From Defluviitaleaceae bacterium (GTDB taxonomy: Bacteria > Bacillota > Clostridia > Lachnospirales > WQUN01), in contig WRGY01000127.1 of NCBI GenBank assembly GCA_009786925.1, forward strand, positions 113,010-177,009: DNA of 64,000 nucleotides. The letters run 5' to 3'. A program made the translations under genes and the position numbers. The notes under the pieces were generated by a model. That model was given only the letters and a program-made list of their open reading frames with translations, made no database searches and was not told where the DNA came from. Shown piece by piece: positions 1 to 64,000 of the stretch (position 1 is the first letter of the stretch; every line of letters begins with the position of its first letter).

Positions 1-403
1 CTCCACTTTCTATGAAGGAGCGCAATGCCTTGTATTCTATTTCAATCTCATACTCCGAAAGGGCGAGCTGTATAGAATAATCATTTTTTAACAAAACACT
101 CTCTATACCATGCAAGATTTCTGAATTAACATAGCCAATAAAGCCCAAAAGCACCCCTATACTACGCCGCGCACCACCCGCGTTTTGCGTAGATACAAAA
201 GTCCCCACACCCTGCCGCCGCTCCAAGATGTTTTCGTACTCCAAAACACCCACCGCTTGGCGCACAGTCTGGCGACTAATGCTGAAAATCTCCATCAGCT
301 CGCCTTCTGAATAAAACTTGTCTCCATTTTTAAGGTTGTTAATTTCGATTTGCTGTTTTACCCATTCTACGACTTTAGCATATTTGGCCTGCAACCCTAA
401 CAC
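1..403 (-). CDS. GntR-family transcriptional regulator with sugar-binding-type effector domain (C-terminus off window)
   Basis: Reverse strand reads LQAKYAKVVEWVKQQIEINNLKNGDKFYSEGELMEIFSISRQTVRQAVGVLEYENILERRQGVGTFVST..., a typical GntR winged HTH. GTG (403) or a downstream TTG is the likely start. Confidence 0.8.
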   Translation of the reverse strand, partial: MLGLQAKYAKVVEWVKQQIEINNLKNGDKFYSEGELMEIFSISRQTVRQAVGVLEYENILERRQGVGTFVSTQNAGGARRSIGVLLGFIGYVNSEILHGIESVLLKNDYSIQLALSEYEIEIEYKALRSFIESG

Positions 404-419
404 CCCTTTTTATGTAAAA

Positions 420-454
420 AAAGCAACTGATGGTATTGTACCACCAGTTGCTTT
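420..454 (-). terminator. Rho-independent terminator of the giant secreted protein gene
   Basis: Minus-strand stem AAAGCAACTG-g-TGGTA / TACCA-t-CAGTTGCTTT followed by a T-run. Confidence 0.85.
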
Positions 455-465
455 GTGTGGCTAGA

Positions 466-3400
466 CTATAAAATAATTTCGAAGCTCCTTGTTGTATCGT
501 CCCAATCCACTACCGCGCCGAAGAAGTATGCAACAAACCTCGCGGGCAACATTGTCCTTCCATCGACAATCATCGGCGGAACATCCATACCCAGTGCAGA
601 AAGCTCCGGTGTAATAACTCCGATGGGTACGATTAGTGTTTGGCCGTCTTTTGTGAGTGATACCTGCCGTGTTGCGTCGTCCCAGCCTACCTCTGCGCCA
701 AGCGCGTATGAGATAAAGCGTATGGGAAGCAGTGTTCTGCCGCCTTCGACGATGGGCAATACGTCCATGGCCAGAGACATTGCGTTGTCGGCAAGGTCTA
801 CTATGAAGTAGGAGTCAAGACCGATAACGAGTCTGCGTAATTCTTCTACATACTCAATGGTGAAAGAGCCTGTAAACTCCGCCTCGAATACGAAATAGCC
901 TGTATCTGTATCAAATCTGCCGCCGATGATTTCGCCGTCCTCTGTGACTGCTACCAGTCTGTGGACATTAACGCCTTCGAGGTCAAAGTCAGCAAGTGAT
1001 ACAAGTATTCGCATGGGCGATACGGGAAGATGTGTGACCGCCACGGTGTAGAGTACACTGTCATTGCCTTCTGCAAATCCACCCGGTGCCTGGGTGGTGG
1101 TTGCTTGTGGTTCAGCCGGTTGTGTACCTGCCGGTCTTACGATTACAGCACCGCCGCCGCCCGGTGGTCTCGGTCTGACGACTTCTCCGGGTGTTGTGCC
1201 ACATGTGCATGGGTCGTTGTCACAGATGTCGCAGAGGTCATAATCTCCGTCATCGTCACCTTGTTCCAGTACGACGAGACTAAATATTTCGGATAATGCT
1301 GTCACACCGCGGAATAGTGTTGCGGTAAGGACAACCGATACATCGCCGTCTGTCGGGCGGGTTACAACGCCGGTCGCCGCATTTAGGGTTGCAGGACGGC
1401 TGGAGTGCCACGCGATAGACACGCCGTTGATGGATGTCGGCAAAGTGCCGAGGTTTGTTCTTACTTCGCTTTGCAACGTGTTTTCTCCGCGTATGCTGTC
1501 CCATGTGATAGCCGCCAAAGCGTCTGCCACGGCAATCCTGTCTAAGCAGGCAGGACAATCATTATCATCACAGCAGTAGAAATTAACACGTTCCAATACG
1601 ATTTCATAAATATTAAAATCGGGATGCGGCCCTACGCCATAAGCACCGAACTGGACGCGAATAGAACCGGCAGGTTCTTCGCCCGCGATAGAATCCAAGT
1701 CAAACTCTACAGAAGCAGTCCAACCGTCCGCAGGAGTTCCGCTGATGGTAGAGCCGGGTAGACTTGCACCGGGGCCAAACCATGGCGGGACATCCCTTCT
1801 TATTAATATAGGTGTCGTACCACCACTGCCGACAAAGGTCAGGCGATATGTCTGGCTCGGTACAAGGTCAAATGACTCCAGCACCACGTCTAAGCCAAAC
1901 CAATAGTTATCTCTGTCGCTTACTGCAATACCTCTGGTATTGCCGGGCGTGTTGATTATTTCAAACGATGCGTCATCACTGTTTGTCAGATGCGGCCCCA
2001 GGTCATCAGCAATCGCCGCGCCCAAAGGCAGAGCCTGAACATAATCACATTCGGACATTCTCCACATCTCTACAACAGAGAACTCGGGTGGTACACCCAA
2101 AATCACATCAAGCTGAATCGTACTAAAGCTTATATGGCCTCTTCCACGATGTGTCTGACCCGGAGAAGCTCCGGAGTTATTAGTGAGTGTGATATACAAC
2201 GCGCTTGCATGATTTGTGCCATCGAAAAGGAATGCAGTGGGGACTGAAACGGTGGCAACCGCAGGGGCATCACCGGCAGTTTGGTGTACAGATACATACA
2301 TTCCATTGCCCGACACAAGATGTGTGACACCCTGTGGGTCAACACCGGGACCTACGGACAAATCTGTCCATGTTAAAATCCGTCTGTTTTGGAAGCCTGA
2401 TGGCATATTGAATGTCAGGAGAGCCGAAGTAATGCCGTCAGGTGCAGTTTGACTGAAATTGTCCAAACATAATCTAAGCACTACAAAGTCTCCTGCATAG
2501 GTGGGTTCGTTTAATAGTATTGAGCCTGAGGCACCCGGGCCGACAAGGCTGACTCGGGGGTCTACAAATGTGGGCATGGGTGGATTAGAAGTAGGATTAG
2601 ACGTATTGTCTCCCATTACAACCCATACCAGCTCTTCCAGCTCGGGTGGTGCCGCCCATGCTTCAATGATAATGCCCAGTTCTACAACTTGCTCATGGTT
2701 TTGTGGGTTAAACACTCGGTCACGAGTACCGTTACCGACTGCAATCCTGTCAGGCATTTCGAAATATCCACGCAGGGTTATTTGTTGCTCACCCATAAAT
2801 CCGGGCAACAAAGCGATATTGTCAAAGTCCCACTCCGGGAATACGTGATAACCCCAGCCGCGCTCGGTTTCAATCCATGCGGTATCGGGCAAATCCCATT
2901 CTTCTACAGGTGTGCCGTGAGGTATGACAAGTCTTCCGCCTGATAGCTCCCAAAGATTTTCTCTGTGGTCGCCCCAGTTATGCCAAACTTGACCTGTCCA
3001 GTCGTTAGGATTAAGAGGTGCGACTGAGTCAAGATTTGGGAATATAAATGTCGGAGCCGGGCCGCTGTATACACCAAATGGGTTTGTTAATGCAACGCCT
3101 GTTCTGTTTGCAGGAATATCTGTGCCGATGTATCCGATAATTTGGACACGCACATAGTTACCCCAAACATAACGACCCAGTTCTGCCAAATCCAAATACG
3201 GGCCTTCGTGGATGACGACACCGCCGCCGCGTGTCAGGTCGCGTGTACCACCGTATCCGCCGCGCCATGGATTACCTGTTACCCATTGGATAACGACATT
3301 GCTGTCCGCGCCATACATATCTGCGTCTACTGTAATAACTTGACCATCTACACTGATGCTGTTAATCACAGGTGTAGGCTGGCTCAACAACGCACCTCTG

Positions 3401-6400
3401 CCGCTTGCAGAGTTTCCGGCGGCACCGGGGTTTACACCCAGTCTACGGTCTATGCGTGTTACTGCATAAAACGCACCTTCCAGCATTGCATCTCTTGTTG
3501 CTAATGAGTTGGTGCTGTGGAGGCTGTCAGGTGGCAAAAGCATAACATTCCAGTTGTAACCTGTTTGTTCGATACCATGGGAGTCGTCTGCCGAAAGTGC
3601 CCAGACATTACGACCTGCGGGCATCGTTTCCATGAGGACGTTATCCCACAAAATACGGTCGGAGCGAGTTTCGCCGTCTGCTCTGTTGTAAAGCTCAAAG
3701 CCTAAAACAGAATAGAACATTTTAAACCATGATGCATAGCCTTCTACCATCAATGGGTTGTTAGAAGCACGCATACCCAGTTCGAGGTCCGGCTCTTGGC
3801 CTCTAAAGTTTCCGGGCCAGTCACGATGTGCCGGGAAGTATGGGCTGTCATACCATGTGTGTCTGCCCGGGTGAGCAATCATTGTTACGCCGCCAAGCTC
3901 TTGTGCGCGACGGAAAACACCATGCTCTTCGTTGTGGTTGTGGTCGTGAAGTGGTGCGGGTGCTTCCATTGTGGCACGCTGGGGTACACTTTGTGTAAAG
4001 TTAGCCCAGTAAGTGTTGACGTGATTCATATAGGTTTGTTCGTTTGCATATGGGATGGGAGCCATTCCGCGTTCGGATTGGCTGCTATGCCCTGCCAGTC
4101 TGCGAGCGAGTGTCCTGTGTCCGCCATTTGTCATAAAGAGAGATGTCGGGAACGGGCCTGTAAATGTTCCGTCCAAAACAGAATCGCGCTCTTCTATTGT
4201 CATTTGATGTGCCGGGTTACGCCAATCATTTGGCGGCCACCAGCTCCATGTCCTCGGGGTAGGCCCGACGGCACGCACCGACCAGTCGCCTGTACATATT
4301 ACGTTGTGGTCGGTTACTGCAAGTATGTCAAATCCTTTGTTAAAATGGTCTGCCACCGTATCCCTAAGCAACGCATTACCGTCCGAACGTGTTGTGTGGA
4401 CATGAAGTGCGGTACGGAACTGGTAATGTGTCGCCCAGTTGACGGATGCATATGGGTTTGTGATGGTAAAGGGACCTGTCATCGTAGGGTTCAATGCTCT
4501 TGCGGGGCATGTGCAGTTGTGACTGCCTGAGAGTACACACCATGTGCAGTAGTCGTTATCACAATGTGGGTCGCCGTCACAACGATGTCCGCACTCGTCA
4601 CAACACTCGCCGCTGTCATCACAGTCGTCACAGTTGGGGCCGTAGGAGGGTTCACATTCCGGCAAATCACAGCCGTCGGGACAGATGCGCACGACGCGGA
4701 TTTGGGTATAGGTTGTGATTTCAGACGCGCCTCCGGGGTTAGAGGATAGAGAAATCGTTGCATTACCCATCGCAGTGATTTGTGCCGCTGTCCATGTTAC
4801 GGAGTGGGTAAACTCTGCACCTGCCGCAGCGGGTGCGCCGTCGATTACGGTTCCACCTGCAAGGCCAACAGGGGCACCGGTTCCGCCCTCTACTCGTATA
4901 CGAGGCGTAACAGCCGTCGCGACTGATGCGGTATATTCAAGTCTGTAATAATGGTCATCAATGGGACTGTTTACAGTGGCGAATGCAGCAAGGTTAATGC
5001 GTGGTGCTTGACCGACACCACCCCTGCCTTCCAGCACTATAGTCCTCGGCGGACCCGCAGTTACCGTAAGGCCAACACCGCTACCCAAATGCGTGCTTAA
5101 CCAACCACCGGTGGCTGAAGCAGCGATATTATTTCCCGATAAACCCGGAGCAATCCCGGGATGCGTCTGCATATCGAAGAGAATGTTCTCTGCGACCGGA
5201 GGCTCACACGCCGGTAGGTCACAGCCACTCGGGCAGATACGCACGACGCGGATTTGGGTATAGGTTGTGATTTCGGGCGCGCCTCCGGGGTTGGAGGATA
5301 GTGAAATTGTTGCATTACCCATAGAAGAAATTTGTGCCGCCGTCCATATGACGGAGTGAGTAAACTCTGCACCTGCCGCAGCGGGTGCGCCGTCGATTAC
5401 GGTTCCGGGGGCAACGGGAGCTGCACCGCTTCCACCCTCTACTCGTATACGAGGTGTAACAGCCGTCGCGACTGATGCAGTATATTCAAATCTGTATTCA
5501 TGTCCGTCAATAAATCCGTTTTCGGGGGTGAGTGCGGCTAGGTTGATACGTGGTGCTTGACCGACACCACCTCTACCCTCGAGTACAATCGTCCTTGGCG
5601 GACCCGCAGTTACCGTAAGGCCAACACCGCTACCCAAGTGTGTGCTTAACCAACCACCGGTGGCTGAAGCAGCGATATTATTTCCCGATAGAGCCGGAGT
5701 AATCCCGGGATGCGTCTGCATATCAAAGAGTACTACCTCTCTGGCAGGGCCGGTGGAGCAAGATGCACAGCTACCCGGGATTGACAGCTCTGCATGTATA
5801 AATCTGTGGAACTCTGCCTGCCCGCGGTGGTTGCTGACAAGAGCGGTGGTATCGTTGGGCGAAGCAGGGTCGGGCTGGTTAGTCGTCAGTGTGACATAGA
5901 TGAAGCTTGCAACATTGTCCGATGCGTCAATGAGCATCTCTCTCGGGATGCTATTATTCATCGGAGTTGTGTTGCCTGTGCGCATCCATTCGCCTGTGAT
6001 ATAGCTCGTGGAAAGGAGATGGTCAGTGGTCTCATTGCCCGGTGAAGAGAGGTCTGTCCATATGGCAAGTCTTCTCGTGGCGTTCACGAGACCACCGTCG
6101 TTTGTGAAATTGAGCGAAACATCGGTGGTTGCACTGTTTAGCAAATCTACAAATGCCTGTTGTCCTGCTGTCGGAACGTCGATTGCAAGTCTCAAAATGT
6201 GGCCGACATTATTAGCACCACCCGGAAGCAAGAAAGCCACATCGGCATCCCTGTCACCGACAGGGTTAAGTGTCCATGAAAAAGTGCAGTCGGGGCAAGA
6301 AGCCGACAACGGCATAAAACGAGCAATGACAAGTACATACACTGTCGCTTCAGCAAAAGCCACCTGTACGTATTCCACGGTTTCTACACGCTCGGGATGT

Positions 6401-7221
6401 ACGTATATGCTGTCATTATTTTCTTGGTCGTCATTATATTCGTTATATTCTTCATTTTCTTCTTCGTCTGCTTCTGAATCTTCTGTCGTTTCATTTTCTG
6501 TTTCATCATCTGTTGTTGCGCCATCGCCGGTTGCGTCATCGCTAACCGCTTCACCAGCAACTGCATCATCAGAATAATGAACGTATTCCCCCAAAACCAT
6601 GACCTCATAAGGCTCATCATTGTCAGCGGGGGGGGGTACGCTGTTTTCGTCCGACGGCAAATATTCGCCGTTTTCGTCGGCCTCGTCGCTGTCGCCATAT
6701 TCCGCTTCATCGTTTTCAACTTCATCGTATTCTTCATCATATTCCATGTCATCAGCGGGTTCTTCGCTCTCTTCATCTTGCTCTTCATCATCTTCGGTGT
6801 CACTATTTTCCGCGCCACCCGATTCTTCTGTGCCACCCTGCGGCGGCAGTACATACTCTACTGTGACAATGCGGGCATAGACTGCCGCTCCGATTGCCAG
6901 CGCAGAGGCTGCTTCGTACTCGCATACGGTGAGGACATCACCGTCGATGGCGGTGTAGTCCGACTCGTTACCGTCGAGAGTCCATACTACCTTGTACTCG
7001 GTATCGTCACCGATTTCGGCAACATTTACCAACATGTACGTAAGTGTAAGGTCATCCCCCGGGAATAGCTCACTACCATCAAAAGGCAGTACAACACCCG
7101 AGAAGTCACCACCGCCAAAAAGCCCATAATTTACGGCTTCAGCCAATGCGGTGGAGATTGTGCCAAACACCAAAAGCACCGACAAAACGAGTGCCATGAT
7201 GCGACTTGCAGCTTTCCTCAT
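466..7221 (-). CDS. Giant secreted multidomain protein: signal peptide, acidic linker, duplicated ~165-aa module, Cys-rich linker, PHP-type metallophosphoesterase domain, C-terminal copper-amine-oxidase-like (stalk) domain
   Basis: 2251-aa ORF. Signal peptide MRKAASRIMALVLSVLLVFGTISTALA; PHP motifs HVHTTRSDGN / ILAVTDHN / IAHPGRH; C-terminal RTLLPIRFISYALGAEVGWDD...RTMLPARFVAYFFGAVVDWDD typical of Cu_amine_oxidN1-like repeats. Confidence 0.85.
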   Translation of the reverse strand: MRKAASRIMALVLSVLLVFGTISTALAEAVNYGLFGGGDFSGVVLPFDGSELFPGDDLTLTYMLVNVAEIGDDTEYKVVWTLDGNESDYTAIDGDVLTVCEYEAASALAIGAAVYARIVTVEYVLPPQGGTEESGGAENSDTEDDEEQDEESEEPADDMEYDEEYDEVENDEAEYGDSDEADENGEYLPSDENSVPPPADNDEPYEVMVLGEYVHYSDDAVAGEAVSDDATGDGATTDDETENETTEDSEADEEENEEYNEYNDDQENNDSIYVHPERVETVEYVQVAFAEATVYVLVIARFMPLSASCPDCTFSWTLNPVGDRDADVAFLLPGGANNVGHILRLAIDVPTAGQQAFVDLLNSATTDVSLNFTNDGGLVNATRRLAIWTDLSSPGNETTDHLLSTSYITGEWMRTGNTTPMNNSIPREMLIDASDNVASFIYVTLTTNQPDPASPNDTTALVSNHRGQAEFHRFIHAELSIPGSCASCSTGPAREVVLFDMQTHPGITPALSGNNIAASATGGWLSTHLGSGVGLTVTAGPPRTIVLEGRGGVGQAPRINLAALTPENGFIDGHEYRFEYTASVATAVTPRIRVEGGSGAAPVAPGTVIDGAPAAAGAEFTHSVIWTAAQISSMGNATISLSSNPGGAPEITTYTQIRVVRICPSGCDLPACEPPVAENILFDMQTHPGIAPGLSGNNIAASATGGWLSTHLGSGVGLTVTAGPPRTIVLEGRGGVGQAPRINLAAFATVNSPIDDHYYRLEYTASVATAVTPRIRVEGGTGAPVGLAGGTVIDGAPAAAGAEFTHSVTWTAAQITAMGNATISLSSNPGGASEITTYTQIRVVRICPDGCDLPECEPSYGPNCDDCDDSGECCDECGHRCDGDPHCDNDYCTWCVLSGSHNCTCPARALNPTMTGPFTITNPYASVNWATHYQFRTALHVHTTRSDGNALLRDTVADHFNKGFDILAVTDHNVICTGDWSVRAVGPTPRTWSWWPPNDWRNPAHQMTIEERDSVLDGTFTGPFPTSLFMTNGGHRTLARRLAGHSSQSERGMAPIPYANEQTYMNHVNTYWANFTQSVPQRATMEAPAPLHDHNHNEEHGVFRRAQELGGVTMIAHPGRHTWYDSPYFPAHRDWPGNFRGQEPDLELGMRASNNPLMVEGYASWFKMFYSVLGFELYNRADGETRSDRILWDNVLMETMPAGRNVWALSADDSHGIEQTGYNWNVMLLPPDSLHSTNSLATRDAMLEGAFYAVTRIDRRLGVNPGAAGNSASGRGALLSQPTPVINSISVDGQVITVDADMYGADSNVVIQWVTGNPWRGGYGGTRDLTRGGGVVIHEGPYLDLAELGRYVWGNYVRVQIIGYIGTDIPANRTGVALTNPFGVYSGPAPTFIFPNLDSVAPLNPNDWTGQVWHNWGDHRENLWELSGGRLVIPHGTPVEEWDLPDTAWIETERGWGYHVFPEWDFDNIALLPGFMGEQQITLRGYFEMPDRIAVGNGTRDRVFNPQNHEQVVELGIIIEAWAAPPELEELVWVVMGDNTSNPTSNPPMPTFVDPRVSLVGPGASGSILLNEPTYAGDFVVLRLCLDNFSQTAPDGITSALLTFNMPSGFQNRRILTWTDLSVGPGVDPQGVTHLVSGNGMYVSVHQTAGDAPAVATVSVPTAFLFDGTNHASALYITLTNNSGASPGQTHRGRGHISFSTIQLDVILGVPPEFSVVEMWRMSECDYVQALPLGAAIADDLGPHLTNSDDASFEIINTPGNTRGIAVSDRDNYWFGLDVVLESFDLVPSQTYRLTFVGSGGTTPILIRRDVPPWFGPGASLPGSTISGTPADGWTASVEFDLDSIAGEEPAGSIRVQFGAYGVGPHPDFNIYEIVLERVNFYCCDDNDCPACLDRIAVADALAAITWDSIRGENTLQSEVRTNLGTLPTSINGVSIAWHSSRPATLNAATGVVTRPTDGDVSVVLTATLFRGVTALSEIFSLVVLEQGDDDGDYDLCDICDNDPCTCGTTPGEVVRPRPPGGGGAVIVRPAGTQPAEPQATTTQAPGGFAEGNDSVLYTVAVTHLPVSPMRILVSLADFDLEGVNVHRLVAVTEDGEIIGGRFDTDTGYFVFEAEFTGSFTIEYVEELRRLVIGLDSYFIVDLADNAMSLAMDVLPIVEGGRTLLPIRFISYALGAEVGWDDATRQVSLTKDGQTLIVPIGVITPELSALGMDVPPMIVDGRTMLPARFVAYFFGAVVDWDDTTRSFEIIL
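4689..5180 (-). repeat. Intragenic repeat unit (copy 1) of the giant protein module
   Basis: Near-identical to 5241-5730; encodes FDMQTHPGIAPGLSGNNIAASATGGWLSTHLGSGVGLTVTAGPPRTIVLEGRGG... Confidence 0.9.
5241..5730 (-). repeat. Intragenic repeat unit (copy 2) of the giant protein module
   Basis: Near-identical to 4689-5180 at DNA and protein level. Confidence 0.9.
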
Positions 7222-7355
7222 AAATACCCCTCCTGTTATGAAAGTTTAGATGTACGTATATTATGTGCTATGCACAAAAAATGCAAGAGATTTTTTAAAT
7301 TTTTAGTAAAACAACTCACGAATAAACATGACGCAACAACAATATGTATGTTCTT

Positions 7356-8307
7356 ATGACAAATCCAAAAAAACTAAAAAAAGGTGACACCGTAGCAATC
7401 ATCGCAACGAGTAGCCCCGCAAACAAAAAAAAATTAATCGACGGAATAAAAACACTGGAAAACATGGGCTTACATGTGTGCGTAATGGAAAGTTGTCTCA
7501 CCGACGGTGACGAAGAGACCCCATCGTATCTGGCGGCCTCTGATAAAGTCCGCTTGCGCGACCTGCACACCGCCTTTGCGGACAAAAACATAAAAGGTAT
7601 ATTTGTCGCAAGAGGGGGCTATGGCGCGGCTCGCCTATTGCCGCATGTGGACTTCGACCTCATCCGCCAAAATCCAAAAATCTTCGCAGGTTACTCCGAC
7701 GTAACCGCTCTCCACATAGCCATAAATCAAATATGTAAACTTATCACCTATCATGCGCCCATGCCCGCCGCCGACTTGCCCATCGCCGATTCTGCGACAT
7801 TGCATTCCCTTTGGGCATCGATTTTTGATGGAGCTTGCAAAGCAAAATCCGGACGAGAGGGGCATATCTTGACAGGGGGAAATCTATCTGTCATTTGCGC
7901 TTCTCTGGGGACTCCATATGAAATCAATACCCACGGACGGATTTTATTCTTGGAAGAAATCCAAGAGCCGCCATATCGGATAGACAGGATGCTTGTCCAA
8001 CTAAAACAAGCAGGAAAGCTACGTGAAGCGGCGGGGGTTGTGCTTGGCGATTTTTCGCCGGAAAATCCGGACACAATAAATTGTGCTTGGCGATTTTTCG
8101 CCGGAAAATCCGGACACAATAAAGCTCGCCATAAGCGAGCTGTTAGTCCCCGAAGGAAAACCCATCATAGTCGATATACCATGTGGGCATTGTATGCCAA
8201 ATTTAACATTACCGCTGGGTGCTGTCGCAAAAATTTCTACGGAATCATTACATCCACTTCAAATATACTGCCATCCGCAAATACAAGCGGGACGCATACT
8301 ATTTTAG
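7356..8307 (+). pseudogene. S66-family LD-carboxypeptidase (LdcA/MccF-like), frameshifted by a 43-bp tandem duplication
   Basis: KKGDTVAIIATSSPA..., GYSDVTAL (nucleophile Ser), LFLEEIQEPPYRIDRML (Glu). The catalytic His motif IPCGHCMPNLTLPLGA is in a different frame after the duplication (ORF 8083..8307). Confidence 0.85.
8038..8123 (+). repeat. Exact 43-bp tandem duplication (2 copies)
   Basis: ttgtgcttggcgatttttcgccggaaaatccggacacaataaa at 8038-8080 and again at 8081-8123. Confidence 0.98.
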
Positions 8308-8710
8308 CCACCTTCTCTGCGACGGGAAAGTCTGCGGCAGTCGCATCAAAGCGTAGCTGTGGAGGTTTTATATCCACGACAATTTCTTTTCCCGCAAATA
8401 TCGTAGCGACATTGCCCGATACGATGTTTGCAAGTTCTGACAGGGCAGATTTTGCCATATCATCTTGCAAGGTAGGGACAGGCATACCCATCATCATACG
8501 TGAGACAATGGCACAGCCTGTGGCTTCTTGCATATTATAAACGACATCGCCTTCAAAAGCCCCGATAATACTAACCGAAACGGTAACAGGCGAAGTTGTA
8601 TAAGGATTTGTTTTCACAAATATTTTGCCCACTGTGGGGGTTTCTTGGCACACAGAAGCAAAAACGCGCTGCGCACCCTGTACAAAAGCGTTTACATAAG
8701 ACGCATCCAT
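8237..8710 (-). CDS. CheX-like chemotaxis phosphatase domain protein
   Basis: 157 aa; SVSIIGAFEGDVVYNMQEATGCAIVSRMMMG...ALSELANIVSGNVATIFA typical of CheX/CheC-like proteins. Confidence 0.85.
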   Translation of the reverse strand: MDASYVNAFVQGAQRVFASVCQETPTVGKIFVKTNPYTTSPVTVSVSIIGAFEGDVVYNMQEATGCAIVSRMMMGMPVPTLQDDMAKSALSELANIVSGNVATIFAGKEIVVDIKPPQLRFDATAADFPVAEKVAKIVCVPLVFADGSIFEVDVMIP

Positions 8711-8713
8711 TTT

Positions 8714-9106
8714 TTACTCGTCCCCATTCTCATCTTCTGTCTTGTCTTTTTTGTCAAAGAAAGAGCCAAGGTTTAGCTTTGAAAGAATACCGGGCACCAT
8801 ATCAATGAGCTTGTTGACGCTTTCTTGGCTTTTTACGTTAACGAGCTGGACAGTACCGTTTACGATGACAATAACCGCCGAAGGTGACATTTTTGCACCG
8901 AGTGCGCCGCCGCCCGCACCTTTAGCCGCAGTTTTGTCATCGGAGGGCAAATCAGAAAGACCTGTACCCATCCCAAAGGTGACATCTACCAGCGGCACAA
9001 TGATTGTATCCCCAAAATGTACGGCCTCACCGACTACAGTCTTTGTAGAGACAAAGTCCTCCATCTTGGAAAAAAGCGTCTTTAAATTCTCGTTTATATT
9101 ATGCAT
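8714..9106 (-). CDS. GerW (YtfJ) family sporulation protein
   Basis: 130 aa; TKTVVGEAVHFGDTIIVPLVDVTFGMGTG...GGGALGAKMSPSAVIVI. Confidence 0.9.
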   Translation of the reverse strand: MHNINENLKTLFSKMEDFVSTKTVVGEAVHFGDTIIVPLVDVTFGMGTGLSDLPSDDKTAAKGAGGGALGAKMSPSAVIVIVNGTVQLVNVKSQESVNKLIDMVPGILSKLNLGSFFDKKDKTEDENGDE

Positions 9107-9128
9107 TTCAATCTTCCTTTCGTGTTAT

Positions 9129-9812
9129 TCACCACAAATCCAGTAAAAATGTGCGCATGGGTTTTTTTATGAGCATAAATAAAATCGGTATAAGTATACG
9201 GAGTGCAACTACTCTGCCTCGCACGGCAGCGTTTAGACTAATGGCCATGTCGTCAGAATGGAAATCTCCAACGAGTTGGATTTTTTCCTTTATAATAGGA
9301 AACATGCCTGCCAAAGTCTCGTATGCCCCAAAAAACAAGCCTGTTTTAAAAGGGCAAGCCAAACCGATAGAGCCGCTTACATTTATATACTCGGGCAACA
9401 AAGAGCCGCCGATTTTTTTCAGAGTATTAAGCACTTGTTTTATGATAGTTTTTCCTTGCGCGTCTGTCAAGACTTCATACACGCTTGCGGCTTTTTTTGT
9501 GGTGCTTTCTTTTTTTGTGGTTTTTGCAACTTTTTTTGTTTGTTTCGGTTGCTTCAATGGCTTTGGCTCTTTGTTTTTTAACTTTATCTTAAAAAACAAG
9601 ATATAAAAACGAGAAATATTTTCTCCATCAATGCTTTGATAATAAAAACGTATTAGTCTAAAAAAATATGTTACTTTTACGGAATAGCTTGTACCTTTGC
9701 CATGTGATGCCGTGACATTATATTTAACGGGTATAGCCAAAAACAGAAAAACCAACAACAAAAGCCCTACTAACACAACAAAAATCCATAACAAAATCCA
9801 CAATACAATCAT
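9129..9812 (-). CDS. DUF2953 domain-containing membrane protein
   Basis: N-terminal TM; VKYNVTASHGKGTSYSVKVTYFFRLIRF; sits next to gerW as in many spore formers. Confidence 0.75.
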   Translation of the reverse strand: MIVLWILLWIFVVLVGLLLLVFLFLAIPVKYNVTASHGKGTSYSVKVTYFFRLIRFYYQSIDGENISRFYILFFKIKLKNKEPKPLKQPKQTKKVAKTTKKESTTKKAASVYEVLTDAQGKTIIKQVLNTLKKIGGSLLPEYINVSGSIGLACPFKTGLFFGAYETLAGMFPIIKEKIQLVGDFHSDDMAISLNAAVRGRVVALRILIPILFMLIKKPMRTFLLDLW

Positions 9813-9814
9813 GA

Positions 9815-10546
9815 TTATCTAAACCCTAAGCGGTCACTGCGCAGATAAATAGTGCCGATGACAATAATAACCGAACTAAACAAAACAATAAGTCCCGCAA
9901 CAAAAATGGATATATAAAGGAAGAAATGCAGTGGATACATATTAATCATCAAATCCACGAAAGGCGTGAGCCTCCAATAATTTGCCGCATCTCCGCGGAA
10001 GAAAATGTAATGGAACACATCCCAGCTTCTTTCGAAATTAAGGGAAATCAAACCGGCCAAAATCGCAGTAATCGCCAAAAACCCTGCCAAAATTTCACGA
10101 CAACAGCGTGAAAGCAAAAACAAAGGGTTTTCTCTCATCAACATAATCACAAGCACCAGCGCAATGAGTGCAAAAAATGCAATGTTGCGCGCCATAAACA
10201 GCCGGTCGTATAACAACCTCACGTCGTACATATGCCTTATTTCTGTTGCAGAAAAAAAGTTTTGGCCCAAGATACGGCTCCCTCGCTCTGTGCGGCCGCG
10301 CACTTCCACTGTTATACCGTCCAGGCTTTCGCGCCTTCCGCGCATATATGCCAAAAGTTCGGTCGTTACGTACATCAGGTCATCATGGCTTATTCCTATT
10401 TCTTCCGAAATAGTTTGACCATCGGCGTTTTCTTGCACATAATGCCATCTGAAAAAGGGCATAAAAAACGTGGGTATAATCACACTCTGACTCACAACAA
10501 GCATAAGCACACATAGTGCGCAAGCATAACCCAACACCCAACGCAT
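9815..10546 (-). CDS. TIGR01906/DUF1461 family integral membrane protein
   Basis: 243 aa with several TMs; FFRWHYVQENADGQTISEEIGISHDDLMYVTTELLAYMRG. Confidence 0.75.
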   Translation of the reverse strand: MRWVLGYACALCVLMLVVSQSVIIPTFFMPFFRWHYVQENADGQTISEEIGISHDDLMYVTTELLAYMRGRRESLDGITVEVRGRTERGSRILGQNFFSATEIRHMYDVRLLYDRLFMARNIAFFALIALVLVIMLMRENPLFLLSRCCREILAGFLAITAILAGLISLNFERSWDVFHYIFFRGDAANYWRLTPFVDLMINMYPLHFFLYISIFVAGLIVLFSSVIIVIGTIYLRSDRLGFR

Positions 10547-10604
10547 TTTTGCACCCCTTTCATGATTAATACACTACATTATATACCAGTTATATGAAAA
10601 TGTA

Positions 10605-10647
10605 AAAAGGAGCCGTCTTGCAGGCAATGCCATTAACAGCTCCTTTT
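10605..10647 (-). terminator. Terminator downstream of the cotJC 3' part
   Basis: AAAAAGGAGC...GCTCCTTTT inverted repeat after the stop at 10654. Confidence 0.6.
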
Positions 10648-10653
10648 GTGGTG

Positions 10654-11070
10654 TTACTTTTTATCAAAGGCAGGATTTATTGCGTACATGTTTTTTCTGT
10701 TCATACGTTCTTTTGTGATTTCAAGCCCTTCGCCAAAACGTTGAAAGTGGACGATTTCGCGCTCACGCAAAAAAATTATGGGGTCGCGCACATCAGGGTC
10801 ATCCACCATGCGCAAGATATTATCGTAGGTGGCGCGTGCTTTTTGCTCTGCAGCCATATCTTCTACAATGTCAGCGATTACGTCGCCCTTGGACTGAAAC
10901 CCACCTGCATTCCATGGCACACCCGAGGCAGAGACCGGATATATACCCGTCGTATGGTCTACAAAGTAGTCCTCAAAGCCCGCTTCTTTTATTTCTGTGA
11001 TGGAGAGATTGCGTGTTAGTTGGTACACAATTGTACCTATCATTTCTAAATGACCGAGTTCTTCCGTACC
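10654..11070 (-). pseudogene. cotJC: cotJC, 3' part (C-terminal ~138 codons), separated from its 5' part by an insertion element
   Basis: In-frame from the core: G-TEELGHLEMIGTIVYQLTRNL...ASGVPWNAGGFQSKGDVIADIVEDMAAEQKARATYDNILRMVDDPDVRDPIIFLREREIVHFQRF. This matches the CotJC / Mn-catalase-like family. Confidence 0.95.
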
Positions 11071-11090
11071 TATATATGTATCGAAATTGC
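11068..11090. repeat. Attachment site at the left element end (core ACCTA plus inner arm TATATGTATCGAAATTGC)
   Basis: Inner arm TATATGTATCG is the inverted repeat of the right inner arm. Confidence 0.88.
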
Positions 11091-12656
11091 ATACCCGGAG
11101 CCATGTTGAGCGGTTTTGACCAAAACATCTACGATGCTGACATCTACATTATACTTCTCCATCTTCCCGGACGATTCCCACCTTACCCTAACACCAAAGG
11201 GTATAGAACTAATGAATATATCCACCAGGTTATCATTGCGGATTATTGCCTTATTAACCAATTCGCGATACAGCATTTCGTCTTTGGAATTCAGACCTGC
11301 TATGCTACGAATCTCTGCGACACAGGTATCATTTAATGCGACAATATTTTGCTGTAGACTGCCGGATATTTGGAGTTGGGCTTTTATTGCGGCAATATCG
11401 TTATCGTATCGTTCATTCATCAGTTTTAGGTCATCTTTGTTGATAGTTCCTTCGAACATCGCATTTATGGCTTTTTCTTTTTTATTGTTAATATCGCCTA
11501 TCCTGCCATGTAGTTTTTTAACATCCATAGATTTAACGTCTTGAGATAACACGGTTTTTATGTCATATGACAACTCTTTAACAATCTTTTCTTTATCGAA
11601 TCCGATATGCGTGATGACAAATTTTACACAGGCAATAACCACTTTTTCGTTTATTGCAAAAGAGCCACAACTCCAAGCCTTGTATACTTCGCCATTTTTT
11701 AATTTCTTTTTGCGGCTTACAAAGTTTTTACCACATTCGCCACATACCAGCTTGCCACTGCACCAGTAGCGATTACTATGTTTTGATTTTTGCTCATTAG
11801 TTGGAGAACGCCTTGTTAGTTCTTTTTGCGTTTCTTCCCATATTTGTCTGCTTATTATTGGCTCGTGATGGTCGCGCAAATATATCATATCCTCATGCCC
11901 GCGATTATATTTTTTTTCATGGGTCAAATAATCAGGCGTAAAGGTCTTTTTTTGCAATAAGTCACCCACGTATTTTTCATTACGCAATACACGCAAAATG
12001 GTTACATTGCTCCATTGTCCGGCTCGTTTGGGGCGCAGACCCGCTTCTTGCAATTCCCTTGCAATTACATGCGTACCCTTGTTTTCGTTCAAAAACTTGT
12101 GAAATATCAGACGCACTGTTTCCGTTTCATCATGGTTGATAATCAGCTTGCCATCTTTTACAAAATAGCCAAGCATATCCCGCCCAAAAACTACTCCCGC
12201 CTTCATACGCTGTGTTTGTCCCCATTTTACACGTTCGGATGTTTTACGACTTTCTTCCTGCGCGATAGACGACATGATAGTCAGCCTTAGCTCACTATCA
12301 GGGTCAAGGGTATTTATGTTGTCAGCAATAAACAGAACACCGATACCAAGGTTTTTTAGTTCTCTTGTATATTTTAGACTATCGAGAGTGTTGCGAGCGA
12401 AACGGCTAATTTCCTTTGTTAATATCATGTCGATATTTTTCATTCTTGCTTCTGCAATCATGGAATTAAAGCCTTTGCGCTTTTTTGTTGAGGTTCCGGA
12501 TATACCTTCGTCATAATAGATGTTGACCAAAATCCACCCTTTCTGATTTTTAATATAATCCATAAAATATTGTCGTTGACTGTTAAGAGAATTAACCTGG
12601 TCGTCCTTGTCCGTTGACACTCGGCAATATGCGGCCACTCGCAGATTACGCTTCAT
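11070..12656 (-). CDS. Large serine recombinase (resolvase domain, recombinase domain, zinc ribbon)
   Basis: 528 aa; AAYCRVSTDKDDQVNSLNSQ (catalytic Ser), DEGISGTSTKKRKGFNSM, zinc ribbon LVCGECGKNF. Stop codon TAG (11072-11070) lies in the attachment core. Confidence 0.97.
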   Translation of the reverse strand: MKRNLRVAAYCRVSTDKDDQVNSLNSQRQYFMDYIKNQKGWILVNIYYDEGISGTSTKKRKGFNSMIAEARMKNIDMILTKEISRFARNTLDSLKYTRELKNLGIGVLFIADNINTLDPDSELRLTIMSSIAQEESRKTSERVKWGQTQRMKAGVVFGRDMLGYFVKDGKLIINHDETETVRLIFHKFLNENKGTHVIARELQEAGLRPKRAGQWSNVTILRVLRNEKYVGDLLQKKTFTPDYLTHEKKYNRGHEDMIYLRDHHEPIISRQIWEETQKELTRRSPTNEQKSKHSNRYWCSGKLVCGECGKNFVSRKKKLKNGEVYKAWSCGSFAINEKVVIACVKFVITHIGFDKEKIVKELSYDIKTVLSQDVKSMDVKKLHGRIGDINNKKEKAINAMFEGTINKDDLKLMNERYDNDIAAIKAQLQISGSLQQNIVALNDTCVAEIRSIAGLNSKDEMLYRELVNKAIIRNDNLVDIFISSIPFGVRVRWESSGKMEKYNVDVSIVDVLVKTAQHGSGYAISIHI

Positions 12657-12660
12657 CGTT

Positions 12661-12852
12661 TCACCTCTTTAGCCGTTCGAGCTGTTGTTTTTGCAATAAA
12701 ATGAGTTGATTGAGTTGTTCATCTGACAATAACTTTTTGCTATGTAATTGTTTCAGCACACTTATTTTGAACGCAATCGAGAAATCCCTACCCTGCTCCG
12801 ATGTAAGAACGATACTGTCTTTACTGCCCTCATTTTTCATTATTTTCATCAC
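12661..12852 (-). CDS. Small 63-aa protein directly upstream of the recombinase (function unknown)
   Basis: ORF MMKIMKNEGSKDSIVLTSEQGRDFSIAFKISVLKQLHSKKLLSDEQLNQLILLQKQQLERLKR, 4 bp from the recombinase start on the same strand. Confidence 0.7.
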   Translation of the reverse strand: MMKIMKNEGSKDSIVLTSEQGRDFSIAFKISVLKQLHSKKLLSDEQLNQLILLQKQQLERLKR

Positions 12853-12938
12853 ATCCCATAAATCTTCAAAATTTATTATGGTAATGAAACGACTTATATA
12901 GTATATTACTTAGGTTAGACTAGGATGGAGGAAAAGTT

Positions 12939-14381
12939 TTGTATTTCACTTTACTCGTCGTTTCGATACTGGTTTTATTATGTATTTTCTCTAGCAAAGT
13001 TTTATACCGTTTTGGCGTGCCTTCTTTGATTATCTTTTTGGCTATTGGTATGATGATGGGTACGGACGGCTTTGGCGCATTAAATTTTCATGATTTTGCA
13101 TTAGCGGAGAATATTTCTACCGTTGCTATTGTACTTATTATTTTTTATGGCGGTTTTAGCACAAAATGGGACACCGCAAAGCCTATTCTTACAAAGGCCG
13201 CGCTTATGTCATCTTTTGGAACAATAATCACGGCTTTTGTAATTGGATTGTTTTGTATGCTTATTTTGCGTGTGCCTTTTTTGTACGGTTTACTGCTGGG
13301 GTCAGTGGTAGGCTCTACAGATGCCGCATCTGTTTTTTCTATTTTGCGCTCACGCAAGCTTAGTCTAAAAGGAGGGCTTGCCCCGCTTCTCGAAGTAGAA
13401 AGCGGTAGCAATGACCCCTTTGCATATATGATGACTGTCATTGTTGTTGCGGCTATCGGCGCGCAAAATGCTGATGGCAGTGGGACCGGCATTATCACTT
13501 CTTTTATTATGCAACTTGGTGTAGCCATTGCTTTGGGTGCATTGTTTTCGTTCCTTAGTGTTGTTTTGCTAAAGCGATTGCAATTGCAGGTGTCCGGGCT
13601 TAACCCGATACTGCTTTTGGCTATCGTTATCCTTAGCTTCTCTCTTTGTGTTTTGCTTGGCGGCAATGGGCTTTTATGTGTTTATATCCTCGGAATTGTA
13701 ATAGGAAACAATAAAATTTTACACAAAGTCAGCCTTGTAAACTTTTTTGATGGTTTATCGTGGATTATGCAGATTGCACTTTTTCTTACACTGGGACTGC
13801 TTTCTTTTCCGTCGGAGTTGCCGAGCATTATAATCCCCGGTACTTTGTTATCTGTTTTATTGATTTTTGTTGCTAGACCTGTGGCTGTTTTATGTATTTT
13901 GAGCTGGTTTAAAACGCCTATTAAGCAGCAAATTTTTATTGCTTGGGTTGGACTGCGTGGCTCTGCTTCCATTGTGTTTGCGATTGTTGCAGTCACTGCC
14001 ATTGGTGATATTCTTCCTTATGATTTGTTCCATCTTGTATTTTATATCGCGTTGTTTTCTATATTGATTCAAGGTACATTTATGCCCTTAATGGCAAAAA
14101 AGCTCGATGTCATCGACGATAGCGAAGAAAACTCCGTAATGAAAACATTTACCGATTATCATGAAGAAGTCCACTCGCTTATGCTGGAATACAAAGTAAA
14201 AAAAGGCGACTTTATCCTTGGCAAACGCATAGTAGAAGCATCCATCCCGGAAAATCTTTTAATCATAATGATAAAACGTAATGGCGAATTTATTATTCCA
14301 AATGGCTCAACAATGCTAAATAAGGACGATGTACTCGTGATAAGTGGCGAGGACTTTAAATTTTTTGAAGCAATGGCATAG
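12939..14381 (+). CDS. CPA1/NhaP2 (CvrA)-type K+(Na+)/H+ antiporter with C-terminal TrkA_C-like domain
   Basis: 480 aa polytopic; GSVVGSTDAASVFSILR, LEVESGSNDPFAYMMT, WVGLRGSASIVFAI; C-terminal GEFIIPNGSTMLNKDDVLVISG. TTG start after GGAGG. Confidence 0.93.
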   Translation: MYFTLLVVSILVLLCIFSSKVLYRFGVPSLIIFLAIGMMMGTDGFGALNFHDFALAENISTVAIVLIIFYGGFSTKWDTAKPILTKAALMSSFGTIITAFVIGLFCMLILRVPFLYGLLLGSVVGSTDAASVFSILRSRKLSLKGGLAPLLEVESGSNDPFAYMMTVIVVAAIGAQNADGSGTGIITSFIMQLGVAIALGALFSFLSVVLLKRLQLQVSGLNPILLLAIVILSFSLCVLLGGNGLLCVYILGIVIGNNKILHKVSLVNFFDGLSWIMQIALFLTLGLLSFPSELPSIIIPGTLLSVLLIFVARPVAVLCILSWFKTPIKQQIFIAWVGLRGSASIVFAIVAVTAIGDILPYDLFHLVFYIALFSILIQGTFMPLMAKKLDVIDDSEENSVMKTFTDYHEEVHSLMLEYKVKKGDFILGKRIVEASIPENLLIIMIKRNGEFIIPNGSTMLNKDDVLVISGEDFKFFEAMA

Positions 14382-14389
14382 AAGATATA

Positions 14390-14593
14390 TCATTGCGATA
14401 CATATACACCTACATCTGTTAAGATTGCACGCATTTCCGGGTAGGGCATTGCAAACCGTTGGCTAAGATAGCGTAGGGATGCACCCAGTTCGCCATCAGG
14501 CCCGCCGTATTGAGTGATAATAAATTTTGCCAGTTTTGGGTTTGGATTTTTGATTTTTACAGGATATTGTAGTTTTTTCTCATATACAAACAT
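14390..14593 (-). pseudogene. cotJC: cotJC, 5' part (N-terminal 62 codons to the core, then 5 element-derived codons and a stop)
   Basis: MFVYEKKLQYPVKIKNPNPKLAKFIITQYGGPDGELGASLRYLSQRFAMPYPEMRAILTDVG|VYVSQ*. Confidence 0.95.
14391..14412. repeat. Attachment site at the right element end (inner arm CATTGCGATACATATAC plus core ACCTA)
   Basis: CGATACATATA arm is inverted relative to the left arm. Confidence 0.88.
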
Positions 14594-14943
14594 TATGCTT
14601 CCCCTTCCCATGGCCAAGGCGAAAATACCCAATCCTCGTTGCTTAAATTTTGTTTTGCTTGTGCTGACTTTGCTTGATATTCTTTGTAAAGCTCTGACGC
14701 AGTGCTGTCGTTTGGGTTTGTGTCGAGATAAAGGCGTAGCTCAAGGCATACAAAGTCGAGCACCATGAGTTCTGACATTGGCGTGTTGGGTAGTGGTTGT
14801 GCGATTTGAAAATCTTGGAACGGTAAGTCCAACTCGGGAAACAAAGTGCCTCGCATAATCGCATCTTCGTCAGAATAGCGATGTGTAAAATGCTGGCGCG
14901 GTACATAGGGATATGCGGGGGTCAGGCCCATTTCTTGTGGCAT
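14593..14943 (-). CDS. CotJA-CotJB-like fusion spore coat protein
   Basis: 116 aa. N-part AIMRGTLFPELDLP (CotJA-like EALRKGTLFPEL). C-part LMVLDFVCLELRLYLDTNPNDSTASELYKEYQAKSAQAKQ...WVFSPWPWEGEA (CotJB-like). TAATG overlap with cotJC. Confidence 0.85.
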   Translation of the reverse strand: MPQEMGLTPAYPYVPRQHFTHRYSDEDAIMRGTLFPELDLPFQDFQIAQPLPNTPMSELMVLDFVCLELRLYLDTNPNDSTASELYKEYQAKSAQAKQNLSNEDWVFSPWPWEGEA

Positions 14944-15015
14944 ATAAAATTTCTCCTCACATTAATGTATTTTATCTTATTCCGGCATAGACAAGTGTGT
15001 TACAGCATATGAATA

Positions 15016-15081
15016 TGAAACGCTGTTTCAAATTTATATTGACATATGCAAAATCCACCGCTAAAATGAAACGCTGTTTCA
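15016..15081 (+). promoter_or_regulatory. Zur/Fur-family operator pair around a SigA promoter
   Basis: Identical 15-bp palindromes TGAAACGCTGTTTCA at 15016-15030 and 15067-15081. TTGACA (15039-15044), 17-bp spacer, TAAAAT (15062-15067). Confidence 0.85.
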
Positions 15082-15101
15082 ATTTGGGGAGGAGTAAAGT
15101 T

Positions 15102-15569
15102 TTGGCTCGCTCGGGTAACTATAAGACAAAACAGCTGGAAGCTGTGTTGGACTACGTGATTTTGCATAAAGACTCTCATGTGACGGCGGCGCAGATTGTG
15201 GAGCATTTCGGAAAGGCAGAAATTCCGATAGGGCGCACCACGGTATACCGCAATCTTGATAAGCTCGCAGAGAGCGGAAAGGTGCGCAGGTATAGCACCG
15301 ATGGTGTCGCCGGTGCTTGCTACCAGTACGCCGACGAAGGTTGTCACAGTCATTATCATCTTAAATGTGAAGAGTGTGGAGAGCTAAACCATTTCGAATG
15401 CGACGAAATCACCATCTTACAAAACCATCTGCTAACGACACATTCTTTAAAAATAAATATAAACAAAACCGTTTTTTACGGGATTTGCGCAAAATGCGCG
15501 TGTCTGGAGGACAATAATGAAAAAAACTGTATTGCTCATTGTGATTTTTGCAACCCTTGCATTGTTTAG
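15102..15569 (+). CDS. Fur-family regulator, probably zinc-responsive (Zur-like)
   Basis: TKQLEAVLDYVILHKDSHVTAAQIVEHF...IPIGRTTVYRNLDKLAESGKVRRY...HYHLKCEECGELNHFECDE; heads znuACB. TTG start after GGGGAGGAG. Confidence 0.88.
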   Translation: MARSGNYKTKQLEAVLDYVILHKDSHVTAAQIVEHFGKAEIPIGRTTVYRNLDKLAESGKVRRYSTDGVAGACYQYADEGCHSHYHLKCEECGELNHFECDEITILQNHLLTTHSLKININKTVFYGICAKCACLEDNNEKNCIAHCDFCNPCIV

Positions 15570-16620
15570 CGGCTGTTCCGAAAATGGTAACATCAACGAA
15601 GGACTAAGCCTCGTAACCGACAATTTGTACGTGACGGCAGCGGAGGAAACGCCAACCGCACAACCACAATTTAACATCGTAAGTACCATCTTCCCGCCAT
15701 ATGACTGGGTAAGAGAAATAGCCGGAGAGTATATAGACAATTTTAACCTGTCGTTTTTAACAGACGGCGGAGTGGATTTGCATAATTTTCAACCGTCTGT
15801 GAGTGATGTCGCACGGATTTCTACTGCCGATATGTTTATCTATGTGGGAGGGCATTCTGATTTGTGGGTAGCGGATGTACTGTCTAATGCAGTCAACCCC
15901 AATATGATTGTAGTTAATCTCATGGATGTACTGGGGGATGCAGTGAGTCATCACCACCATGGGCATGATTGTGACCATGACCATCATCACCACGACCATG
16001 ATTGTGACCATGACCATGACCATCATCACCACGACCATGATTGTGACCATGACCATGACCATCATCATGACCAGATTAGTTGTGGTGAGTACGATGAGCA
16101 TGTTTGGCTGTCTCTCTCTTTTGCAAAGACATTGACTGCGGCGATTTCGGACGCGCTTATTATGCTTGCCCCTGCAAACGAAGATGCCTTCCGTGACAGC
16201 CTAAACACATATATCGGCAAGCTGTGGACACTTAATGCCGAATATGAGGCAGCCGTTGCGGCGGCTTCTAAGGATACTGTTTTGTTTGCCGACCGTTTTC
16301 CGTTTTACTATCTGCTTAGGGATTATGGGATTTCTCACTATGCGGCATTTCCCGGTTGTCATGCCGAGACAGAAGCTAGTTTTACTACTATTGCATTCTT
16401 AATAGAAAGGGTTAATGACCTCGGTCTGCATACGATTCTTGTAACGGAAAGTGCAGACCAAAGCATCGCACGCACCATAGCCAGAGATTCTGATAATGAC
16501 CCGCAAACACTTGTGCTAAACTCTTTGCAATCGGTGAGTGCGAGGGATGCACAAGATGGTGTGACATATCTTTCCATCATGCGGGAAAACCTATATGTAT
16601 TGAAACAAGCACTACAGTAG
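15517..16620 (+). CDS. znuA: Zinc ABC transporter substrate-binding lipoprotein with His-rich loop
   Basis: Lipobox LFSGC; QFNIVSTIFPPYDWVREIAG; HHHHGHDCDHDHHHHDHDCDHDHDHHHH...; DEHVWLSL. Confidence 0.93.
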   Translation: MKKTVLLIVIFATLALFSGCSENGNINEGLSLVTDNLYVTAAEETPTAQPQFNIVSTIFPPYDWVREIAGEYIDNFNLSFLTDGGVDLHNFQPSVSDVARISTADMFIYVGGHSDLWVADVLSNAVNPNMIVVNLMDVLGDAVSHHHHGHDCDHDHHHHDHDCDHDHDHHHHDHDCDHDHDHHHDQISCGEYDEHVWLSLSFAKTLTAAISDALIMLAPANEDAFRDSLNTYIGKLWTLNAEYEAAVAAASKDTVLFADRFPFYYLLRDYGISHYAAFPGCHAETEASFTTIAFLIERVNDLGLHTILVTESADQSIARTIARDSDNDPQTLVLNSLQSVSARDAQDGVTYLSIMRENLYVLKQALQ

Positions 16621-16634
16621 AAACGAGGAAAAAA

Positions 16635-17321
16635 ATGGCGCAACTAACCTGCGAAAATCTAGCACTGGGATACGAAGGAAAAACCGTAGTATCCGACCTA
16701 AGCTTTGCCGTAAACTCGGGAGAATATCTGTGTATAGTAGGCGAAAATGGCTCAGGCAAAAGCACTCTGATGAAAACAATCCTAAACCTAAAAACACCGC
16801 AGTCGGGTAAAATCACAACAGACAGCGGCTTTGCTGCTACAGAAATAGGCTACATGCCACAACAAACAGCGGCACAAAAGGACTTTCCCGCCTCTGTGCG
16901 GGAAGTGGTGCGCAGCGGATGTTTAAACCGTGTCGGCTTGCGGCCTTTTTTTAACAGGGCAGAAAAGCAACTGGCAGAGGATAATATGAAGAGGCTTGGC
17001 ATAGAGCATCTCGCAAAGCGTTGTTATCGTGAGCTTTCGGGCGGGCAACAACAGCGTGTTTTGCTTGCCCGAGCATTATGTGCCACGCATAAAATTTTAT
17101 TGTTGGACGAGCCTGCCGCCGGACTCGACCCAAAGGCTACAGCAGAAATGTACGACATAATCAGCGACCTAAACAAAAGTGGCACAACAATCATAATGAT
17201 TTCTCACGATATAGAGGCTTCTGTCAAATATGCTTCTCACATTTTGCATATAGGCAATGGCGAGTCCATGTTTTTTGGCACAAAGGATGAATATGTAAGC
17301 AGAGGAGGATATGGTGCATGA
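16635..17321 (+). CDS. znuC: Zinc ABC transporter ATP-binding protein
   Basis: Walker A GENGSGKST, signature LSGGQQQRVLLARAL, Walker B ILLLDEP. Confidence 0.93.
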   Translation: MAQLTCENLALGYEGKTVVSDLSFAVNSGEYLCIVGENGSGKSTLMKTILNLKTPQSGKITTDSGFAATEIGYMPQQTAAQKDFPASVREVVRSGCLNRVGLRPFFNRAEKQLAEDNMKRLGIEHLAKRCYRELSGGQQQRVLLARALCATHKILLLDEPAAGLDPKATAEMYDIISDLNKSGTTIIMISHDIEASVKYASHILHIGNGESMFFGTKDEYVSRGGYGA

Positions 17322-18160
17322 CGGATATTATTGACAGACTGATTTTTTATTTTTCGTTTTCATTTGTGCAGTATGCATTGATTGTTGGTGTGCTGATTGC
17401 CCTCTGCTCTTCACTCTTGGGCGTTACTCTTGTTTTGAAGCGGTTTTCGTTTATCGGAGACGGGCTTTCCCATGTGGCTTTTGGTGCAATCGCCATCGCC
17501 GCCGCGTTTAGCCTCACAAACCAGTTTATCGTCGTACTTCCCATTACTGTCATAAGCGCGGTTTTGCTTTTGCGTACAGGCCAAAACACAAGCATCAAAG
17601 GTGATGCCGCTCTTGCAATGATTTCTGTAAGCGCGCTGGGATTGGGCTATCTTGTTTTGAATGTTTTTTCCACCTCGGCCAATCTTGCGGGTGATGTTTG
17701 CACATCACTTTTTGGCTCGATTTCTATTTTGACACTCTCTACATTAGATGTCTGGCTGAGTATTATCCTGTCGGTGTTAGTCATCGCCGTCTTTTTGCTT
17801 TTTTATCACAAGATATTTTCTGTCACATTTGACGAAAATTTTTCTACCGCAACAGGCACAAAGGCCAAGACATACAATTTTATATTAGCCATCGTGATTG
17901 CCGTCATTATTTCCCTTGCAATAAATTTGGTGGGAGCGTTGCTCATATCAGCGTTGGTGATTTTCCCCGCGCTTTCTGCAATGAGGGTTTTTAAGAGTTT
18001 TAAGGCGGTCACAATCTGCTCCGTGTTTTTTTCGACGATTTGTGCCGCATTGGGCATTATAATTTCTATCTTGGCAGGAACGCCCGTAGGCTCTACAATA
18101 GTAGCCGTAGACATCGTAGGCTTTGCGATTTTTAGCCTAATCGGGTACAAGAGGGGATAA
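17318..18160 (+). CDS. znuB: Zinc ABC transporter permease
   Basis: LKRFSFIGDGLSHVAFGAIAIAAAF...LISALVIFPALSAMRVFKSF; ABC-3 family permease. Confidence 0.92.
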   Translation: MTDIIDRLIFYFSFSFVQYALIVGVLIALCSSLLGVTLVLKRFSFIGDGLSHVAFGAIAIAAAFSLTNQFIVVLPITVISAVLLLRTGQNTSIKGDAALAMISVSALGLGYLVLNVFSTSANLAGDVCTSLFGSISILTLSTLDVWLSIILSVLVIAVFLLFYHKIFSVTFDENFSTATGTKAKTYNFILAIVIAVIISLAINLVGALLISALVIFPALSAMRVFKSFKAVTICSVFFSTICAALGIIISILAGTPVGSTIVAVDIVGFAIFSLIGYKRG

Positions 18161-18166
18161 CAACTT

Positions 18167-18592
18167 ATGAAAAAATTATTTATGATTTTTGTTGCAATTA
18201 CATTGTTGGTGGGTTGCGGTGCGCAAGGTGACAGCACGCAAACCCCCGTAGATATAGACATGACACAAATGAGTGTAACAATGGTGTCGGCACAAGCGGC
18301 ACAGCTTGAGCTTAGTCCGACTGCACATCTTGGACAAGTTGTACGCATGAGGGGTTCGCACTACATCGCTTTTTGGGAAATGTTGCAAACGGATTTGCAC
18401 TACATTGTACTGGACCTCACAGTAGGATGTTGCGGCTCGGCCTTTGAGTTTATCCTCTCCGATGAACTAATAGCAACGGTAGGTTATCCCCCCCATGGTG
18501 CAGAAATCGAAATAGTCGGCACCTACAGTTACTACGAAGTGCTTGGGCATACTTTTTATTTTTTTGCCGTCACCGAAATCTCGGTGGATTAA
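18167..18592 (+). CDS. Putative lipoprotein with CC motif, last gene of the zinc operon
   Basis: Lipobox LLVGC; HYIVLDLTVGCCGSAFEFIL...GAEIEIVGTYSYYEVLGHTFYFFAVTEI, reminiscent of the C-terminal part of YcgQ/DUF1980-type proteins. Confidence 0.6.
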   Translation: MKKLFMIFVAITLLVGCGAQGDSTQTPVDIDMTQMSVTMVSAQAAQLELSPTAHLGQVVRMRGSHYIAFWEMLQTDLHYIVLDLTVGCCGSAFEFILSDELIATVGYPPHGAEIEIVGTYSYYEVLGHTFYFFAVTEISVD

Positions 18593-18652
18593 AAATTTGA
18601 CGTTATCGCTGTTTTGTAGTAGCTTTTAATCCAAAGAGAAGGAGGGGCTGCT

Positions 18653-19504
18653 ATGAAAAATAAAATTCCTTTTATTAAAATGCATGGTTGTGGAAACGAC
18701 TATGTGTTTTTTGATTGTTTTGAGAATGAGTTGCAAAACCCGAGTGAAATTTCTGTCAAGTTTTCCGATAGGCATAAAGGCATCGGCAGTGACGGACTTG
18801 TGATGATTTTGCCATCGTCGGTAGCAGATGCAAAGATGCGTATGTTTAATGCCGATGGTAGCGAAGCGGGTATGTGCGGAAACGCAATCCGCTGTGTGGG
18901 CAAATATCTGTATGAGAGTGGGCGCGCTAAAAAGGAAAACATGCAAATAGAAACACTAAGTGGGATAAAACTCTTAGAAATTTTTGTACAAAACAATGAG
19001 GTAAACTCTGTGCGTGTAGACATGGGTAAGGCAGAGCTAAACCCTGAAAAAATACCTGTGACATTAAAGGGCGACAATATAATCGGTCGCCAAGTGACAA
19101 TCGACGGACAGCGTTATGAAATTACATGTGTAAGTATGGGCAACCCTCATGCGGTGTATTTTTATGACGACATAGAACATTTTGATTTACATGAAATCGG
19201 ATCAAAAATCGAAAATGCCGACATCTTTCCGTCTCGGATTAATTTTGAGATAGCGCAGATGGAACTGGATTGCCGAAACACAATCGCCATGCGTGTATGG
19301 GAGCGTGGCAGTGGCGAGACTATGGCATGTGGAACAGGTGCATGTGCGGTGGGTGTTGCGGCAGTGTTGATGGGATACTGCGACAAGGATACCGACATCA
19401 CCGTGCGTCTGCGCGGCGGAGAACTAACCATAAAATACACTGATGAGGCTGTCTATATGACGGGTGGCTGCGAAAAAGTATTTGAGGGGGAAATTACAAT
19501 ATGA
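18653..19504 (+). CDS. dapF: Diaminopimelate epimerase
   Basis: FIKMHGCGNDYVFFDCF, MCGNAIRCVGKYLYE, ERGSGETMACGTGACAV. Confidence 0.97.
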   Translation: MKNKIPFIKMHGCGNDYVFFDCFENELQNPSEISVKFSDRHKGIGSDGLVMILPSSVADAKMRMFNADGSEAGMCGNAIRCVGKYLYESGRAKKENMQIETLSGIKLLEIFVQNNEVNSVRVDMGKAELNPEKIPVTLKGDNIIGRQVTIDGQRYEITCVSMGNPHAVYFYDDIEHFDLHEIGSKIENADIFPSRINFEIAQMELDCRNTIAMRVWERGSGETMACGTGACAVGVAAVLMGYCDKDTDITVRLRGGELTIKYTDEAVYMTGGCEKVFEGEITI

Positions 19505-20457
19505 CAAGAGAAGAATTTGACCTTAAAACATATTTAAAGGTAATCACAAAGGAAATCCGCAAAACTGTGGGTGACAAAAAGGTGTTGCTCGCACTTTCGG
19601 GCGGGGTGGATTCGTCAGTGTGTGCCGCGCTTTTGGCAAAGGTGATTCCCGGGCAGTTGACATGCATTTTTGTAGACCATGGCTTTATGCGGCTTGGCGA
19701 AGGCGACGAAATCGAGTCCGCTTTCTCCGACCGCGGACTAAATCTCATTAGAGTCAATGCCCAAGACCGTTTTCTTGCCCGGGTAGAAGGCGTAACCGAG
19801 CCGGAGAAAAAACGCAAAATCATAGGCGAAGAATTTATACGAGTATTTGAAGAAGAAGCCAAAAAATTGGGCAAAATCCCATTCCTCGCCCAAGGTACAA
19901 TATATCCGGACCTCATAGAGAGCGGCGGAAAGTATGGTACGACAATAAAAAGCCATCATAATGTGGGAGGCTTGCCCGAAAACTTGGATTTCGAACAACT
20001 AATCGAACCTCTTTCGATGATGTATAAGGAAGAAGTACGTATCATAGGTCGCCGCCTAAAACTCCCGCCTGCATTGGTAAAACGCCAGCCCTTCCCGGGA
20101 CCGGGTCTTGCTGTGCGCGTAATCGGCGACATTACCAAACAAAAACTTGACACCCTGCGACATGCGGATGCAATCTTCCGAGAGGAACTGGAGAAGTCGG
20201 CGCGCCGCCCAAGCCAATACTTTGCAGTACTTACCAACACCTCCTCTGTGGGAATAAAGGACGAAAAACGTACCTTCGACTATGTAGTGGCCTTGCGTGC
20301 CGTGGAGACCGCCGATTTTATGAAGGCTAGGGCAACGCGAATACCATATCCCACACTGGAACGTATAGTTGAGAGGGTTACTTCTGAAGTAGAAAAAGTA
20401 AGCCGTGTTGTTTATGATATTACGCCAAAACCCACCGCTACGGTGGAGTGGCTGTAA
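19501..20457 (+). CDS. guaA: GMP synthase, ATP pyrophosphatase subunit only (no GATase domain)
   Basis: LLALSGGVDSSVCAALL, TIKSHHNVGGLPENLDF, QPFPGPGLAVRVIGDIT, C-terminal YDITPKPTATVEWL; 318 aa. Confidence 0.95.
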   Translation: MTREEFDLKTYLKVITKEIRKTVGDKKVLLALSGGVDSSVCAALLAKVIPGQLTCIFVDHGFMRLGEGDEIESAFSDRGLNLIRVNAQDRFLARVEGVTEPEKKRKIIGEEFIRVFEEEAKKLGKIPFLAQGTIYPDLIESGGKYGTTIKSHHNVGGLPENLDFEQLIEPLSMMYKEEVRIIGRRLKLPPALVKRQPFPGPGLAVRVIGDITKQKLDTLRHADAIFREELEKSARRPSQYFAVLTNTSSVGIKDEKRTFDYVVALRAVETADFMKARATRIPYPTLERIVERVTSEVEKVSRVVYDITPKPTATVEWL

Positions 20458-20484
20458 CACGAACGAATATTTGACATCAGCGAA

Positions 20485-21735
20485 ATGTTGTTCTATGATG
20501 TCTGCATGGACATTATGGATAAATTAAAAATTTTAGCAGACGCGGCAAAGTTTGATGTCGCCTGCACCTCAAGCGGGAACAATCGCGCCGCAAAACGTGG
20601 AGCTTTGGGTAATGCCGTCGCTTGCGGTATTTGTCATAGCTTTACGGCGGATGGGCGATGTATTTCGCTACTAAAAATTTTGCTGACAAACAAATGCGTA
20701 TACGACTGTATGTATTGTGTGAATCGGCGGTCTTCTGATGTGCCTCGTGCCGAGTTTACCCCCGAAGAAGTGGCGGAGCTTACCATTCGATTTTATCAAC
20801 GAAATTATATAGAGGGGTTGTTTTTAAGCTCTGCGGTAATCGAAACACCAGACTATACTATGGAATTATTGGTTTCGGCACTGCGTATAGTGCGCGAGAC
20901 CTATCATTTTAACGGATACATACATGTAAAGACGATTCCCGGTGCGGATGAAGCATTAATCCGCCAAGCAGGGCTTTTGGCTGACAGGGTCAGCGTCAAT
21001 ATAGAATTGCCATCGCAAGAGAGCCTTCAACGCCTTGCCCCGGAAAAGACAAAGCAAAACATACTCCTTCCCATGAAAACAGTACGTGAAGGCATAGCAC
21101 AGCGCAAGAATGAGCTGTCTTTATATCGTCATGCCAAAAATGAGCCGTCGTTTGCACCTGCCGGGCAAAGCACGCAGCTCATCGTGGGTGCGACCCCGGA
21201 GAGCGATAGCAAAATCGTATCATTGGCAGAGGGGCTGTATGGCAAATTCAAGCTAAAGCGGGTGTTTTATTCCGCGTATATCCCGGGCAATCCGACGCTT
21301 CCTATGACCGCGCCGCCACTTTTGCGTGAGCATAGGCTATATCAGGCAGATTGGTTGCTTCGTTTTTATGGTTACAAGGCGGGCGAGCTTTTTAGCCATG
21401 CAGACGAGAATTTGAGCCTTGAAATGGACCCGAAATGTCACTGGGCTGTGAACAATTTAGATAAATTTCCTGTGGAAGTTAACCGTGCCGACTACACAAC
21501 ACTCTTGCGTGTGCCGGGCATAGGCCAAATCTCTGCACAAAAAATAGTGGCTGCACGCCGCGTAAACAAGCTTGACTTTGACGCGCTGAAAAAGATGCGT
21601 GTGGTGCTGAAACGAGCAAAGTATTTTATCACTTGTGATGGCAAGACATATGAAAAAATCCCTCTATTGCCCGAGGTGGTGGCCCCACGCCTGATGGATA
21701 AATCCGACACGGGTTATTCCCAGCTTACACTATAG
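20485..21735 (+). CDS. Putative DNA modification/repair radical SAM protein (TIGR03916-like)
   Basis: CVYDCMYCVNRRSSD radical SAM motif; C-terminal HhH VNRADYTTLLRVPGIGQISAQKIVAAR. Confidence 0.9.
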   Translation: MLFYDVCMDIMDKLKILADAAKFDVACTSSGNNRAAKRGALGNAVACGICHSFTADGRCISLLKILLTNKCVYDCMYCVNRRSSDVPRAEFTPEEVAELTIRFYQRNYIEGLFLSSAVIETPDYTMELLVSALRIVRETYHFNGYIHVKTIPGADEALIRQAGLLADRVSVNIELPSQESLQRLAPEKTKQNILLPMKTVREGIAQRKNELSLYRHAKNEPSFAPAGQSTQLIVGATPESDSKIVSLAEGLYGKFKLKRVFYSAYIPGNPTLPMTAPPLLREHRLYQADWLLRFYGYKAGELFSHADENLSLEMDPKCHWAVNNLDKFPVEVNRADYTTLLRVPGIGQISAQKIVAARRVNKLDFDALKKMRVVLKRAKYFITCDGKTYEKIPLLPEVVAPRLMDKSDTGYSQLTL

Positions 21736-21736
21736 G

Positions 21737-22483
21737 TTGCCTGCAATGCTAACGTTTGATGGTACATTCTACGGCTTTTTGACAATAATCCATGCCGTAT
21801 ATTATGAAAAAATTGAGCCATGCGGTATACAAGTTGAGGGGGCGGTGCAACTTTCCCTTGCAGAGATACCGCGTTTTATTGAAACAAACGATGAGTATGC
21901 CGAGCGAGTCTATCATGCCATACGTGAAAAAATCTCCGAGGAGTCGGCAGAGCATGTTTATCGTGCGTTTTTGGCATCGGATGATGAAAGGTTTATGGCG
22001 ATGTTGCATTACATAAGGCTTGGTTTTAAGGTTGGGCATATGGTGGACAGCCATTTGCATGAAGATTTTGTACGACGGGTGCATAAACTCTCAAAACATG
22101 TGTGGCGTGAGGCGCATTTGTTATTTGGATTTTGTCGCTTTGCCGAGACAAAACATGGCGCGTTTTATTGTGAGGTTACACCAAAAAACGATGTGCTTAA
22201 TTTGCTTGCACAGCACTTTTGTGAGCGACTGATGAATCAGGCGTGGGTAATCCATGACAAGACGCGGCATAAGGCGGCGATATATGATGGCAATACGTAT
22301 GTAATCGCTGTGGTGCCTCCCGATGAGGCTACATTTACCTATGCGGACGGCGAGGAAGATATACAAGAAATGTGGACGGTATTTTTTAACACATTGGCGA
22401 TAAAGGAGAGGATAAACCCAAAAGTACAGAGGGGGTTGTTGCCTCTTTATTTTAGAAAAAACATGACGGAGTTTAAGCAGTAA
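21737..22483 (+). CDS. TIGR03915/DUF4130-type putative DNA metabolism protein
   Basis: Directly downstream of the radical SAM gene; KHVWREAHLLFGFCRFAET...WVIHDKTRHKAAIYDGNTYVI. Confidence 0.85.
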   Translation: MPAMLTFDGTFYGFLTIIHAVYYEKIEPCGIQVEGAVQLSLAEIPRFIETNDEYAERVYHAIREKISEESAEHVYRAFLASDDERFMAMLHYIRLGFKVGHMVDSHLHEDFVRRVHKLSKHVWREAHLLFGFCRFAETKHGAFYCEVTPKNDVLNLLAQHFCERLMNQAWVIHDKTRHKAAIYDGNTYVIAVVPPDEATFTYADGEEDIQEMWTVFFNTLAIKERINPKVQRGLLPLYFRKNMTEFKQ

Positions 22484-22522
22484 CGTATATTTTTTTTTGT
22501 TTTACATACAATAAGCGCGGAG

Positions 22523-23314
22523 ATGATGAATATGAGATTTGAGTATTTATTTCAGGCCGCGTTTGCTTTTTTTACGGCTTTGTCAGTCTTTTTGTCTGCG
22601 CCCGCATTTTTGGAAAAGAAGGCGGCACAGACAATGGTAGTGACGGCGGCTTTGCCCGCAAAGTCAGAAAAAAAACTGCCGATATACAGTGTTGACACCC
22701 CTGACAAAAAGGTGGCTATTACCTTTGATGCGGCATGGGGTGCCGATGATACTGATGTTTTGTTAAAAATACTGGCGGACAATGATGTGCTTGCTACATT
22801 TTTTTTCTGCGGCTCGTGGGTGGACAAGTTCCCGGAGCAGTTGAAAAAATTTGCGGCGGCAGGTCATGACATCGCAAACCACGGCGACACTCATGCACAT
22901 GTCGCACAGCTAAACTTGGAACAAAACAAAAAAGAAATAATGGGGTGCCACGATAAAATAAAAGCGGTCACTGGTATAGAAACAAACCTGTATCGCCCGG
23001 CCTATGGCGAATACAATAACGATGTAATCACCGCCGCCGAAGAGCTGGACTACTATACAGTGCAATGGGATGTAGACAGCCTCGACTGGATGAAAAAAGG
23101 CCCGCAGTATGAAATAGACCGCGTGCTAAAAAACAAAGACCTCAAAAACGGCTCCATCATCCTTTTTCATAATGATGCAAAATACACACCACAAACCCTG
23201 GATATAGTAATCAAGGGGCTAAAAGAAAAAGGATACGAACTTGTACCCATATCACAGCTGATTTATATGGACAACTTTGAAATAGACCACACGGGGCGAC
23301 AAAAGAGGATTTGA
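22523..23314 (+). CDS. Polysaccharide deacetylase (PdaB-like)
   Basis: KKVAITFDAAWGADDTDVLLKILADNDVLATFFFCGSWVD...HDIANHGDTHAHVAQL. Confidence 0.92.
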   Translation: MMNMRFEYLFQAAFAFFTALSVFLSAPAFLEKKAAQTMVVTAALPAKSEKKLPIYSVDTPDKKVAITFDAAWGADDTDVLLKILADNDVLATFFFCGSWVDKFPEQLKKFAAAGHDIANHGDTHAHVAQLNLEQNKKEIMGCHDKIKAVTGIETNLYRPAYGEYNNDVITAAEELDYYTVQWDVDSLDWMKKGPQYEIDRVLKNKDLKNGSIILFHNDAKYTPQTLDIVIKGLKEKGYELVPISQLIYMDNFEIDHTGRQKRI

Positions 23315-23349
23315 AAAAATTCCCGATTATGCTATAGTTACTTTATATA

Positions 23350-24513
23350 GTGATTGGGAGTGATGTCCGAGTGTTTGTTTCTAAAATAAATTTAAGCGAA
23401 GCTGAAGTTGGAATGAAGCTTGCAGAGTCGGTGTATTTCCCTACAAACACAGGTCAGTTTATGCTCGTGGCACGAAAGCTCGCCGCGTTGGACGAAAAAA
23501 CAATAAATATGCTGCGACATCACGATATTCAAGAAATAGAAGTATATGCAAAAACGCGCCCGACCACTACCGATATAGATGACATTAAAAAAGAAGAGCA
23601 TGTGCCGATTAAAACCATAATCGAAGAAAAGCTAAAGGTAGAAGCGGTCGAAAATGTAAAGCAGTTGTTTAACAGTGTAACCCCCGATGGTAATCTGAAT
23701 AAAACAACTGCTTATCAGTGCGTAAAAAACATCGAAGGTGTAGTAGGCGATTTGTTAAACGTAATAAGTAATGATGCAGGTGAAATTTTTCATATATATG
23801 ACCTAAAGGCATATGACGAATATACATATCACCATTCTCTAAGCGTGTCGGTGCTTTCTATGGCAACGGGGCGTGCGCTTGGCATGGACGACGAAATGGT
23901 TTTGCGCCTTGGCAGTGCGGCTATGCTGCATGATATAGGCAAGCAAATGATTCCGCCGGAGATTATCAATAAAAAAGGCAAGCTCACAGACCCCGAATTT
24001 AATCTGGTGAAAAACCACCCGAGCAGAGGTGCGGACAGCCTAAGGGATAATGGCGTGGGCGACGAAGAGCTTTGGGGCGCAATTCGCCACCATCACGAAA
24101 AAATAGATGGCAGTGGCTATCCAAACAAACTAAGTGGTGAAGAAATTCCGCTTTTTTCGAGAATCATTGCCGTAGCAGATGTGTATGACGCAATTACTTC
24201 CTATAGGTCGTATCGCTCGCCGATGCCGCCGCTGGACGCTTTTAATGTAATTTTTGAGGATATAAATACTTCGTTTGATTATAATATTACAAAGGCGTTT
24301 TATGAAAAGCTGGAGTTTTATCCAATTAATTCGATTGTGGAGCTTAATGACGGAAAAATAGCAATAGTCGTGCAGGCCAGCAACTGGAAACTGCGCCCCA
24401 TTGTACGCCTATGGGGGAGTGACGAAATCGTGGTGCTTTCATCACATAAAAGCTTGGGCATAAAACGTATAATAAATGCGACCGAGCTACCGGAGGGTTA
24501 TGAGTTTGTGTGA
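23350..24513 (+). CDS. HD-GYP domain protein
   Basis: MLHDIGKQMIPPEIINKKGKLTDPEF...HHEKIDGSGYPNKLSGEEIPLFSRIIAVADVYDAITSYRSYR. Confidence 0.93.
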   Translation: MIGSDVRVFVSKINLSEAEVGMKLAESVYFPTNTGQFMLVARKLAALDEKTINMLRHHDIQEIEVYAKTRPTTTDIDDIKKEEHVPIKTIIEEKLKVEAVENVKQLFNSVTPDGNLNKTTAYQCVKNIEGVVGDLLNVISNDAGEIFHIYDLKAYDEYTYHHSLSVSVLSMATGRALGMDDEMVLRLGSAAMLHDIGKQMIPPEIINKKGKLTDPEFNLVKNHPSRGADSLRDNGVGDEELWGAIRHHHEKIDGSGYPNKLSGEEIPLFSRIIAVADVYDAITSYRSYRSPMPPLDAFNVIFEDINTSFDYNITKAFYEKLEFYPINSIVELNDGKIAIVVQASNWKLRPIVRLWGSDEIVVLSSHKSLGIKRIINATELPEGYEFV

Positions 24514-25061
24514 AAAAGGGAACGTGTTTTATAAGTATACTGTACCGCAGAATATATACTAATCGCTACTGTTGCAATGGTTAACGCAATCTCCAGAGGT
24601 GCGATTTGCAAAATCGTGAATGGAAACGGCAACAGGAGATATATGATTAATGCGATTTGCATACCTGTTTTCCACTTTGCACTACTACTCGCCGCCAAAA
24701 CGATGTTTTGCTCCAACGCAAGCTGTCGCAGACCTGAGATGTAAAACTCGCGACTTATCAATATTATCGTCACCCAAGCGTGCATACTGCCCGTATAAGT
24801 AAATGCAATAAATGCAGCACATACCAGCATTTTGTCGGCCAGTGGGTCCATGAGCTTGCCGAAGTTTGTCACCTGCCCCAGCTTGCGTGCCAAATATCCG
24901 TCTACAGCGTCAGTAATCGCCGCGACCACAAATAAAACCAACACGACCCACTCGTTAGCAATCTCCGGGAAAGGCTTGACAAGGTATATAACGAGAAATG
25001 CAGGAATAAGGAAAACCCGCAACAATGTTATTTTATTCGGTAAGTTCATACAATTCTCCAA
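24498..25061 (-). CDS. pgsA: CDP-diacylglycerol--glycerol-3-phosphate 3-phosphatidyltransferase
   Basis: MNLPNKITLLRVFLIPAFLV...DAVDGYLARKLGQVTNFGKLMDPLADK. Confidence 0.95.
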   Translation of the reverse strand: MENCMNLPNKITLLRVFLIPAFLVIYLVKPFPEIANEWVVLVLFVVAAITDAVDGYLARKLGQVTNFGKLMDPLADKMLVCAAFIAFTYTGSMHAWVTIILISREFYISGLRQLALEQNIVLAASSSAKWKTGMQIALIIYLLLPFPFTILQIAPLEIALTIATVAISIYSAVQYTYKTRSLFHTNS

Positions 25062-26355
25062 TAAGGTCGTAGTCTAGTGTACTCGTAATTTTGACATTAC
25101 ATATATCACCGAGTTTTAGCTTTTTGTCCGTTGCGATTGTGACGACTGCATCTACTTCATAAGCGTCATGCTGTGTACGTGCTGTATATTCTCCGTTTTC
25201 GTAAGAATCGACCATAACAGGGATGGTTTTTCCTACATGTTTTTGTTGGTTTTCGAAATGGATTTCTTGTTGGAGTTGCATGAGCTTTTTTAGGCGATTT
25301 TGTTTTGTGGCGGGTGGCACCTGATTTGGCATGGTTGCGGCAGTTGTGCCTTCTTCGCGAGAATAAGGAAACACTCCCAGCCGCTCAAACTTTGTCTCTT
25401 TGACAAAATCATATAGATTTTTGAAATCATCTTTTGTTTCGCCCGGGAAGCCAACAATAAATGTTGTGCGTATGGCGATGTCGGGTATCCGCTCACGCAG
25501 TACGCGAATGAGTTGCATAAGTTCCCATCTTCCACCTTTGCGACCCATACGCGAGAGTACGGAATCCTCGCTATGCTGTAGAGGCATGTCGATGTATTTA
25601 CATATCTGCGGCGTTTCGGCTATGGTGGTGATGAGTGTGGGGGTGATATGCTCGGGATAGGCGTACATCAGACGTATCCACTGCGCACCACTCTCCGCCG
25701 CAATTTTTTTGAGAAGCGCCGGAAGCTTTACCGCTCCGTATATATCTATGCCATACAACGCCGTATCCTGCGCTACAAGCACAAGCTCCTTCGTACCATA
25801 CTCTACGAGCAGGCGGCACTCGTCTAAAATTTCTTCCATCGGGCGGCTCTTGTAGGGGCCTCGTATTGCGGGAATGGTGCAGTAGGTACAGCAGTTGTCA
25901 CAGCCCTCGGAGATTTTTATATATGCTATATGAGAAGCCTCAGCGTCTTTCCTTGCTTGTATACGAGCATTTGTATTATCTGCTGCGAGCGACATACCTT
26001 TGGCTTTGCCGATATACTTTGCGACTATGTCCGCGATTTTTTCATATTCGCCCACACCCACAAAAGCATCGGCCTCGGGGATGGTCTCCTTGATTTCGCC
26101 CTTATATCGCTCTGCCATACAACCCACGATAATAAGTGCGCGGCATCGACCTTTTTTATACTCGGCCAATTCAAAAATAGTGTCGAGGCTTTCCTTCACC
26201 GCATCACTAATAAATCCGCAGGTGTTTATGATTATTGCCTCGGCCTCGGCAGGATTATTCACTACATCATAACCTGCCACACATAATGTGCCGACCATGA
26301 CTTCGCCATCTACACGGTTTTTGTCACATCCAAGTGACATCAAATATACATTCAC
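25033..26355 (-). CDS. rimO: Ribosomal protein S12 methylthiotransferase
   Basis: MNVYLMSLGCDKNRVDGEVM; KISEGCDNCCTYCTIPAIRGPYKSRPMEEI; C-terminal TRAM. Confidence 0.96.
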   Translation of the reverse strand: MNVYLMSLGCDKNRVDGEVMVGTLCVAGYDVVNNPAEAEAIIINTCGFISDAVKESLDTIFELAEYKKGRCRALIIVGCMAERYKGEIKETIPEADAFVGVGEYEKIADIVAKYIGKAKGMSLAADNTNARIQARKDAEASHIAYIKISEGCDNCCTYCTIPAIRGPYKSRPMEEILDECRLLVEYGTKELVLVAQDTALYGIDIYGAVKLPALLKKIAAESGAQWIRLMYAYPEHITPTLITTIAETPQICKYIDMPLQHSEDSVLSRMGRKGGRWELMQLIRVLRERIPDIAIRTTFIVGFPGETKDDFKNLYDFVKETKFERLGVFPYSREEGTTAATMPNQVPPATKQNRLKKLMQLQQEIHFENQQKHVGKTIPVMVDSYENGEYTARTQHDAYEVDAVVTIATDKKLKLGDICNVKITSTLDYDLIGELYELTE

Positions 26356-27173
26356 GATTGCAACGCCTTTGCCTTTAAACAGTTTTCCATCAGTGTGGCG
26401 ACGGTCATCGGCCCCACTCCACCGGGTACGGGGGTCATGTACAAAGCTTTAACCAAAACGACAAAGTCCACATCGCCACATACCTTGCCGCCTTGGCGGT
26501 TTACGCCTACATCTATGACAACCGCGTTTTCTTTTACCATATCAGCGGTAATCAGCTTTGGAATACCTACCGCCGCCACCAATATATCCGCACGTAGGCA
26601 TTCTTCGGCGAGGTTTTTTGTACGGCTGTGACATATGGTTACGGTTGCATTTTCTGCCAAAAGCATCAGCGCGAGTGGCTTGCCCACGATGTCGCTCCTG
26701 CCAACTACCACTGCGTGTTTGCCCGCTATTTCTATGCCTTCACGCTTCAACAAGGTGATACATCCCGCCGGAGTGCAGGGCAAGAGACTTCCCTGTCCCG
26801 ACATTGCCAGCCCGACATTGTATGGGTGCAGACAGTCCACATCTTTTTTAGGGTTTAGCCTTGTTAGTATTTCATTCTTGTTTAAATGCGCGGGGAAGGG
26901 CTGTTGCACCAAAATCCCCGTAATTTTATCATCATTGTTTAGCTTATCAATCAATGCGTTTACTTCGGATTGGGCAGCCGTTTCGGGTAGCTTAAATAAT
27001 TCAAAATCAAAGCCGACCTCTTCACAGGCCTTTTTCTTCATATTAATGTACACTATGGAAGCGGGGTCGTCGCCTACCAAAATCACTGCCAGCTTACAGT
27101 CCTTGCCTTGGGCCTTTACCTCGGCGCGTATGGTTGCCGCATGTTTTTTGCCGTCTATTATTTTACCTGCCAT
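26352..27173 (-). CDS. folD: Bifunctional methylenetetrahydrofolate dehydrogenase/cyclohydrolase
   Basis: GILVQQPFPAHLN, VVGRSDIVGKPLALMLL, PVPGGVGPMTVATLMEN. Confidence 0.97.
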   Translation of the reverse strand: MAGKIIDGKKHAATIRAEVKAQGKDCKLAVILVGDDPASIVYINMKKKACEEVGFDFELFKLPETAAQSEVNALIDKLNNDDKITGILVQQPFPAHLNKNEILTRLNPKKDVDCLHPYNVGLAMSGQGSLLPCTPAGCITLLKREGIEIAGKHAVVVGRSDIVGKPLALMLLAENATVTICHSRTKNLAEECLRADILVAAVGIPKLITADMVKENAVVIDVGVNRQGGKVCGDVDFVVLVKALYMTPVPGGVGPMTVATLMENCLKAKALQS

Positions 27174-29715
27174 AGAGTTCTCGGTACTCCTCTCGGGTGA
27201 TTGTCACTTTCCTGGGCTTTACACCATCCTCGGGGCCCACGATGCCGCGTGCTTGCAGGTCATCCATGAGGCGCGAGGCTCGGTTATAACCTATCCTAAA
27301 CTGTCGCTGTAACATGCTCGTAGAACCCTTACCCTTTGCCAACAAAAACTCCACCGCGTCGTGGAAAAACTCATCTACTTCGCCTTCGGGTACAACCTTG
27401 CCGGGCATGGTTATACGTTGTATATCCTCCGGGGATTGTTCGACTTCGGGTGCTTGCGCTTTTAAGAAGTTAACCAACCCCTCGACCTCTCCGTCAGAAA
27501 TAAATCCACCCTGTACACGTATGGGTTTATTTTGCCCCATAGGAAGAAAGAGCATATCTCCCTTACCGAGCAGTTTCTCCGCGCCATACATATCCAAAAC
27601 CGTGCGGCTGTCGGTACCGCTACTCACAGCAAACGCCAAACGCGAGGGTATATTTGCCTTAATCAGCCCTGTGATAACATCCACAGAGGGTCTCTGCGTC
27701 GCTACCACCAAGTGTATACCTGCGGCTCGGGCTTTTTGTGCAAGTCGGCAGATGGACTCCTCTACCTCACCTTTACATGTCATCATCAAATCGGCAAGCT
27801 CGTCAATAATGATTACGATGAGTGGGAGTTCGTTGTCTCCGTTATTTTTTGCGTATTTATTATATCCTTTTAAATCGCGGCAACCTGTCTCCGCAAACAT
27901 ATTATATCTTGTTTCCATCTCTGCAACTGCCCAGCTAAGTGCGCCCGAAGCCTTTTTTGGGTCGGTGACAACAGGAATCAGCAAATGCGGAATGCCATTG
28001 TAAACACTAAGCTCCACTACCTTAGGGTCAATCATCAAAAGTTTAACCTCATCTGGCCGCGACTTATACAACAGGCTGGTGATGAGGGTGTTTATACAGA
28101 CACTTTTTCCGCTACCCGTAGCACCTGCAATCAGCAGATGCGGCATACGTGCGATGTCGGTGATGATGGGGCTGCCCGCAATATCCTTGCCTACGGCAAA
28201 TGAAAGCTTTGACGGAAAATTAACAAATCTCTCATCCTCCAAAATTTCGCGCAAGAAAACGCCCTGCGCCTCCTTATTTGGAATTTCTATACCCACAGCA
28301 GACTTGCCCGGAACAGGAGCCTCAATCCTAAGACCTTGTGCCGCCAGACTAAGTGCCAAATCATTGCTCAAATTAGCAATGGAGCTGACCTTAACCCCCG
28401 GCCCCGGTGCAAGGTCATATCGTGTAACCGTAGGTCCCACACTTACCTCAACGACCTTTGCTTCGATTCTAAAGCTCCTAAGTGTTTCTTCTAAAATCCT
28501 GGAGTTTTCCAAAACCTGTGTCCTTGACTCCGCGCTGATAGAAGGACGCTCGTTCTTGGAGAGCAGACTAAGCGAGGGCAGTTGATAATCCTCGTAGGTA
28601 TGCTGTTTTGCAATCGGAGTCGACGGCGCAGTCGCACGCCCCGCCTGTGCATACTCGTCATAATCCAACATATCATCATCGTCATCTGCAAAAAGCGGAG
28701 GCACAGGCTCTTCTTCCCCTACCCCATCAATCAAGCCCTTTACAATAGGGCCTTCGCTAACAGGTAAAACTTCAAACTCATCTGCCAGCTCGTCCGACAG
28801 GTCATCCGGCGACTCATCATCCGACTCGTACATTGGCTCGTCCGGCAGCTCATCCAATGGCTCCTCTTCTACATATGAATCAAAAGAGTCGCCGACAATA
28901 GTAGCAGGGAAAGAAATCACCGCCGACCGTTTATTCAGGTCATCGGCGATGACAGGCTTACGCTCTGCAAAAAGCGGATTTGGCTGCTTTCTTTTTTCTA
29001 ATTCTTCGTTTATGAGCATGATTTTTCCGGGCGATTCCGGCTCATATGATTGTTCCAAGTCTATGATATTGCTTTTTTTATCTTTTTTGCGAGGTGGTCT
29101 CACAGGGATGATATTGTCAGGCACGTCATCATCTTCTTCTTCGTAATAATGCCGAGACTCCTCATAGTAGTCACGCGCTTTGCCCACACCGTTTCCTAAA
29201 AAATTGACAAAGGAGCGTCCCGTGATTAATATGACCAAAATCACGATTGCTACGATAATTGCAATCGGCGCGCCCACACCCAACAACGCACTGAGAGAGC
29301 CTCCTATGAGCATACCAAAAATGCCTCCGCCAGATTCCAATCCCGCCCTGTATACTTCAAAGAAAATAAAGTCATCCGTTTCGCGATTAAAAACAAAAAT
29401 ATGTAAAAGGGATAAAATAAGCCAAAACGTGGCAATGATTTTGACAACAGGCAATACGACCTCGCGTGCAATAAGCCTGCAAACCGCAACCGCCAAGATG
29501 CCGACAGGCAAAACAAAAGCTCCATAGCCAAAAAAGCCAAACAAAAATCCACGAAAAAAGTTACCAATCCCGCCCATATTGTCCGGCAAAAGCACAGCAA
29601 GTAATAGCAAAAAGCCGGCCGCCGAAAGCGAAAGATATTTAACTTCGTTGTGGATAAGCGTTTCTTTTTTAGACCCGGGAGCAGACTTAGGAGGGGTAGA
29701 GACTTTGCGAGGCAT
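27163..29715 (-). CDS. ftsK: DNA translocase FtsK/SpoIIIE
   Basis: N-terminal TMs, MPHLLIAGATGSGKSVCINTLI, LVVATQRPSVDVITGLIKANIPSR, gamma domain RQFRIGYNRASRLMDDLQ. Confidence 0.96.
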   Translation of the reverse strand: MPRKVSTPPKSAPGSKKETLIHNEVKYLSLSAAGFLLLLAVLLPDNMGGIGNFFRGFLFGFFGYGAFVLPVGILAVAVCRLIAREVVLPVVKIIATFWLILSLLHIFVFNRETDDFIFFEVYRAGLESGGGIFGMLIGGSLSALLGVGAPIAIIVAIVILVILITGRSFVNFLGNGVGKARDYYEESRHYYEEEDDDVPDNIIPVRPPRKKDKKSNIIDLEQSYEPESPGKIMLINEELEKRKQPNPLFAERKPVIADDLNKRSAVISFPATIVGDSFDSYVEEEPLDELPDEPMYESDDESPDDLSDELADEFEVLPVSEGPIVKGLIDGVGEEEPVPPLFADDDDDMLDYDEYAQAGRATAPSTPIAKQHTYEDYQLPSLSLLSKNERPSISAESRTQVLENSRILEETLRSFRIEAKVVEVSVGPTVTRYDLAPGPGVKVSSIANLSNDLALSLAAQGLRIEAPVPGKSAVGIEIPNKEAQGVFLREILEDERFVNFPSKLSFAVGKDIAGSPIITDIARMPHLLIAGATGSGKSVCINTLITSLLYKSRPDEVKLLMIDPKVVELSVYNGIPHLLIPVVTDPKKASGALSWAVAEMETRYNMFAETGCRDLKGYNKYAKNNGDNELPLIVIIIDELADLMMTCKGEVEESICRLAQKARAAGIHLVVATQRPSVDVITGLIKANIPSRLAFAVSSGTDSRTVLDMYGAEKLLGKGDMLFLPMGQNKPIRVQGGFISDGEVEGLVNFLKAQAPEVEQSPEDIQRITMPGKVVPEGEVDEFFHDAVEFLLAKGKGSTSMLQRQFRIGYNRASRLMDDLQARGIVGPEDGVKPRKVTITREEYRELYGR

Positions 29716-29921
29716 CAAAGAACACACCTTTTTATGAAGGCAACCAGTAGGCTACCTAAAAAATGACCAAGCTTGCGAGATTATAGCATTAATAGGAAAG
29801 TATTACAAGAAAGAGGCAACTTCGCACTTTTTGTCGCATTGTGTTTATGCTCGCAGTTGCTTCCGTGAGGTTAAGAATGTTTAGTAAAATAAAAAAAATA
29901 TGACTAGGGGGATAATCTAAA

Positions 29922-30341
29922 ATGAACAGAGCATTAACAAGAAAAAACAAAGACCGTTTGGACCGTACCATAGGCCAAAACATCAGAGCCGAACGTGAAA
30001 TGAGAAAGATGTCTCGCGAAGAACTAGCCGAAGCACTGGATTTGACCGTATCACACATGGGCCTGATGGAGCGTGGCGAGCGTGGAGCTACTGCTTTAAC
30101 GCTGGAAAAACTTGCATATGTATTCGACTTAAAAATCGACTCTCTTTTTGCGGAGCCTGACAAAAAATCATTATCCGTTAAAGAAGGCGGAGACGAAGCC
30201 CTTGCAAACCGCAAAAAAATCGCTAGCCTTCTGACTCGTCTAAACGAAAAAGAAACAGAATTTGTAGTGCATGTGATAAGCGGAATGATAAGTCTCCATC
30301 TCACACGCGACCTAAGCACTCACGAAGGCTACAAAAAATAA
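29922..30341 (+). CDS. XRE-family HTH regulator
   Basis: IGQNIRAEREMRKMSREELAEALDLTVSHMGLMERGERGATALTLEKLAYVF. Confidence 0.9.
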   Translation: MNRALTRKNKDRLDRTIGQNIRAEREMRKMSREELAEALDLTVSHMGLMERGERGATALTLEKLAYVFDLKIDSLFAEPDKKSLSVKEGGDEALANRKKIASLLTRLNEKETEFVVHVISGMISLHLTRDLSTHEGYKK

Positions 30342-30408
30342 TACTTGACGAAGATGTGTGCGTGGTTTATACTTGCTATCGCGTGTTTGGCTCCGCATAC
30401 ATCTTTAT

Positions 30409-30481
30409 GCCCAGTTAGCTCAGTTGGTAGAGCAGTGGACTGAAAATCCACGTGTCGTTGGTTCAATTCCGACACTGGGCA
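30409..30481 (+). tRNA. tRNA-Phe (GAA)
   Basis: GCCCAGTTAGCTCAGTTGGTAGAGCAGTGGACTGAAAATCCACGTGTCGTTGGTTCAATTCCGACACTGGGCA; cloverleaf by eye. Confidence 0.97.
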
Positions 30482-30495
30482 TTGCGCTCGTTTTT

Positions 30496-30566
30496 GCGGG
30501 TGTAGTTCAATGGTAGAACACTAGCCTTCCAAGCTAGATACGCGGGTTCGATTCCCGCTACCCGCT
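30496..30566 (+). tRNA. tRNA-Gly (TCC)
   Basis: GCGGGTGTAGTTCAATGGTAGAACACTAGCCTTCCAAGCTAGATACGCGGGTTCGATTCCCGCTACCCGCT. Confidence 0.96.
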
Positions 30567-30597
30567 TTTGCAGACCTATACACAAAATGGATTACAT

Positions 30598-30626
30598 TAG
30601 ACAAATAGATTTTGTTATGATATAAT
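30598..30626 (+). promoter_or_regulatory. SigA-type promoter of tRNA-Gly(GCC)
   Basis: TAGACA, 17-bp spacer, TATAAT, ~10 bp before the tRNA. Confidence 0.7.
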
Positions 30627-30635
30627 CCCAGACAT

Positions 30636-30707
30636 GCGCGAATGGCTCAGTGGTAGAGCATCGCCTTGCCAAGGCGAGGGTCGTCAGTTCGAATCTGATT
30701 TCGCGCT
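30636..30707 (+). tRNA. tRNA-Gly (GCC)
   Basis: GCGCGAATGGCTCAGTGGTAGAGCATCGCCTTGCCAAGGCGAGGGTCGTCAGTTCGAATCTGATTTCGCGCT. Confidence 0.97.
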
Positions 30708-31014
30708 TCCCGAAAATCCCGCATAAATGCGGGTTTTTTCATGTCTCTGCATTTTCTAGTTTGGAAAATTTTAGGCGACTTTTACCCTCTAAACTTGCCT
30801 AAAATTATCGGCGTTGCTGTCAAAATTGCTGTCAATTTTGACCCCGTGCAAATCCATTACATCCTATGTACATTGAAAGAAGCGGCTCGGGGGTCGCTTC
30901 TTTTTTTTGTCCATGAACATATCTCCATTTTTGCCACAAATGCCATTTGTTCCGTTGACAGCGTGGAGAGTTTATGATTTTATTATAGAAAATGCTATGG
31001 GGATGGTTTCTATG

Positions 31015-32775
31015 ACTGAAATGCAAACATTCGAACGCAAGCGCGAATACAATCAAAAAGCCCAAAACACCATGCTTGCATTTTTGAACACCGATGGCGG
31101 TACGCTTTACATTGGAATTTCCGATGACGGTTCTGTCTATGGCGTTGAGGGAAATATTGATGAAATAGCGCGAAGCATCACCAACAGCTTTCGTGATTCT
31201 GTCACACCCGACCCTTCCGGATATTTTAAGGTTGACCACGAAACACGTGAAGGCAGAGATATTATCGTTATCACTATGGAGCGGGGTTCTTCCATTCCTT
31301 ATTGCTATGCATCTGATGGTCTTACACCCAAGGGCGTATATGTGCGTGTAGGAAGCAATACCGTAATGGCGACCCATGAACATATCCGCCAAATGATTAA
31401 GGACAGCGGCACAGGGCAGTTTTTGACAGAATTATCCGTTGAGCAAAACCTCACCTTTGAATATGCCGACAAGGTGTTTGCAGAAAAGGACGTTTATTTC
31501 GGGGAAACACAAAAACAATCACTTGGGCTAATCCGTGCCGATGGACGCTATGCAAACCTCGCCCTTATCCTCTCCGACCAATGCCCATACACCACAAAGG
31601 CTGCAATTTTCGAAGGGCAGACCAAGGCGAAATTCAAAGACCGCAAAGAATTTACAGGTTCGATTTTCAAGCAAATTGAAGAAGTCCACTCGTATCTTCA
31701 TGTATATAACCGTACCAGAGGTACATTTGATGGCGTTTACAGAGTAGACCACCCCGATTATCCCGATATTGCCATTCGGGAGTCTCTTATCAATTCGTAT
31801 ATTCACCGCGACTACTATATAGAAGGAAGCGTCCTTGTGAGTTTGTTTGATGACCGCCTTGAATTTATGTCGGTGGGCGGGGTTATGCCCGGCGTTACTC
31901 ACGACCTTATGCGCTTGGGTGTTTCAGTTACGCGAAACGAGAAGCTGGCGCAGGTTTTTTATCGGTTGAAAATTATTGAAGCATTCGGTACGGGAATACC
32001 GCGCATTTTTGAGTCGTATGAAAAATGCTCAGTTGTCCCGGAAATTCCCGTAATTGACGGCGGTTTTCTTATCCGCATTCCCAATATAAACCACGCTATG
32101 CCAAAGGACGCAGTGAACGGCAAGATTGCGAATGGTTCAAGTGAACAGCAGTTACTAGACACGTTTTCCGGCGTAAATTTCAGCAAAGAAGATGCCGCAA
32201 AGATTCTTGGGTTAAGCGTGAGTGGTGCGTATAAATTGTTGCAACGAATGGTAGGAAACGGTTTGCTTGCCACACGAAAAGAGGGCAAGAAATGGACGTA
32301 CAGCGATATGCAAAACCAAGCAGACTACGCCATCGTAGAAAGTGAGTATCTTGCAGGAAAATTCGTAGCCTTCGTTGGAATGTTTAGCGGCGGAGCGACA
32401 AAACTGAAAGACCTTGTTTATGCAGCGGGCGGCGCACCAACGGACACCATTCCGGCGTTTACGAATTACATCGTAATCGGAGAGCGCGGTCAAGAATCGC
32501 AAGCTTACAAAAACGCAAAACAAATGATTGATTCCGGGGGACATATCGAATTGACCGAAAGTGAACTTCGCAGTATCTGTGCAGGAGAAATACCCGCGCC
32601 TGCGGAGAAGCCAATTCGGAGCGATAATCAGATGCTTTCCTATGCACTGCCGGAATATGAACGCGAGCGAAAAGAACGTCAAGCGGATGTTTTCCATGCC
32701 AAACGCGCCGCATTTGTGCAAAAGTACGGTGTACTTCAACCTGATGGAAGCAGAGATAAAAAATATTGGGGCTAA
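31015..32775 (+). CDS. AlbA_2 (Schlafen-like) DNA-binding / HATPase_c_4 protein with HTH and C-terminal BRCT-like domain
   Basis: EYNQKAQNTMLAFLNTDGGTLYIGISDDGSVYGV; PDIAIRESLINSYIHRDY; GTGIPRIFESYEKC; C-terminal AGKFVAFVGMFSGGATKLKDLVYAAGGAPTDTIPAFTNYIVIGERGQESQAYKNAKQMIDSG resembles BRCT. Start approximate. Confidence 0.8.
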   Translation, partial: TEMQTFERKREYNQKAQNTMLAFLNTDGGTLYIGISDDGSVYGVEGNIDEIARSITNSFRDSVTPDPSGYFKVDHETREGRDIIVITMERGSSIPYCYASDGLTPKGVYVRVGSNTVMATHEHIRQMIKDSGTGQFLTELSVEQNLTFEYADKVFAEKDVYFGETQKQSLGLIRADGRYANLALILSDQCPYTTKAAIFEGQTKAKFKDRKEFTGSIFKQIEEVHSYLHVYNRTRGTFDGVYRVDHPDYPDIAIRESLINSYIHRDYYIEGSVLVSLFDDRLEFMSVGGVMPGVTHDLMRLGVSVTRNEKLAQVFYRLKIIEAFGTGIPRIFESYEKCSVVPEIPVIDGGFLIRIPNINHAMPKDAVNGKIANGSSEQQLLDTFSGVNFSKEDAAKILGLSVSGAYKLLQRMVGNGLLATRKEGKKWTYSDMQNQADYAIVESEYLAGKFVAFVGMFSGGATKLKDLVYAAGGAPTDTIPAFTNYIVIGERGQESQAYKNAKQMIDSGGHIELTESELRSICAGEIPAPAEKPIRSDNQMLSYALPEYERERKERQADVFHAKRAAFVQKYGVLQPDGSRDKKYWG

Positions 32776-32924
32776 CTTTCAAAGTTTGCATGACCACTTG
32801 CGTATCAATTCCCCAAAAAAATGAATTTGCATAATTCATATCCCTGTAATACGCATAATTACTCAAACACTTCCCTGCGAAACGGTATGTCGTGTAATAG
32901 AATTATGCAAAGGGGAGTTGAGCG

Positions 32925-33254
32925 ATGCTTCACGAGGAATTTTTTGCAAACCGCCTTGCGTCTTTGCGTATAAAGAAAGGCGTGTCCGCACGAGATATGA
33001 GCTTGTCCATCGGGCAGAGCGCGAATTATATAAACAAAATTGAAGGTAGGAAATCTTACCCATCTATGACGGTGTTTTTCCACATATGCGAATATTTAGG
33101 GATTACTCCCAAAACTTTTTTCGATGAAGATGTTCCCAATCCGGCAATTATAAACGAGCTGCAAGACCACTTTAATGGGTTGGATGCTGATTCTCAAAGC
33201 CTTTTCTTTGGGCTTGTACGAAAAATGTCTTTGATGTGCAAGACATGCAAGTGA
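32925..33254 (+). CDS. XRE-family HTH regulator
   Basis: RLASLRIKKGVSARDMSLSIGQSANYINKIEGRKSYPSMTVFFHICEYLGITPKTFF; GGGGAGTTGA RBS. Confidence 0.9.
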   Translation: MLHEEFFANRLASLRIKKGVSARDMSLSIGQSANYINKIEGRKSYPSMTVFFHICEYLGITPKTFFDEDVPNPAIINELQDHFNGLDADSQSLFFGLVRKMSLMCKTCK

Positions 33255-33364
33255 AAAAAATGTTATACTGTGTTGTTACTTTCAGCTCATTGGGTGTTGT
33301 GCAAATTGACTGCGCTTACTCATAAAAAAGGTCGAGCGATTTCTGTCGAAAAAGTGTTGACAGT

Positions 33365-33694
33365 TCAGGAGCCTTCATAGTGCTGAATCGGCAGGCCAAT
33401 AAGAAGCTCAACCTTGATTGGGTCATGCGGTGTTAGCTCTCTAACCATTTCTGCCTCTCCTACAAGCTCTTTTCCAATGGCGAACAACGTCAAAATAAAG
33501 TAATTTTCGTTTTCCGCCTTGTCCATATGCACCGGAAAATTCGTGTCAACTAAGGTGTACACCCTGTCTTGATATTTTAACACGTCGCCGCCTATTGTTG
33601 GCAGATATTCGCTTTCAACAAAACCTGCGGGGAACACCAAATGTTCGGTTTTTATTAACCGGTTTCCGTGGTCGATGGAGATAATTAGTTTCAT
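33365..33694 (-). pseudogene. N-terminal fragment of a ParM/StbA-like actin-like protein
   Basis: AGGAGG RBS then MKLIISIDHGNRLIKTEHLVFPAGFVESEYLPTIGGDVLKYQDRVYTL...; only ~109 aa. Confidence 0.55.
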
Positions 33695-33890
33695 TTCATT
33701 TCCTCCTGTATTTTCAGAATGGCTTTGCAGTTTTTGTCTAAAAAACGCAAGCCTTTGAATTGATTGACAGGTTAACGTCGTGTTGCTAAAATTCATTCAA
33801 TTGCCGTAAATTGCTGTCAAACTTCAAAAACTGAAAATGCAAAAACCGCCTAGATTGCGGGCTTGAGGCAGGTTTTTTAAGAGCGTGACT

Positions 33891-33939
33891 ATCGCCTTGC
33901 CAAGGCGAGGGTCGCCAGTTCGAATCTGGTTTCGCGCTT
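33891..33939 (+). repeat. tRNA-Gly 3' fragment (distal att-like copy)
   Basis: atcgccttgccaaggcgagggtcgCcagttcgaatctgGtttcgcgctt versus tRNA 30660-30708. Confidence 0.93.
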
Positions 33940-33942
33940 AAC

Positions 33943-33975
33943 CGTAAGCCCGCTTAAACAGCGGGTTTTTTGCTA
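33943..33975 (+). terminator. Terminator after the tRNA fragment
   Basis: AAGCCCGC ttaaaca GCGGGTTTTTTG. Confidence 0.7.
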
Positions 33976-34022
33976 TTTGTGCCAATCCTGTTGAGAGGGA
34001 AAATTCTGTACATAATCCTCTC

Positions 34023-35642
34023 CTAATCCAAAGGCAAACTAACCGTCATTTGCCACTCGCCGCCGAACATAACCGACTGCTCCCTGTAATCCTGCAACCA
34101 CAGCGAATAGAAATACATCCTCTCATTGCTTATGTCCGTGTCGATATGTTCAAACATTCGGTGGTCGTCACTCCAAACTCCGATTGTCCAAAGCCGTTCA
34201 CCTCTTTCCCCACGCACAATAGACCTGTAAAGGCTCATTGTGCCGCCCTCAGCCCAAATATCCATGTTTGGCAAACGCCACGCCAAACGGATTCCGCCGG
34301 GCGAGGGTTCAACTACATAATGGCTACGGTCGAGATTTTCGCCGAGAAAGATTAAATCGCGCCCCATTTCGCCGATATAATATCGAATTGTTTGAATGGG
34401 AAGGTTTTGCGTATCCACGACAATTCTTCGGTTGCCGAAGATTTCCCTGTCGGGTTCGCTCCATGCACCACTCCATTGCCTCCCATGGTCGTCCCACATT
34501 ATGGGGCGGGTCAAGTCGTAGCGCAGTTCAAAAATTCCCGACTCTAATTCATACATAGAGACAGGTTTGGTTGCAACCCCAAACCCTCCCATCAGCAAAT
34601 TCAGCGGAGTAACGGGAAGACTGCGAAAAATGCCGCCCATAATCCAAATATCGTCGGCATGAAGATGAATTGTCGGGTGAACGTGAAAATTAACAGGGAG
34701 TATGGAGTTTGCGTCAATCACAGGGCTGTAGTGAAATGCCTTGTCAACCCAATTGCCGCTTATGTGTTGCAAAACCGTTATAATTTCGGCATCACATCTT
34801 GCGGCGAGACGTTCAAATGTGAGGCCGCGTGAGAGAAATCCCGCGAAAACCCAGCCTACGCCGCGATTCGTATAAATCTGCACGAAACGTCCGCTGTAGT
34901 CCAAAATTTCAAATTCGTCGCCGTAATGTACGAAGGTTAAAACGTCGTAATTATCGCCCGGACCGGTACGCACGCGCAAAACATGGGCGTAGTCGATGAC
35001 CTGCCTCGTACCGACCGAAAACGTGTCACGGCGGATAAACTGCCCCGGCGTAAAGGCAGTCGGCGGCGTGGTTGAAATATCAATACGCTGACGCATATCC
35101 TGCTCTACGCGGAAACCCAGCCAATATGATAAATCGTACAGACAAAAATAAAGTCCGTCCACATCTGCGACAGCGGTAAAAGATATTGTTATTGCGGGCG
35201 TTTCATCGCCGTCAATCCCAAGTACAATTCGGCGAAACGGATTCCGCCCGAAATCGGGGTGGCTTCCGCCGGGCGCAGGAATAAATCCATAGGACCCGAA
35301 CAATGCGTTCCGTGGGGAAATCCATTGCAATTCCGTGAAATTTACGGTGTACGGTTCGCCCCACCGAATCCAAAAATCCCATCCGTATGGGGCTTCGATT
35401 ATGTCAAACTGCGCGGGTGTTCCGTTCAGTATATACGCAACATCGCGCAATGAAACCGAGAATAAATTAACACCGTCACCCGCATATCCCCAAACTTCAA
35501 AAGGTAAACCGTCCACGAAAATATAAAACCGTTGCGAATTAAAGCCCGATGTGGCAGAAGCATCTGTCGCAAACATTGACATCATAAAAACCGCCGCTAA
35601 TATCCACACGCTAACGGATTTTAATGCTTCTTTGCCCATACT
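34023..35642 (-). CDS. Secreted SH3b-domain protein
   Basis: Signal peptide MGKEALKSVSVWILAAVFMMSMFATDASA; VLRVRTGPGDNYDVLTFVHYGDEFEILDYSGRFVQIYTNRGVGWVFAGFLSR. Confidence 0.75.
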   Translation of the reverse strand, partial: SMGKEALKSVSVWILAAVFMMSMFATDASATSGFNSQRFYIFVDGLPFEVWGYAGDGVNLFSVSLRDVAYILNGTPAQFDIIEAPYGWDFWIRWGEPYTVNFTELQWISPRNALFGSYGFIPAPGGSHPDFGRNPFRRIVLGIDGDETPAITISFTAVADVDGLYFCLYDLSYWLGFRVEQDMRQRIDISTTPPTAFTPGQFIRRDTFSVGTRQVIDYAHVLRVRTGPGDNYDVLTFVHYGDEFEILDYSGRFVQIYTNRGVGWVFAGFLSRGLTFERLAARCDAEIITVLQHISGNWVDKAFHYSPVIDANSILPVNFHVHPTIHLHADDIWIMGGIFRSLPVTPLNLLMGGFGVATKPVSMYELESGIFELRYDLTRPIMWDDHGRQWSGAWSEPDREIFGNRRIVVDTQNLPIQTIRYYIGEMGRDLIFLGENLDRSHYVVEPSPGGIRLAWRLPNMDIWAEGGTMSLYRSIVRGERGERLWTIGVWSDDHRMFEHIDTDISNERMYFYSLWLQDYREQSVMFGGEWQMTVSLPLD

Positions 35643-35775
35643 GAAACTCCACCCTCGCTGTGAAATACACTGCAACAAATTATATCATGAATTTAATTTT
35701 AAATCCGCTATTTGCTATTGCCATTCAGATGTGTTACAGTGAGTAATAATTTTTAGGATAAAGGTGGTGAGAGGT

Positions 35776-35943
35776 ATGGAACAATTCACATTCAAAACAG
35801 CAATGACAAAGGGCAACTGCGCCCATTTGGCGGTTTTTAACCGTCAGCTTGCTCATGATTTTTCCACTTTACGGGATGAGTATACCCATTTTTGGAAAAG
35901 CGATTGTTTTGAATGCCTGTCACCACATGATATAGCGGCCTAG
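35776..35943 (+). CDS. 55-aa leader ORF upstream of the ABC-F gene
   Basis: GGTGAGAGGT then ATG; MEQFTFKTAMTKGNCAHLAVFNRQLAHDFSTLRDEYTHFWKSDCFECLSPHDIAA*. Confidence 0.65.
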   Translation: MEQFTFKTAMTKGNCAHLAVFNRQLAHDFSTLRDEYTHFWKSDCFECLSPHDIAA

Positions 35944-35965
35944 TTGCCGCTCCTTTATGTATGGT

Positions 35966-36006
35966 ATCCCCTGTGCAAACAAAACAGTATGCACAGGGGA
36001 TTTTTT
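35966..36006 (+). terminator. Intrinsic terminator / attenuator before the ABC-F gene
   Basis: ATCCCCTGTGCA-N12-TGCACAGGGGAT TTTTT, 12-bp perfect stem ending 18 bp before the ATG at 36025. Confidence 0.88.
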
Positions 36007-36024
36007 ATATAGAGGAGCTTTTTT

Positions 36025-37599
36025 ATGATTGATATATCGGTTAATGGGTTAAATAAATATTATGGCTCAAATCATGTGCTTCGTGGTATCACCTTTGAAG
36101 TTTATAAGGGTGAAAAGGTTGGACTATTGGGCAAAAATGGTTCAGGTAAAACAACACTCTTTAAAGTTGTTGCCGAGGATGAGCCTTATGACAGTGGTAG
36201 CATATCAAAGGCATCGGGCAAAAAAGTAGAGATTCTTGCACAGATGCCGATATTTGGCGAAAACGACACGGTGGACGATGTTCTGCGTTCGTCATTCGCA
36301 GATATTGCAGAAATACATGAGTCCATGAAGAAAATCGAGGGCGACGGCAATCCGTCCGTTTTGAAGCGTTATGGCAAGCTGATGGACGAGTATGAGCGGC
36401 TTGGCGGGTATGATGTAGAAACAAAAATAGAAAAAATATGTAATGGAATGGGTATTGGCGAAAATATGCGGCATGGGTTGTTTAGCTTACTAAGTGGAGG
36501 TGAAAAAACCAGAGTCAACTTGGCGCGCATTCTTCTCCGCGATTGCGATATTCTATTGCTCGACGAGCCGACCAACCACCTTGATTTGGACTCTTTGGAG
36601 TGGCTGGAAAATTTTATTAAAAAGTTTTTGGGGACGGTTGTGATTATTTCTCATGACCGAGTTTTCCTTGATAATGTGGTGAGTCGGATTATCGAAATCG
36701 AAGATGGCGAAGCTAATTTTTATTCAGGCAATTATACTTTTTATGCAGAAGAAAAAGAGCGACGCTATCAAACCCAAGCAGAGCAGTACAAACAGCAACA
36801 GCGTAAAATTGGACAACTGGAAACGGCAATCAAACGGCAACGTGTGTGGGCGGCAATAAATCCATCAAATTCAAGCTTGGCTAAACGCGCTCTGGCTATG
36901 GAAAGGCGCATCGAGCAGATGGAAAAGGTGGACAAGCCCACCACATCACGGAAAATGGCAGAGGATTTTAACAGTGGAGGCCATGCGGCAAAAGTGGTTG
37001 TGTCGCTTGATTTGGTGCGGAAGTCCTACGGCTCCAATGTGATTATTGATGATGTCAGCCTTAGTATTGACAGGAATGAACGTATTGCCCTAATCGGCGC
37101 GAATGGATGTGGCAAAACCACTCTTTTGAAAATGATTATGGGTGAGGAAATGTGTGACAGCGGTACAGTCAAAGTGAGCAGTAATATTAAAATTGCGTAC
37201 ATGCCCCAAATCATTGTGTTTGACGATTCAAATGCAACGGTACTCGATACTCTGCGCAATGCCGCGCCGCTTCCCGAAGAAAAACTGCGAAGCATACTTG
37301 CACGCTTTAAATTTAAAGCACCGGATGTAATTAAAAAAGTCGGCAGTCTTTCGGGTGGCGAAAGAAGCCGACTAAAGCTCTGTTTACTCATGCAAAACCA
37401 AGCTAATTTTTTGATTCTTGACGAGCCGACAAACCATCTCGATATTGAATCAAGAGAGTGGATTGAGGATGCTATTGAAGATTTTAACGGCACGATGTTG
37501 TTTATTTCTCATGACCGATTTTTTCTGAGCAAATTTGCTACAAAAATATGGAGCATGAGTGGAGGCGGGGTCAAATACTGCCACGATGAAGCATGGTAA
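36025..37599 (+). CDS. ABC-F family ATPase (possible ribosomal protection / antibiotic resistance type)
   Basis: Two ABC domains: GLLGKNGSGKTTL...LSGGEKTRVNLARIL and ALIGANGCGKTTL...LSGGERSRLKLCLLM; no TM segments. Confidence 0.93.
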   Translation: MIDISVNGLNKYYGSNHVLRGITFEVYKGEKVGLLGKNGSGKTTLFKVVAEDEPYDSGSISKASGKKVEILAQMPIFGENDTVDDVLRSSFADIAEIHESMKKIEGDGNPSVLKRYGKLMDEYERLGGYDVETKIEKICNGMGIGENMRHGLFSLLSGGEKTRVNLARILLRDCDILLLDEPTNHLDLDSLEWLENFIKKFLGTVVIISHDRVFLDNVVSRIIEIEDGEANFYSGNYTFYAEEKERRYQTQAEQYKQQQRKIGQLETAIKRQRVWAAINPSNSSLAKRALAMERRIEQMEKVDKPTTSRKMAEDFNSGGHAAKVVVSLDLVRKSYGSNVIIDDVSLSIDRNERIALIGANGCGKTTLLKMIMGEEMCDSGTVKVSSNIKIAYMPQIIVFDDSNATVLDTLRNAAPLPEEKLRSILARFKFKAPDVIKKVGSLSGGERSRLKLCLLMQNQANFLILDEPTNHLDIESREWIEDAIEDFNGTMLFISHDRFFLSKFATKIWSMSGGGVKYCHDEAW

Positions 37600-38566
37600 A
37601 GGGGACAAAGTTCTTTCCGTTAAACGGTAGGCCTTTTGCGATTTGTTGCAAAGTGTCTACGGCGAGCCTACCCATGCCATAGAAATCCTGAAAAATCGTA
37701 GCGACCGGAGGCGTTGTATATTCCAACGCCTTTAGTCCGTCAAAACCAATCAGCGCGATGTCCTTACCTGCCACCAAACCTTCTTCTTTAATAGCACGCA
37801 ACGCTCCGAGTGCCATGAGGTCACTGGCTGCGTATATTGCCGTAATATCCTTGTGGATTTGCAATATTTTTTTTGTGTTTGCATAAGCAATATCCTCCAC
37901 AAAATCACCGGGGATGATATGTATATCATCCAACATGTGACGGCGGGCGGCAGAGATAAAGCCGTTTTCGCGCTGTTTGGTGACTTCGGAGGCGGGGTGG
38001 CCGAGTATGTGGCAGATTTTCTTGTGGCCTTTTGACACGAGCAGGTCTACCGCATCCGATGAGGCTTTTTCGTTGTCAGTTGTTACAAAGGCGGTGTGCG
38101 CACCTTCGCGCTCCACATCTATGAGGACTGTGGGGATGGTGCTTTCCAACAAGGCTTCAAGATAGGGGTCATCGTCACCTACCCCTTGCACGATGGCACC
38201 CATCAATGAATGATGCTTGCAAAACTCAACATAGGTTTGCTTAAACTGCTTAATCTGCGGAGTGGTGAATATAATCAGCTCCTGTCCGATTTCACAGGCG
38301 CGAGCATGTGTCCCGCTTAACAGGCGGAACATATGCTCATCGAAAGTGTTGTGCGTGTTTAGGTCTTTTACGATTAGCCCAAGGTAGGGTTTTCGCCCGC
38401 GAGAAAGCTCTACGGCAGATTTGTTTGGGATATAGTCCAGTTCCTTTGCCGCAAAAAAAATTCTTTCCTTTGTCACATCGGAGATTTCTGCGTAGTTGTT
38501 AAAGGCTTTTGAGACTGCGGAGATACTCACTCCCGCACGCATTGCTACATCTTTTATCGTTGACAT
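37571..38566 (-). CDS. LacI-family transcriptional regulator
   Basis: MSTIKDVAMRAGVSISAVSKAFNNYAEISDVTKERI...LMALGALRAIKEEGLVAGKDIALIGFDG. Confidence 0.95.
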   Translation of the reverse strand: MSTIKDVAMRAGVSISAVSKAFNNYAEISDVTKERIFFAAKELDYIPNKSAVELSRGRKPYLGLIVKDLNTHNTFDEHMFRLLSGTHARACEIGQELIIFTTPQIKQFKQTYVEFCKHHSLMGAIVQGVGDDDPYLEALLESTIPTVLIDVEREGAHTAFVTTDNEKASSDAVDLLVSKGHKKICHILGHPASEVTKQRENGFISAARRHMLDDIHIIPGDFVEDIAYANTKKILQIHKDITAIYAASDLMALGALRAIKEEGLVAGKDIALIGFDGLKALEYTTPPVATIFQDFYGMGRLAVDTLQQIAKGLPFNGKNFVPFTMLHRGSI

Positions 38567-38584
38567 GATTTATACTCCTATAAA

Positions 38585-40036
38585 TTACGAATGTTTTCTT
38601 CTAAGCCATACAAACGCACCGATTGCAATAAATATAAGGGGCAAGCCACCCATGCTAATCCCGCCGATGATATTAGCCTCGCTTGCTGTTATCAAAAGTG
38701 GCATTTGGCCGGGTGGTACACGCCCCGGTATCCAAATGCTCGGTGGCTGGTCTGTCATCCACTGCAATGAGTTAAGCACAAAAAGCCAGTTTGCCTCGCC
38801 GATATAGGCATTGTACCATGGGTCGATAAAGTCAAAGCTGTTAGTCACTACCAAATGCGTATAATACGCCGTTCCGTCTAAGAAAATCCTGTCAGTAACC
38901 GCAAGGGCAAGCGGAAAAGACCCGCCGATATCCGACGGATGGCGTGCCGCAGTCTCAGCCTCCGAGCCTACCCCGCGTGAAAACGCACTGTCTGTAGTAT
39001 GCCAAATCGGCTCTATATCCAGAGTCGTGCGACGGACACTGTTAACCCGCATTTCTGTGGCAAGGAAGGGGATGATGTTTGTAAAGCCGCGGAGATTTTC
39101 GTTGATTGGATGTGGGGTTAGGTTTGGTACGATATACGGAACGCGCCCGGGAAATATATAATTTCCGTCCACTTCAAATATAAAATTGCCTGTGACATAA
39201 AGGCCATATGCATCCAATACGCTTGCGAGATTTGGCGTAGCGTCTTGCACATGGTCAAGCGCGAAAAATGCTCGCCCCTCTTCTTCTAAAAATGTAAGCA
39301 CCCTTGCTGCTTTTGGCTCTGTCCAGTCACGAGACGGCATGGGAATAAAGAGAATATCCGCATCTTCAGGGATTTCTTGCAATACGAGATTAACCTCTCG
39401 CAGTTCAAAATTTTCTGATTCCAAAAAAGAAACAAACTGCGGCGGGAGTGGGAGTTCTCCACTTCCCATTACATAATAAACCACAGTGGCCGCACCCTGT
39501 GTCACATGATGGATGGCCCTTGTGATTTCGCGTTCGATATTATAGCTTGTTATACGCATGATTTGTCCCGTGAATGGGTTGATGTCAAAATCAACCATCT
39601 CATGAGACTGTACCACGCGAATCGCATCGGCAGATTCTACCACGACGCTATGGCTGGGGATACCGCCTTCTATACCTGCATCCGCCGCAAAACGATGTAC
39701 CAATGCAGGGTTTAGCATGGGGTCGCGTTGCTCGATGGTGATATAAGAACTCGCCGCATCGTATTCTGTGAGCAAGTGGCTGATAATCCGTGACATTTCT
39801 GCAAGCCCGCCGGGCAACTCCTGCCCTACCCCTGCAATAAGTGTAATTGTAATATCCTGCTCCAGCTCATCCAAAAAACCACGGCTCTGCTCCGTAAGCG
39901 TAAAAATCCTCTGGGTGGTCAAGTCAAGATTTCTATCAAACTCACCCGCGAGCAAGTTTGCCAACACAAAAATAACAATGGCAAAAAGCACCATTACAGT
40001 AGAAAAAGTCCCATATCGAAAGCGTTTGTCAAACAT
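38585..40036 (-). CDS. GldG-like ABC-type auxiliary membrane protein
   Basis: N-terminal TM, LDLTTQRIFTLTEQSRGFLDELEQDITITLIAG, C-terminal TM; next to ABC permease and ATPase. Confidence 0.85.
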   Translation of the reverse strand: MFDKRFRYGTFSTVMVLFAIVIFVLANLLAGEFDRNLDLTTQRIFTLTEQSRGFLDELEQDITITLIAGVGQELPGGLAEMSRIISHLLTEYDAASSYITIEQRDPMLNPALVHRFAADAGIEGGIPSHSVVVESADAIRVVQSHEMVDFDINPFTGQIMRITSYNIEREITRAIHHVTQGAATVVYYVMGSGELPLPPQFVSFLESENFELREVNLVLQEIPEDADILFIPMPSRDWTEPKAARVLTFLEEEGRAFFALDHVQDATPNLASVLDAYGLYVTGNFIFEVDGNYIFPGRVPYIVPNLTPHPINENLRGFTNIIPFLATEMRVNSVRRTTLDIEPIWHTTDSAFSRGVGSEAETAARHPSDIGGSFPLALAVTDRIFLDGTAYYTHLVVTNSFDFIDPWYNAYIGEANWLFVLNSLQWMTDQPPSIWIPGRVPPGQMPLLITASEANIIGGISMGGLPLIFIAIGAFVWLRRKHS

Positions 40037-40900
40037 CTAACGCCACCTCCTTTTTTCGATTACATTGACTGTGAGATAAATAAAAAGCGCGGCGAATGAA
40101 ATATAATAGACGATGTCACTAATCCTCACAGCACCTCTCGCAAAAAAATCAAAGCGATTGAAAATAGAAAACCACAGAAGCACCCGCACGATGATTCCGT
40201 CAAATATCAAGTTATTGTACATATAAAGTCCACCCGCAACCGCCAGGCCAATAACACCGACAATCACCGCCGCCCATATTTTGCGAGTGGAGTTATACCA
40301 AACTGCAACCACAGCGGCAATCACAAAAATCACAAACATAAACGATGCAAAGGTAGAAACAGGCATACTGACTGCAATCGCATCAATCAAAAACATAACA
40401 AAAATCGCACCCATGCTCCCCACAGCCGCGATGATTTGGCTTTCTGTAAGCACAGAAACAAAAACCCCAACCGCAATACATGCCGCACCCAAAAGCACAA
40501 ACCCGATATAAGTCCCCACAATCTGTGCAACAGGCAACTCACCATAACTAAGCAATAACAGCGGCATTACAATCGTGGCAATCACACCAATCAAAAAAAG
40601 AGAAAGCGCGGCAAAAAACTTGCCCAAAACAATCCCCGTGACTGTGAGCGGACTTGTAAAAAGTAGCTGGTCGGTTTTTTGACGTATTTCCTCGGAAAAA
40701 AGTCGCATAGTCAGCACAGGCACAAGTATAAAAAAGAACACCGTGACATTGGCCAATACAAAGTGAAAATTCCCATCCAGACTGCGCACATTTAGCAGTG
40801 TAAAAAAAATCCCGATAAGCAACAACAAAAACGCTAAAAAAACATAGCCCATCATATTTGTAAAATATGTGCGCATTTCTTTCTTATATATCGCTAACAT
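40037..40900 (-). CDS. ABC-2 type permease (GldF-like)
   Basis: MLAIYKKEMRTYFTNMMGYVFLAFLLLLIGIFF...RQKTDQLLFTSPLTVTGIVLGKF. Confidence 0.87.
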   Translation of the reverse strand: MLAIYKKEMRTYFTNMMGYVFLAFLLLLIGIFFTLLNVRSLDGNFHFVLANVTVFFFILVPVLTMRLFSEEIRQKTDQLLFTSPLTVTGIVLGKFFAALSLFLIGVIATIVMPLLLLSYGELPVAQIVGTYIGFVLLGAACIAVGVFVSVLTESQIIAAVGSMGAIFVMFLIDAIAVSMPVSTFASFMFVIFVIAAVVAVWYNSTRKIWAAVIVGVIGLAVAGGLYMYNNLIFDGIIVRVLLWFSIFNRFDFFARGAVRISDIVYYISFAALFIYLTVNVIEKRRWR

Positions 40901-41843
40901 TTTCTACCTCCGTACCGGTAAGTGAAAGGAAAACCTCTTCGAGTGACATTTCGTTAGATTTCATCATCAGGATAGGCAGACCATGCCTCACACATGCGTG
41001 AAAAATCACCTCGCGGATGTCCGCGCCATCCTCACCGTTTAGTATTAATTCTACCGTGCCTTCTTCCCTTGACTCCCCAAAACCCAATGAGTCAATCATC
41101 GGCACATCACCAAATGCGGCGGCGGCATCCTCGCGATTGCATTTTAAGCGCACCTGCATTTGCCCTTTTTGTAAGCCCTCCGAAAGCCCTTCCGGTGTAC
41201 CATGTGCCACGATTTTGCCCTTGTTGATTATCATAACGCGGTCGCATACGGCACTTACTTCTTGCATAATATGGCTGGACAAAATCACGGTATGCCGCTC
41301 CCCCAGCCGTTTCACCACATCTCTCATCTCGATAATCTGCTTTGGGTCCAGCCCAATCGTAGGCTCGTCCATGACAATAACCTTTGGCTCACCAATCATA
41401 GCCTGCGCCAATCCGACACGCTGCCTATACCCTCGCGACAGGTTTTTTATTAGTCTGCTCTCCATATCCAAAATACTAACCTGCTCCATCACATGCGTGA
41501 GCATTTTTTTTCGCTCCTTGCGCACCCGCTTTATATCCGCAACAAAATTAAGGTATTCTCGTACACGCATGTCGCCATATACAGGCGGCGTGTCCGGCAA
41601 ATACCCTATGTTGGCTTTTGCCATCTCAGGCTCTGCCAATATGTCAATCCCATTAATACTAACCTCCCCCGAGGAAGCCGCTATATATCCTGTCATTATA
41701 TTCATCGTCGTGGTCTTTCCTGCCCCGTTCGGCCCCAAAAACCCTACGATTTCGCCTGCGTCGATTGTAAAGCTCAAATCATCAATCGCCTTACGCACAC
41801 CGTATCTTTTTGTCAAATTGCGTACCTCAATCAAAAAAATCAC
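40884..41843 (-). CDS. ABC transporter ATP-binding protein
   Basis: GFLGPNGAGKTTTMNIMTGY, LSRGYRQRVGLAQAMIGEPKVIVMDEPTIGLDP. Confidence 0.95.
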   Translation of the reverse strand: MIFLIEVRNLTKRYGVRKAIDDLSFTIDAGEIVGFLGPNGAGKTTTMNIMTGYIAASSGEVSINGIDILAEPEMAKANIGYLPDTPPVYGDMRVREYLNFVADIKRVRKERKKMLTHVMEQVSILDMESRLIKNLSRGYRQRVGLAQAMIGEPKVIVMDEPTIGLDPKQIIEMRDVVKRLGERHTVILSSHIMQEVSAVCDRVMIINKGKIVAHGTPEGLSEGLQKGQMQVRLKCNREDAAAAFGDVPMIDSLGFGESREEGTVELILNGEDGADIREVIFHACVRHGLPILMMKSNEMSLEEVFLSLTGTEVENVSDI

Positions 41844-41892
41844 TCCATTCGAATTGAAGAGATTATATCATGCAAGCCAAATACAGCAAACA

Positions 41893-41935
41893 AAAACCGC
41901 TCCGACCCTTTAAACATATGGGTCGGAGCGGTTTT
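41893..41935. terminator. Bidirectional terminator
   Basis: AAAACCGCTCCGACCC-N11-GGGTCGGAGCGGTTTT, 16-bp perfect stem. Confidence 0.85.
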
Positions 41936-41999
41936 GACCAAAACATCTATTATCCTCTGGCGGGCAACTCGAATGCATCCAACTCCTCCAGCACTATCG

Positions 42000-42272
42000 T
42001 CAAAATAAATCGCTGTGCGTTCCTGTGCGTGTTAATTCCAAAATCAACTCTTTATCCTTAACCTTATAAATCAACAGCCAATCAGGGGTTATGTGTAACT
42101 CTCTATGCCCCTTATAATCGCCCTTTAAGGCGTGGTCAAGATATTTCGGCGGTATAGGTTGCTCGGCAGATAAGATGTCAAGCACTTCCTCAAACAGCCG
42201 TGTATCGTAACCACGCTTTTTGATTGTCTTGTAATCTCTCTTGAAACGTGCGGAGTATCTAATCGTCAGCAT
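42000..42272 (-). CDS. YafQ-like RelE-superfamily toxin
   Basis: MLTIRYSARFKRDYKTIKKRGYDTRLFEEVLDILSAEQPIPPKYLDHALKGDYKGHRELHITPDWLLIYKVKD. Confidence 0.93.
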   Translation of the reverse strand: MLTIRYSARFKRDYKTIKKRGYDTRLFEEVLDILSAEQPIPPKYLDHALKGDYKGHRELHITPDWLLIYKVKDKELILELTRTGTHSDLF

Positions 42273-42531
42273 CTAAATCCTCCATCAGTTCCTTTACGCT
42301 ATGAAATTGCCTGCTCATGTTGCGACCCATGTTTACATCTTGAATCGCCGCAAGGGTTTCTTCATTGGGGATATTTAACCTCATCTCAAAAGGAATCCCT
42401 CTCGAACGTACTGTTTGCCGTAAAAACACGGTAAGGGCTGTAGACATATTTAGCCCTAATTCATTAAAAATTTCTTCCGACTGCTTTTTTAAGTCTGCAT
42501 CAATACGGACGTTTAGATTTGTGGTTGCCAT
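42259..42531 (-). CDS. RelB/DinJ-like antitoxin
   Basis: MATTNLNVRIDADLKKQSEEIFNELGLNMSTALTVFLRQTVRSRGIPFEM; overlaps the toxin start. Confidence 0.94.
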   Translation of the reverse strand: MATTNLNVRIDADLKKQSEEIFNELGLNMSTALTVFLRQTVRSRGIPFEMRLNIPNEETLAAIQDVNMGRNMSRQFHSVKELMEDLDADD

Positions 42532-42866
42532 AGTTTCAACTCCTATTCATTAAGGCCTTAGTAATAGTATATCCAATTCGTTGCAAAATGCCAACACGAA
42601 TTTATACGTTTGCTTTACGTTGTCATTGCGAACAAATGAATCATTGCAATTCACAAGCCCCATTCTCAAACATGAGAATAACCACAATTTCAAGGCAAAA
42701 TCCCAAGTTTGGCATATACGGGATAGCCTTATTTTTTTCGCTAGGGCGTGTAGCCACTATCAAGAGTTGAGAAAATAAATTATAATGACCATATGGAGAT
42801 AAATGAAGAACTTATCATTAAACCCCAATTAGAAATTTTTGACTATGAAGAAACCGCCTGCAAACT

Positions 42867-43598
42867 TTATGAAGTGATAGAAGCTTCATACATCCCGATA
42901 ACCTTTTCTGTCTCACCAAAGGCAATCTGTTTGCCTTTGTCCATCCATAATACCTTGTTGCACAATTGTTTTATTTGTGAAAGTGAATGGGAAACGAAAA
43001 TCGTAGTTGCTCCGTTTGCAATGATTTCTTTCATCCTTGCTTCGCTTTTGCGCTTAAATGAGCCGTCACCGACACTTAGCACTTCATCAAGTATTAATAT
43101 GTCAGGCCGCACTAAGCAAGCAATCGAAAATGCTAATCGCGCACGCATACCCGATGATAGTTGCTTAAAAGGTCTTTCTTGAAAATCTTCCAGCTCTGCA
43201 AAACTGATAATATCGGCATAAGTTTCATTCATAAACTCGCGGGTGTAACCCATTAGCGCACCCCGCAAAAATGTGTTCTCGCGTACAGTCATTTCTCCGT
43301 CAAAGCCTGTGCCAAGCTCCAACAGTGCGCCTATTGTACCCTTCACTGCTAATGTACCTTTTTTAGGTTGCATGATTCCCGACACTGCTTTAAGCAAAGT
43401 AGATTTGCCTGCACCGTTGTTTCCGATAATGCCTAAAAAATCTCCACTTTGCAGCTCAAAGCTAATATCCTCCACTGCCCAAAACTCTTTAGCCTTATAT
43501 TTCCCTTTCACTTTTTGGATAACATAATCCTTTAGTCCGATATTTTTCAAATCACCGATGAGATAGCTGATACCAACATTGTTTACTCGTACCGTCAT
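42867..43598 (-). CDS. Polysaccharide/teichoic acid export ABC transporter ATP-binding protein (TagH/RfbE-like)
   Basis: FLGIIGNNGAGKSTLLKAVSGIMQPKKGTLAVKGTIGALLELGTGFDGEMTVRENTFLRGALMG. Confidence 0.93.
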   Translation of the reverse strand: MTVRVNNVGISYLIGDLKNIGLKDYVIQKVKGKYKAKEFWAVEDISFELQSGDFLGIIGNNGAGKSTLLKAVSGIMQPKKGTLAVKGTIGALLELGTGFDGEMTVRENTFLRGALMGYTREFMNETYADIISFAELEDFQERPFKQLSSGMRARLAFSIACLVRPDILILDEVLSVGDGSFKRKSEARMKEIIANGATTIFVSHSLSQIKQLCNKVLWMDKGKQIAFGETEKVIGMYEASITS

Positions 43599-43610
43599 CT
43601 TAATATCCCC

Positions 43611-44390
43611 TTACATATAATAAATAAAGCGATAGTTAAACCTTTTATAGAAAAAAGACCCTATGGCCAGAGCAACAAATGCAGAAAGACCACAAGAGAG
43701 CCAAATGTACCAAGACGGGATAACCCCATATAAAACAATAAGCCTAAAAAAATGGATGTGCGAAAATATCGGATTAAGTAAAAACAATCGTTGCACAGTT
43801 ATAGAAAATCCATCAATACTATAAAAAATAGCTGATAGCCACATCACAAGCAATGTGAAAATATCATATAAATATTGCACATCTCTAAAAAACACATACA
43901 ATGCCGAAAGTATCAACCCGACCCCTATATTAAACACAGTCAATGTAATAATCGGATATAAAAGAAAAATAAATTTCCAATGAAACGGAACGCCATCGAC
44001 GGCGGCAAAAATAAAAAACATAACAAGCATAAGCCCAAAATTCATGAGTGATGCTACATTCTTTGATAATAAAAATAGATATTTTGGTACTTTTATTTTT
44101 GAAATTATGCCTCTATTGCCCAACAGTGATTGCATACCTTGGCTTGTGGATTCTTTAAAAAACGAAAATATTTTTATCCCCGCGAAAACATAAATTACAA
44201 AATGAGGCATCTCACGTCCAAAAAAATTAATAAATATTAAAGATATGACTAACAAATGAAGCAATGGCCCGAGCATACTCCAGGCCATCCCCAAAATTGT
44301 GCGTTTATATCTCTTTTTAAAATCACGCTTTACAAGCTCTTCGAAGAGAAAATTATATTTTTGCCAACGTGTAACTATTGGTGAGAGCAT
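43611..44390 (-). CDS. Polysaccharide export ABC transporter permease (TagG/RfbD-like)
   Basis: LVKRDFKKRYKRTILGMAWSMLGPLLHLLVISLIF...; precedes the ATPase. Confidence 0.9.
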   Translation of the reverse strand: MLSPIVTRWQKYNFLFEELVKRDFKKRYKRTILGMAWSMLGPLLHLLVISLIFINFFGREMPHFVIYVFAGIKIFSFFKESTSQGMQSLLGNRGIISKIKVPKYLFLLSKNVASLMNFGLMLVMFFIFAAVDGVPFHWKFIFLLYPIITLTVFNIGVGLILSALYVFFRDVQYLYDIFTLLVMWLSAIFYSIDGFSITVQRLFLLNPIFSHIHFFRLIVLYGVIPSWYIWLSCGLSAFVALAIGSFFYKRFNYRFIYYM

Positions 44391-44395
44391 GAATA

Positions 44396-44812
44396 TTAAT
44401 CCTCCAAATTCCAAATCCAATATATTGATTTATCAATAAGGCAATCCAGCAAGAATGCAACTCGACCGGGCGTGGAATCATTTTCCGAGATATAAAAACT
44501 ACCGCATAGCCCATTATCCTCATCATGAGTAATCGCAAAATCAAATTCCGGGTATATGGATTCTATATTTTTAGCAATACGCTTCATTGCTTCTTGCACA
44601 TTGGCATTAAGACTTATAGATTTATCAAATTCAAGCTTTATGCAAATTCCTTGGTCAGCCAGCAAAACCTTGTACATATAGTAATTGAAGGAAACAGGCG
44701 TTGACATACAATTGTTTTGTTCATCAACCTCCCATTTTAATGAAATAGGCATGGTTAGGCTTAGTTGCTTAATCACATCACTAAAGAATGCTGTCGCAGA
44801 TGCTACTATCAT
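44396..44812 (-). CDS. Hypothetical protein in the glycan operon (138 aa)
   Basis: ORF with GGGGATAAGGAT RBS-like sequence inside the 22-bp repeat. Confidence 0.6.
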   Translation of the reverse strand: MIVASATAFFSDVIKQLSLTMPISLKWEVDEQNNCMSTPVSFNYYMYKVLLADQGICIKLEFDKSISLNANVQEAMKRIAKNIESIYPEFDFAITHDEDNGLCGSFYISENDSTPGRVAFLLDCLIDKSIYWIWNLED

Positions 44813-44826
44813 ATCCTTATCCCCTT
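44805..44826. repeat. 22-bp direct repeat, left copy, flanking the TA cassette
   Basis: ACTATCATATCCTTATCCCCTT. Confidence 0.98.
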
Positions 44827-44827
44827 G

Positions 44828-44855
44828 TTGATAGTTTTTTTGAAAGTGGTATAAT
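44828..44855 (+). promoter_or_regulatory. SigA-type promoter of the TA cassette
   Basis: TTGATA-N16-TATAAT. Confidence 0.75.
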
Positions 44856-44880
44856 GTGGGCGTTAGGAGGTGCCTTAGTT

Positions 44881-45105
44881 ATGGTAAAAACGAAAAATAT
44901 TAATATTGAGATTGCTCAAGATATATACGAAGATATATTAAACCACTCCCAACTTTTTGGGTTTAGCATATCTGAATTTGCTGTCGATGCACTGCGAGAG
45001 CGGTTGGAGTATCTTGAGGACGTTAATGCACTGCGCAACAGAGATAAAAAGGAGCCTCGTGTTTCATGGGAAAAAGTCCAAAAAGATGCAGGACTGTTGC
45101 TATGA
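44881..45105 (+). CDS. Antitoxin of a RelE-type TA module
   Basis: MVKTKNINIEIAQDIYEDILNHSQLFGFSISEFAVDALRERLEYLED...; ATGA overlap with the toxin. Confidence 0.75.
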   Translation: MVKTKNINIEIAQDIYEDILNHSQLFGFSISEFAVDALRERLEYLEDVNALRNRDKKEPRVSWEKVQKDAGLLL

Positions 45106-45365
45106 GATATACACTGGAGTGGGAGCGGAGAGCTGAAAAAGAATTTAGAAAGTTGGACAAATTGACCCAAAGGCAAATCCAAAAATTTCTAAATGAGGTT
45201 GCAGAAAGTGATAATCCAAGACAAAATGGATATGGATTAAAATATGAGTTGTCGGGATTTTGGAGATATGATATTGGCTCATATCGCGTTATTTGTGAAA
45301 TTGAAGACGAAATACTTGTGGTAGTAGCTGTAAGGGTTGGCCACAGAAGAAATGTATATAAATAA
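45102..45365 (+). CDS. RelE/ParE-family toxin
   Basis: MRYTLEWERRAEKEFRKLDKLTQRQIQKFLNEVAESDNPRQNGYGLKYELSGFWRYDIGSYRVICEIEDEILVVVAVRVGHRRNVYK. Confidence 0.93.
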   Translation: MRYTLEWERRAEKEFRKLDKLTQRQIQKFLNEVAESDNPRQNGYGLKYELSGFWRYDIGSYRVICEIEDEILVVVAVRVGHRRNVYK

Positions 45366-45393
45366 TTACTAAAGTTGAAAGAATGGAGGCTTG

Positions 45394-45415
45394 ACTATCA
45401 TATCCTTATCCCCTT
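45394..45415. repeat. 22-bp direct repeat, right copy, flanking the TA cassette
   Basis: ACTATCATATCCTTATCCCCTT. Confidence 0.98.
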
Positions 45416-47469
45416 TTTTTCTTCTTTGACCTGACAGCAATTGCTTTTTTGTATAAGGAATATTGTAGCTCGGCATTCTGCATCAACAGCAGCTGATTGT
45501 TAGATAAGTCGTACATATTAGAAAAAAGCTGTGATTCAATCTCTTTTGCAAAGTTGTCATCCATTGTTTTTTGTACGCATGACAAGGCCTTATCCAGCTT
45601 ATGTTTTATTAAATTGCTTTCCTGTGGATTACGTGCTGTCTGGAATGGCGTTTTTGCAATTCGCATTAAAACATTTTTTAATTCATCAGAAGAAGTAGGG
45701 AGTTTTAGGCATCCAAAATATGCTTTATTTTTGGGATAGCCGTTTTCATCTATGTGAGATACTCTGTACCTCTCGTCCGCCCAACCGTCATACAAGACAC
45801 TACCACCCCAACGTGTCGGATTAAGTTCTCCGACTGAAGAAATAAGTATTAAAGATTCTCCGTGTAAAAAGGGTAAAACAAACAACAGGTCAAAAAAAGG
45901 GAGTGGATGCAGTCTGGCACCATCAATCAAGACCATGTCTATTTTTATTTTAGGATTCACATCATCAATATGGCGCAATTTATGAAAACGAAGTTTTTCG
46001 ACATCGTCAGCTACATGCATTATCCTATCAAATGAAGTATCTTCTTCGCTAATATTGCATACCCTGTAAAGATTAAAGTCATCCCGCTTACAGCCTTCCC
46101 TTAACAGCAAGAGCGAATCCATACCGTTATACCCGCCGACTTCAAGCACATTATTTATTCCATTTTCAAAAACAGAAGCATTAAGTAGTCCCAGCATAAA
46201 GCAGACATGGGAGTCTAAACCATCTTGCTCCGGATACAAATCCCTCCCTGTCTTTTCATGCTCGCCGGTTAGAAACAAACCATCAAATCCCTCTGCGGCA
46301 TCATAAATAAAAGGAAGATATTGCCACGCTGTATCCCGGTTAAACATGACGCTTAACTCACACATGGGGTAAATTTCCGGAGATTCTTCGATTTTTTCAT
46401 TTACGGCCTTGTAAACCCAGCTACCCTTGTAATAATTGCCCTCTTGCGCTATCTTGATATATTTTTCTCTGTCAGAGGGCAAAAATTTATAATGTAGGCA
46501 TACCGCACCGAATGGGGTGTTATTGTATTTACGAGGATAAACAACATGAGACGACAGCAAAAAACAATCAGTAAACTTTAATAGAGCAGGCTTATTTGGG
46601 CTTGGGGATTGCCCTTTTTCTTCAACTGAAAAAAGCCGATTCCTCAATGTACCATCTTTATTAAATTTTGTACTACCGTCGAGTCGGTCAAAATAGACAC
46701 AATCCTCTAGGTAATCATTGTCGCTTTTAGTAGCATCCATTAAAATTCCATTTGGATACACATCTATCAACACAGCTCTTAGAAAAGGGAGGTTTTTTTT
46801 ATCAAGTATGCGGATAAGGTTTTGTATATTAAGAACATTAGATGCCGGGTATTCAAACAACTCGTCAGAATCTACTACGATATACCAGCGGTTAGCACCA
46901 TAATGCGCCGCTACACGATTAAACCACCCTGTTTTGCGTGCGGAGTTGTACTTAATATTTGCTCTAAAGCATGATGTATCCGTCTGCTCAATTACTTTTT
47001 CTACCGTACCATCCACAGAGCCGTTATCTATAAAAGCAAAATGCCTCACGCCCAAGTTGCGATAATGTTTCAAAAAATGGTCTATCCGAGTACAGTTGTC
47101 TTTTACAGTTACGAGCAAAATAACATCGTCATCTTTAGGTGGATGTGTAAACGCTTTTAAACACTCTATCGGGTTTGTGTAAAAAGCTTTTATTGCAAGG
47201 ACAGCTTTTTTGAAATCATTATATTCGTGAGTAGGGTCAAATATTATGTCCTCACATTTTTTCACCCAAAAATCTCTATCTGACATGAGCAATGCATTTA
47301 GATTTAATTTGTCTTTTTGTTCATAAGCTCGAATTTTAGACAATGTGCGTTTATTTCTTATCATAACGATAAATTTATTATAAAAAGTCCCATAACTACT
47401 TTTTAGAGTACGGTACATATACAAAGCACCGGGTATACGCCTTATCGTTTTTCTTGTCTGCCAATACAC
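45406..47469 (-). CDS. Glycosyltransferase (GT2-like) fused to a class I methyltransferase-like domain
   Basis: VILLVTVKDNCTRIDHFLKHYRNLGVRHFAFIDNGSVDGTVE...WYIVVDSDELFEY; C-half NVLEVGGYNGMDSLLLLREGC...KIDMVLIDGARLHPLPFFDLLFVLPFLHG. Confidence 0.75.
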   Translation of the reverse strand: MYWQTRKTIRRIPGALYMYRTLKSSYGTFYNKFIVMIRNKRTLSKIRAYEQKDKLNLNALLMSDRDFWVKKCEDIIFDPTHEYNDFKKAVLAIKAFYTNPIECLKAFTHPPKDDDVILLVTVKDNCTRIDHFLKHYRNLGVRHFAFIDNGSVDGTVEKVIEQTDTSCFRANIKYNSARKTGWFNRVAAHYGANRWYIVVDSDELFEYPASNVLNIQNLIRILDKKNLPFLRAVLIDVYPNGILMDATKSDNDYLEDCVYFDRLDGSTKFNKDGTLRNRLFSVEEKGQSPSPNKPALLKFTDCFLLSSHVVYPRKYNNTPFGAVCLHYKFLPSDREKYIKIAQEGNYYKGSWVYKAVNEKIEESPEIYPMCELSVMFNRDTAWQYLPFIYDAAEGFDGLFLTGEHEKTGRDLYPEQDGLDSHVCFMLGLLNASVFENGINNVLEVGGYNGMDSLLLLREGCKRDDFNLYRVCNISEEDTSFDRIMHVADDVEKLRFHKLRHIDDVNPKIKIDMVLIDGARLHPLPFFDLLFVLPFLHGESLILISSVGELNPTRWGGSVLYDGWADERYRVSHIDENGYPKNKAYFGCLKLPTSSDELKNVLMRIAKTPFQTARNPQESNLIKHKLDKALSCVQKTMDDNFAKEIESQLFSNMYDLSNNQLLLMQNAELQYSLYKKAIAVRSKKKKRG

Positions 47470-47471
47470 GG

Positions 47472-47822
47472 TTACAGCTCCTCAACGCTACTATCTACAG
47501 CAATACGCTGTGTTAGTGATTTTATTTTTTTGTCCAGTTGAGATATTTTTATCGATTGGAAAAATATTTTTAACAAAAGAATGAAGATAAAAATTAGAAA
47601 CACAAAGTTTACAGGACTGTAAATACCCAGCATACTTGCAAACCAAACCCCTACAGATGGAAAGATAGCCAGAAAAAGTACAAACCAAAAGAAGCATACC
47701 CAAAAAACAGTATCTTCTATCTGCATCTGTGATTTACGGATTTTTCTCATCGTATACCATAATGTAAAAAAACTGACGAGCAAAAGCAAAACACGGATGG
47801 GAATACTAATCATAAAGCTCAT
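47472..47822 (-). CDS. DUF2304 domain membrane protein
   Basis: MSFMISIPIRVLLLLVSFFTLWYTMRKIRKSQMQIEDTVFWVCFFWFVLFLAIFPSV; follows the DPM1-like GT. Confidence 0.85.
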   Translation of the reverse strand: MSFMISIPIRVLLLLVSFFTLWYTMRKIRKSQMQIEDTVFWVCFFWFVLFLAIFPSVGVWFASMLGIYSPVNFVFLIFIFILLLKIFFQSIKISQLDKKIKSLTQRIAVDSSVEEL

Positions 47823-47827
47823 ACTCC

Positions 47828-48514
47828 TTACTTTTTTCTAAACCACTGCACAACAAGAATTGAAATACACATGCGTAACATGTAACGCATCGAGTTTGCA
47901 AAATTCAAATAACTCTCTCCTGCTACGCGTTCATGCATAGTTACCGGTACTTCTACCACTTTTGCACCACTTCTCATCAAATACACCAATGTATCAGGCT
48001 CCGGTCCGTAGTTCATGCCCCACGCAAATTTTTCTATCATCTTTTTATTAAACAAACGCATACCTGATGTAGGGTCAGTGAGCTTAGTTCCTGTAGTTAC
48101 TTTAATAAGTAATTGTAATAAACTTGCACCTGCCATACGTAGTGAGAATGGTTTATCCTCTTTTAAAAAACGAGAACCAATTACTATATCTGCATTATGT
48201 GCATCCATAGAATCACATAGGACAGAGATATATTTTGCGTTATGCTGTCCGTCCCCATCAAACTGCAAAACGCCATCATATCCTTGTTTTGATGCATACT
48301 GCATTCCGGTTTGTATTGCGGCCTCCAAACCAAGGTTTATAGGTAAATCTAAATAGCTAAAACAACCTTGTTTGCAGGTATTAATAGTGCAATCACTGCT
48401 GCCATCATTTACGATGATATATCTATGACATGAGGCATATTTATTGATGTTTTTCATTACATTTTCGATATTTTCTGCTTCGTTATATGCAGGAATCACG
48501 ATAAGTATTTTCAT
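47828..48514 (-). CDS. GT2 family glycosyltransferase (DPM1-like)
   Basis: MKILIVIPAYNEAENIENVMKNI...VLQFDGDGQHNAKYISVL...LTDPTSGMRLFNKKMI. Confidence 0.93.
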   Translation of the reverse strand: MKILIVIPAYNEAENIENVMKNINKYASCHRYIIVNDGSSDCTINTCKQGCFSYLDLPINLGLEAAIQTGMQYASKQGYDGVLQFDGDGQHNAKYISVLCDSMDAHNADIVIGSRFLKEDKPFSLRMAGASLLQLLIKVTTGTKLTDPTSGMRLFNKKMIEKFAWGMNYGPEPDTLVYLMRSGAKVVEVPVTMHERVAGESYLNFANSMRYMLRMCISILVVQWFRKK

Positions 48515-48520
48515 ATGTGC

Positions 48521-48676
48521 TTACCTCCAAGCCAAAAATGCCCATGCCTCACATTTCCCAAATGCAACAAAAATTTGATACACGCAGGAAAGGGTACTTT
48601 TGCATCGTCGGTTTACATATTCTTCATCAAATTTCAAGACCTGTTCGTCACTGGCCTTTAAAGTTAAATTTCTCAA
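48521..48676 (-). CDS. Possible small ORF (51 aa, TTG start) absent from the ORF track
   Basis: AGGAGATG RBS, 8-nt spacer, TTG; MRNLTLKASDEQVLKFDEEYVNRRCKSTLSCVYQIFVAFGKCEAWAFLAWR*; fills the only sizeable gap of this operon. Confidence 0.35.
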   Translation of the reverse strand: MRNLTLKASDEQVLKFDEEYVNRRCKSTLSCVYQIFVAFGKCEAWAFLAWR

Positions 48677-48690
48677 GATGCTTTCATCTC

Positions 48691-49089
48691 CTAAACCCTA
48701 AAGCTTGCAATAATAGTGCCTATCACAATTATGCCTACACCAATCCATCGATTAATGGGTACTGTCTCATGCAACAACAACGAAGATAGTAGTACAACCA
48801 AGGGGAAGGCAAGAGCTTGGATAGGATATGCCCAACTTAGCGGCACACGCGACAAAATCAGTATCCAAAGCACAAAAGCAACTCCGTATAATAGCAATGT
48901 CACGTAAACAAGAGGATGACTGATTATCTTAACTAAATCTGCAAAATGGGTGAAATCAAAATTCTTTGCAGTATGCCTCATGACTAACTGACCCGAGACA
49001 AGCATTACGACACTAACCAGACAAAGCACGACATCAAAGGGCTTCATTTTGATACTCCTTACAACGTTCAAGATGTGGATTTTGCGCAA
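48691..49089 (-). CDS. EamA/SMR-type small membrane transporter (ArnE-like)
   Basis: VTLLLYGVAFVLWILILSRVPLSWAYPIQALAFPLVVLLSSLLLHETVPINRWIGVGIIVIGTIIASFRV. True start probably the internal ATG near 49047. Confidence 0.85.
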   Translation of the reverse strand: MRKIHILNVVRSIKMKPFDVVLCLVSVVMLVSGQLVMRHTAKNFDFTHFADLVKIISHPLVYVTLLLYGVAFVLWILILSRVPLSWAYPIQALAFPLVVLLSSLLLHETVPINRWIGVGIIVIGTIIASFRV

Positions 49090-49762
49090 GAATAAATGAA
49101 TACAAAGAAAAATTTTTGCCGACTCCTAAACGCTTAACCTCTATGCCCTTAAAAAAGTAGCTGATGACTTCTGTTATTTCTGTGATGTTATTTACATGTT
49201 CATGCTCCATCAAAACTGAATAATCCAAACCGTGTTTGAGCCTAAACTCCAGACCGGTAGTTAGGCTATACCCTATCTTCCACAGAAATCCGCCCTCATT
49301 AGGGACAGAAGTACGCAGCACACCGTCGTCTTTTAATAATAAACCTGCGCGACTAACTACATATGGCAAATCACAAATATGTTCAAATGCTGCACAAGAA
49401 GTAATACGGTCATATTTTTTGCCAATAGGAACATCATCAATTAAGTTATAGGTGTTTTTTATCTTGTCTTTATGCTTACTATTGGAGTATAGAGCAGAAA
49501 AAGGCTCGACTATATCATACACTGCTCCCGGATTTTCATAATCTAACTGATTAAGTGTTCCTGCACCTATTTCCAGAGTTGATTTGTTTTGCGAAGCGTC
49601 CTTTGCTACTTGCAGATGCAACCATGACTCCATACGTTGCGATAATGATGACGCAACTGTCTCCCCGTTTCGATTGCTTTTGTAATGGCTGTCATAAATG
49701 TCCGCATATTGAGGTGGAAGTAGCTTTCGTTTTTTTGGAAATTTATCTATTATCGATGGCAT
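49034..49762 (-). CDS. Class I SAM-dependent methyltransferase
   Basis: KSTLEIGAGTLNQLDYENPGAVYDIVEPFSALY...YDRITSCAAFEHICDLPYVVSRAGLLLKDDGVLRTSVPNEGG. Confidence 0.87.
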   Translation of the reverse strand: MPSIIDKFPKKRKLLPPQYADIYDSHYKSNRNGETVASSLSQRMESWLHLQVAKDASQNKSTLEIGAGTLNQLDYENPGAVYDIVEPFSALYSNSKHKDKIKNTYNLIDDVPIGKKYDRITSCAAFEHICDLPYVVSRAGLLLKDDGVLRTSVPNEGGFLWKIGYSLTTGLEFRLKHGLDYSVLMEHEHVNNITEITEVISYFFKGIEVKRLGVGKNFSLYSFILAQNPHLERCKEYQNEAL

Positions 49763-51494
49763 TATATGACTCCCTCCTCGATTGTTTTATATACAAAACT
49801 ACAACAGGAAGAAACATCCCTACAAAAAATATTGGCAACCCATAACGGTATTCCAACCACGCGCTCGTTAAAAATTTTGTTGCCATAAAGGCAAAAACAG
49901 GAATGTAAGCAATCAACCATTTATACTCTCGCATTAGGAAAACCCATCCTGCACTTACTAACAATAATGCCATCCAAAAGCCATGCCGCCAAAAGAACGT
50001 CATGCCGAAATGTGTCTCTGTTGCTCTGCGCAATTGAGCAAAAATTATTTCGAGATGTTCATTTCTTCCTCTCACAACACCAAAATATTCTGCTGAACCA
50101 CTATTAAAATGCCTCGGCGCGTGGTTAGTGATATTGTTTTTGGGGTCAACCACCCAATAATGCCTTGTTCTGTGTAGCATAGTACTAAACATATACCACG
50201 GATTCCTAACAAATGTATCTGCGTAATTAATTATAAACTCACCTGTGCTTATTTCTCGGAAAACAAATTCACGATTCATCCATTCTCTTCTGCGTGGTGC
50301 CATAGCCTCCGGATGAAATGTATCACGCAAATCCTCTATATTTGGTATGGCATTATTTAACATTTCAAGGCTACTTTCAGAAAGAGTGCCACCTCGATAA
50401 TAAGTTGCCTGCATGTCGTGTAATCCTGCAAAAAACCTTGCAGCATCAATGTTGTAATCCCTAACCGCACCAACAAGTGAATGTATTGGAAAACGAACAA
50501 ACAAAATAAGAGCAATAACTGCTCCCATGCTAACAAGCATTTTCTTCATTTTGTTTTTATAAAACATAACAAGCAAAACCGGGTATATAACAAAAAATAC
50601 AACCATGACATTTGACTTTATGAAATACATATAAACAAGGCACAAGCACAACTGAATGCACAGAGATGTCCGCTGCGCATCACCATCTTGCAATATTTTT
50701 ATTATTACATAAGTAATCCACAAGATGGAAATAGCAACCATAAAATCTGCCATGAGAGTGACCGAAATGAGGCCAATAGGAGGAATCATCGGCAACAAAA
50801 ATGCTACTGTAACTGCGTATTTAAGTTTGAGCATCAATATTCTGCTATGCATATACATCAAAATGCTCGCTGATAGTGCTGAAAAAGCTAAAATTTGCGC
50901 TATTGCGATACCGGCCAATGCCGACTGGGCGTTTGGTGCGAGTCGATAGATTATATGATTCATCAGCGTGTAACCAAAACTAAACCGAGCAAAAAACGTC
51001 CGTACAAAACTTGGCGAATCTTGATACAATATGATGGGATTAAATGCGCGTTGCCACAACATCATCAGTGAAAATGTGATAGCAAAAAGCAAAAGCCATT
51101 TCTTCCAATATGTTTTTTGGTTTAAAAAATCAGACGCGGGTTTTAGGTTTGATAGACGGTTAAACATATCCAGTGCAGACTGAAAAACATAGTACATCCA
51201 TACATACCCTATCAAAAAAATAACAACCCTAACAAAAATACTATATGTTAATATTTCCGACTCTATAAACAGGCCAAAGCCAAAAACGGCAAAGGTAAGA
51301 TAACCATTTGTAAGGACAAATGCGACTATTTCATACCACCTGTCATAACTAAATTTAATTCTTTTTATGTGGAATGCAACACCCAATGAAATAAAAAGGG
51401 CAAGAAACACATTCAAAAAATTAATGGGTATAAGTATAAACAACAAAAAAGAAATCCCTGTAAACATTAGCATGTCTTGTACCCCCTCCACCAC
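49743..51494 (-). CDS. Polytopic membrane protein of the glycan cluster (GT-C-like/unknown)
   Basis: 583 aa with many TMs; lies between methyltransferase and epimerase genes. Confidence 0.65.
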   Translation of the reverse strand: MVEGVQDMLMFTGISFLLFILIPINFLNVFLALFISLGVAFHIKRIKFSYDRWYEIVAFVLTNGYLTFAVFGFGLFIESEILTYSIFVRVVIFLIGYVWMYYVFQSALDMFNRLSNLKPASDFLNQKTYWKKWLLLFAITFSLMMLWQRAFNPIILYQDSPSFVRTFFARFSFGYTLMNHIIYRLAPNAQSALAGIAIAQILAFSALSASILMYMHSRILMLKLKYAVTVAFLLPMIPPIGLISVTLMADFMVAISILWITYVIIKILQDGDAQRTSLCIQLCLCLVYMYFIKSNVMVVFFVIYPVLLVMFYKNKMKKMLVSMGAVIALILFVRFPIHSLVGAVRDYNIDAARFFAGLHDMQATYYRGGTLSESSLEMLNNAIPNIEDLRDTFHPEAMAPRRREWMNREFVFREISTGEFIINYADTFVRNPWYMFSTMLHRTRHYWVVDPKNNITNHAPRHFNSGSAEYFGVVRGRNEHLEIIFAQLRRATETHFGMTFFWRHGFWMALLLVSAGWVFLMREYKWLIAYIPVFAFMATKFLTSAWLEYRYGLPIFFVGMFLPVVVLYIKQSRRESYNAIDNR

Positions 51495-52471
51495 TCCACA
51501 AATTTGCCCAACCCCTCACGAAGATTAGTCGTTGGGGCAAATCCTGTGTCTGAAACCAGGTCATCAATATCTGCAAACGTAGCAGGGACATCTCCCGGTT
51601 GCATTGGCATGAAAATTTTTTTCGTTGTTTTACCTACACATTCCTCCATTATGTTTATAAAGTCCATTAGTTTTTCAGGCGTATTATTTCCAATGTTGTA
51701 TATCTTGTAAGGCACAGCATTCACATCAGCTGTTTTTACAGCGGCAGAAACAGATACTAATGAAATAATACTTGATACTACATCATCTATATATGTGAAA
51801 TCCCTCATCATCGCACCATTGTTAAAGACTTTGATAGGTTGACCCTTTTCTATAGCATCCAAAAACAGAAATGGAGCCATGTCGGGTCTGCCCCATGGGC
51901 CATATACAGTAAAAAATCGCATTCCGGTAGTGGCCAGGTTAAATGTATGGCTGTAGGTATACGCCAACAGTTCATTTGACTTTTTTGTTGCTGCGTACAA
52001 ACTAACGGGGGTATCCACCCTGTCGTCTACAGAAAATGGCAATTTATCATTTGCTCCATATACAGAACTAGATGATGCATAAAGCAGATGCTTTGTTTTG
52101 TTGTGTCGGCAGCATTCCAATATGTTTACAAACCCCACCACATTAGACTTTATATACTCCATAGGGTTTTCTAAGCTGTACCGTACACCTGCCTGAGCGG
52201 CTAAATGAATAACTACTGATGGGCTGTACTTGCCAAACACACCATCAAGACTATCTTTATCTGCTAAATCGGCAAGCACAAACTCAAAATTAGTATGTTT
52301 TTGCAAGTACTTGAGGCGGGATTCTTTGAAGGAAACTGCGTAGTAATCATTCATGTTGTCAAAACCTACCACATTTGCTCCTGCTTCGAGCAAGCTTTTT
52401 GCCACATGGAATCCAATAAACCCAGAAGCACCTGTCACAAGATATGTTATATCAAATCTTACTTTATCCAC
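51467..52471 (-). CDS. NAD-dependent epimerase (UDP-glucuronate 4-epimerase-like)
   Basis: YLVTGASGFIGFHVAKSLLEAGANVVGFDNMNDYYAVSFKESRL...SSSSVYGAND...PVSLYAATKKSNE. Confidence 0.93.
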   Translation of the reverse strand: MDKVRFDITYLVTGASGFIGFHVAKSLLEAGANVVGFDNMNDYYAVSFKESRLKYLQKHTNFEFVLADLADKDSLDGVFGKYSPSVVIHLAAQAGVRYSLENPMEYIKSNVVGFVNILECCRHNKTKHLLYASSSSVYGANDKLPFSVDDRVDTPVSLYAATKKSNELLAYTYSHTFNLATTGMRFFTVYGPWGRPDMAPFLFLDAIEKGQPIKVFNNGAMMRDFTYIDDVVSSIISLVSVSAAVKTADVNAVPYKIYNIGNNTPEKLMDFINIMEECVGKTTKKIFMPMQPGDVPATFADIDDLVSDTGFAPTTNLREGLGKFVEWWRGYKTC

Positions 52472-53466
52472 TGCAATAACCTCTGCTTTCTTGCCATCAT
52501 ATAAATTTTTCTTGCAGGTTTATATGCCCACCAGCCCATACATAAAAGCTGTATGCCTATACGTCGTCTTTTTGGTAAAAGCCTGATTGCGTCCCATGAG
52601 CAACATGATAATATCGTTTTGCGAAGGTCGTATAATACCCCACTCCATATATAACCATTACTATCTTTAAGGATTTGATTGATAAGATATAAATTCAAGC
52701 CTATGTAAAAACACATGGCGTGGTTTTCAAGTGAAATCTGCTTTTCTTTTACAAAAGAAATAGCCGCCTTGCCTGCACCCAGCACATTTAGCCTCTCCTT
52801 GCTAAATGATACCCCGGTTATGCTGTCCGAGCGAAACGTATAACAAAACAATGGTTGCATAGTGCGTATGATTTTTTTTGCATAAAACATTAATCTGTAA
52901 GTAGTGTGCTGGTCTCCTGCGGTCAACCCTTTTGGAAAAAAAACGTCGTTATCTAAAAAAAGCGATGTCCTATAAACCTTTGCCCATGTTTCAGGATTTA
53001 TTTTGCCACCGGAAGTAAATATATCCCCCATTGCTTCGAGTCCGGAGAGTATGATGTCATCCCCTAAAACAGCGTCAAAATCCGGCTCGGCTGTTCGAAT
53101 ATAAGAACACACACCTATATCTGCGTCATATGCGTTAATTTTTTGCATAAGGACTTCCAGCATGTTGGGGAGCATAAAATCATCACTGTCCACAAACGCT
53201 ATAAACTCACCTTTGGCTTTTTGTAGACCTATGTTTTGCGAGTCTGACTGACCAGTATTTTCTTTGTGAATAGTGACTACGCGATAATCATCTATAGCGT
53301 ATTTATCACATATTTCACTGCTTCCATCGGTGGAGCCATCATCAATGAGCAAAACTTCTGTATTTCGATATGTTTGGTTAATAATGGAGTCCACACATCG
53401 GCAAAGATATTGCTTAGTGTTATATACGGGAACGATTATGCTAATGAGCGGTTTTGCGTCTGCCAC
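52459..53466 (-). CDS. GT2 family glycosyltransferase
   Basis: KPLISIIVPVYNTKQYLCRCVDSIINQTYRNTEVLLIDDGSTDGSSEICDKYA; GTG start inferred at 53466. Confidence 0.92.
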   Translation of the reverse strand: MADAKPLISIIVPVYNTKQYLCRCVDSIINQTYRNTEVLLIDDGSTDGSSEICDKYAIDDYRVVTIHKENTGQSDSQNIGLQKAKGEFIAFVDSDDFMLPNMLEVLMQKINAYDADIGVCSYIRTAEPDFDAVLGDDIILSGLEAMGDIFTSGGKINPETWAKVYRTSLFLDNDVFFPKGLTAGDQHTTYRLMFYAKKIIRTMQPLFCYTFRSDSITGVSFSKERLNVLGAGKAAISFVKEKQISLENHAMCFYIGLNLYLINQILKDSNGYIWSGVLYDLRKTILSCCSWDAIRLLPKRRRIGIQLLCMGWWAYKPARKIYMMARKQRLLQWIK

Positions 53467-53470
53467 GAGA

Positions 53471-54652
53471 TTAATCCCTGTAAAACAAATCTCTTGTGTA
53501 TATTTTTTCTGCCACATCTTCTATTTCTGAACTAAAGCGATTGGCTACTATGACATCCGAGACACGCTTAAACTCACTCACATCGTTCATCACCTTGGAG
53601 TTATAAAACGTTGGTTTTGTTAAAACCGGCTCATATATGACTACCTCTATCCCTTTTGCTTTTATCCGTTTCATCACGCCCTGTATTGCAGACTGCCTAA
53701 AATTATCAGAGCCAGTTTTCATTGTTAATCTGTATATGCCTACAACCTTTGGATTTTTTTTAATAATGTTGTCTGCTATATAGTCTTTACGAGTTGTATT
53801 TGCACTCACGATTGCGGCTATTATGTTACCTGGGACATCATTATAATTAGCAAGTAATTGTTTGGTGTCTTTTGGTAAGCAGTATCCACCATATCCAAAA
53901 GACGGATTGTTATAATGGTCTCCGATACGTGGGTCAAGTCCTACACCTTTTACTATTTGGCTTGTGCTTAGACCGCGGATTTCTGCATAAGTATCCAACT
54001 CATTAAAAAATGCAACACGCAAAGCAAGGTATGAATTGGAAAATAGCTTAATAGCTTCTGCCTCTGTCGCACCAGAAATCATCACCGCAACCTCTTTTGA
54101 TGCCGCACACTCTTTTAGCATTTCTGCAAACTGCTCTGCTGCCGAACGCAATGATTCATCCATACAAGGTATCCCTACTATGATTCTTGATGGATGAAGA
54201 TTGTCATATAGGGCTTGTCCTTCGCGCAAAAATTCTGGAGAAAACAGGAGTTTTTGTGTGCAGCGGCCGAACATTTTCTCGGTAAAACCAACAGGGATAG
54301 TAGACTTTATTACAACTACGGCATTGGGCGCGTATATCTCAGCCTGTTTTATAGTAGACTCCACTATGGATGTATCAAAATTATTGAGAGCAGTATCATA
54401 ATCAGTGGGTGTTGCCACAATGACAAAATCTGTACCATTTAAAGCTTCTGCAATGTTCGTCGTGGCACTTAGGGCAAGTGTTTTTTCAGCTAAGTACCGT
54501 GAAATATAAGAATCCTCAACAGGGGATTTTTTGTTGTTGACACAATCAACTCGGTCTTTTGAAATATCCACAGCAACTACTCTATGCTTTTGTGAAAGTA
54601 ACACTGCTATAGACATACCAACATACCCAAGCCCAACCACAGCAATCTTCAT
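53471..54652 (-). CDS. UDP-glucose/GDP-mannose dehydrogenase family protein
   Basis: [30 protein letters not shown]...[23 protein letters not shown]...[18 protein letters not shown]. Confidence 0.95.
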
Positions 54653-55476
54653 AACAATACACTCGCTCTCTTTCCGAGATAAATACGAATCCGCTTTGTG
54701 ATGCTATGTACCGAGTATCGGAGGGTATAGGCTGTTGAAATAAAAACCCCATACCCTACATAACGGTAAGCATTAAAAGTCATTTTTGCAGATTTGACTC
54801 GTCGCGATGACTTTGACTCGTCAGACATTCGGTATACAAGCAAGGGTTCGTCCAATCCGCGGGCGCATCCCTTTTCCTTTACAAGCTGTAGCCATACAGC
54901 ATAATCTTCATGAGTGTCATCCGTAAGTGGAAATGGAATCATTTCTTCTTTCAACACCATCACAGATGAGCATGACATGAGATTTTTTCGGAGAAGGTCT
55001 TTGTACCTAAGCTTACTTTCAGCGTTAAGGGTATAGCCTGACATGCCTCCGCATTCCTTCATATACATAGTAGACGTATATGTAATCGGCTCTCCTGTCT
55101 CCTCCGCAAAACGCAGTTGTTTTTGCAATTTATCCTCTCGCCACATGTCATCACTATCAAGAAATGCGACCCATTTGCCTCGCGCCTGTGTCATAGCGAA
55201 GTTGCGTGTCATTGCAACCCCTGCATTTTGAATGTTTGCGTATACATGTATGCGGGAGTCACCCTCTGCCAAGGCCTCCACTAAACCTAAAGTCCCATCC
55301 TCCGAGCAATCATCCACAACAATAAGCTCCCAGTGGATATAGGTTTGTGCCAATACAGACCGTATGCTGGTTTGTATTGTGTTTTCCGCATTATATGCGG
55401 CCATTATGACGCTAATGGTTGGGCTATGTATCCTTTCACGCACAAAAGATGACCGTGTCTTATTAATCATCTGCAT
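54649..55476 (-). CDS. GT2 family glycosyltransferase, first gene of the glycan operon
   Basis: [53 protein letters not shown] at 55476 more likely than the GTG at 55506. Confidence 0.9.
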
Positions 55477-55509
55477 AAGATAGCCCCATTCATTTTGCTT
55501 GTACACGCC

Positions 55510-55533
55510 TATAAGAAAGTGTACCTTTTTATA
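55510..55533. repeat. Crossover-like site A for a serine recombinase (inverted relative to site B)
   Basis: TATAAGAAAGT-GT-ACCTTTTTATA; the reverse complement matches site B at 22/24 including the AC core. Confidence 0.65.
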
Positions 55534-55541
55534 AAAGTCAA

Positions 55542-55576
55542 AAGCGTCCGAATTGTGGTCAGATAGACCATATCAC
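55542..55576. terminator. Terminator between the inverted sites
   Basis: AAGCGTCCG ... CGGACGCTTTTT stem with an inner TGGTC/GACCA stem. Confidence 0.75.
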
Positions 55577-55638
55577 GGACGCTTTTTGTGATTAAAATGC
55601 GTGAATCTGTAAGAATATATCAAAATTTCTGCTTGACA

Positions 55639-55676
55639 GCACAAGTATAAAAAGGTACACCTTTTTATACTTGTGC
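55639..55676. repeat. 38-bp palindrome (crossover-like site B, core AC)
   Basis: GCACAAGTATAAAAAGGT-AC-ACCTTTTTATACTTGTGC, perfect 18-bp arms; abuts the recombinase stop codon. Confidence 0.95.
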
Positions 55677-56261
55677 TTATTTACCCCCGCCCCGAAATTC
55701 TCGCAAACGGTTGTAAAATGTGGCTTGTTTAAGCCCTGTTTGTTTCAATGCTTCATCGAAAGAAATTTTTCCGAGTTCCCAAAGATGCACCACTTCGACA
55801 AAATTTATTGGAGGCTTTTTTATAGGGCGGCCAAAATGCACACCTCGTGCCTTGGCGGCGGCTATGCCCTCTGCTTGGCGTTGCAAGATATGTTCGCGCT
55901 CCAGTTCTGCAACCGCCGCAAAAACCGTTAGCATAAAACGCCCCGATGGGGTCGTGGTGTCTATATGCTCCTTTAGGCTTATAAACTCCACACCCTTTTT
56001 TGTTAGCCTTTCCACGAGGTTAAGTAAATCCTTTGTGTTTCTGGCAAAGCGGCTTATGGACTCCACTACAACTATGTCGCCTTTTTGCACCTTACTCATC
56101 AGTGTTTGCAGGACAGGTCGTTTTATATCCTTTCCACTTAATTTTTCTACAAAAATCCTTTCCTGCGGGATGCCGCGTTCGCGCATTGCGGCTAACTGGC
56201 GATATTCGTGTTGGTCTCTCGATGACACACGACAATACGCATAATTTTTTATAAAATCACC
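55677..56261 (-). CDS. Small serine recombinase (resolvase/invertase family)
   Basis: NYAYCRVSSRDQHEYRQLAAMRERGIPQERIFVEKLSGKD...ESISRFARNTKDLLNLVERL...TPSGRFMLTVFAAVAELEREHI...GRPIKK + HTH. The frame extends upstream of the tool's start at 56228; exact start uncertain. Confidence 0.93.
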   Translation of the reverse strand, partial: GDFIKNYAYCRVSSRDQHEYRQLAAMRERGIPQERIFVEKLSGKDIKRPVLQTLMSKVQKGDIVVVESISRFARNTKDLLNLVERLTKKGVEFISLKEHIDTTTPSGRFMLTVFAAVAELEREHILQRQAEGIAAAKARGVHFGRPIKKPPINFVEVVHLWELGKISFDEALKQTGLKQATFYNRLREFRGGGK

Positions 56262-56364
56262 CTTTCGCTTGTTTTGATTGATTTCCTTTCATTTATTTCG
56301 CTATATGATATATGTAACCCAACGACATATGTTATGACATTGTCAGAGGCTTTGCCAATAAAAA

Positions 56365-56403
56365 AAACCATTACCCACGACATAAAGCGTCATAAGTAAT
56401 GGC
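56365..56403 (-). terminator. Terminator downstream of the DUF4956 gene
   Basis: Minus strand CCATTAC...GTAATGG followed by TTTTTTTT. Confidence 0.7.
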
Positions 56404-56532
56404 GTATAATCCTCATGCTTTAGCGACTCAGCAAACCATGCAAGCAAGCAAATGGGGCGCATTCATCTCCGGGTATAAAATGTCGCAACCTTACTTTTCA
56501 AATCAGCTCGTACCGTTACCCCCGGCTTACTT

Positions 56533-57225
56533 TTACGCATAATCCCCCGTGTACTCTACCAGTACTACATTATCTGCTGTCTGCTTTAGTGGCTCGATAA
56601 AGTCGGTGTTGTTGCGTTTTACCTTTACTTCCATGGTAAGCTCGGTATAGCCCGCGCTTACGGTTTTATTTTTCAGCTTGTGGCGAATTTTTTTCATATG
56701 TTCGGTCACGCCGCTTTCTGCATCATTTGCGTATCTGACGATGAGCAAAAATGCGCGTTTATCAAACTTCATGATTGTAAATGCGATGTAGATTACAGCA
56801 ATAAACGCTGTGCCGATTAGCGCGACACTAAACAATCTGGCTCCGGATGTAAGCCCTGCCGCTACGCCCCAAAAAAGAAAGCCGACATCCAGTGGGTCTT
56901 TTACTGCGGCGCGGAACCGTACAATAGAAAGCGCACCCACCATACCCAGCGTAAGCACGAGGTTTGTACCGATAGTGATAATGATAAACGCAGTGACCAC
57001 AGTAATCATTAGGATTAGCAGATTGAAATTTTCGCTATACAGCACCCCTCGGTTAAAAAACCTGTACACAAGAAAAATAATGAATCCGCAAAATGTGGCG
57101 ACACCCAGCACCGCAAGTAGATTTTCCGGTCGTAGTTCTTCCAATACCATCAACTGTGGGCTAACCAGCAAATTTCTTAAAAAATCAAATCTCCCCATGT
57201 GGTAAAACTCCTTTTTCGCGTACAA
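56533..57225 (-). CDS. DUF4956 domain-containing membrane protein
   Basis: LVLTLGMVGALSIVRFRAAVKDPLDVGFLFWGVAAGLTSGARLFSVALIGTAFIAV. Confidence 0.9.
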   Translation of the reverse strand: MYAKKEFYHMGRFDFLRNLLVSPQLMVLEELRPENLLAVLGVATFCGFIIFLVYRFFNRGVLYSENFNLLILMITVVTAFIIITIGTNLVLTLGMVGALSIVRFRAAVKDPLDVGFLFWGVAAGLTSGARLFSVALIGTAFIAVIYIAFTIMKFDKRAFLLIVRYANDAESGVTEHMKKIRHKLKNKTVSAGYTELTMEVKVKRNNTDFIEPLKQTADNVVLVEYTGDYA

Positions 57226-57925
57226 CGCAGTATTTTGACATATCTGTGCGAGCCAGCGGCAAGCCGTTTAGCAAGCGTTTTATAACTTCGGGCAAAAAGC
57301 GGCTATACTTTACTTCCAACAGCATTGGACTGTAGGCTTCTTTGCCATAACTCATTTTTAGCGGTTCGTAGTGAAAGGGCAATGTTTCTCCCATTTGGAA
57401 CGGTGGGCTGTCGAAGGTAAATCGCACATCCCCCGGCTCGTACACATACGCACGCCGTTTGTATGCAAACATGGCGGTAGGTCGTAGCCCCTTTAGCCTG
57501 TACACCATTGCGAGTGTTTGCCACAGTGGTGCCTCTTCATTTAAAATAAATTCCAAATTGCCTTGCTTTATCATTTCGTATTGCTCATTGGATATTGTCA
57601 TGGTATCTTTGTAAGAGAGTAGACCCTCCTTATGCTTTCTTTCCAATCGGATAAAGGATGTGTCTCCGTTGTAGTAGCGCAGTCGATACTTGTTACGCTC
57701 CAGTCTCCCCATGTATTTTCCGTAATAACAGCTGTCATATCTGTCATCAAGATATAGATTGTGTACGATGTATGAGCCGCCGTTTTCGTCGGGTTTCATG
57801 ATGGCCGCGGCGCGTGCGCGCAAGAGTTCTGCCGTGGGTACATCAATAAGATATTTGTTTTCGTATCTAAAGCGCAATTGCACCCACTCATTTCTAAAAA
57901 TATGTATACATAGGAGGTTTTCCAT
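57185..57925 (-). CDS. VTC domain (polyphosphate polymerase-like) protein
   Basis: FRYENKYLIDVPTAELLRARAAAIMKPDENGGSYIVHNLYLDDRYDSCYYGKYMGRLERNKYRLRYYNGDTSFIRLERKHK. Confidence 0.92.
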   Translation of the reverse strand: MENLLCIHIFRNEWVQLRFRYENKYLIDVPTAELLRARAAAIMKPDENGGSYIVHNLYLDDRYDSCYYGKYMGRLERNKYRLRYYNGDTSFIRLERKHKEGLLSYKDTMTISNEQYEMIKQGNLEFILNEEAPLWQTLAMVYRLKGLRPTAMFAYKRRAYVYEPGDVRFTFDSPPFQMGETLPFHYEPLKMSYGKEAYSPMLLEVKYSRFLPEVIKRLLNGLPLARTDMSKYCVVREKGVLPHGEI

Positions 57926-60171
57926 TGAAAAGAATCCTCGTTTTTATTTTAACCATTGCGGTTTTGCTCGTTTCAGTATTTTTTTTGAGTTCTTATCCCG
58001 TGGAGCTGGTGGTACCGCAAGAAATCCAAGAAATTGTATTGACAGACGACGAAAATGAGCCTCTTGCGATATGGTTCTCGGAAGAAGGCCATTTTTTCCC
58101 GCAGGGTGTCAGTGTTGAAGTTTTTTCTAACAACCCCAACGCCACGATTCATTATACACTAGACGGTGCGTTTCCGACAACCTCTTCCAATACTTATGTA
58201 AATCCTCTCAATTTTTCGCGATTGGGGCGGGATGTTATTGTGTTGCGGGCGATTGCCATATACGAAGAAGAAGTTACTCTGCCGCTTACGCATACATTTT
58301 TTCTTACCCCCGATGTGGACGACCGCTTTGATGTTTTGATTTTTTCCGTTTCTACGGATAACGATTATCTATATGGTTTTTATGAAGGGCTACTCGTAGA
58401 CGGCGTTGTGCGCAGGGATTTTTTGTTGGAAGAGCCACATCCGCATATGAATCCGCTGACACCCGCAAACTGGAATCAACGTGGCCGCGAGTGGGAACGC
58501 CTCGTCCACATAGAAGTTTTTAATCCTGACGGAGAGCGTGTGCTTGCACAGGACGCAGGAGCCAGAGTATTTGGCTCGTGGTCGCGTGCCGAGCAGATAC
58601 GCTCCATGCGTTTTATTGCGCGTCGCGAGTATAGTCCACATGCAGGTCGTTTTCATTACGATTTTTTCCCGGGAGATATTATATTGGATACATTCGGCTT
58701 TACCACCCCTGTCATTGCATACAATACGCTAATCCTACGTAACGGTGGCAACGACCGCAATCACGGCATTATGCGAAACGAACTCGGCTCCATACTCGCC
58801 CGCCGTGCAGGTTTTATGGATGTGACACCTGCGCGTGGTGCAGTGCTGTTTATGAATGGGAATTATTACGGCTTTATGTGGTTGCAGACTCGCTTTGATG
58901 CACATTATTTACAGGAGCTTTACAACACGCCCACGCGAGAGTTTGATGTAATCGGCCGTGGCGAGTGGTGGTTTAGGAACACAACAGAAGAACTCGAAGA
59001 AGCATTGTCATACAAAAACAACTTTGCGTGGCGAGACCTTTCTGATGACACGGAGTTTGCGCGGCTAAACGAAATTTTGGATGTGGATAACTTCTTGTGG
59101 TACTATGCCTTTCAAATTTTTATAGCAAATGCAGACTGGCCGCATAATAACTTGCGCCGCTGGCGTTATACCGGTGAGCCTTTCCCGGGAATGGCATCCG
59201 CTCTGGACGGACGGTGGCGTTACGCCATCTTTGACCTCGACCAGACTTTTGGGCTTTTTGGCCAAAACTATCGCCGCCCTGTTTTCCAAAATGTACTGAC
59301 ACATGACAATGAGCATGGACAGCTAATCCGCAATATCCTCACCCGCCAAGACATGGCAGAACGCTTTACCATGATGATGAACGACATTGCCGCAAATGTA
59401 GTCAACTACGAAATCGTCCGCGAAATCGCAGACGGACTGCTGGACGAAGCCTATAACGAAATCAATCACACAATCGAGGCAGAGCTATTGCATCACTGGG
59501 TGGGCTGGTACAGCATAGGCAACTACCGCACCAGCACATTGGAGTTTGCAGAGCGCAGACATATTTTTATAAACCAAAGTCTTGCAGAAAAATTCGGCTT
59601 CCCTGCGGATAGCGAAATGTTTGAGGTGCGGGTAACAGGCGGCGACGCAATCATAGGGAGTGTACAGGCGGAATCTTCGCGTTATTTTGCACATCTGACC
59701 ATCCCCGTCACACCTGTATTGCCTCCGCACACCGCATTCTCGCATTGGGTCAAAAATGGCTTTGTCGTTTTGGATGAAGGTTTAAAAGTAACATTTGATG
59801 ATGCAATAAGTGGTGTCGTGGAACTCACACTCGTGACAATCCCTGACCCGCCGCCCATCAAAATCAGCCATGCCTTTGTCGAAGGGGCGGGCAACGGCCT
59901 CACCATATATAATCCCACGGATGCCGTGGTACGTGCGGACGGATTCTTCCTAAGTAATAACACAGAAAACCTGCAAAGATTCCGCCTGCCCACCCTTATG
60001 CTAAACCCCGGTGACAGCTTTTACTTTGCGGGGCGTGACAGCCGAGGCGGCGGTGATATTTTCCGCTACCGCCTCAATTTTGACATCCGCGAAAACAGAC
60101 ATGTTTTTCTTTCCGATGAAGAAGGCAATATTGTAGACGGAATATTTGTAGGAAGTGTTGAAAATGATTGA
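57925..60171 (+). CDS. CotH kinase family protein with chitobiase-like (CHB_HEX_C_1) N-terminal domain
   Basis: NPNATIHYTLDGAFPTTSSNTYVNPL; RNGGNDRNHGIMRNELGSILARRAG...YAIFDLDQTFGLFG typical of CotH. Confidence 0.92.
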   Translation: MKRILVFILTIAVLLVSVFFLSSYPVELVVPQEIQEIVLTDDENEPLAIWFSEEGHFFPQGVSVEVFSNNPNATIHYTLDGAFPTTSSNTYVNPLNFSRLGRDVIVLRAIAIYEEEVTLPLTHTFFLTPDVDDRFDVLIFSVSTDNDYLYGFYEGLLVDGVVRRDFLLEEPHPHMNPLTPANWNQRGREWERLVHIEVFNPDGERVLAQDAGARVFGSWSRAEQIRSMRFIARREYSPHAGRFHYDFFPGDIILDTFGFTTPVIAYNTLILRNGGNDRNHGIMRNELGSILARRAGFMDVTPARGAVLFMNGNYYGFMWLQTRFDAHYLQELYNTPTREFDVIGRGEWWFRNTTEELEEALSYKNNFAWRDLSDDTEFARLNEILDVDNFLWYYAFQIFIANADWPHNNLRRWRYTGEPFPGMASALDGRWRYAIFDLDQTFGLFGQNYRRPVFQNVLTHDNEHGQLIRNILTRQDMAERFTMMMNDIAANVVNYEIVREIADGLLDEAYNEINHTIEAELLHHWVGWYSIGNYRTSTLEFAERRHIFINQSLAEKFGFPADSEMFEVRVTGGDAIIGSVQAESSRYFAHLTIPVTPVLPPHTAFSHWVKNGFVVLDEGLKVTFDDAISGVVELTLVTIPDPPPIKISHAFVEGAGNGLTIYNPTDAVVRADGFFLSNNTENLQRFRLPTLMLNPGDSFYFAGRDSRGGGDIFRYRLNFDIRENRHVFLSDEEGNIVDGIFVGSVEND

Positions 60172-61090
60172 TATAGCACTCGTAGGCACAGGCGGCATGA
60201 TGCCTCTGCCAAATCGTTTCTTGTCATCCATGCTCTGCCGCGTAAACGGCAGTCTTATTTTGTTTGACTGCGGTGAAGGTACACAGGTGAGCTTGCGCCT
60301 TTTGGGCTGGGGATTTAAACAAATTGATATTATTTGTTTTACGCATTTCCACGGCGACCATATCTCAGGTCTGCCCGGGCTTTTGCTCACCTTGGCAAAC
60401 GCCGACCGCACCGAGCCACTCACACTCATAGGCCCCCAGGGTTTGGCTTCTGTGGTTAACAGCCTGTGCGTCATAGCCCGCGACCTACCCTTTCCCCTTG
60501 AGTTTATGGAATGGGAAACAAACACCGAACATACCTACAGCCCCACAGCCATGCTAATCATAAAAGCCCTCCCCGTCAGTCACCGCACGCCCTGTTTCGC
60601 ATACAGCGTAGACTTGCAAAGGCGCGGCAAGTTTGACCCGGAGCGTGCGCGTGAGCTGGAAATACCCATAGCATTTTGGAGCGAGTTGCAAAAAGAAAAT
60701 GACGCAGAGATTGCATATGAAGGCAGGACATTTACAAGTGACATGGTGATGGGTGCGCCCCGAAAGGGTCTGAAGGTCGTTTTTTGCACAGATACCCGCC
60801 CGACTGCGACACTGCCTGCCTTTGCACAGGATGCCGACCTTTTTATATGCGAAGGCCTCTATGGCGATGACGAACTGCAAGAAAAGGCCGCAAAACGCAA
60901 ACATATGATTTTCCGTGAAGCGGCAGAGCTTGCAAAAAAAGCAAATGTGCGCGAGCTTTGGCTCACGCATTACAGTCCTTCACTACCCGACCCCTACAAC
61001 TATCTCGAAAACGCAACAAGGATTTTTTCTGCAACAAAAACAGGAAAAGACCGCATGACAAAAACATTAAAATTTGAGGAGAAATCATGA
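60164..61090 (+). CDS. rnz: Ribonuclease Z
   Basis: FDCGEGTQVSLRLLGWGFKQIDIICFTHFHGDHISGLPGLLLTL; VVFCTDTRPT; LTHYSPSL. Confidence 0.95.
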   Translation: MIDIALVGTGGMMPLPNRFLSSMLCRVNGSLILFDCGEGTQVSLRLLGWGFKQIDIICFTHFHGDHISGLPGLLLTLANADRTEPLTLIGPQGLASVVNSLCVIARDLPFPLEFMEWETNTEHTYSPTAMLIIKALPVSHRTPCFAYSVDLQRRGKFDPERARELEIPIAFWSELQKENDAEIAYEGRTFTSDMVMGAPRKGLKVVFCTDTRPTATLPAFAQDADLFICEGLYGDDELQEKAAKRKHMIFREAAELAKKANVRELWLTHYSPSLPDPYNYLENATRIFSATKTGKDRMTKTLKFEEKS

Positions 61091-62064
61091 TAATACTGGG
61101 GATAGAAACAAGCTGTGACGAAACCGCCGCCGCCGTAGTAAAGGACGGCCGCCATGTGATTTCTAATATAATCGCATCACAAGTGGACATACACGCACCT
61201 TTCGGGGGTGTCGTGCCGGAAATCGCGGCAAGGAGGCATATCGAGTGCATAAGATACATCGTAGATGAGGCCCTCACCTCTGCGGGGGTAACTTTGCCCG
61301 ATATAGACGCATATGCCGTAGCAAACGGCCCGGGTCTCGCAGGCGCATTACTCGTGGGACTAAACTATGCAAAAGGTCTGGCATTCGTAAACCAAAAACC
61401 CCTCATAGGCGTGAATCACATAGAAGGTCATGTCTGCGCAAATTTTTTGGAAACAGAACTTGAGCCGCCTTTTTTGTCGCTTGTGGTCAGCGGGGGGCAT
61501 ACGTCGCTCATTACGGTAGAAGATTATGAAACATACCGTGTGGTAGGCTCGACTCGCGATGACGCGGCAGGAGAAGCCTTCGACAAGGTAGCGCGAGTGC
61601 TTGGACTGCCATATCCCGGAGGGCCGGAGATTGACAAAATATCACGCGGCACAGAGCCTACAATACCATTCCCGCGGGCAAAAATAGCGGGCTTCGATTT
61701 TAGCTTCAGCGGGCTAAAAACCGCTGTGATGCAGTATATTAAAAAAGAAGAAAGCCCGGATATTCCGACCATAGCCGCGTCCTTCCAAAAAGCCGTGGTG
61801 GATGTACTCACAGACAAGGCAATCGCCGCATGTCAAAGCGAAGGCTTCGTTAAAATAGCACTCGCCGGTGGAGTAGCCTGCAACAACGCACTTAGAGACT
61901 CCCTACAATCCGCATGTATACAAAAAAACATAGAACTCTACATGCCAAAGCCGATTTTTTGTACAGATAATGCGGCAATGATAGCGGCTCGCGGATTTTA
62001 CAGCATAAAAAATGGTAAAAGTGACGGACTAAACCTCAATGCATTCCCGGGGCGCATGGTGTAA
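61087..62064 (+). CDS. tsaD: tRNA threonylcarbamoyladenosine biosynthesis protein TsaD
   Basis: MIILGIETSCDETAAAVVKDGRHVISNIIASQVDIHAPFGGVVPEIAARRHIE...GVNHIEGHVCANF. Confidence 0.97.
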   Translation: MIILGIETSCDETAAAVVKDGRHVISNIIASQVDIHAPFGGVVPEIAARRHIECIRYIVDEALTSAGVTLPDIDAYAVANGPGLAGALLVGLNYAKGLAFVNQKPLIGVNHIEGHVCANFLETELEPPFLSLVVSGGHTSLITVEDYETYRVVGSTRDDAAGEAFDKVARVLGLPYPGGPEIDKISRGTEPTIPFPRAKIAGFDFSFSGLKTAVMQYIKKEESPDIPTIAASFQKAVVDVLTDKAIAACQSEGFVKIALAGGVACNNALRDSLQSACIQKNIELYMPKPIFCTDNAAMIAARGFYSIKNGKSDGLNLNAFPGRMV

Positions 62065-62353
62065 ATCACCAAACGCCCTGTTTTATTTCCATAATAAACC
62101 ACACATCATTGTCATTATTCATAGATTTATAAGAGCCGACACGCTTCATATTTGTACATACATACTAAGTTTTAAAATTTATTACTAAAAGGCAATGACA
62201 AAAATTAAAAAATATGCAAAAAAACATATGCGAAATACTAAAAAGACTTGATTTTTTTGCATATGGTGTTAAAATTTTTATCTCTAACAAAAATCACATA
62301 AGCGAGCAAGGGTGCAACCTTACCCTTCTCCATTCCCTGAGGAGGGTGTCTCA

Positions 62354-64000
62354 TGAATTGGATAAACAACATGAAAATCCGCAGCAAACTGATTTTCGGC
62401 TTTGGTCTTGTACTTATTATCACTGCCGTAATCGCTATCTTCAGCATCGTCAACATGTCTACACAGGCATCAAACGTTGAGTTGTTGATAGAGTATCCCA
62501 CCGCAAGGTACAACAACTTGGCTCTTGCAAACGGTGAGCTTACCGAGGTACGCCGCATCGTTGCGACCATGGCGTTCCGCCTTGGTGACACCGCAGCACT
62601 GTCACAGCTTTATGCACAAGCTTCACGGGCTCACAGCTATGCCACACGTTATCTCACAGAAAACATGGAGAGCATACGTAACGACCCCCAAATGTCTGAT
62701 GAACGCCGTGTTTATATGTTAAGAGACACAGAAAATGCGTTACAACTCTTTTACGCCTATTATGACTATGTATTAGAAAATATGTATATTGCCGCACGCG
62801 AAGGTATAGTCGGTGATGCCGCGAGTCGCGAAAGAGCAGACTATTATTTTACAGAGGGCATCAGGCTCTCCGATGCTATGCAAGATGTTTTTGATGACCT
62901 CATAGCAGGTACTCTGCAAACAAAAAACCTCCGCGTTTCAGAAATCAACCAAGCCGCTTACAGCACCATCACCATCATGACAATATTGACCGCAGTAGCG
63001 ATTTTGCTCGGTATTGCTATTTCTCTGTTTATCGCAAGCGTGGTTACAAAACCCGTAAACGAAGTGGTCAACATCTTAGACAATGTTTCTAATGGTAACT
63101 TCAATATAAACATGAAATCACAGCTCACCCGCGACGAAATCGGCACGATGACACAATATGTATACAACATGATAAACGTTGTACGCAAAATGGTGGATGA
63201 CATCTCCAATCTATCCCATGCAATAGTAGACAACGGAGACATAGACTACCGCATAGACGCGACCCACTACCGTGGCGGATACAACGAAATGATGACAGCC
63301 CTAAACGACTTTACACAAAGCTATGTAGACGAAACAATGAGCATACTGGATGCGCTTTCTCATGTAAGCCAAGGTGATTTTAGTGCAAACATGAGACAAC
63401 TGCCGGGCAAAAAAGCAGTGATTAACCAAACAATGGACAGCTTTATCACAAGCCTTAATGACGTAAGTGCAGAAATCAACGCAATGATAAACGCCGCCGC
63501 AGTAAAAGGCGAAATGAATTTTGTAATCGACGCAAGCAAATACCAAGGCGACTGGCGGACAATCGTACAAGGCCTCAACGACATAGCAAAAGCGGTAGAT
63601 GCACCTGTTTCAGAAATCATGAATGTGATGAATCAACTCTCACACGGCGACTTTAGCAACAACGTAAAAGGCAACTACGCCGGTGATTTCCTACAGATGA
63701 AAGAGTCTGTAAACTCCACAATATCAAACCTTTCCGGATATATCACAGAAATTTCCGACACACTTACCCGCATAGCAGACGGCGACCTCACCGTATCCAT
63801 CACTCGCGACTATGTAGGCAGCTTTGTAGCAATCAAAAATTCTCTTAACAATATCTCCAAAACCTTGCATAAAACCATGAGCGAAATCACCTCTGCGTCC
63901 GAACAAGTTCTCTCAGGCGCGAAACAAATCTCTGCAAGCTCTATGGACCTCGCGAACGGCGCGTCTACACAGGCAAGCTCCATCGAAGAACTCAACGCCT
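62354..64000 (+). CDS. Methyl-accepting chemotaxis protein with several HAMP-like repeats (C-terminus off window)
   Basis: AGGAGG RBS; MNWINNMKIRSKLIFGFGLVLIITAVIAIFSIVNMSTQ...; repeated HAMP-like blocks; EITSASEQVLSGAKQISASSMDLANGASTQASSIEELNA. Open to the window edge, so missing from the ORF track. Confidence 0.93.

Follow-up and report, generated by a model that had tools for sequence, protein, structure and literature searches.

A compact toxin-antitoxin cassette that probably entered a glycan operon by duplicating 22 bp of its target

How solitary toxin-antitoxin (TA) pairs enter chromosomes and move between them is a long-standing question, to which the usual answer is merely 'horizontal transfer'. 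The locus considered here, in a 64,000-nt stretch of the genome of a gut bacterium of the Defluviitaleaceae (contig WRGY01000127.1; hereafter, the window), raises this question in a concrete form: a TA cassette lies antisense to a glycan operon, between two of its genes, and the same 22 bp stand on either side of it. The features concerned, in window coordinates, are as follows.

44396-44812, minus strand: 138-aa orphan gene, downstream of the insertion, with its start codon inside repeat copy 1
44805-44826, no strand assigned: direct repeat copy 1, carrying on its minus strand the Shine-Dalgarno (SD) sequence and ATG of the 138-aa gene
44827-45393, plus strand: 567-bp TA cassette (37% GC) enclosed by the two repeats and lacking terminal inverted repeats
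44828-44855, plus strand: promoter-like site, TTGATA-16-TATAAT with an extended -10 TG, a consensus match only
44881-45105, plus strand: antitoxin gene, 74 aa, weakly RelB-like (NF048017, E = 1.2e-3, under the curated cut-off)
45102-45365, plus strand: RelE/ParE-superfamily toxin gene, 87 aa (PF05016, 6.4e-14; TIGR02385, 5e-8; solved structures PDB 2khe, 1.8e-19, and E. coli RelE, 4v7k, 2.8e-6)
45369-45401, minus strand: 10-codon orphan open reading frame (ATGATAGTCAAG...TAG), seen in the sequence, a dead remnant of the duplicated start codon of copy 2
45394-45415, no strand assigned: direct repeat copy 2, carrying on its minus strand the glycosyltransferase stop codon
45406-47469, minus strand: 687-aa glycosyltransferase family 2 gene (PF13704), upstream of the insertion, with its stop codon inside copy 2

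By the family match of its toxin, the cassette is a type II TA pair of the RelE/ParE superfamily, with a putative antitoxin. The toxin scores above the curated cut-offs of both profiles (52.7 bits against 23 for PF05016; 33.3 against 27.9 for TIGR02385). The pair resembles other members of this superfamily (PF05016; PDB 2khe and 4v7k) in its antitoxin-toxin order, in the ATGA overlap of the two genes and in its toxin family, but differs from them in its antitoxin, which falls under every curated family cut-off (19 bits against 50 for the RelB-like profile). Open reading frames and family matches together bear out the original prediction, which had an antitoxin and a RelE toxin overlapping by ATGA on the strand opposite to the operon. 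It had also placed a promoter 2 bp past the repeat; a promoter-like site is indeed present (11 of 12 consensus matches: a -35 TTGATA at 44828, a 16-nt spacer and a TATAAT ending at 44855), except that it starts 1 bp past the repeat. The claim that the cassette encodes no transposase or recombinase also holds, in that its 567 bp contain only the promoter and the TA pair and leave no room for a recombinase.

If the flanking sequence belonged to a dispersed family of the REP or MITE type, or were a regulatory motif present at many operon junctions (the case that had been named as refuting the prediction), we would expect to find it elsewhere. A sequence search recovered ACTATCATATCCTTATCCCCTT as an exact direct repeat (22 of 22 bp, 589 bp from start to start) at the two predicted positions, with no further occurrence in the window (100 shuffles gave an expectation of 0) and no third copy across the 2.28-Mb, 127-contig genome when up to 3 mismatches were allowed. 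The genome total is two copies only, and both of these possibilities therefore fail.

The content of the repeat indicates what it is. Read on the minus strand, as AAGGGGATAAGGATATGATAGT, it holds the stop of the 687-aa glycosyltransferase gene, an SD-like run and the start codon (ATG) of the 138-aa gene. Removing the cassette and one repeat copy in silico yields ...AAAAAAAGGGGATAAGGATATGATAGTAGCATC..., in which the flanks, rejoined through a single 22-bp copy, form an ordinary tight operon junction in which a purine-rich SD stands between the stop of the glycosyltransferase (TAA) and the ATG that opens the 138-aa gene; the joined sequence is thus the one that had been foreseen. Since the repeat is the neighbours' own stop/SD/start junction, it represents the target itself and not the end of a mobile element, and the insert is accordingly surrounded by a direct repeat of its target. 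And because it holds the stop of the upstream gene together with the ribosome-binding site and start of the downstream gene, both neighbours are intact, again as anticipated: after insertion, the glycosyltransferase kept its stop in copy 2, and the 138-aa gene kept its SD and start in copy 1.

One could attribute such a repeat to chance or to misassembly, given that the assembly is incomplete (127 contigs) and that 22 bp is longer than a small assembly k-mer. We consider this highly improbable. Shuffling predicts no such repeat, random pairings of the flanks of TA loci produced an exact repeat of at least 15 bp in 0 of 2320 cases, and the repeat coincides with a functional gene junction; moreover, similar scars occur in records from named isolates, among them a Tychonema isolate and a Planktothrix record of chromosome size.

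The most direct counterpart of the rejoined junction would be an empty, single-copy allele in a relative, and none was found for this site. No relative of the 138-aa gene turned up in 146 related genomes; the 687-aa glycosyltransferase has relatives in only 1 of 95 other related genomes (G022), where a different gene follows it; and no genome in either search has the same two neighbours. These searches also bear on the possibility that the insertion first took place elsewhere, and that homologous recombination along the glycan cluster then brought in, from a relative, an allele already occupied by the TA pair and complete with its 22-bp repeats. Glycan clusters are often exchanged, and the GC content of the cassette (37%) matches that of the neighbouring genes (36-38%) as opposed to that of the window (44%). 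Against this stand the lack of any relative with the same neighbours and the fact that allelic transfer only moves the origin of the repeat elsewhere, with a step of target duplication still needed. We therefore regard such a transfer as unlikely.

Other features of the window deserve mention in their own right. A second TA pair, with a RelB/DinJ-type antitoxin and a YafQ-type toxin, lies at 42000-42531, at the downstream end of the same glycan/ABC-exporter region and co-directional with it, and has no flanking repeat of at least 12 bp. A 17-bp direct repeat (36644-36660 and 37502-37518, 858 bp apart) was rejected as an insertion scar, being the ISHDR motif that recurs in both ABC domains of an ABC-F-like protein. 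In an apparently repeat-rich coding region, positions 4688-5701 hold a tandem duplication whose period is about 549-552 bp.

To place this locus among others, we surveyed 117 RelE/ParE/YafQ-type toxin loci, including that of the window, from related genomes of the same family and order, and asked of each how long an exact direct repeat it has whose two copies lie on opposite sides of the toxin (within 700-bp zones and at a spacing of at most 1100). A repeat of at least 15 bp straddled the TA pair at 8 of the 117 loci, or 7 of 116 without the window. Among the controls, this length was reached at 9 of 1420 pseudo-positions in twenty 20-kb stretches of the same genomes, around 1 of 150 small non-TA genes, and in none of the 2320 swapped flanks; without the window, the excess has p = 8e-5 relative to pseudo-positions and p = 0.02 relative to small genes. 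Two of the loci were dropped, one (L013) because its 107-bp repeat belongs to a dispersed family of about 20 copies and the other (L097) because its repeat lies inside a gene, which leaves 5 of 116; the excess over pseudo-positions then has p = 0.003, but that over small genes weakens to p = 0.09. Of a further 25 toxin relatives, drawn from GTDB genomes (mostly cyanobacteria and Bacteroidota), 6 had such a repeat, against 1 of 135 control positions within these loci (p = 5e-5). Fewer than six independent events underlie this second figure, since a single aspS insertion, seen in related genomes, accounts for two of the six and two others are not clean: the repeat at L198 has many diverged relatives, and that at L208 falls in a repeat-rich, low-complexity stretch, so neither was counted as a target duplication. 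One further candidate, a 16-bp repeat at L022 with copies 1345 bp apart, had a tRNA-like look, and no tRNA was found there.

Dispersed repeats of two kinds were encountered along the way. At L164 and about 20 other places in G033 there is a dispersed 107-bp hairpin repeat family (predicted -33.7 kcal/mol) that is MITE- or REP-like, and an element of about 118 bp (G015:C10:48305-48421) occurs at many places in G015, G024, G021 and G029 and is thus common to several genera of the family.

As in the window, the repeats at other TA loci often hold the start codon, terminator or 3' end of a neighbouring gene; the names secA, prfB, rny and aspS used below are those that we take these genes to bear, having recognised them from sequence without a database match. 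At L021, where the TA pair sits between secA and prfB, the 17-bp repeat is the start of prfB; relatives have secA and prfB adjacent without a TA pair, but with a different intergenic sequence. The repeat at L116 (about 60 bp, 93% identical) comprises a terminator, the SD and the ATG of the downstream gene (MKEQ), and that at L054 (about 88 bp) comprises the stop codon and terminator of the upstream gene, with the last codons of the toxin within it and with three copies around an array of TA-like genes. A TA-like gene array split by three copies of an 88-bp stop-plus-terminator unit, with a truncated antitoxin copy at its end, was also noted at L184 (G015:C10, 2484-5010). At L034 the repeat is 15 bp of the terminator after a rny-like gene, a case complicated by its left copy, which doubles as the border of a 300-aa gene unit that recurs elsewhere in that genome at 94% identity. 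A duplication of the 300-aa gene and its upstream edge, at about 94%, is seen at L034 and L162 (G031), the homology ending about where the 15-bp TA-flanking repeat ends.

In Tychonema and Microcoleus (L203 and L209), a YoeB-type TA pair follows aspS, and the last 113-121 bp of aspS are repeated, in exactly two copies per genome; relatives of this locus align only to the end of aspS. The 104-bp repeat at L080 is likewise present in two copies in its genome, and L191 (57 bp) and the Planktothrix locus L214 (189 bp) have unique two-copy repeats. Repeat lengths among relatives thus extend from 15 to about 190 bp. In ten cyanobacterial genomes, related YoeB-type cassettes with 81-92% nucleotide identity over about 500 bp occupy different places, and are flanked by different, unrelated repeats or by none.

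This diversity bears on two mechanisms in which the cassette would have been moved by a dedicated enzyme. A transposase acting in trans, such as that of an IS1202-group element, might have mobilised a MITE-like TA cassette. Insertion sequences of this group make 16-28 bp target duplications (PMC10132070), a range that includes the 22 bp observed here. However, they carry terminal inverted repeats and a transposase, and the window cassette has neither: the best alignment of its ends scores 5, which 91% of shuffles equal. Its ends (GTTGAT.../CAAGCC) are not of the TGT type, and no second copy of the cassette was found in the genome. Because inverted repeats are missing and repeat lengths are so widely spread, we judge transposition in trans to be quite improbable.

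Alternatively, the repeats could be crossover sites of the att, dif or attC type, as in a Xer/pdif module, an integron cassette or a small integrative element. TA genes are common passengers of pdif modules; those of Acinetobacter are, like the cassette, small TA-bearing units bounded by repeated sites (about 28 bp), and the aspS case resembles integration into the 3' end of a gene. But the Acinetobacter modules have XerC/XerD-binding dif-like sites in common, whereas the window repeat is unique and is the junction of its neighbours. Its match to dif is 13-14 of 28, which is background (random mean 13, maximum 17) for a B. subtilis-type dif query, no other copy of the 22-bp site exists in the genome, and the cassette contains no recombinase. 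Since each TA locus has its own, wholly different repeat, site-specific recombination is disfavoured, and we would assign it very little probability. A search of viral contigs found no relative.

Duplication of the target is, at the same time, not universal among TA loci. In E. coli, a species with thousands of strains open to direct comparison, we compared four loci (yefM-yoeB, dinJ-yafQ, mqsRA and higBA) with strains lacking the TA pair, leaving out prlF-yhaV, for which there was no usable empty allele. None of the four showed a clean duplication. In the empty alleles, the TA pair was replaced by about 206 bp (yefM-yoeB), about 225 bp (dinJ-yafQ) or 5 bp (mqsRA), with no repeats, and at higBA the overlap at the junction was a REP-like sequence, so that replacement, a simple gap or a REP-associated junction took the place of a duplication. 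Target duplication at TA loci is therefore enriched rather than universal.

Taken together, we think it likely that a compact RelE/ParE-type TA cassette with its own promoter inserted in antisense orientation between two genes of the glycan operon, duplicating 22 bp of the target. The original prediction offered two readings. That of an unusually long target duplication is well supported, on the strength of a unique two-copy repeat consisting of the neighbours' stop, ribosome-binding site and start, and of similar scars enriched at other TA loci. That of a minimal autonomous TA insertion unit is unsupported, because nothing in the 567 bp could catalyse movement, there are no terminal inverted repeats and the genome has no other copy.

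A possible course of events under target duplication is that an incoming linear TA fragment was captured at a staggered break, formed when the opposite strands were nicked about 22 nt from each other, and whose gaps were filled in and ligated; template switching during break repair could have had the same role. In either case, host enzymes alone might have carried out the capture or repair. The insertion may have persisted because, with the target duplicated, neither operon gene was truncated, and because an exact deletion from one repeat to the other would take the antitoxin with it, a loss that the toxin would punish. Selection thus probably shapes which insertions survive, given that many scars keep both neighbours functional and that precise deletion would be penalised by the toxin.

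There is a precedent in restriction-modification units, which are reported to insert with a long, variable target duplication and no mobile element (Nobusato et al. 2000, as cited in PMC3874152, PMC3031569 and PMC4978471). The similarities are an addiction-type gene pair, a direct repeat of the target, no transposase and a repeat length that varies by locus. The differences are that the cargo here is a type II TA pair of 567 bp, that the duplication is 22 bp as opposed to the order of 100 bp, and that no strain-level empty allele was found for this site. A literature search returned no paper extending long target duplication to TA pairs, which is weak evidence, as subscription journals were mostly uncovered.

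Given a clean scar whose length is known and which falls at a defined gene junction, and an excess of scars at other TA loci, the question of how TA pairs enter chromosomes becomes testable. The excess looks like a real, little-documented route of chromosome entry in which the TA pair needs no transposase of its own, and duplication of the target by TA pairs would unite them with restriction-modification units, the other addiction genes reported to insert in this way. A bolder version, about which we are rather doubtful, is that type II TA cassettes in general act as minimal mobile units free of any transposase, entering chromosomes again and again by one shared mechanism, with duplications of 15 to about 190 bp and with the toxin itself selecting cells that keep the insert. 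If true, this shared mechanism would be the general means of spread of solitary chromosomal TA loci.
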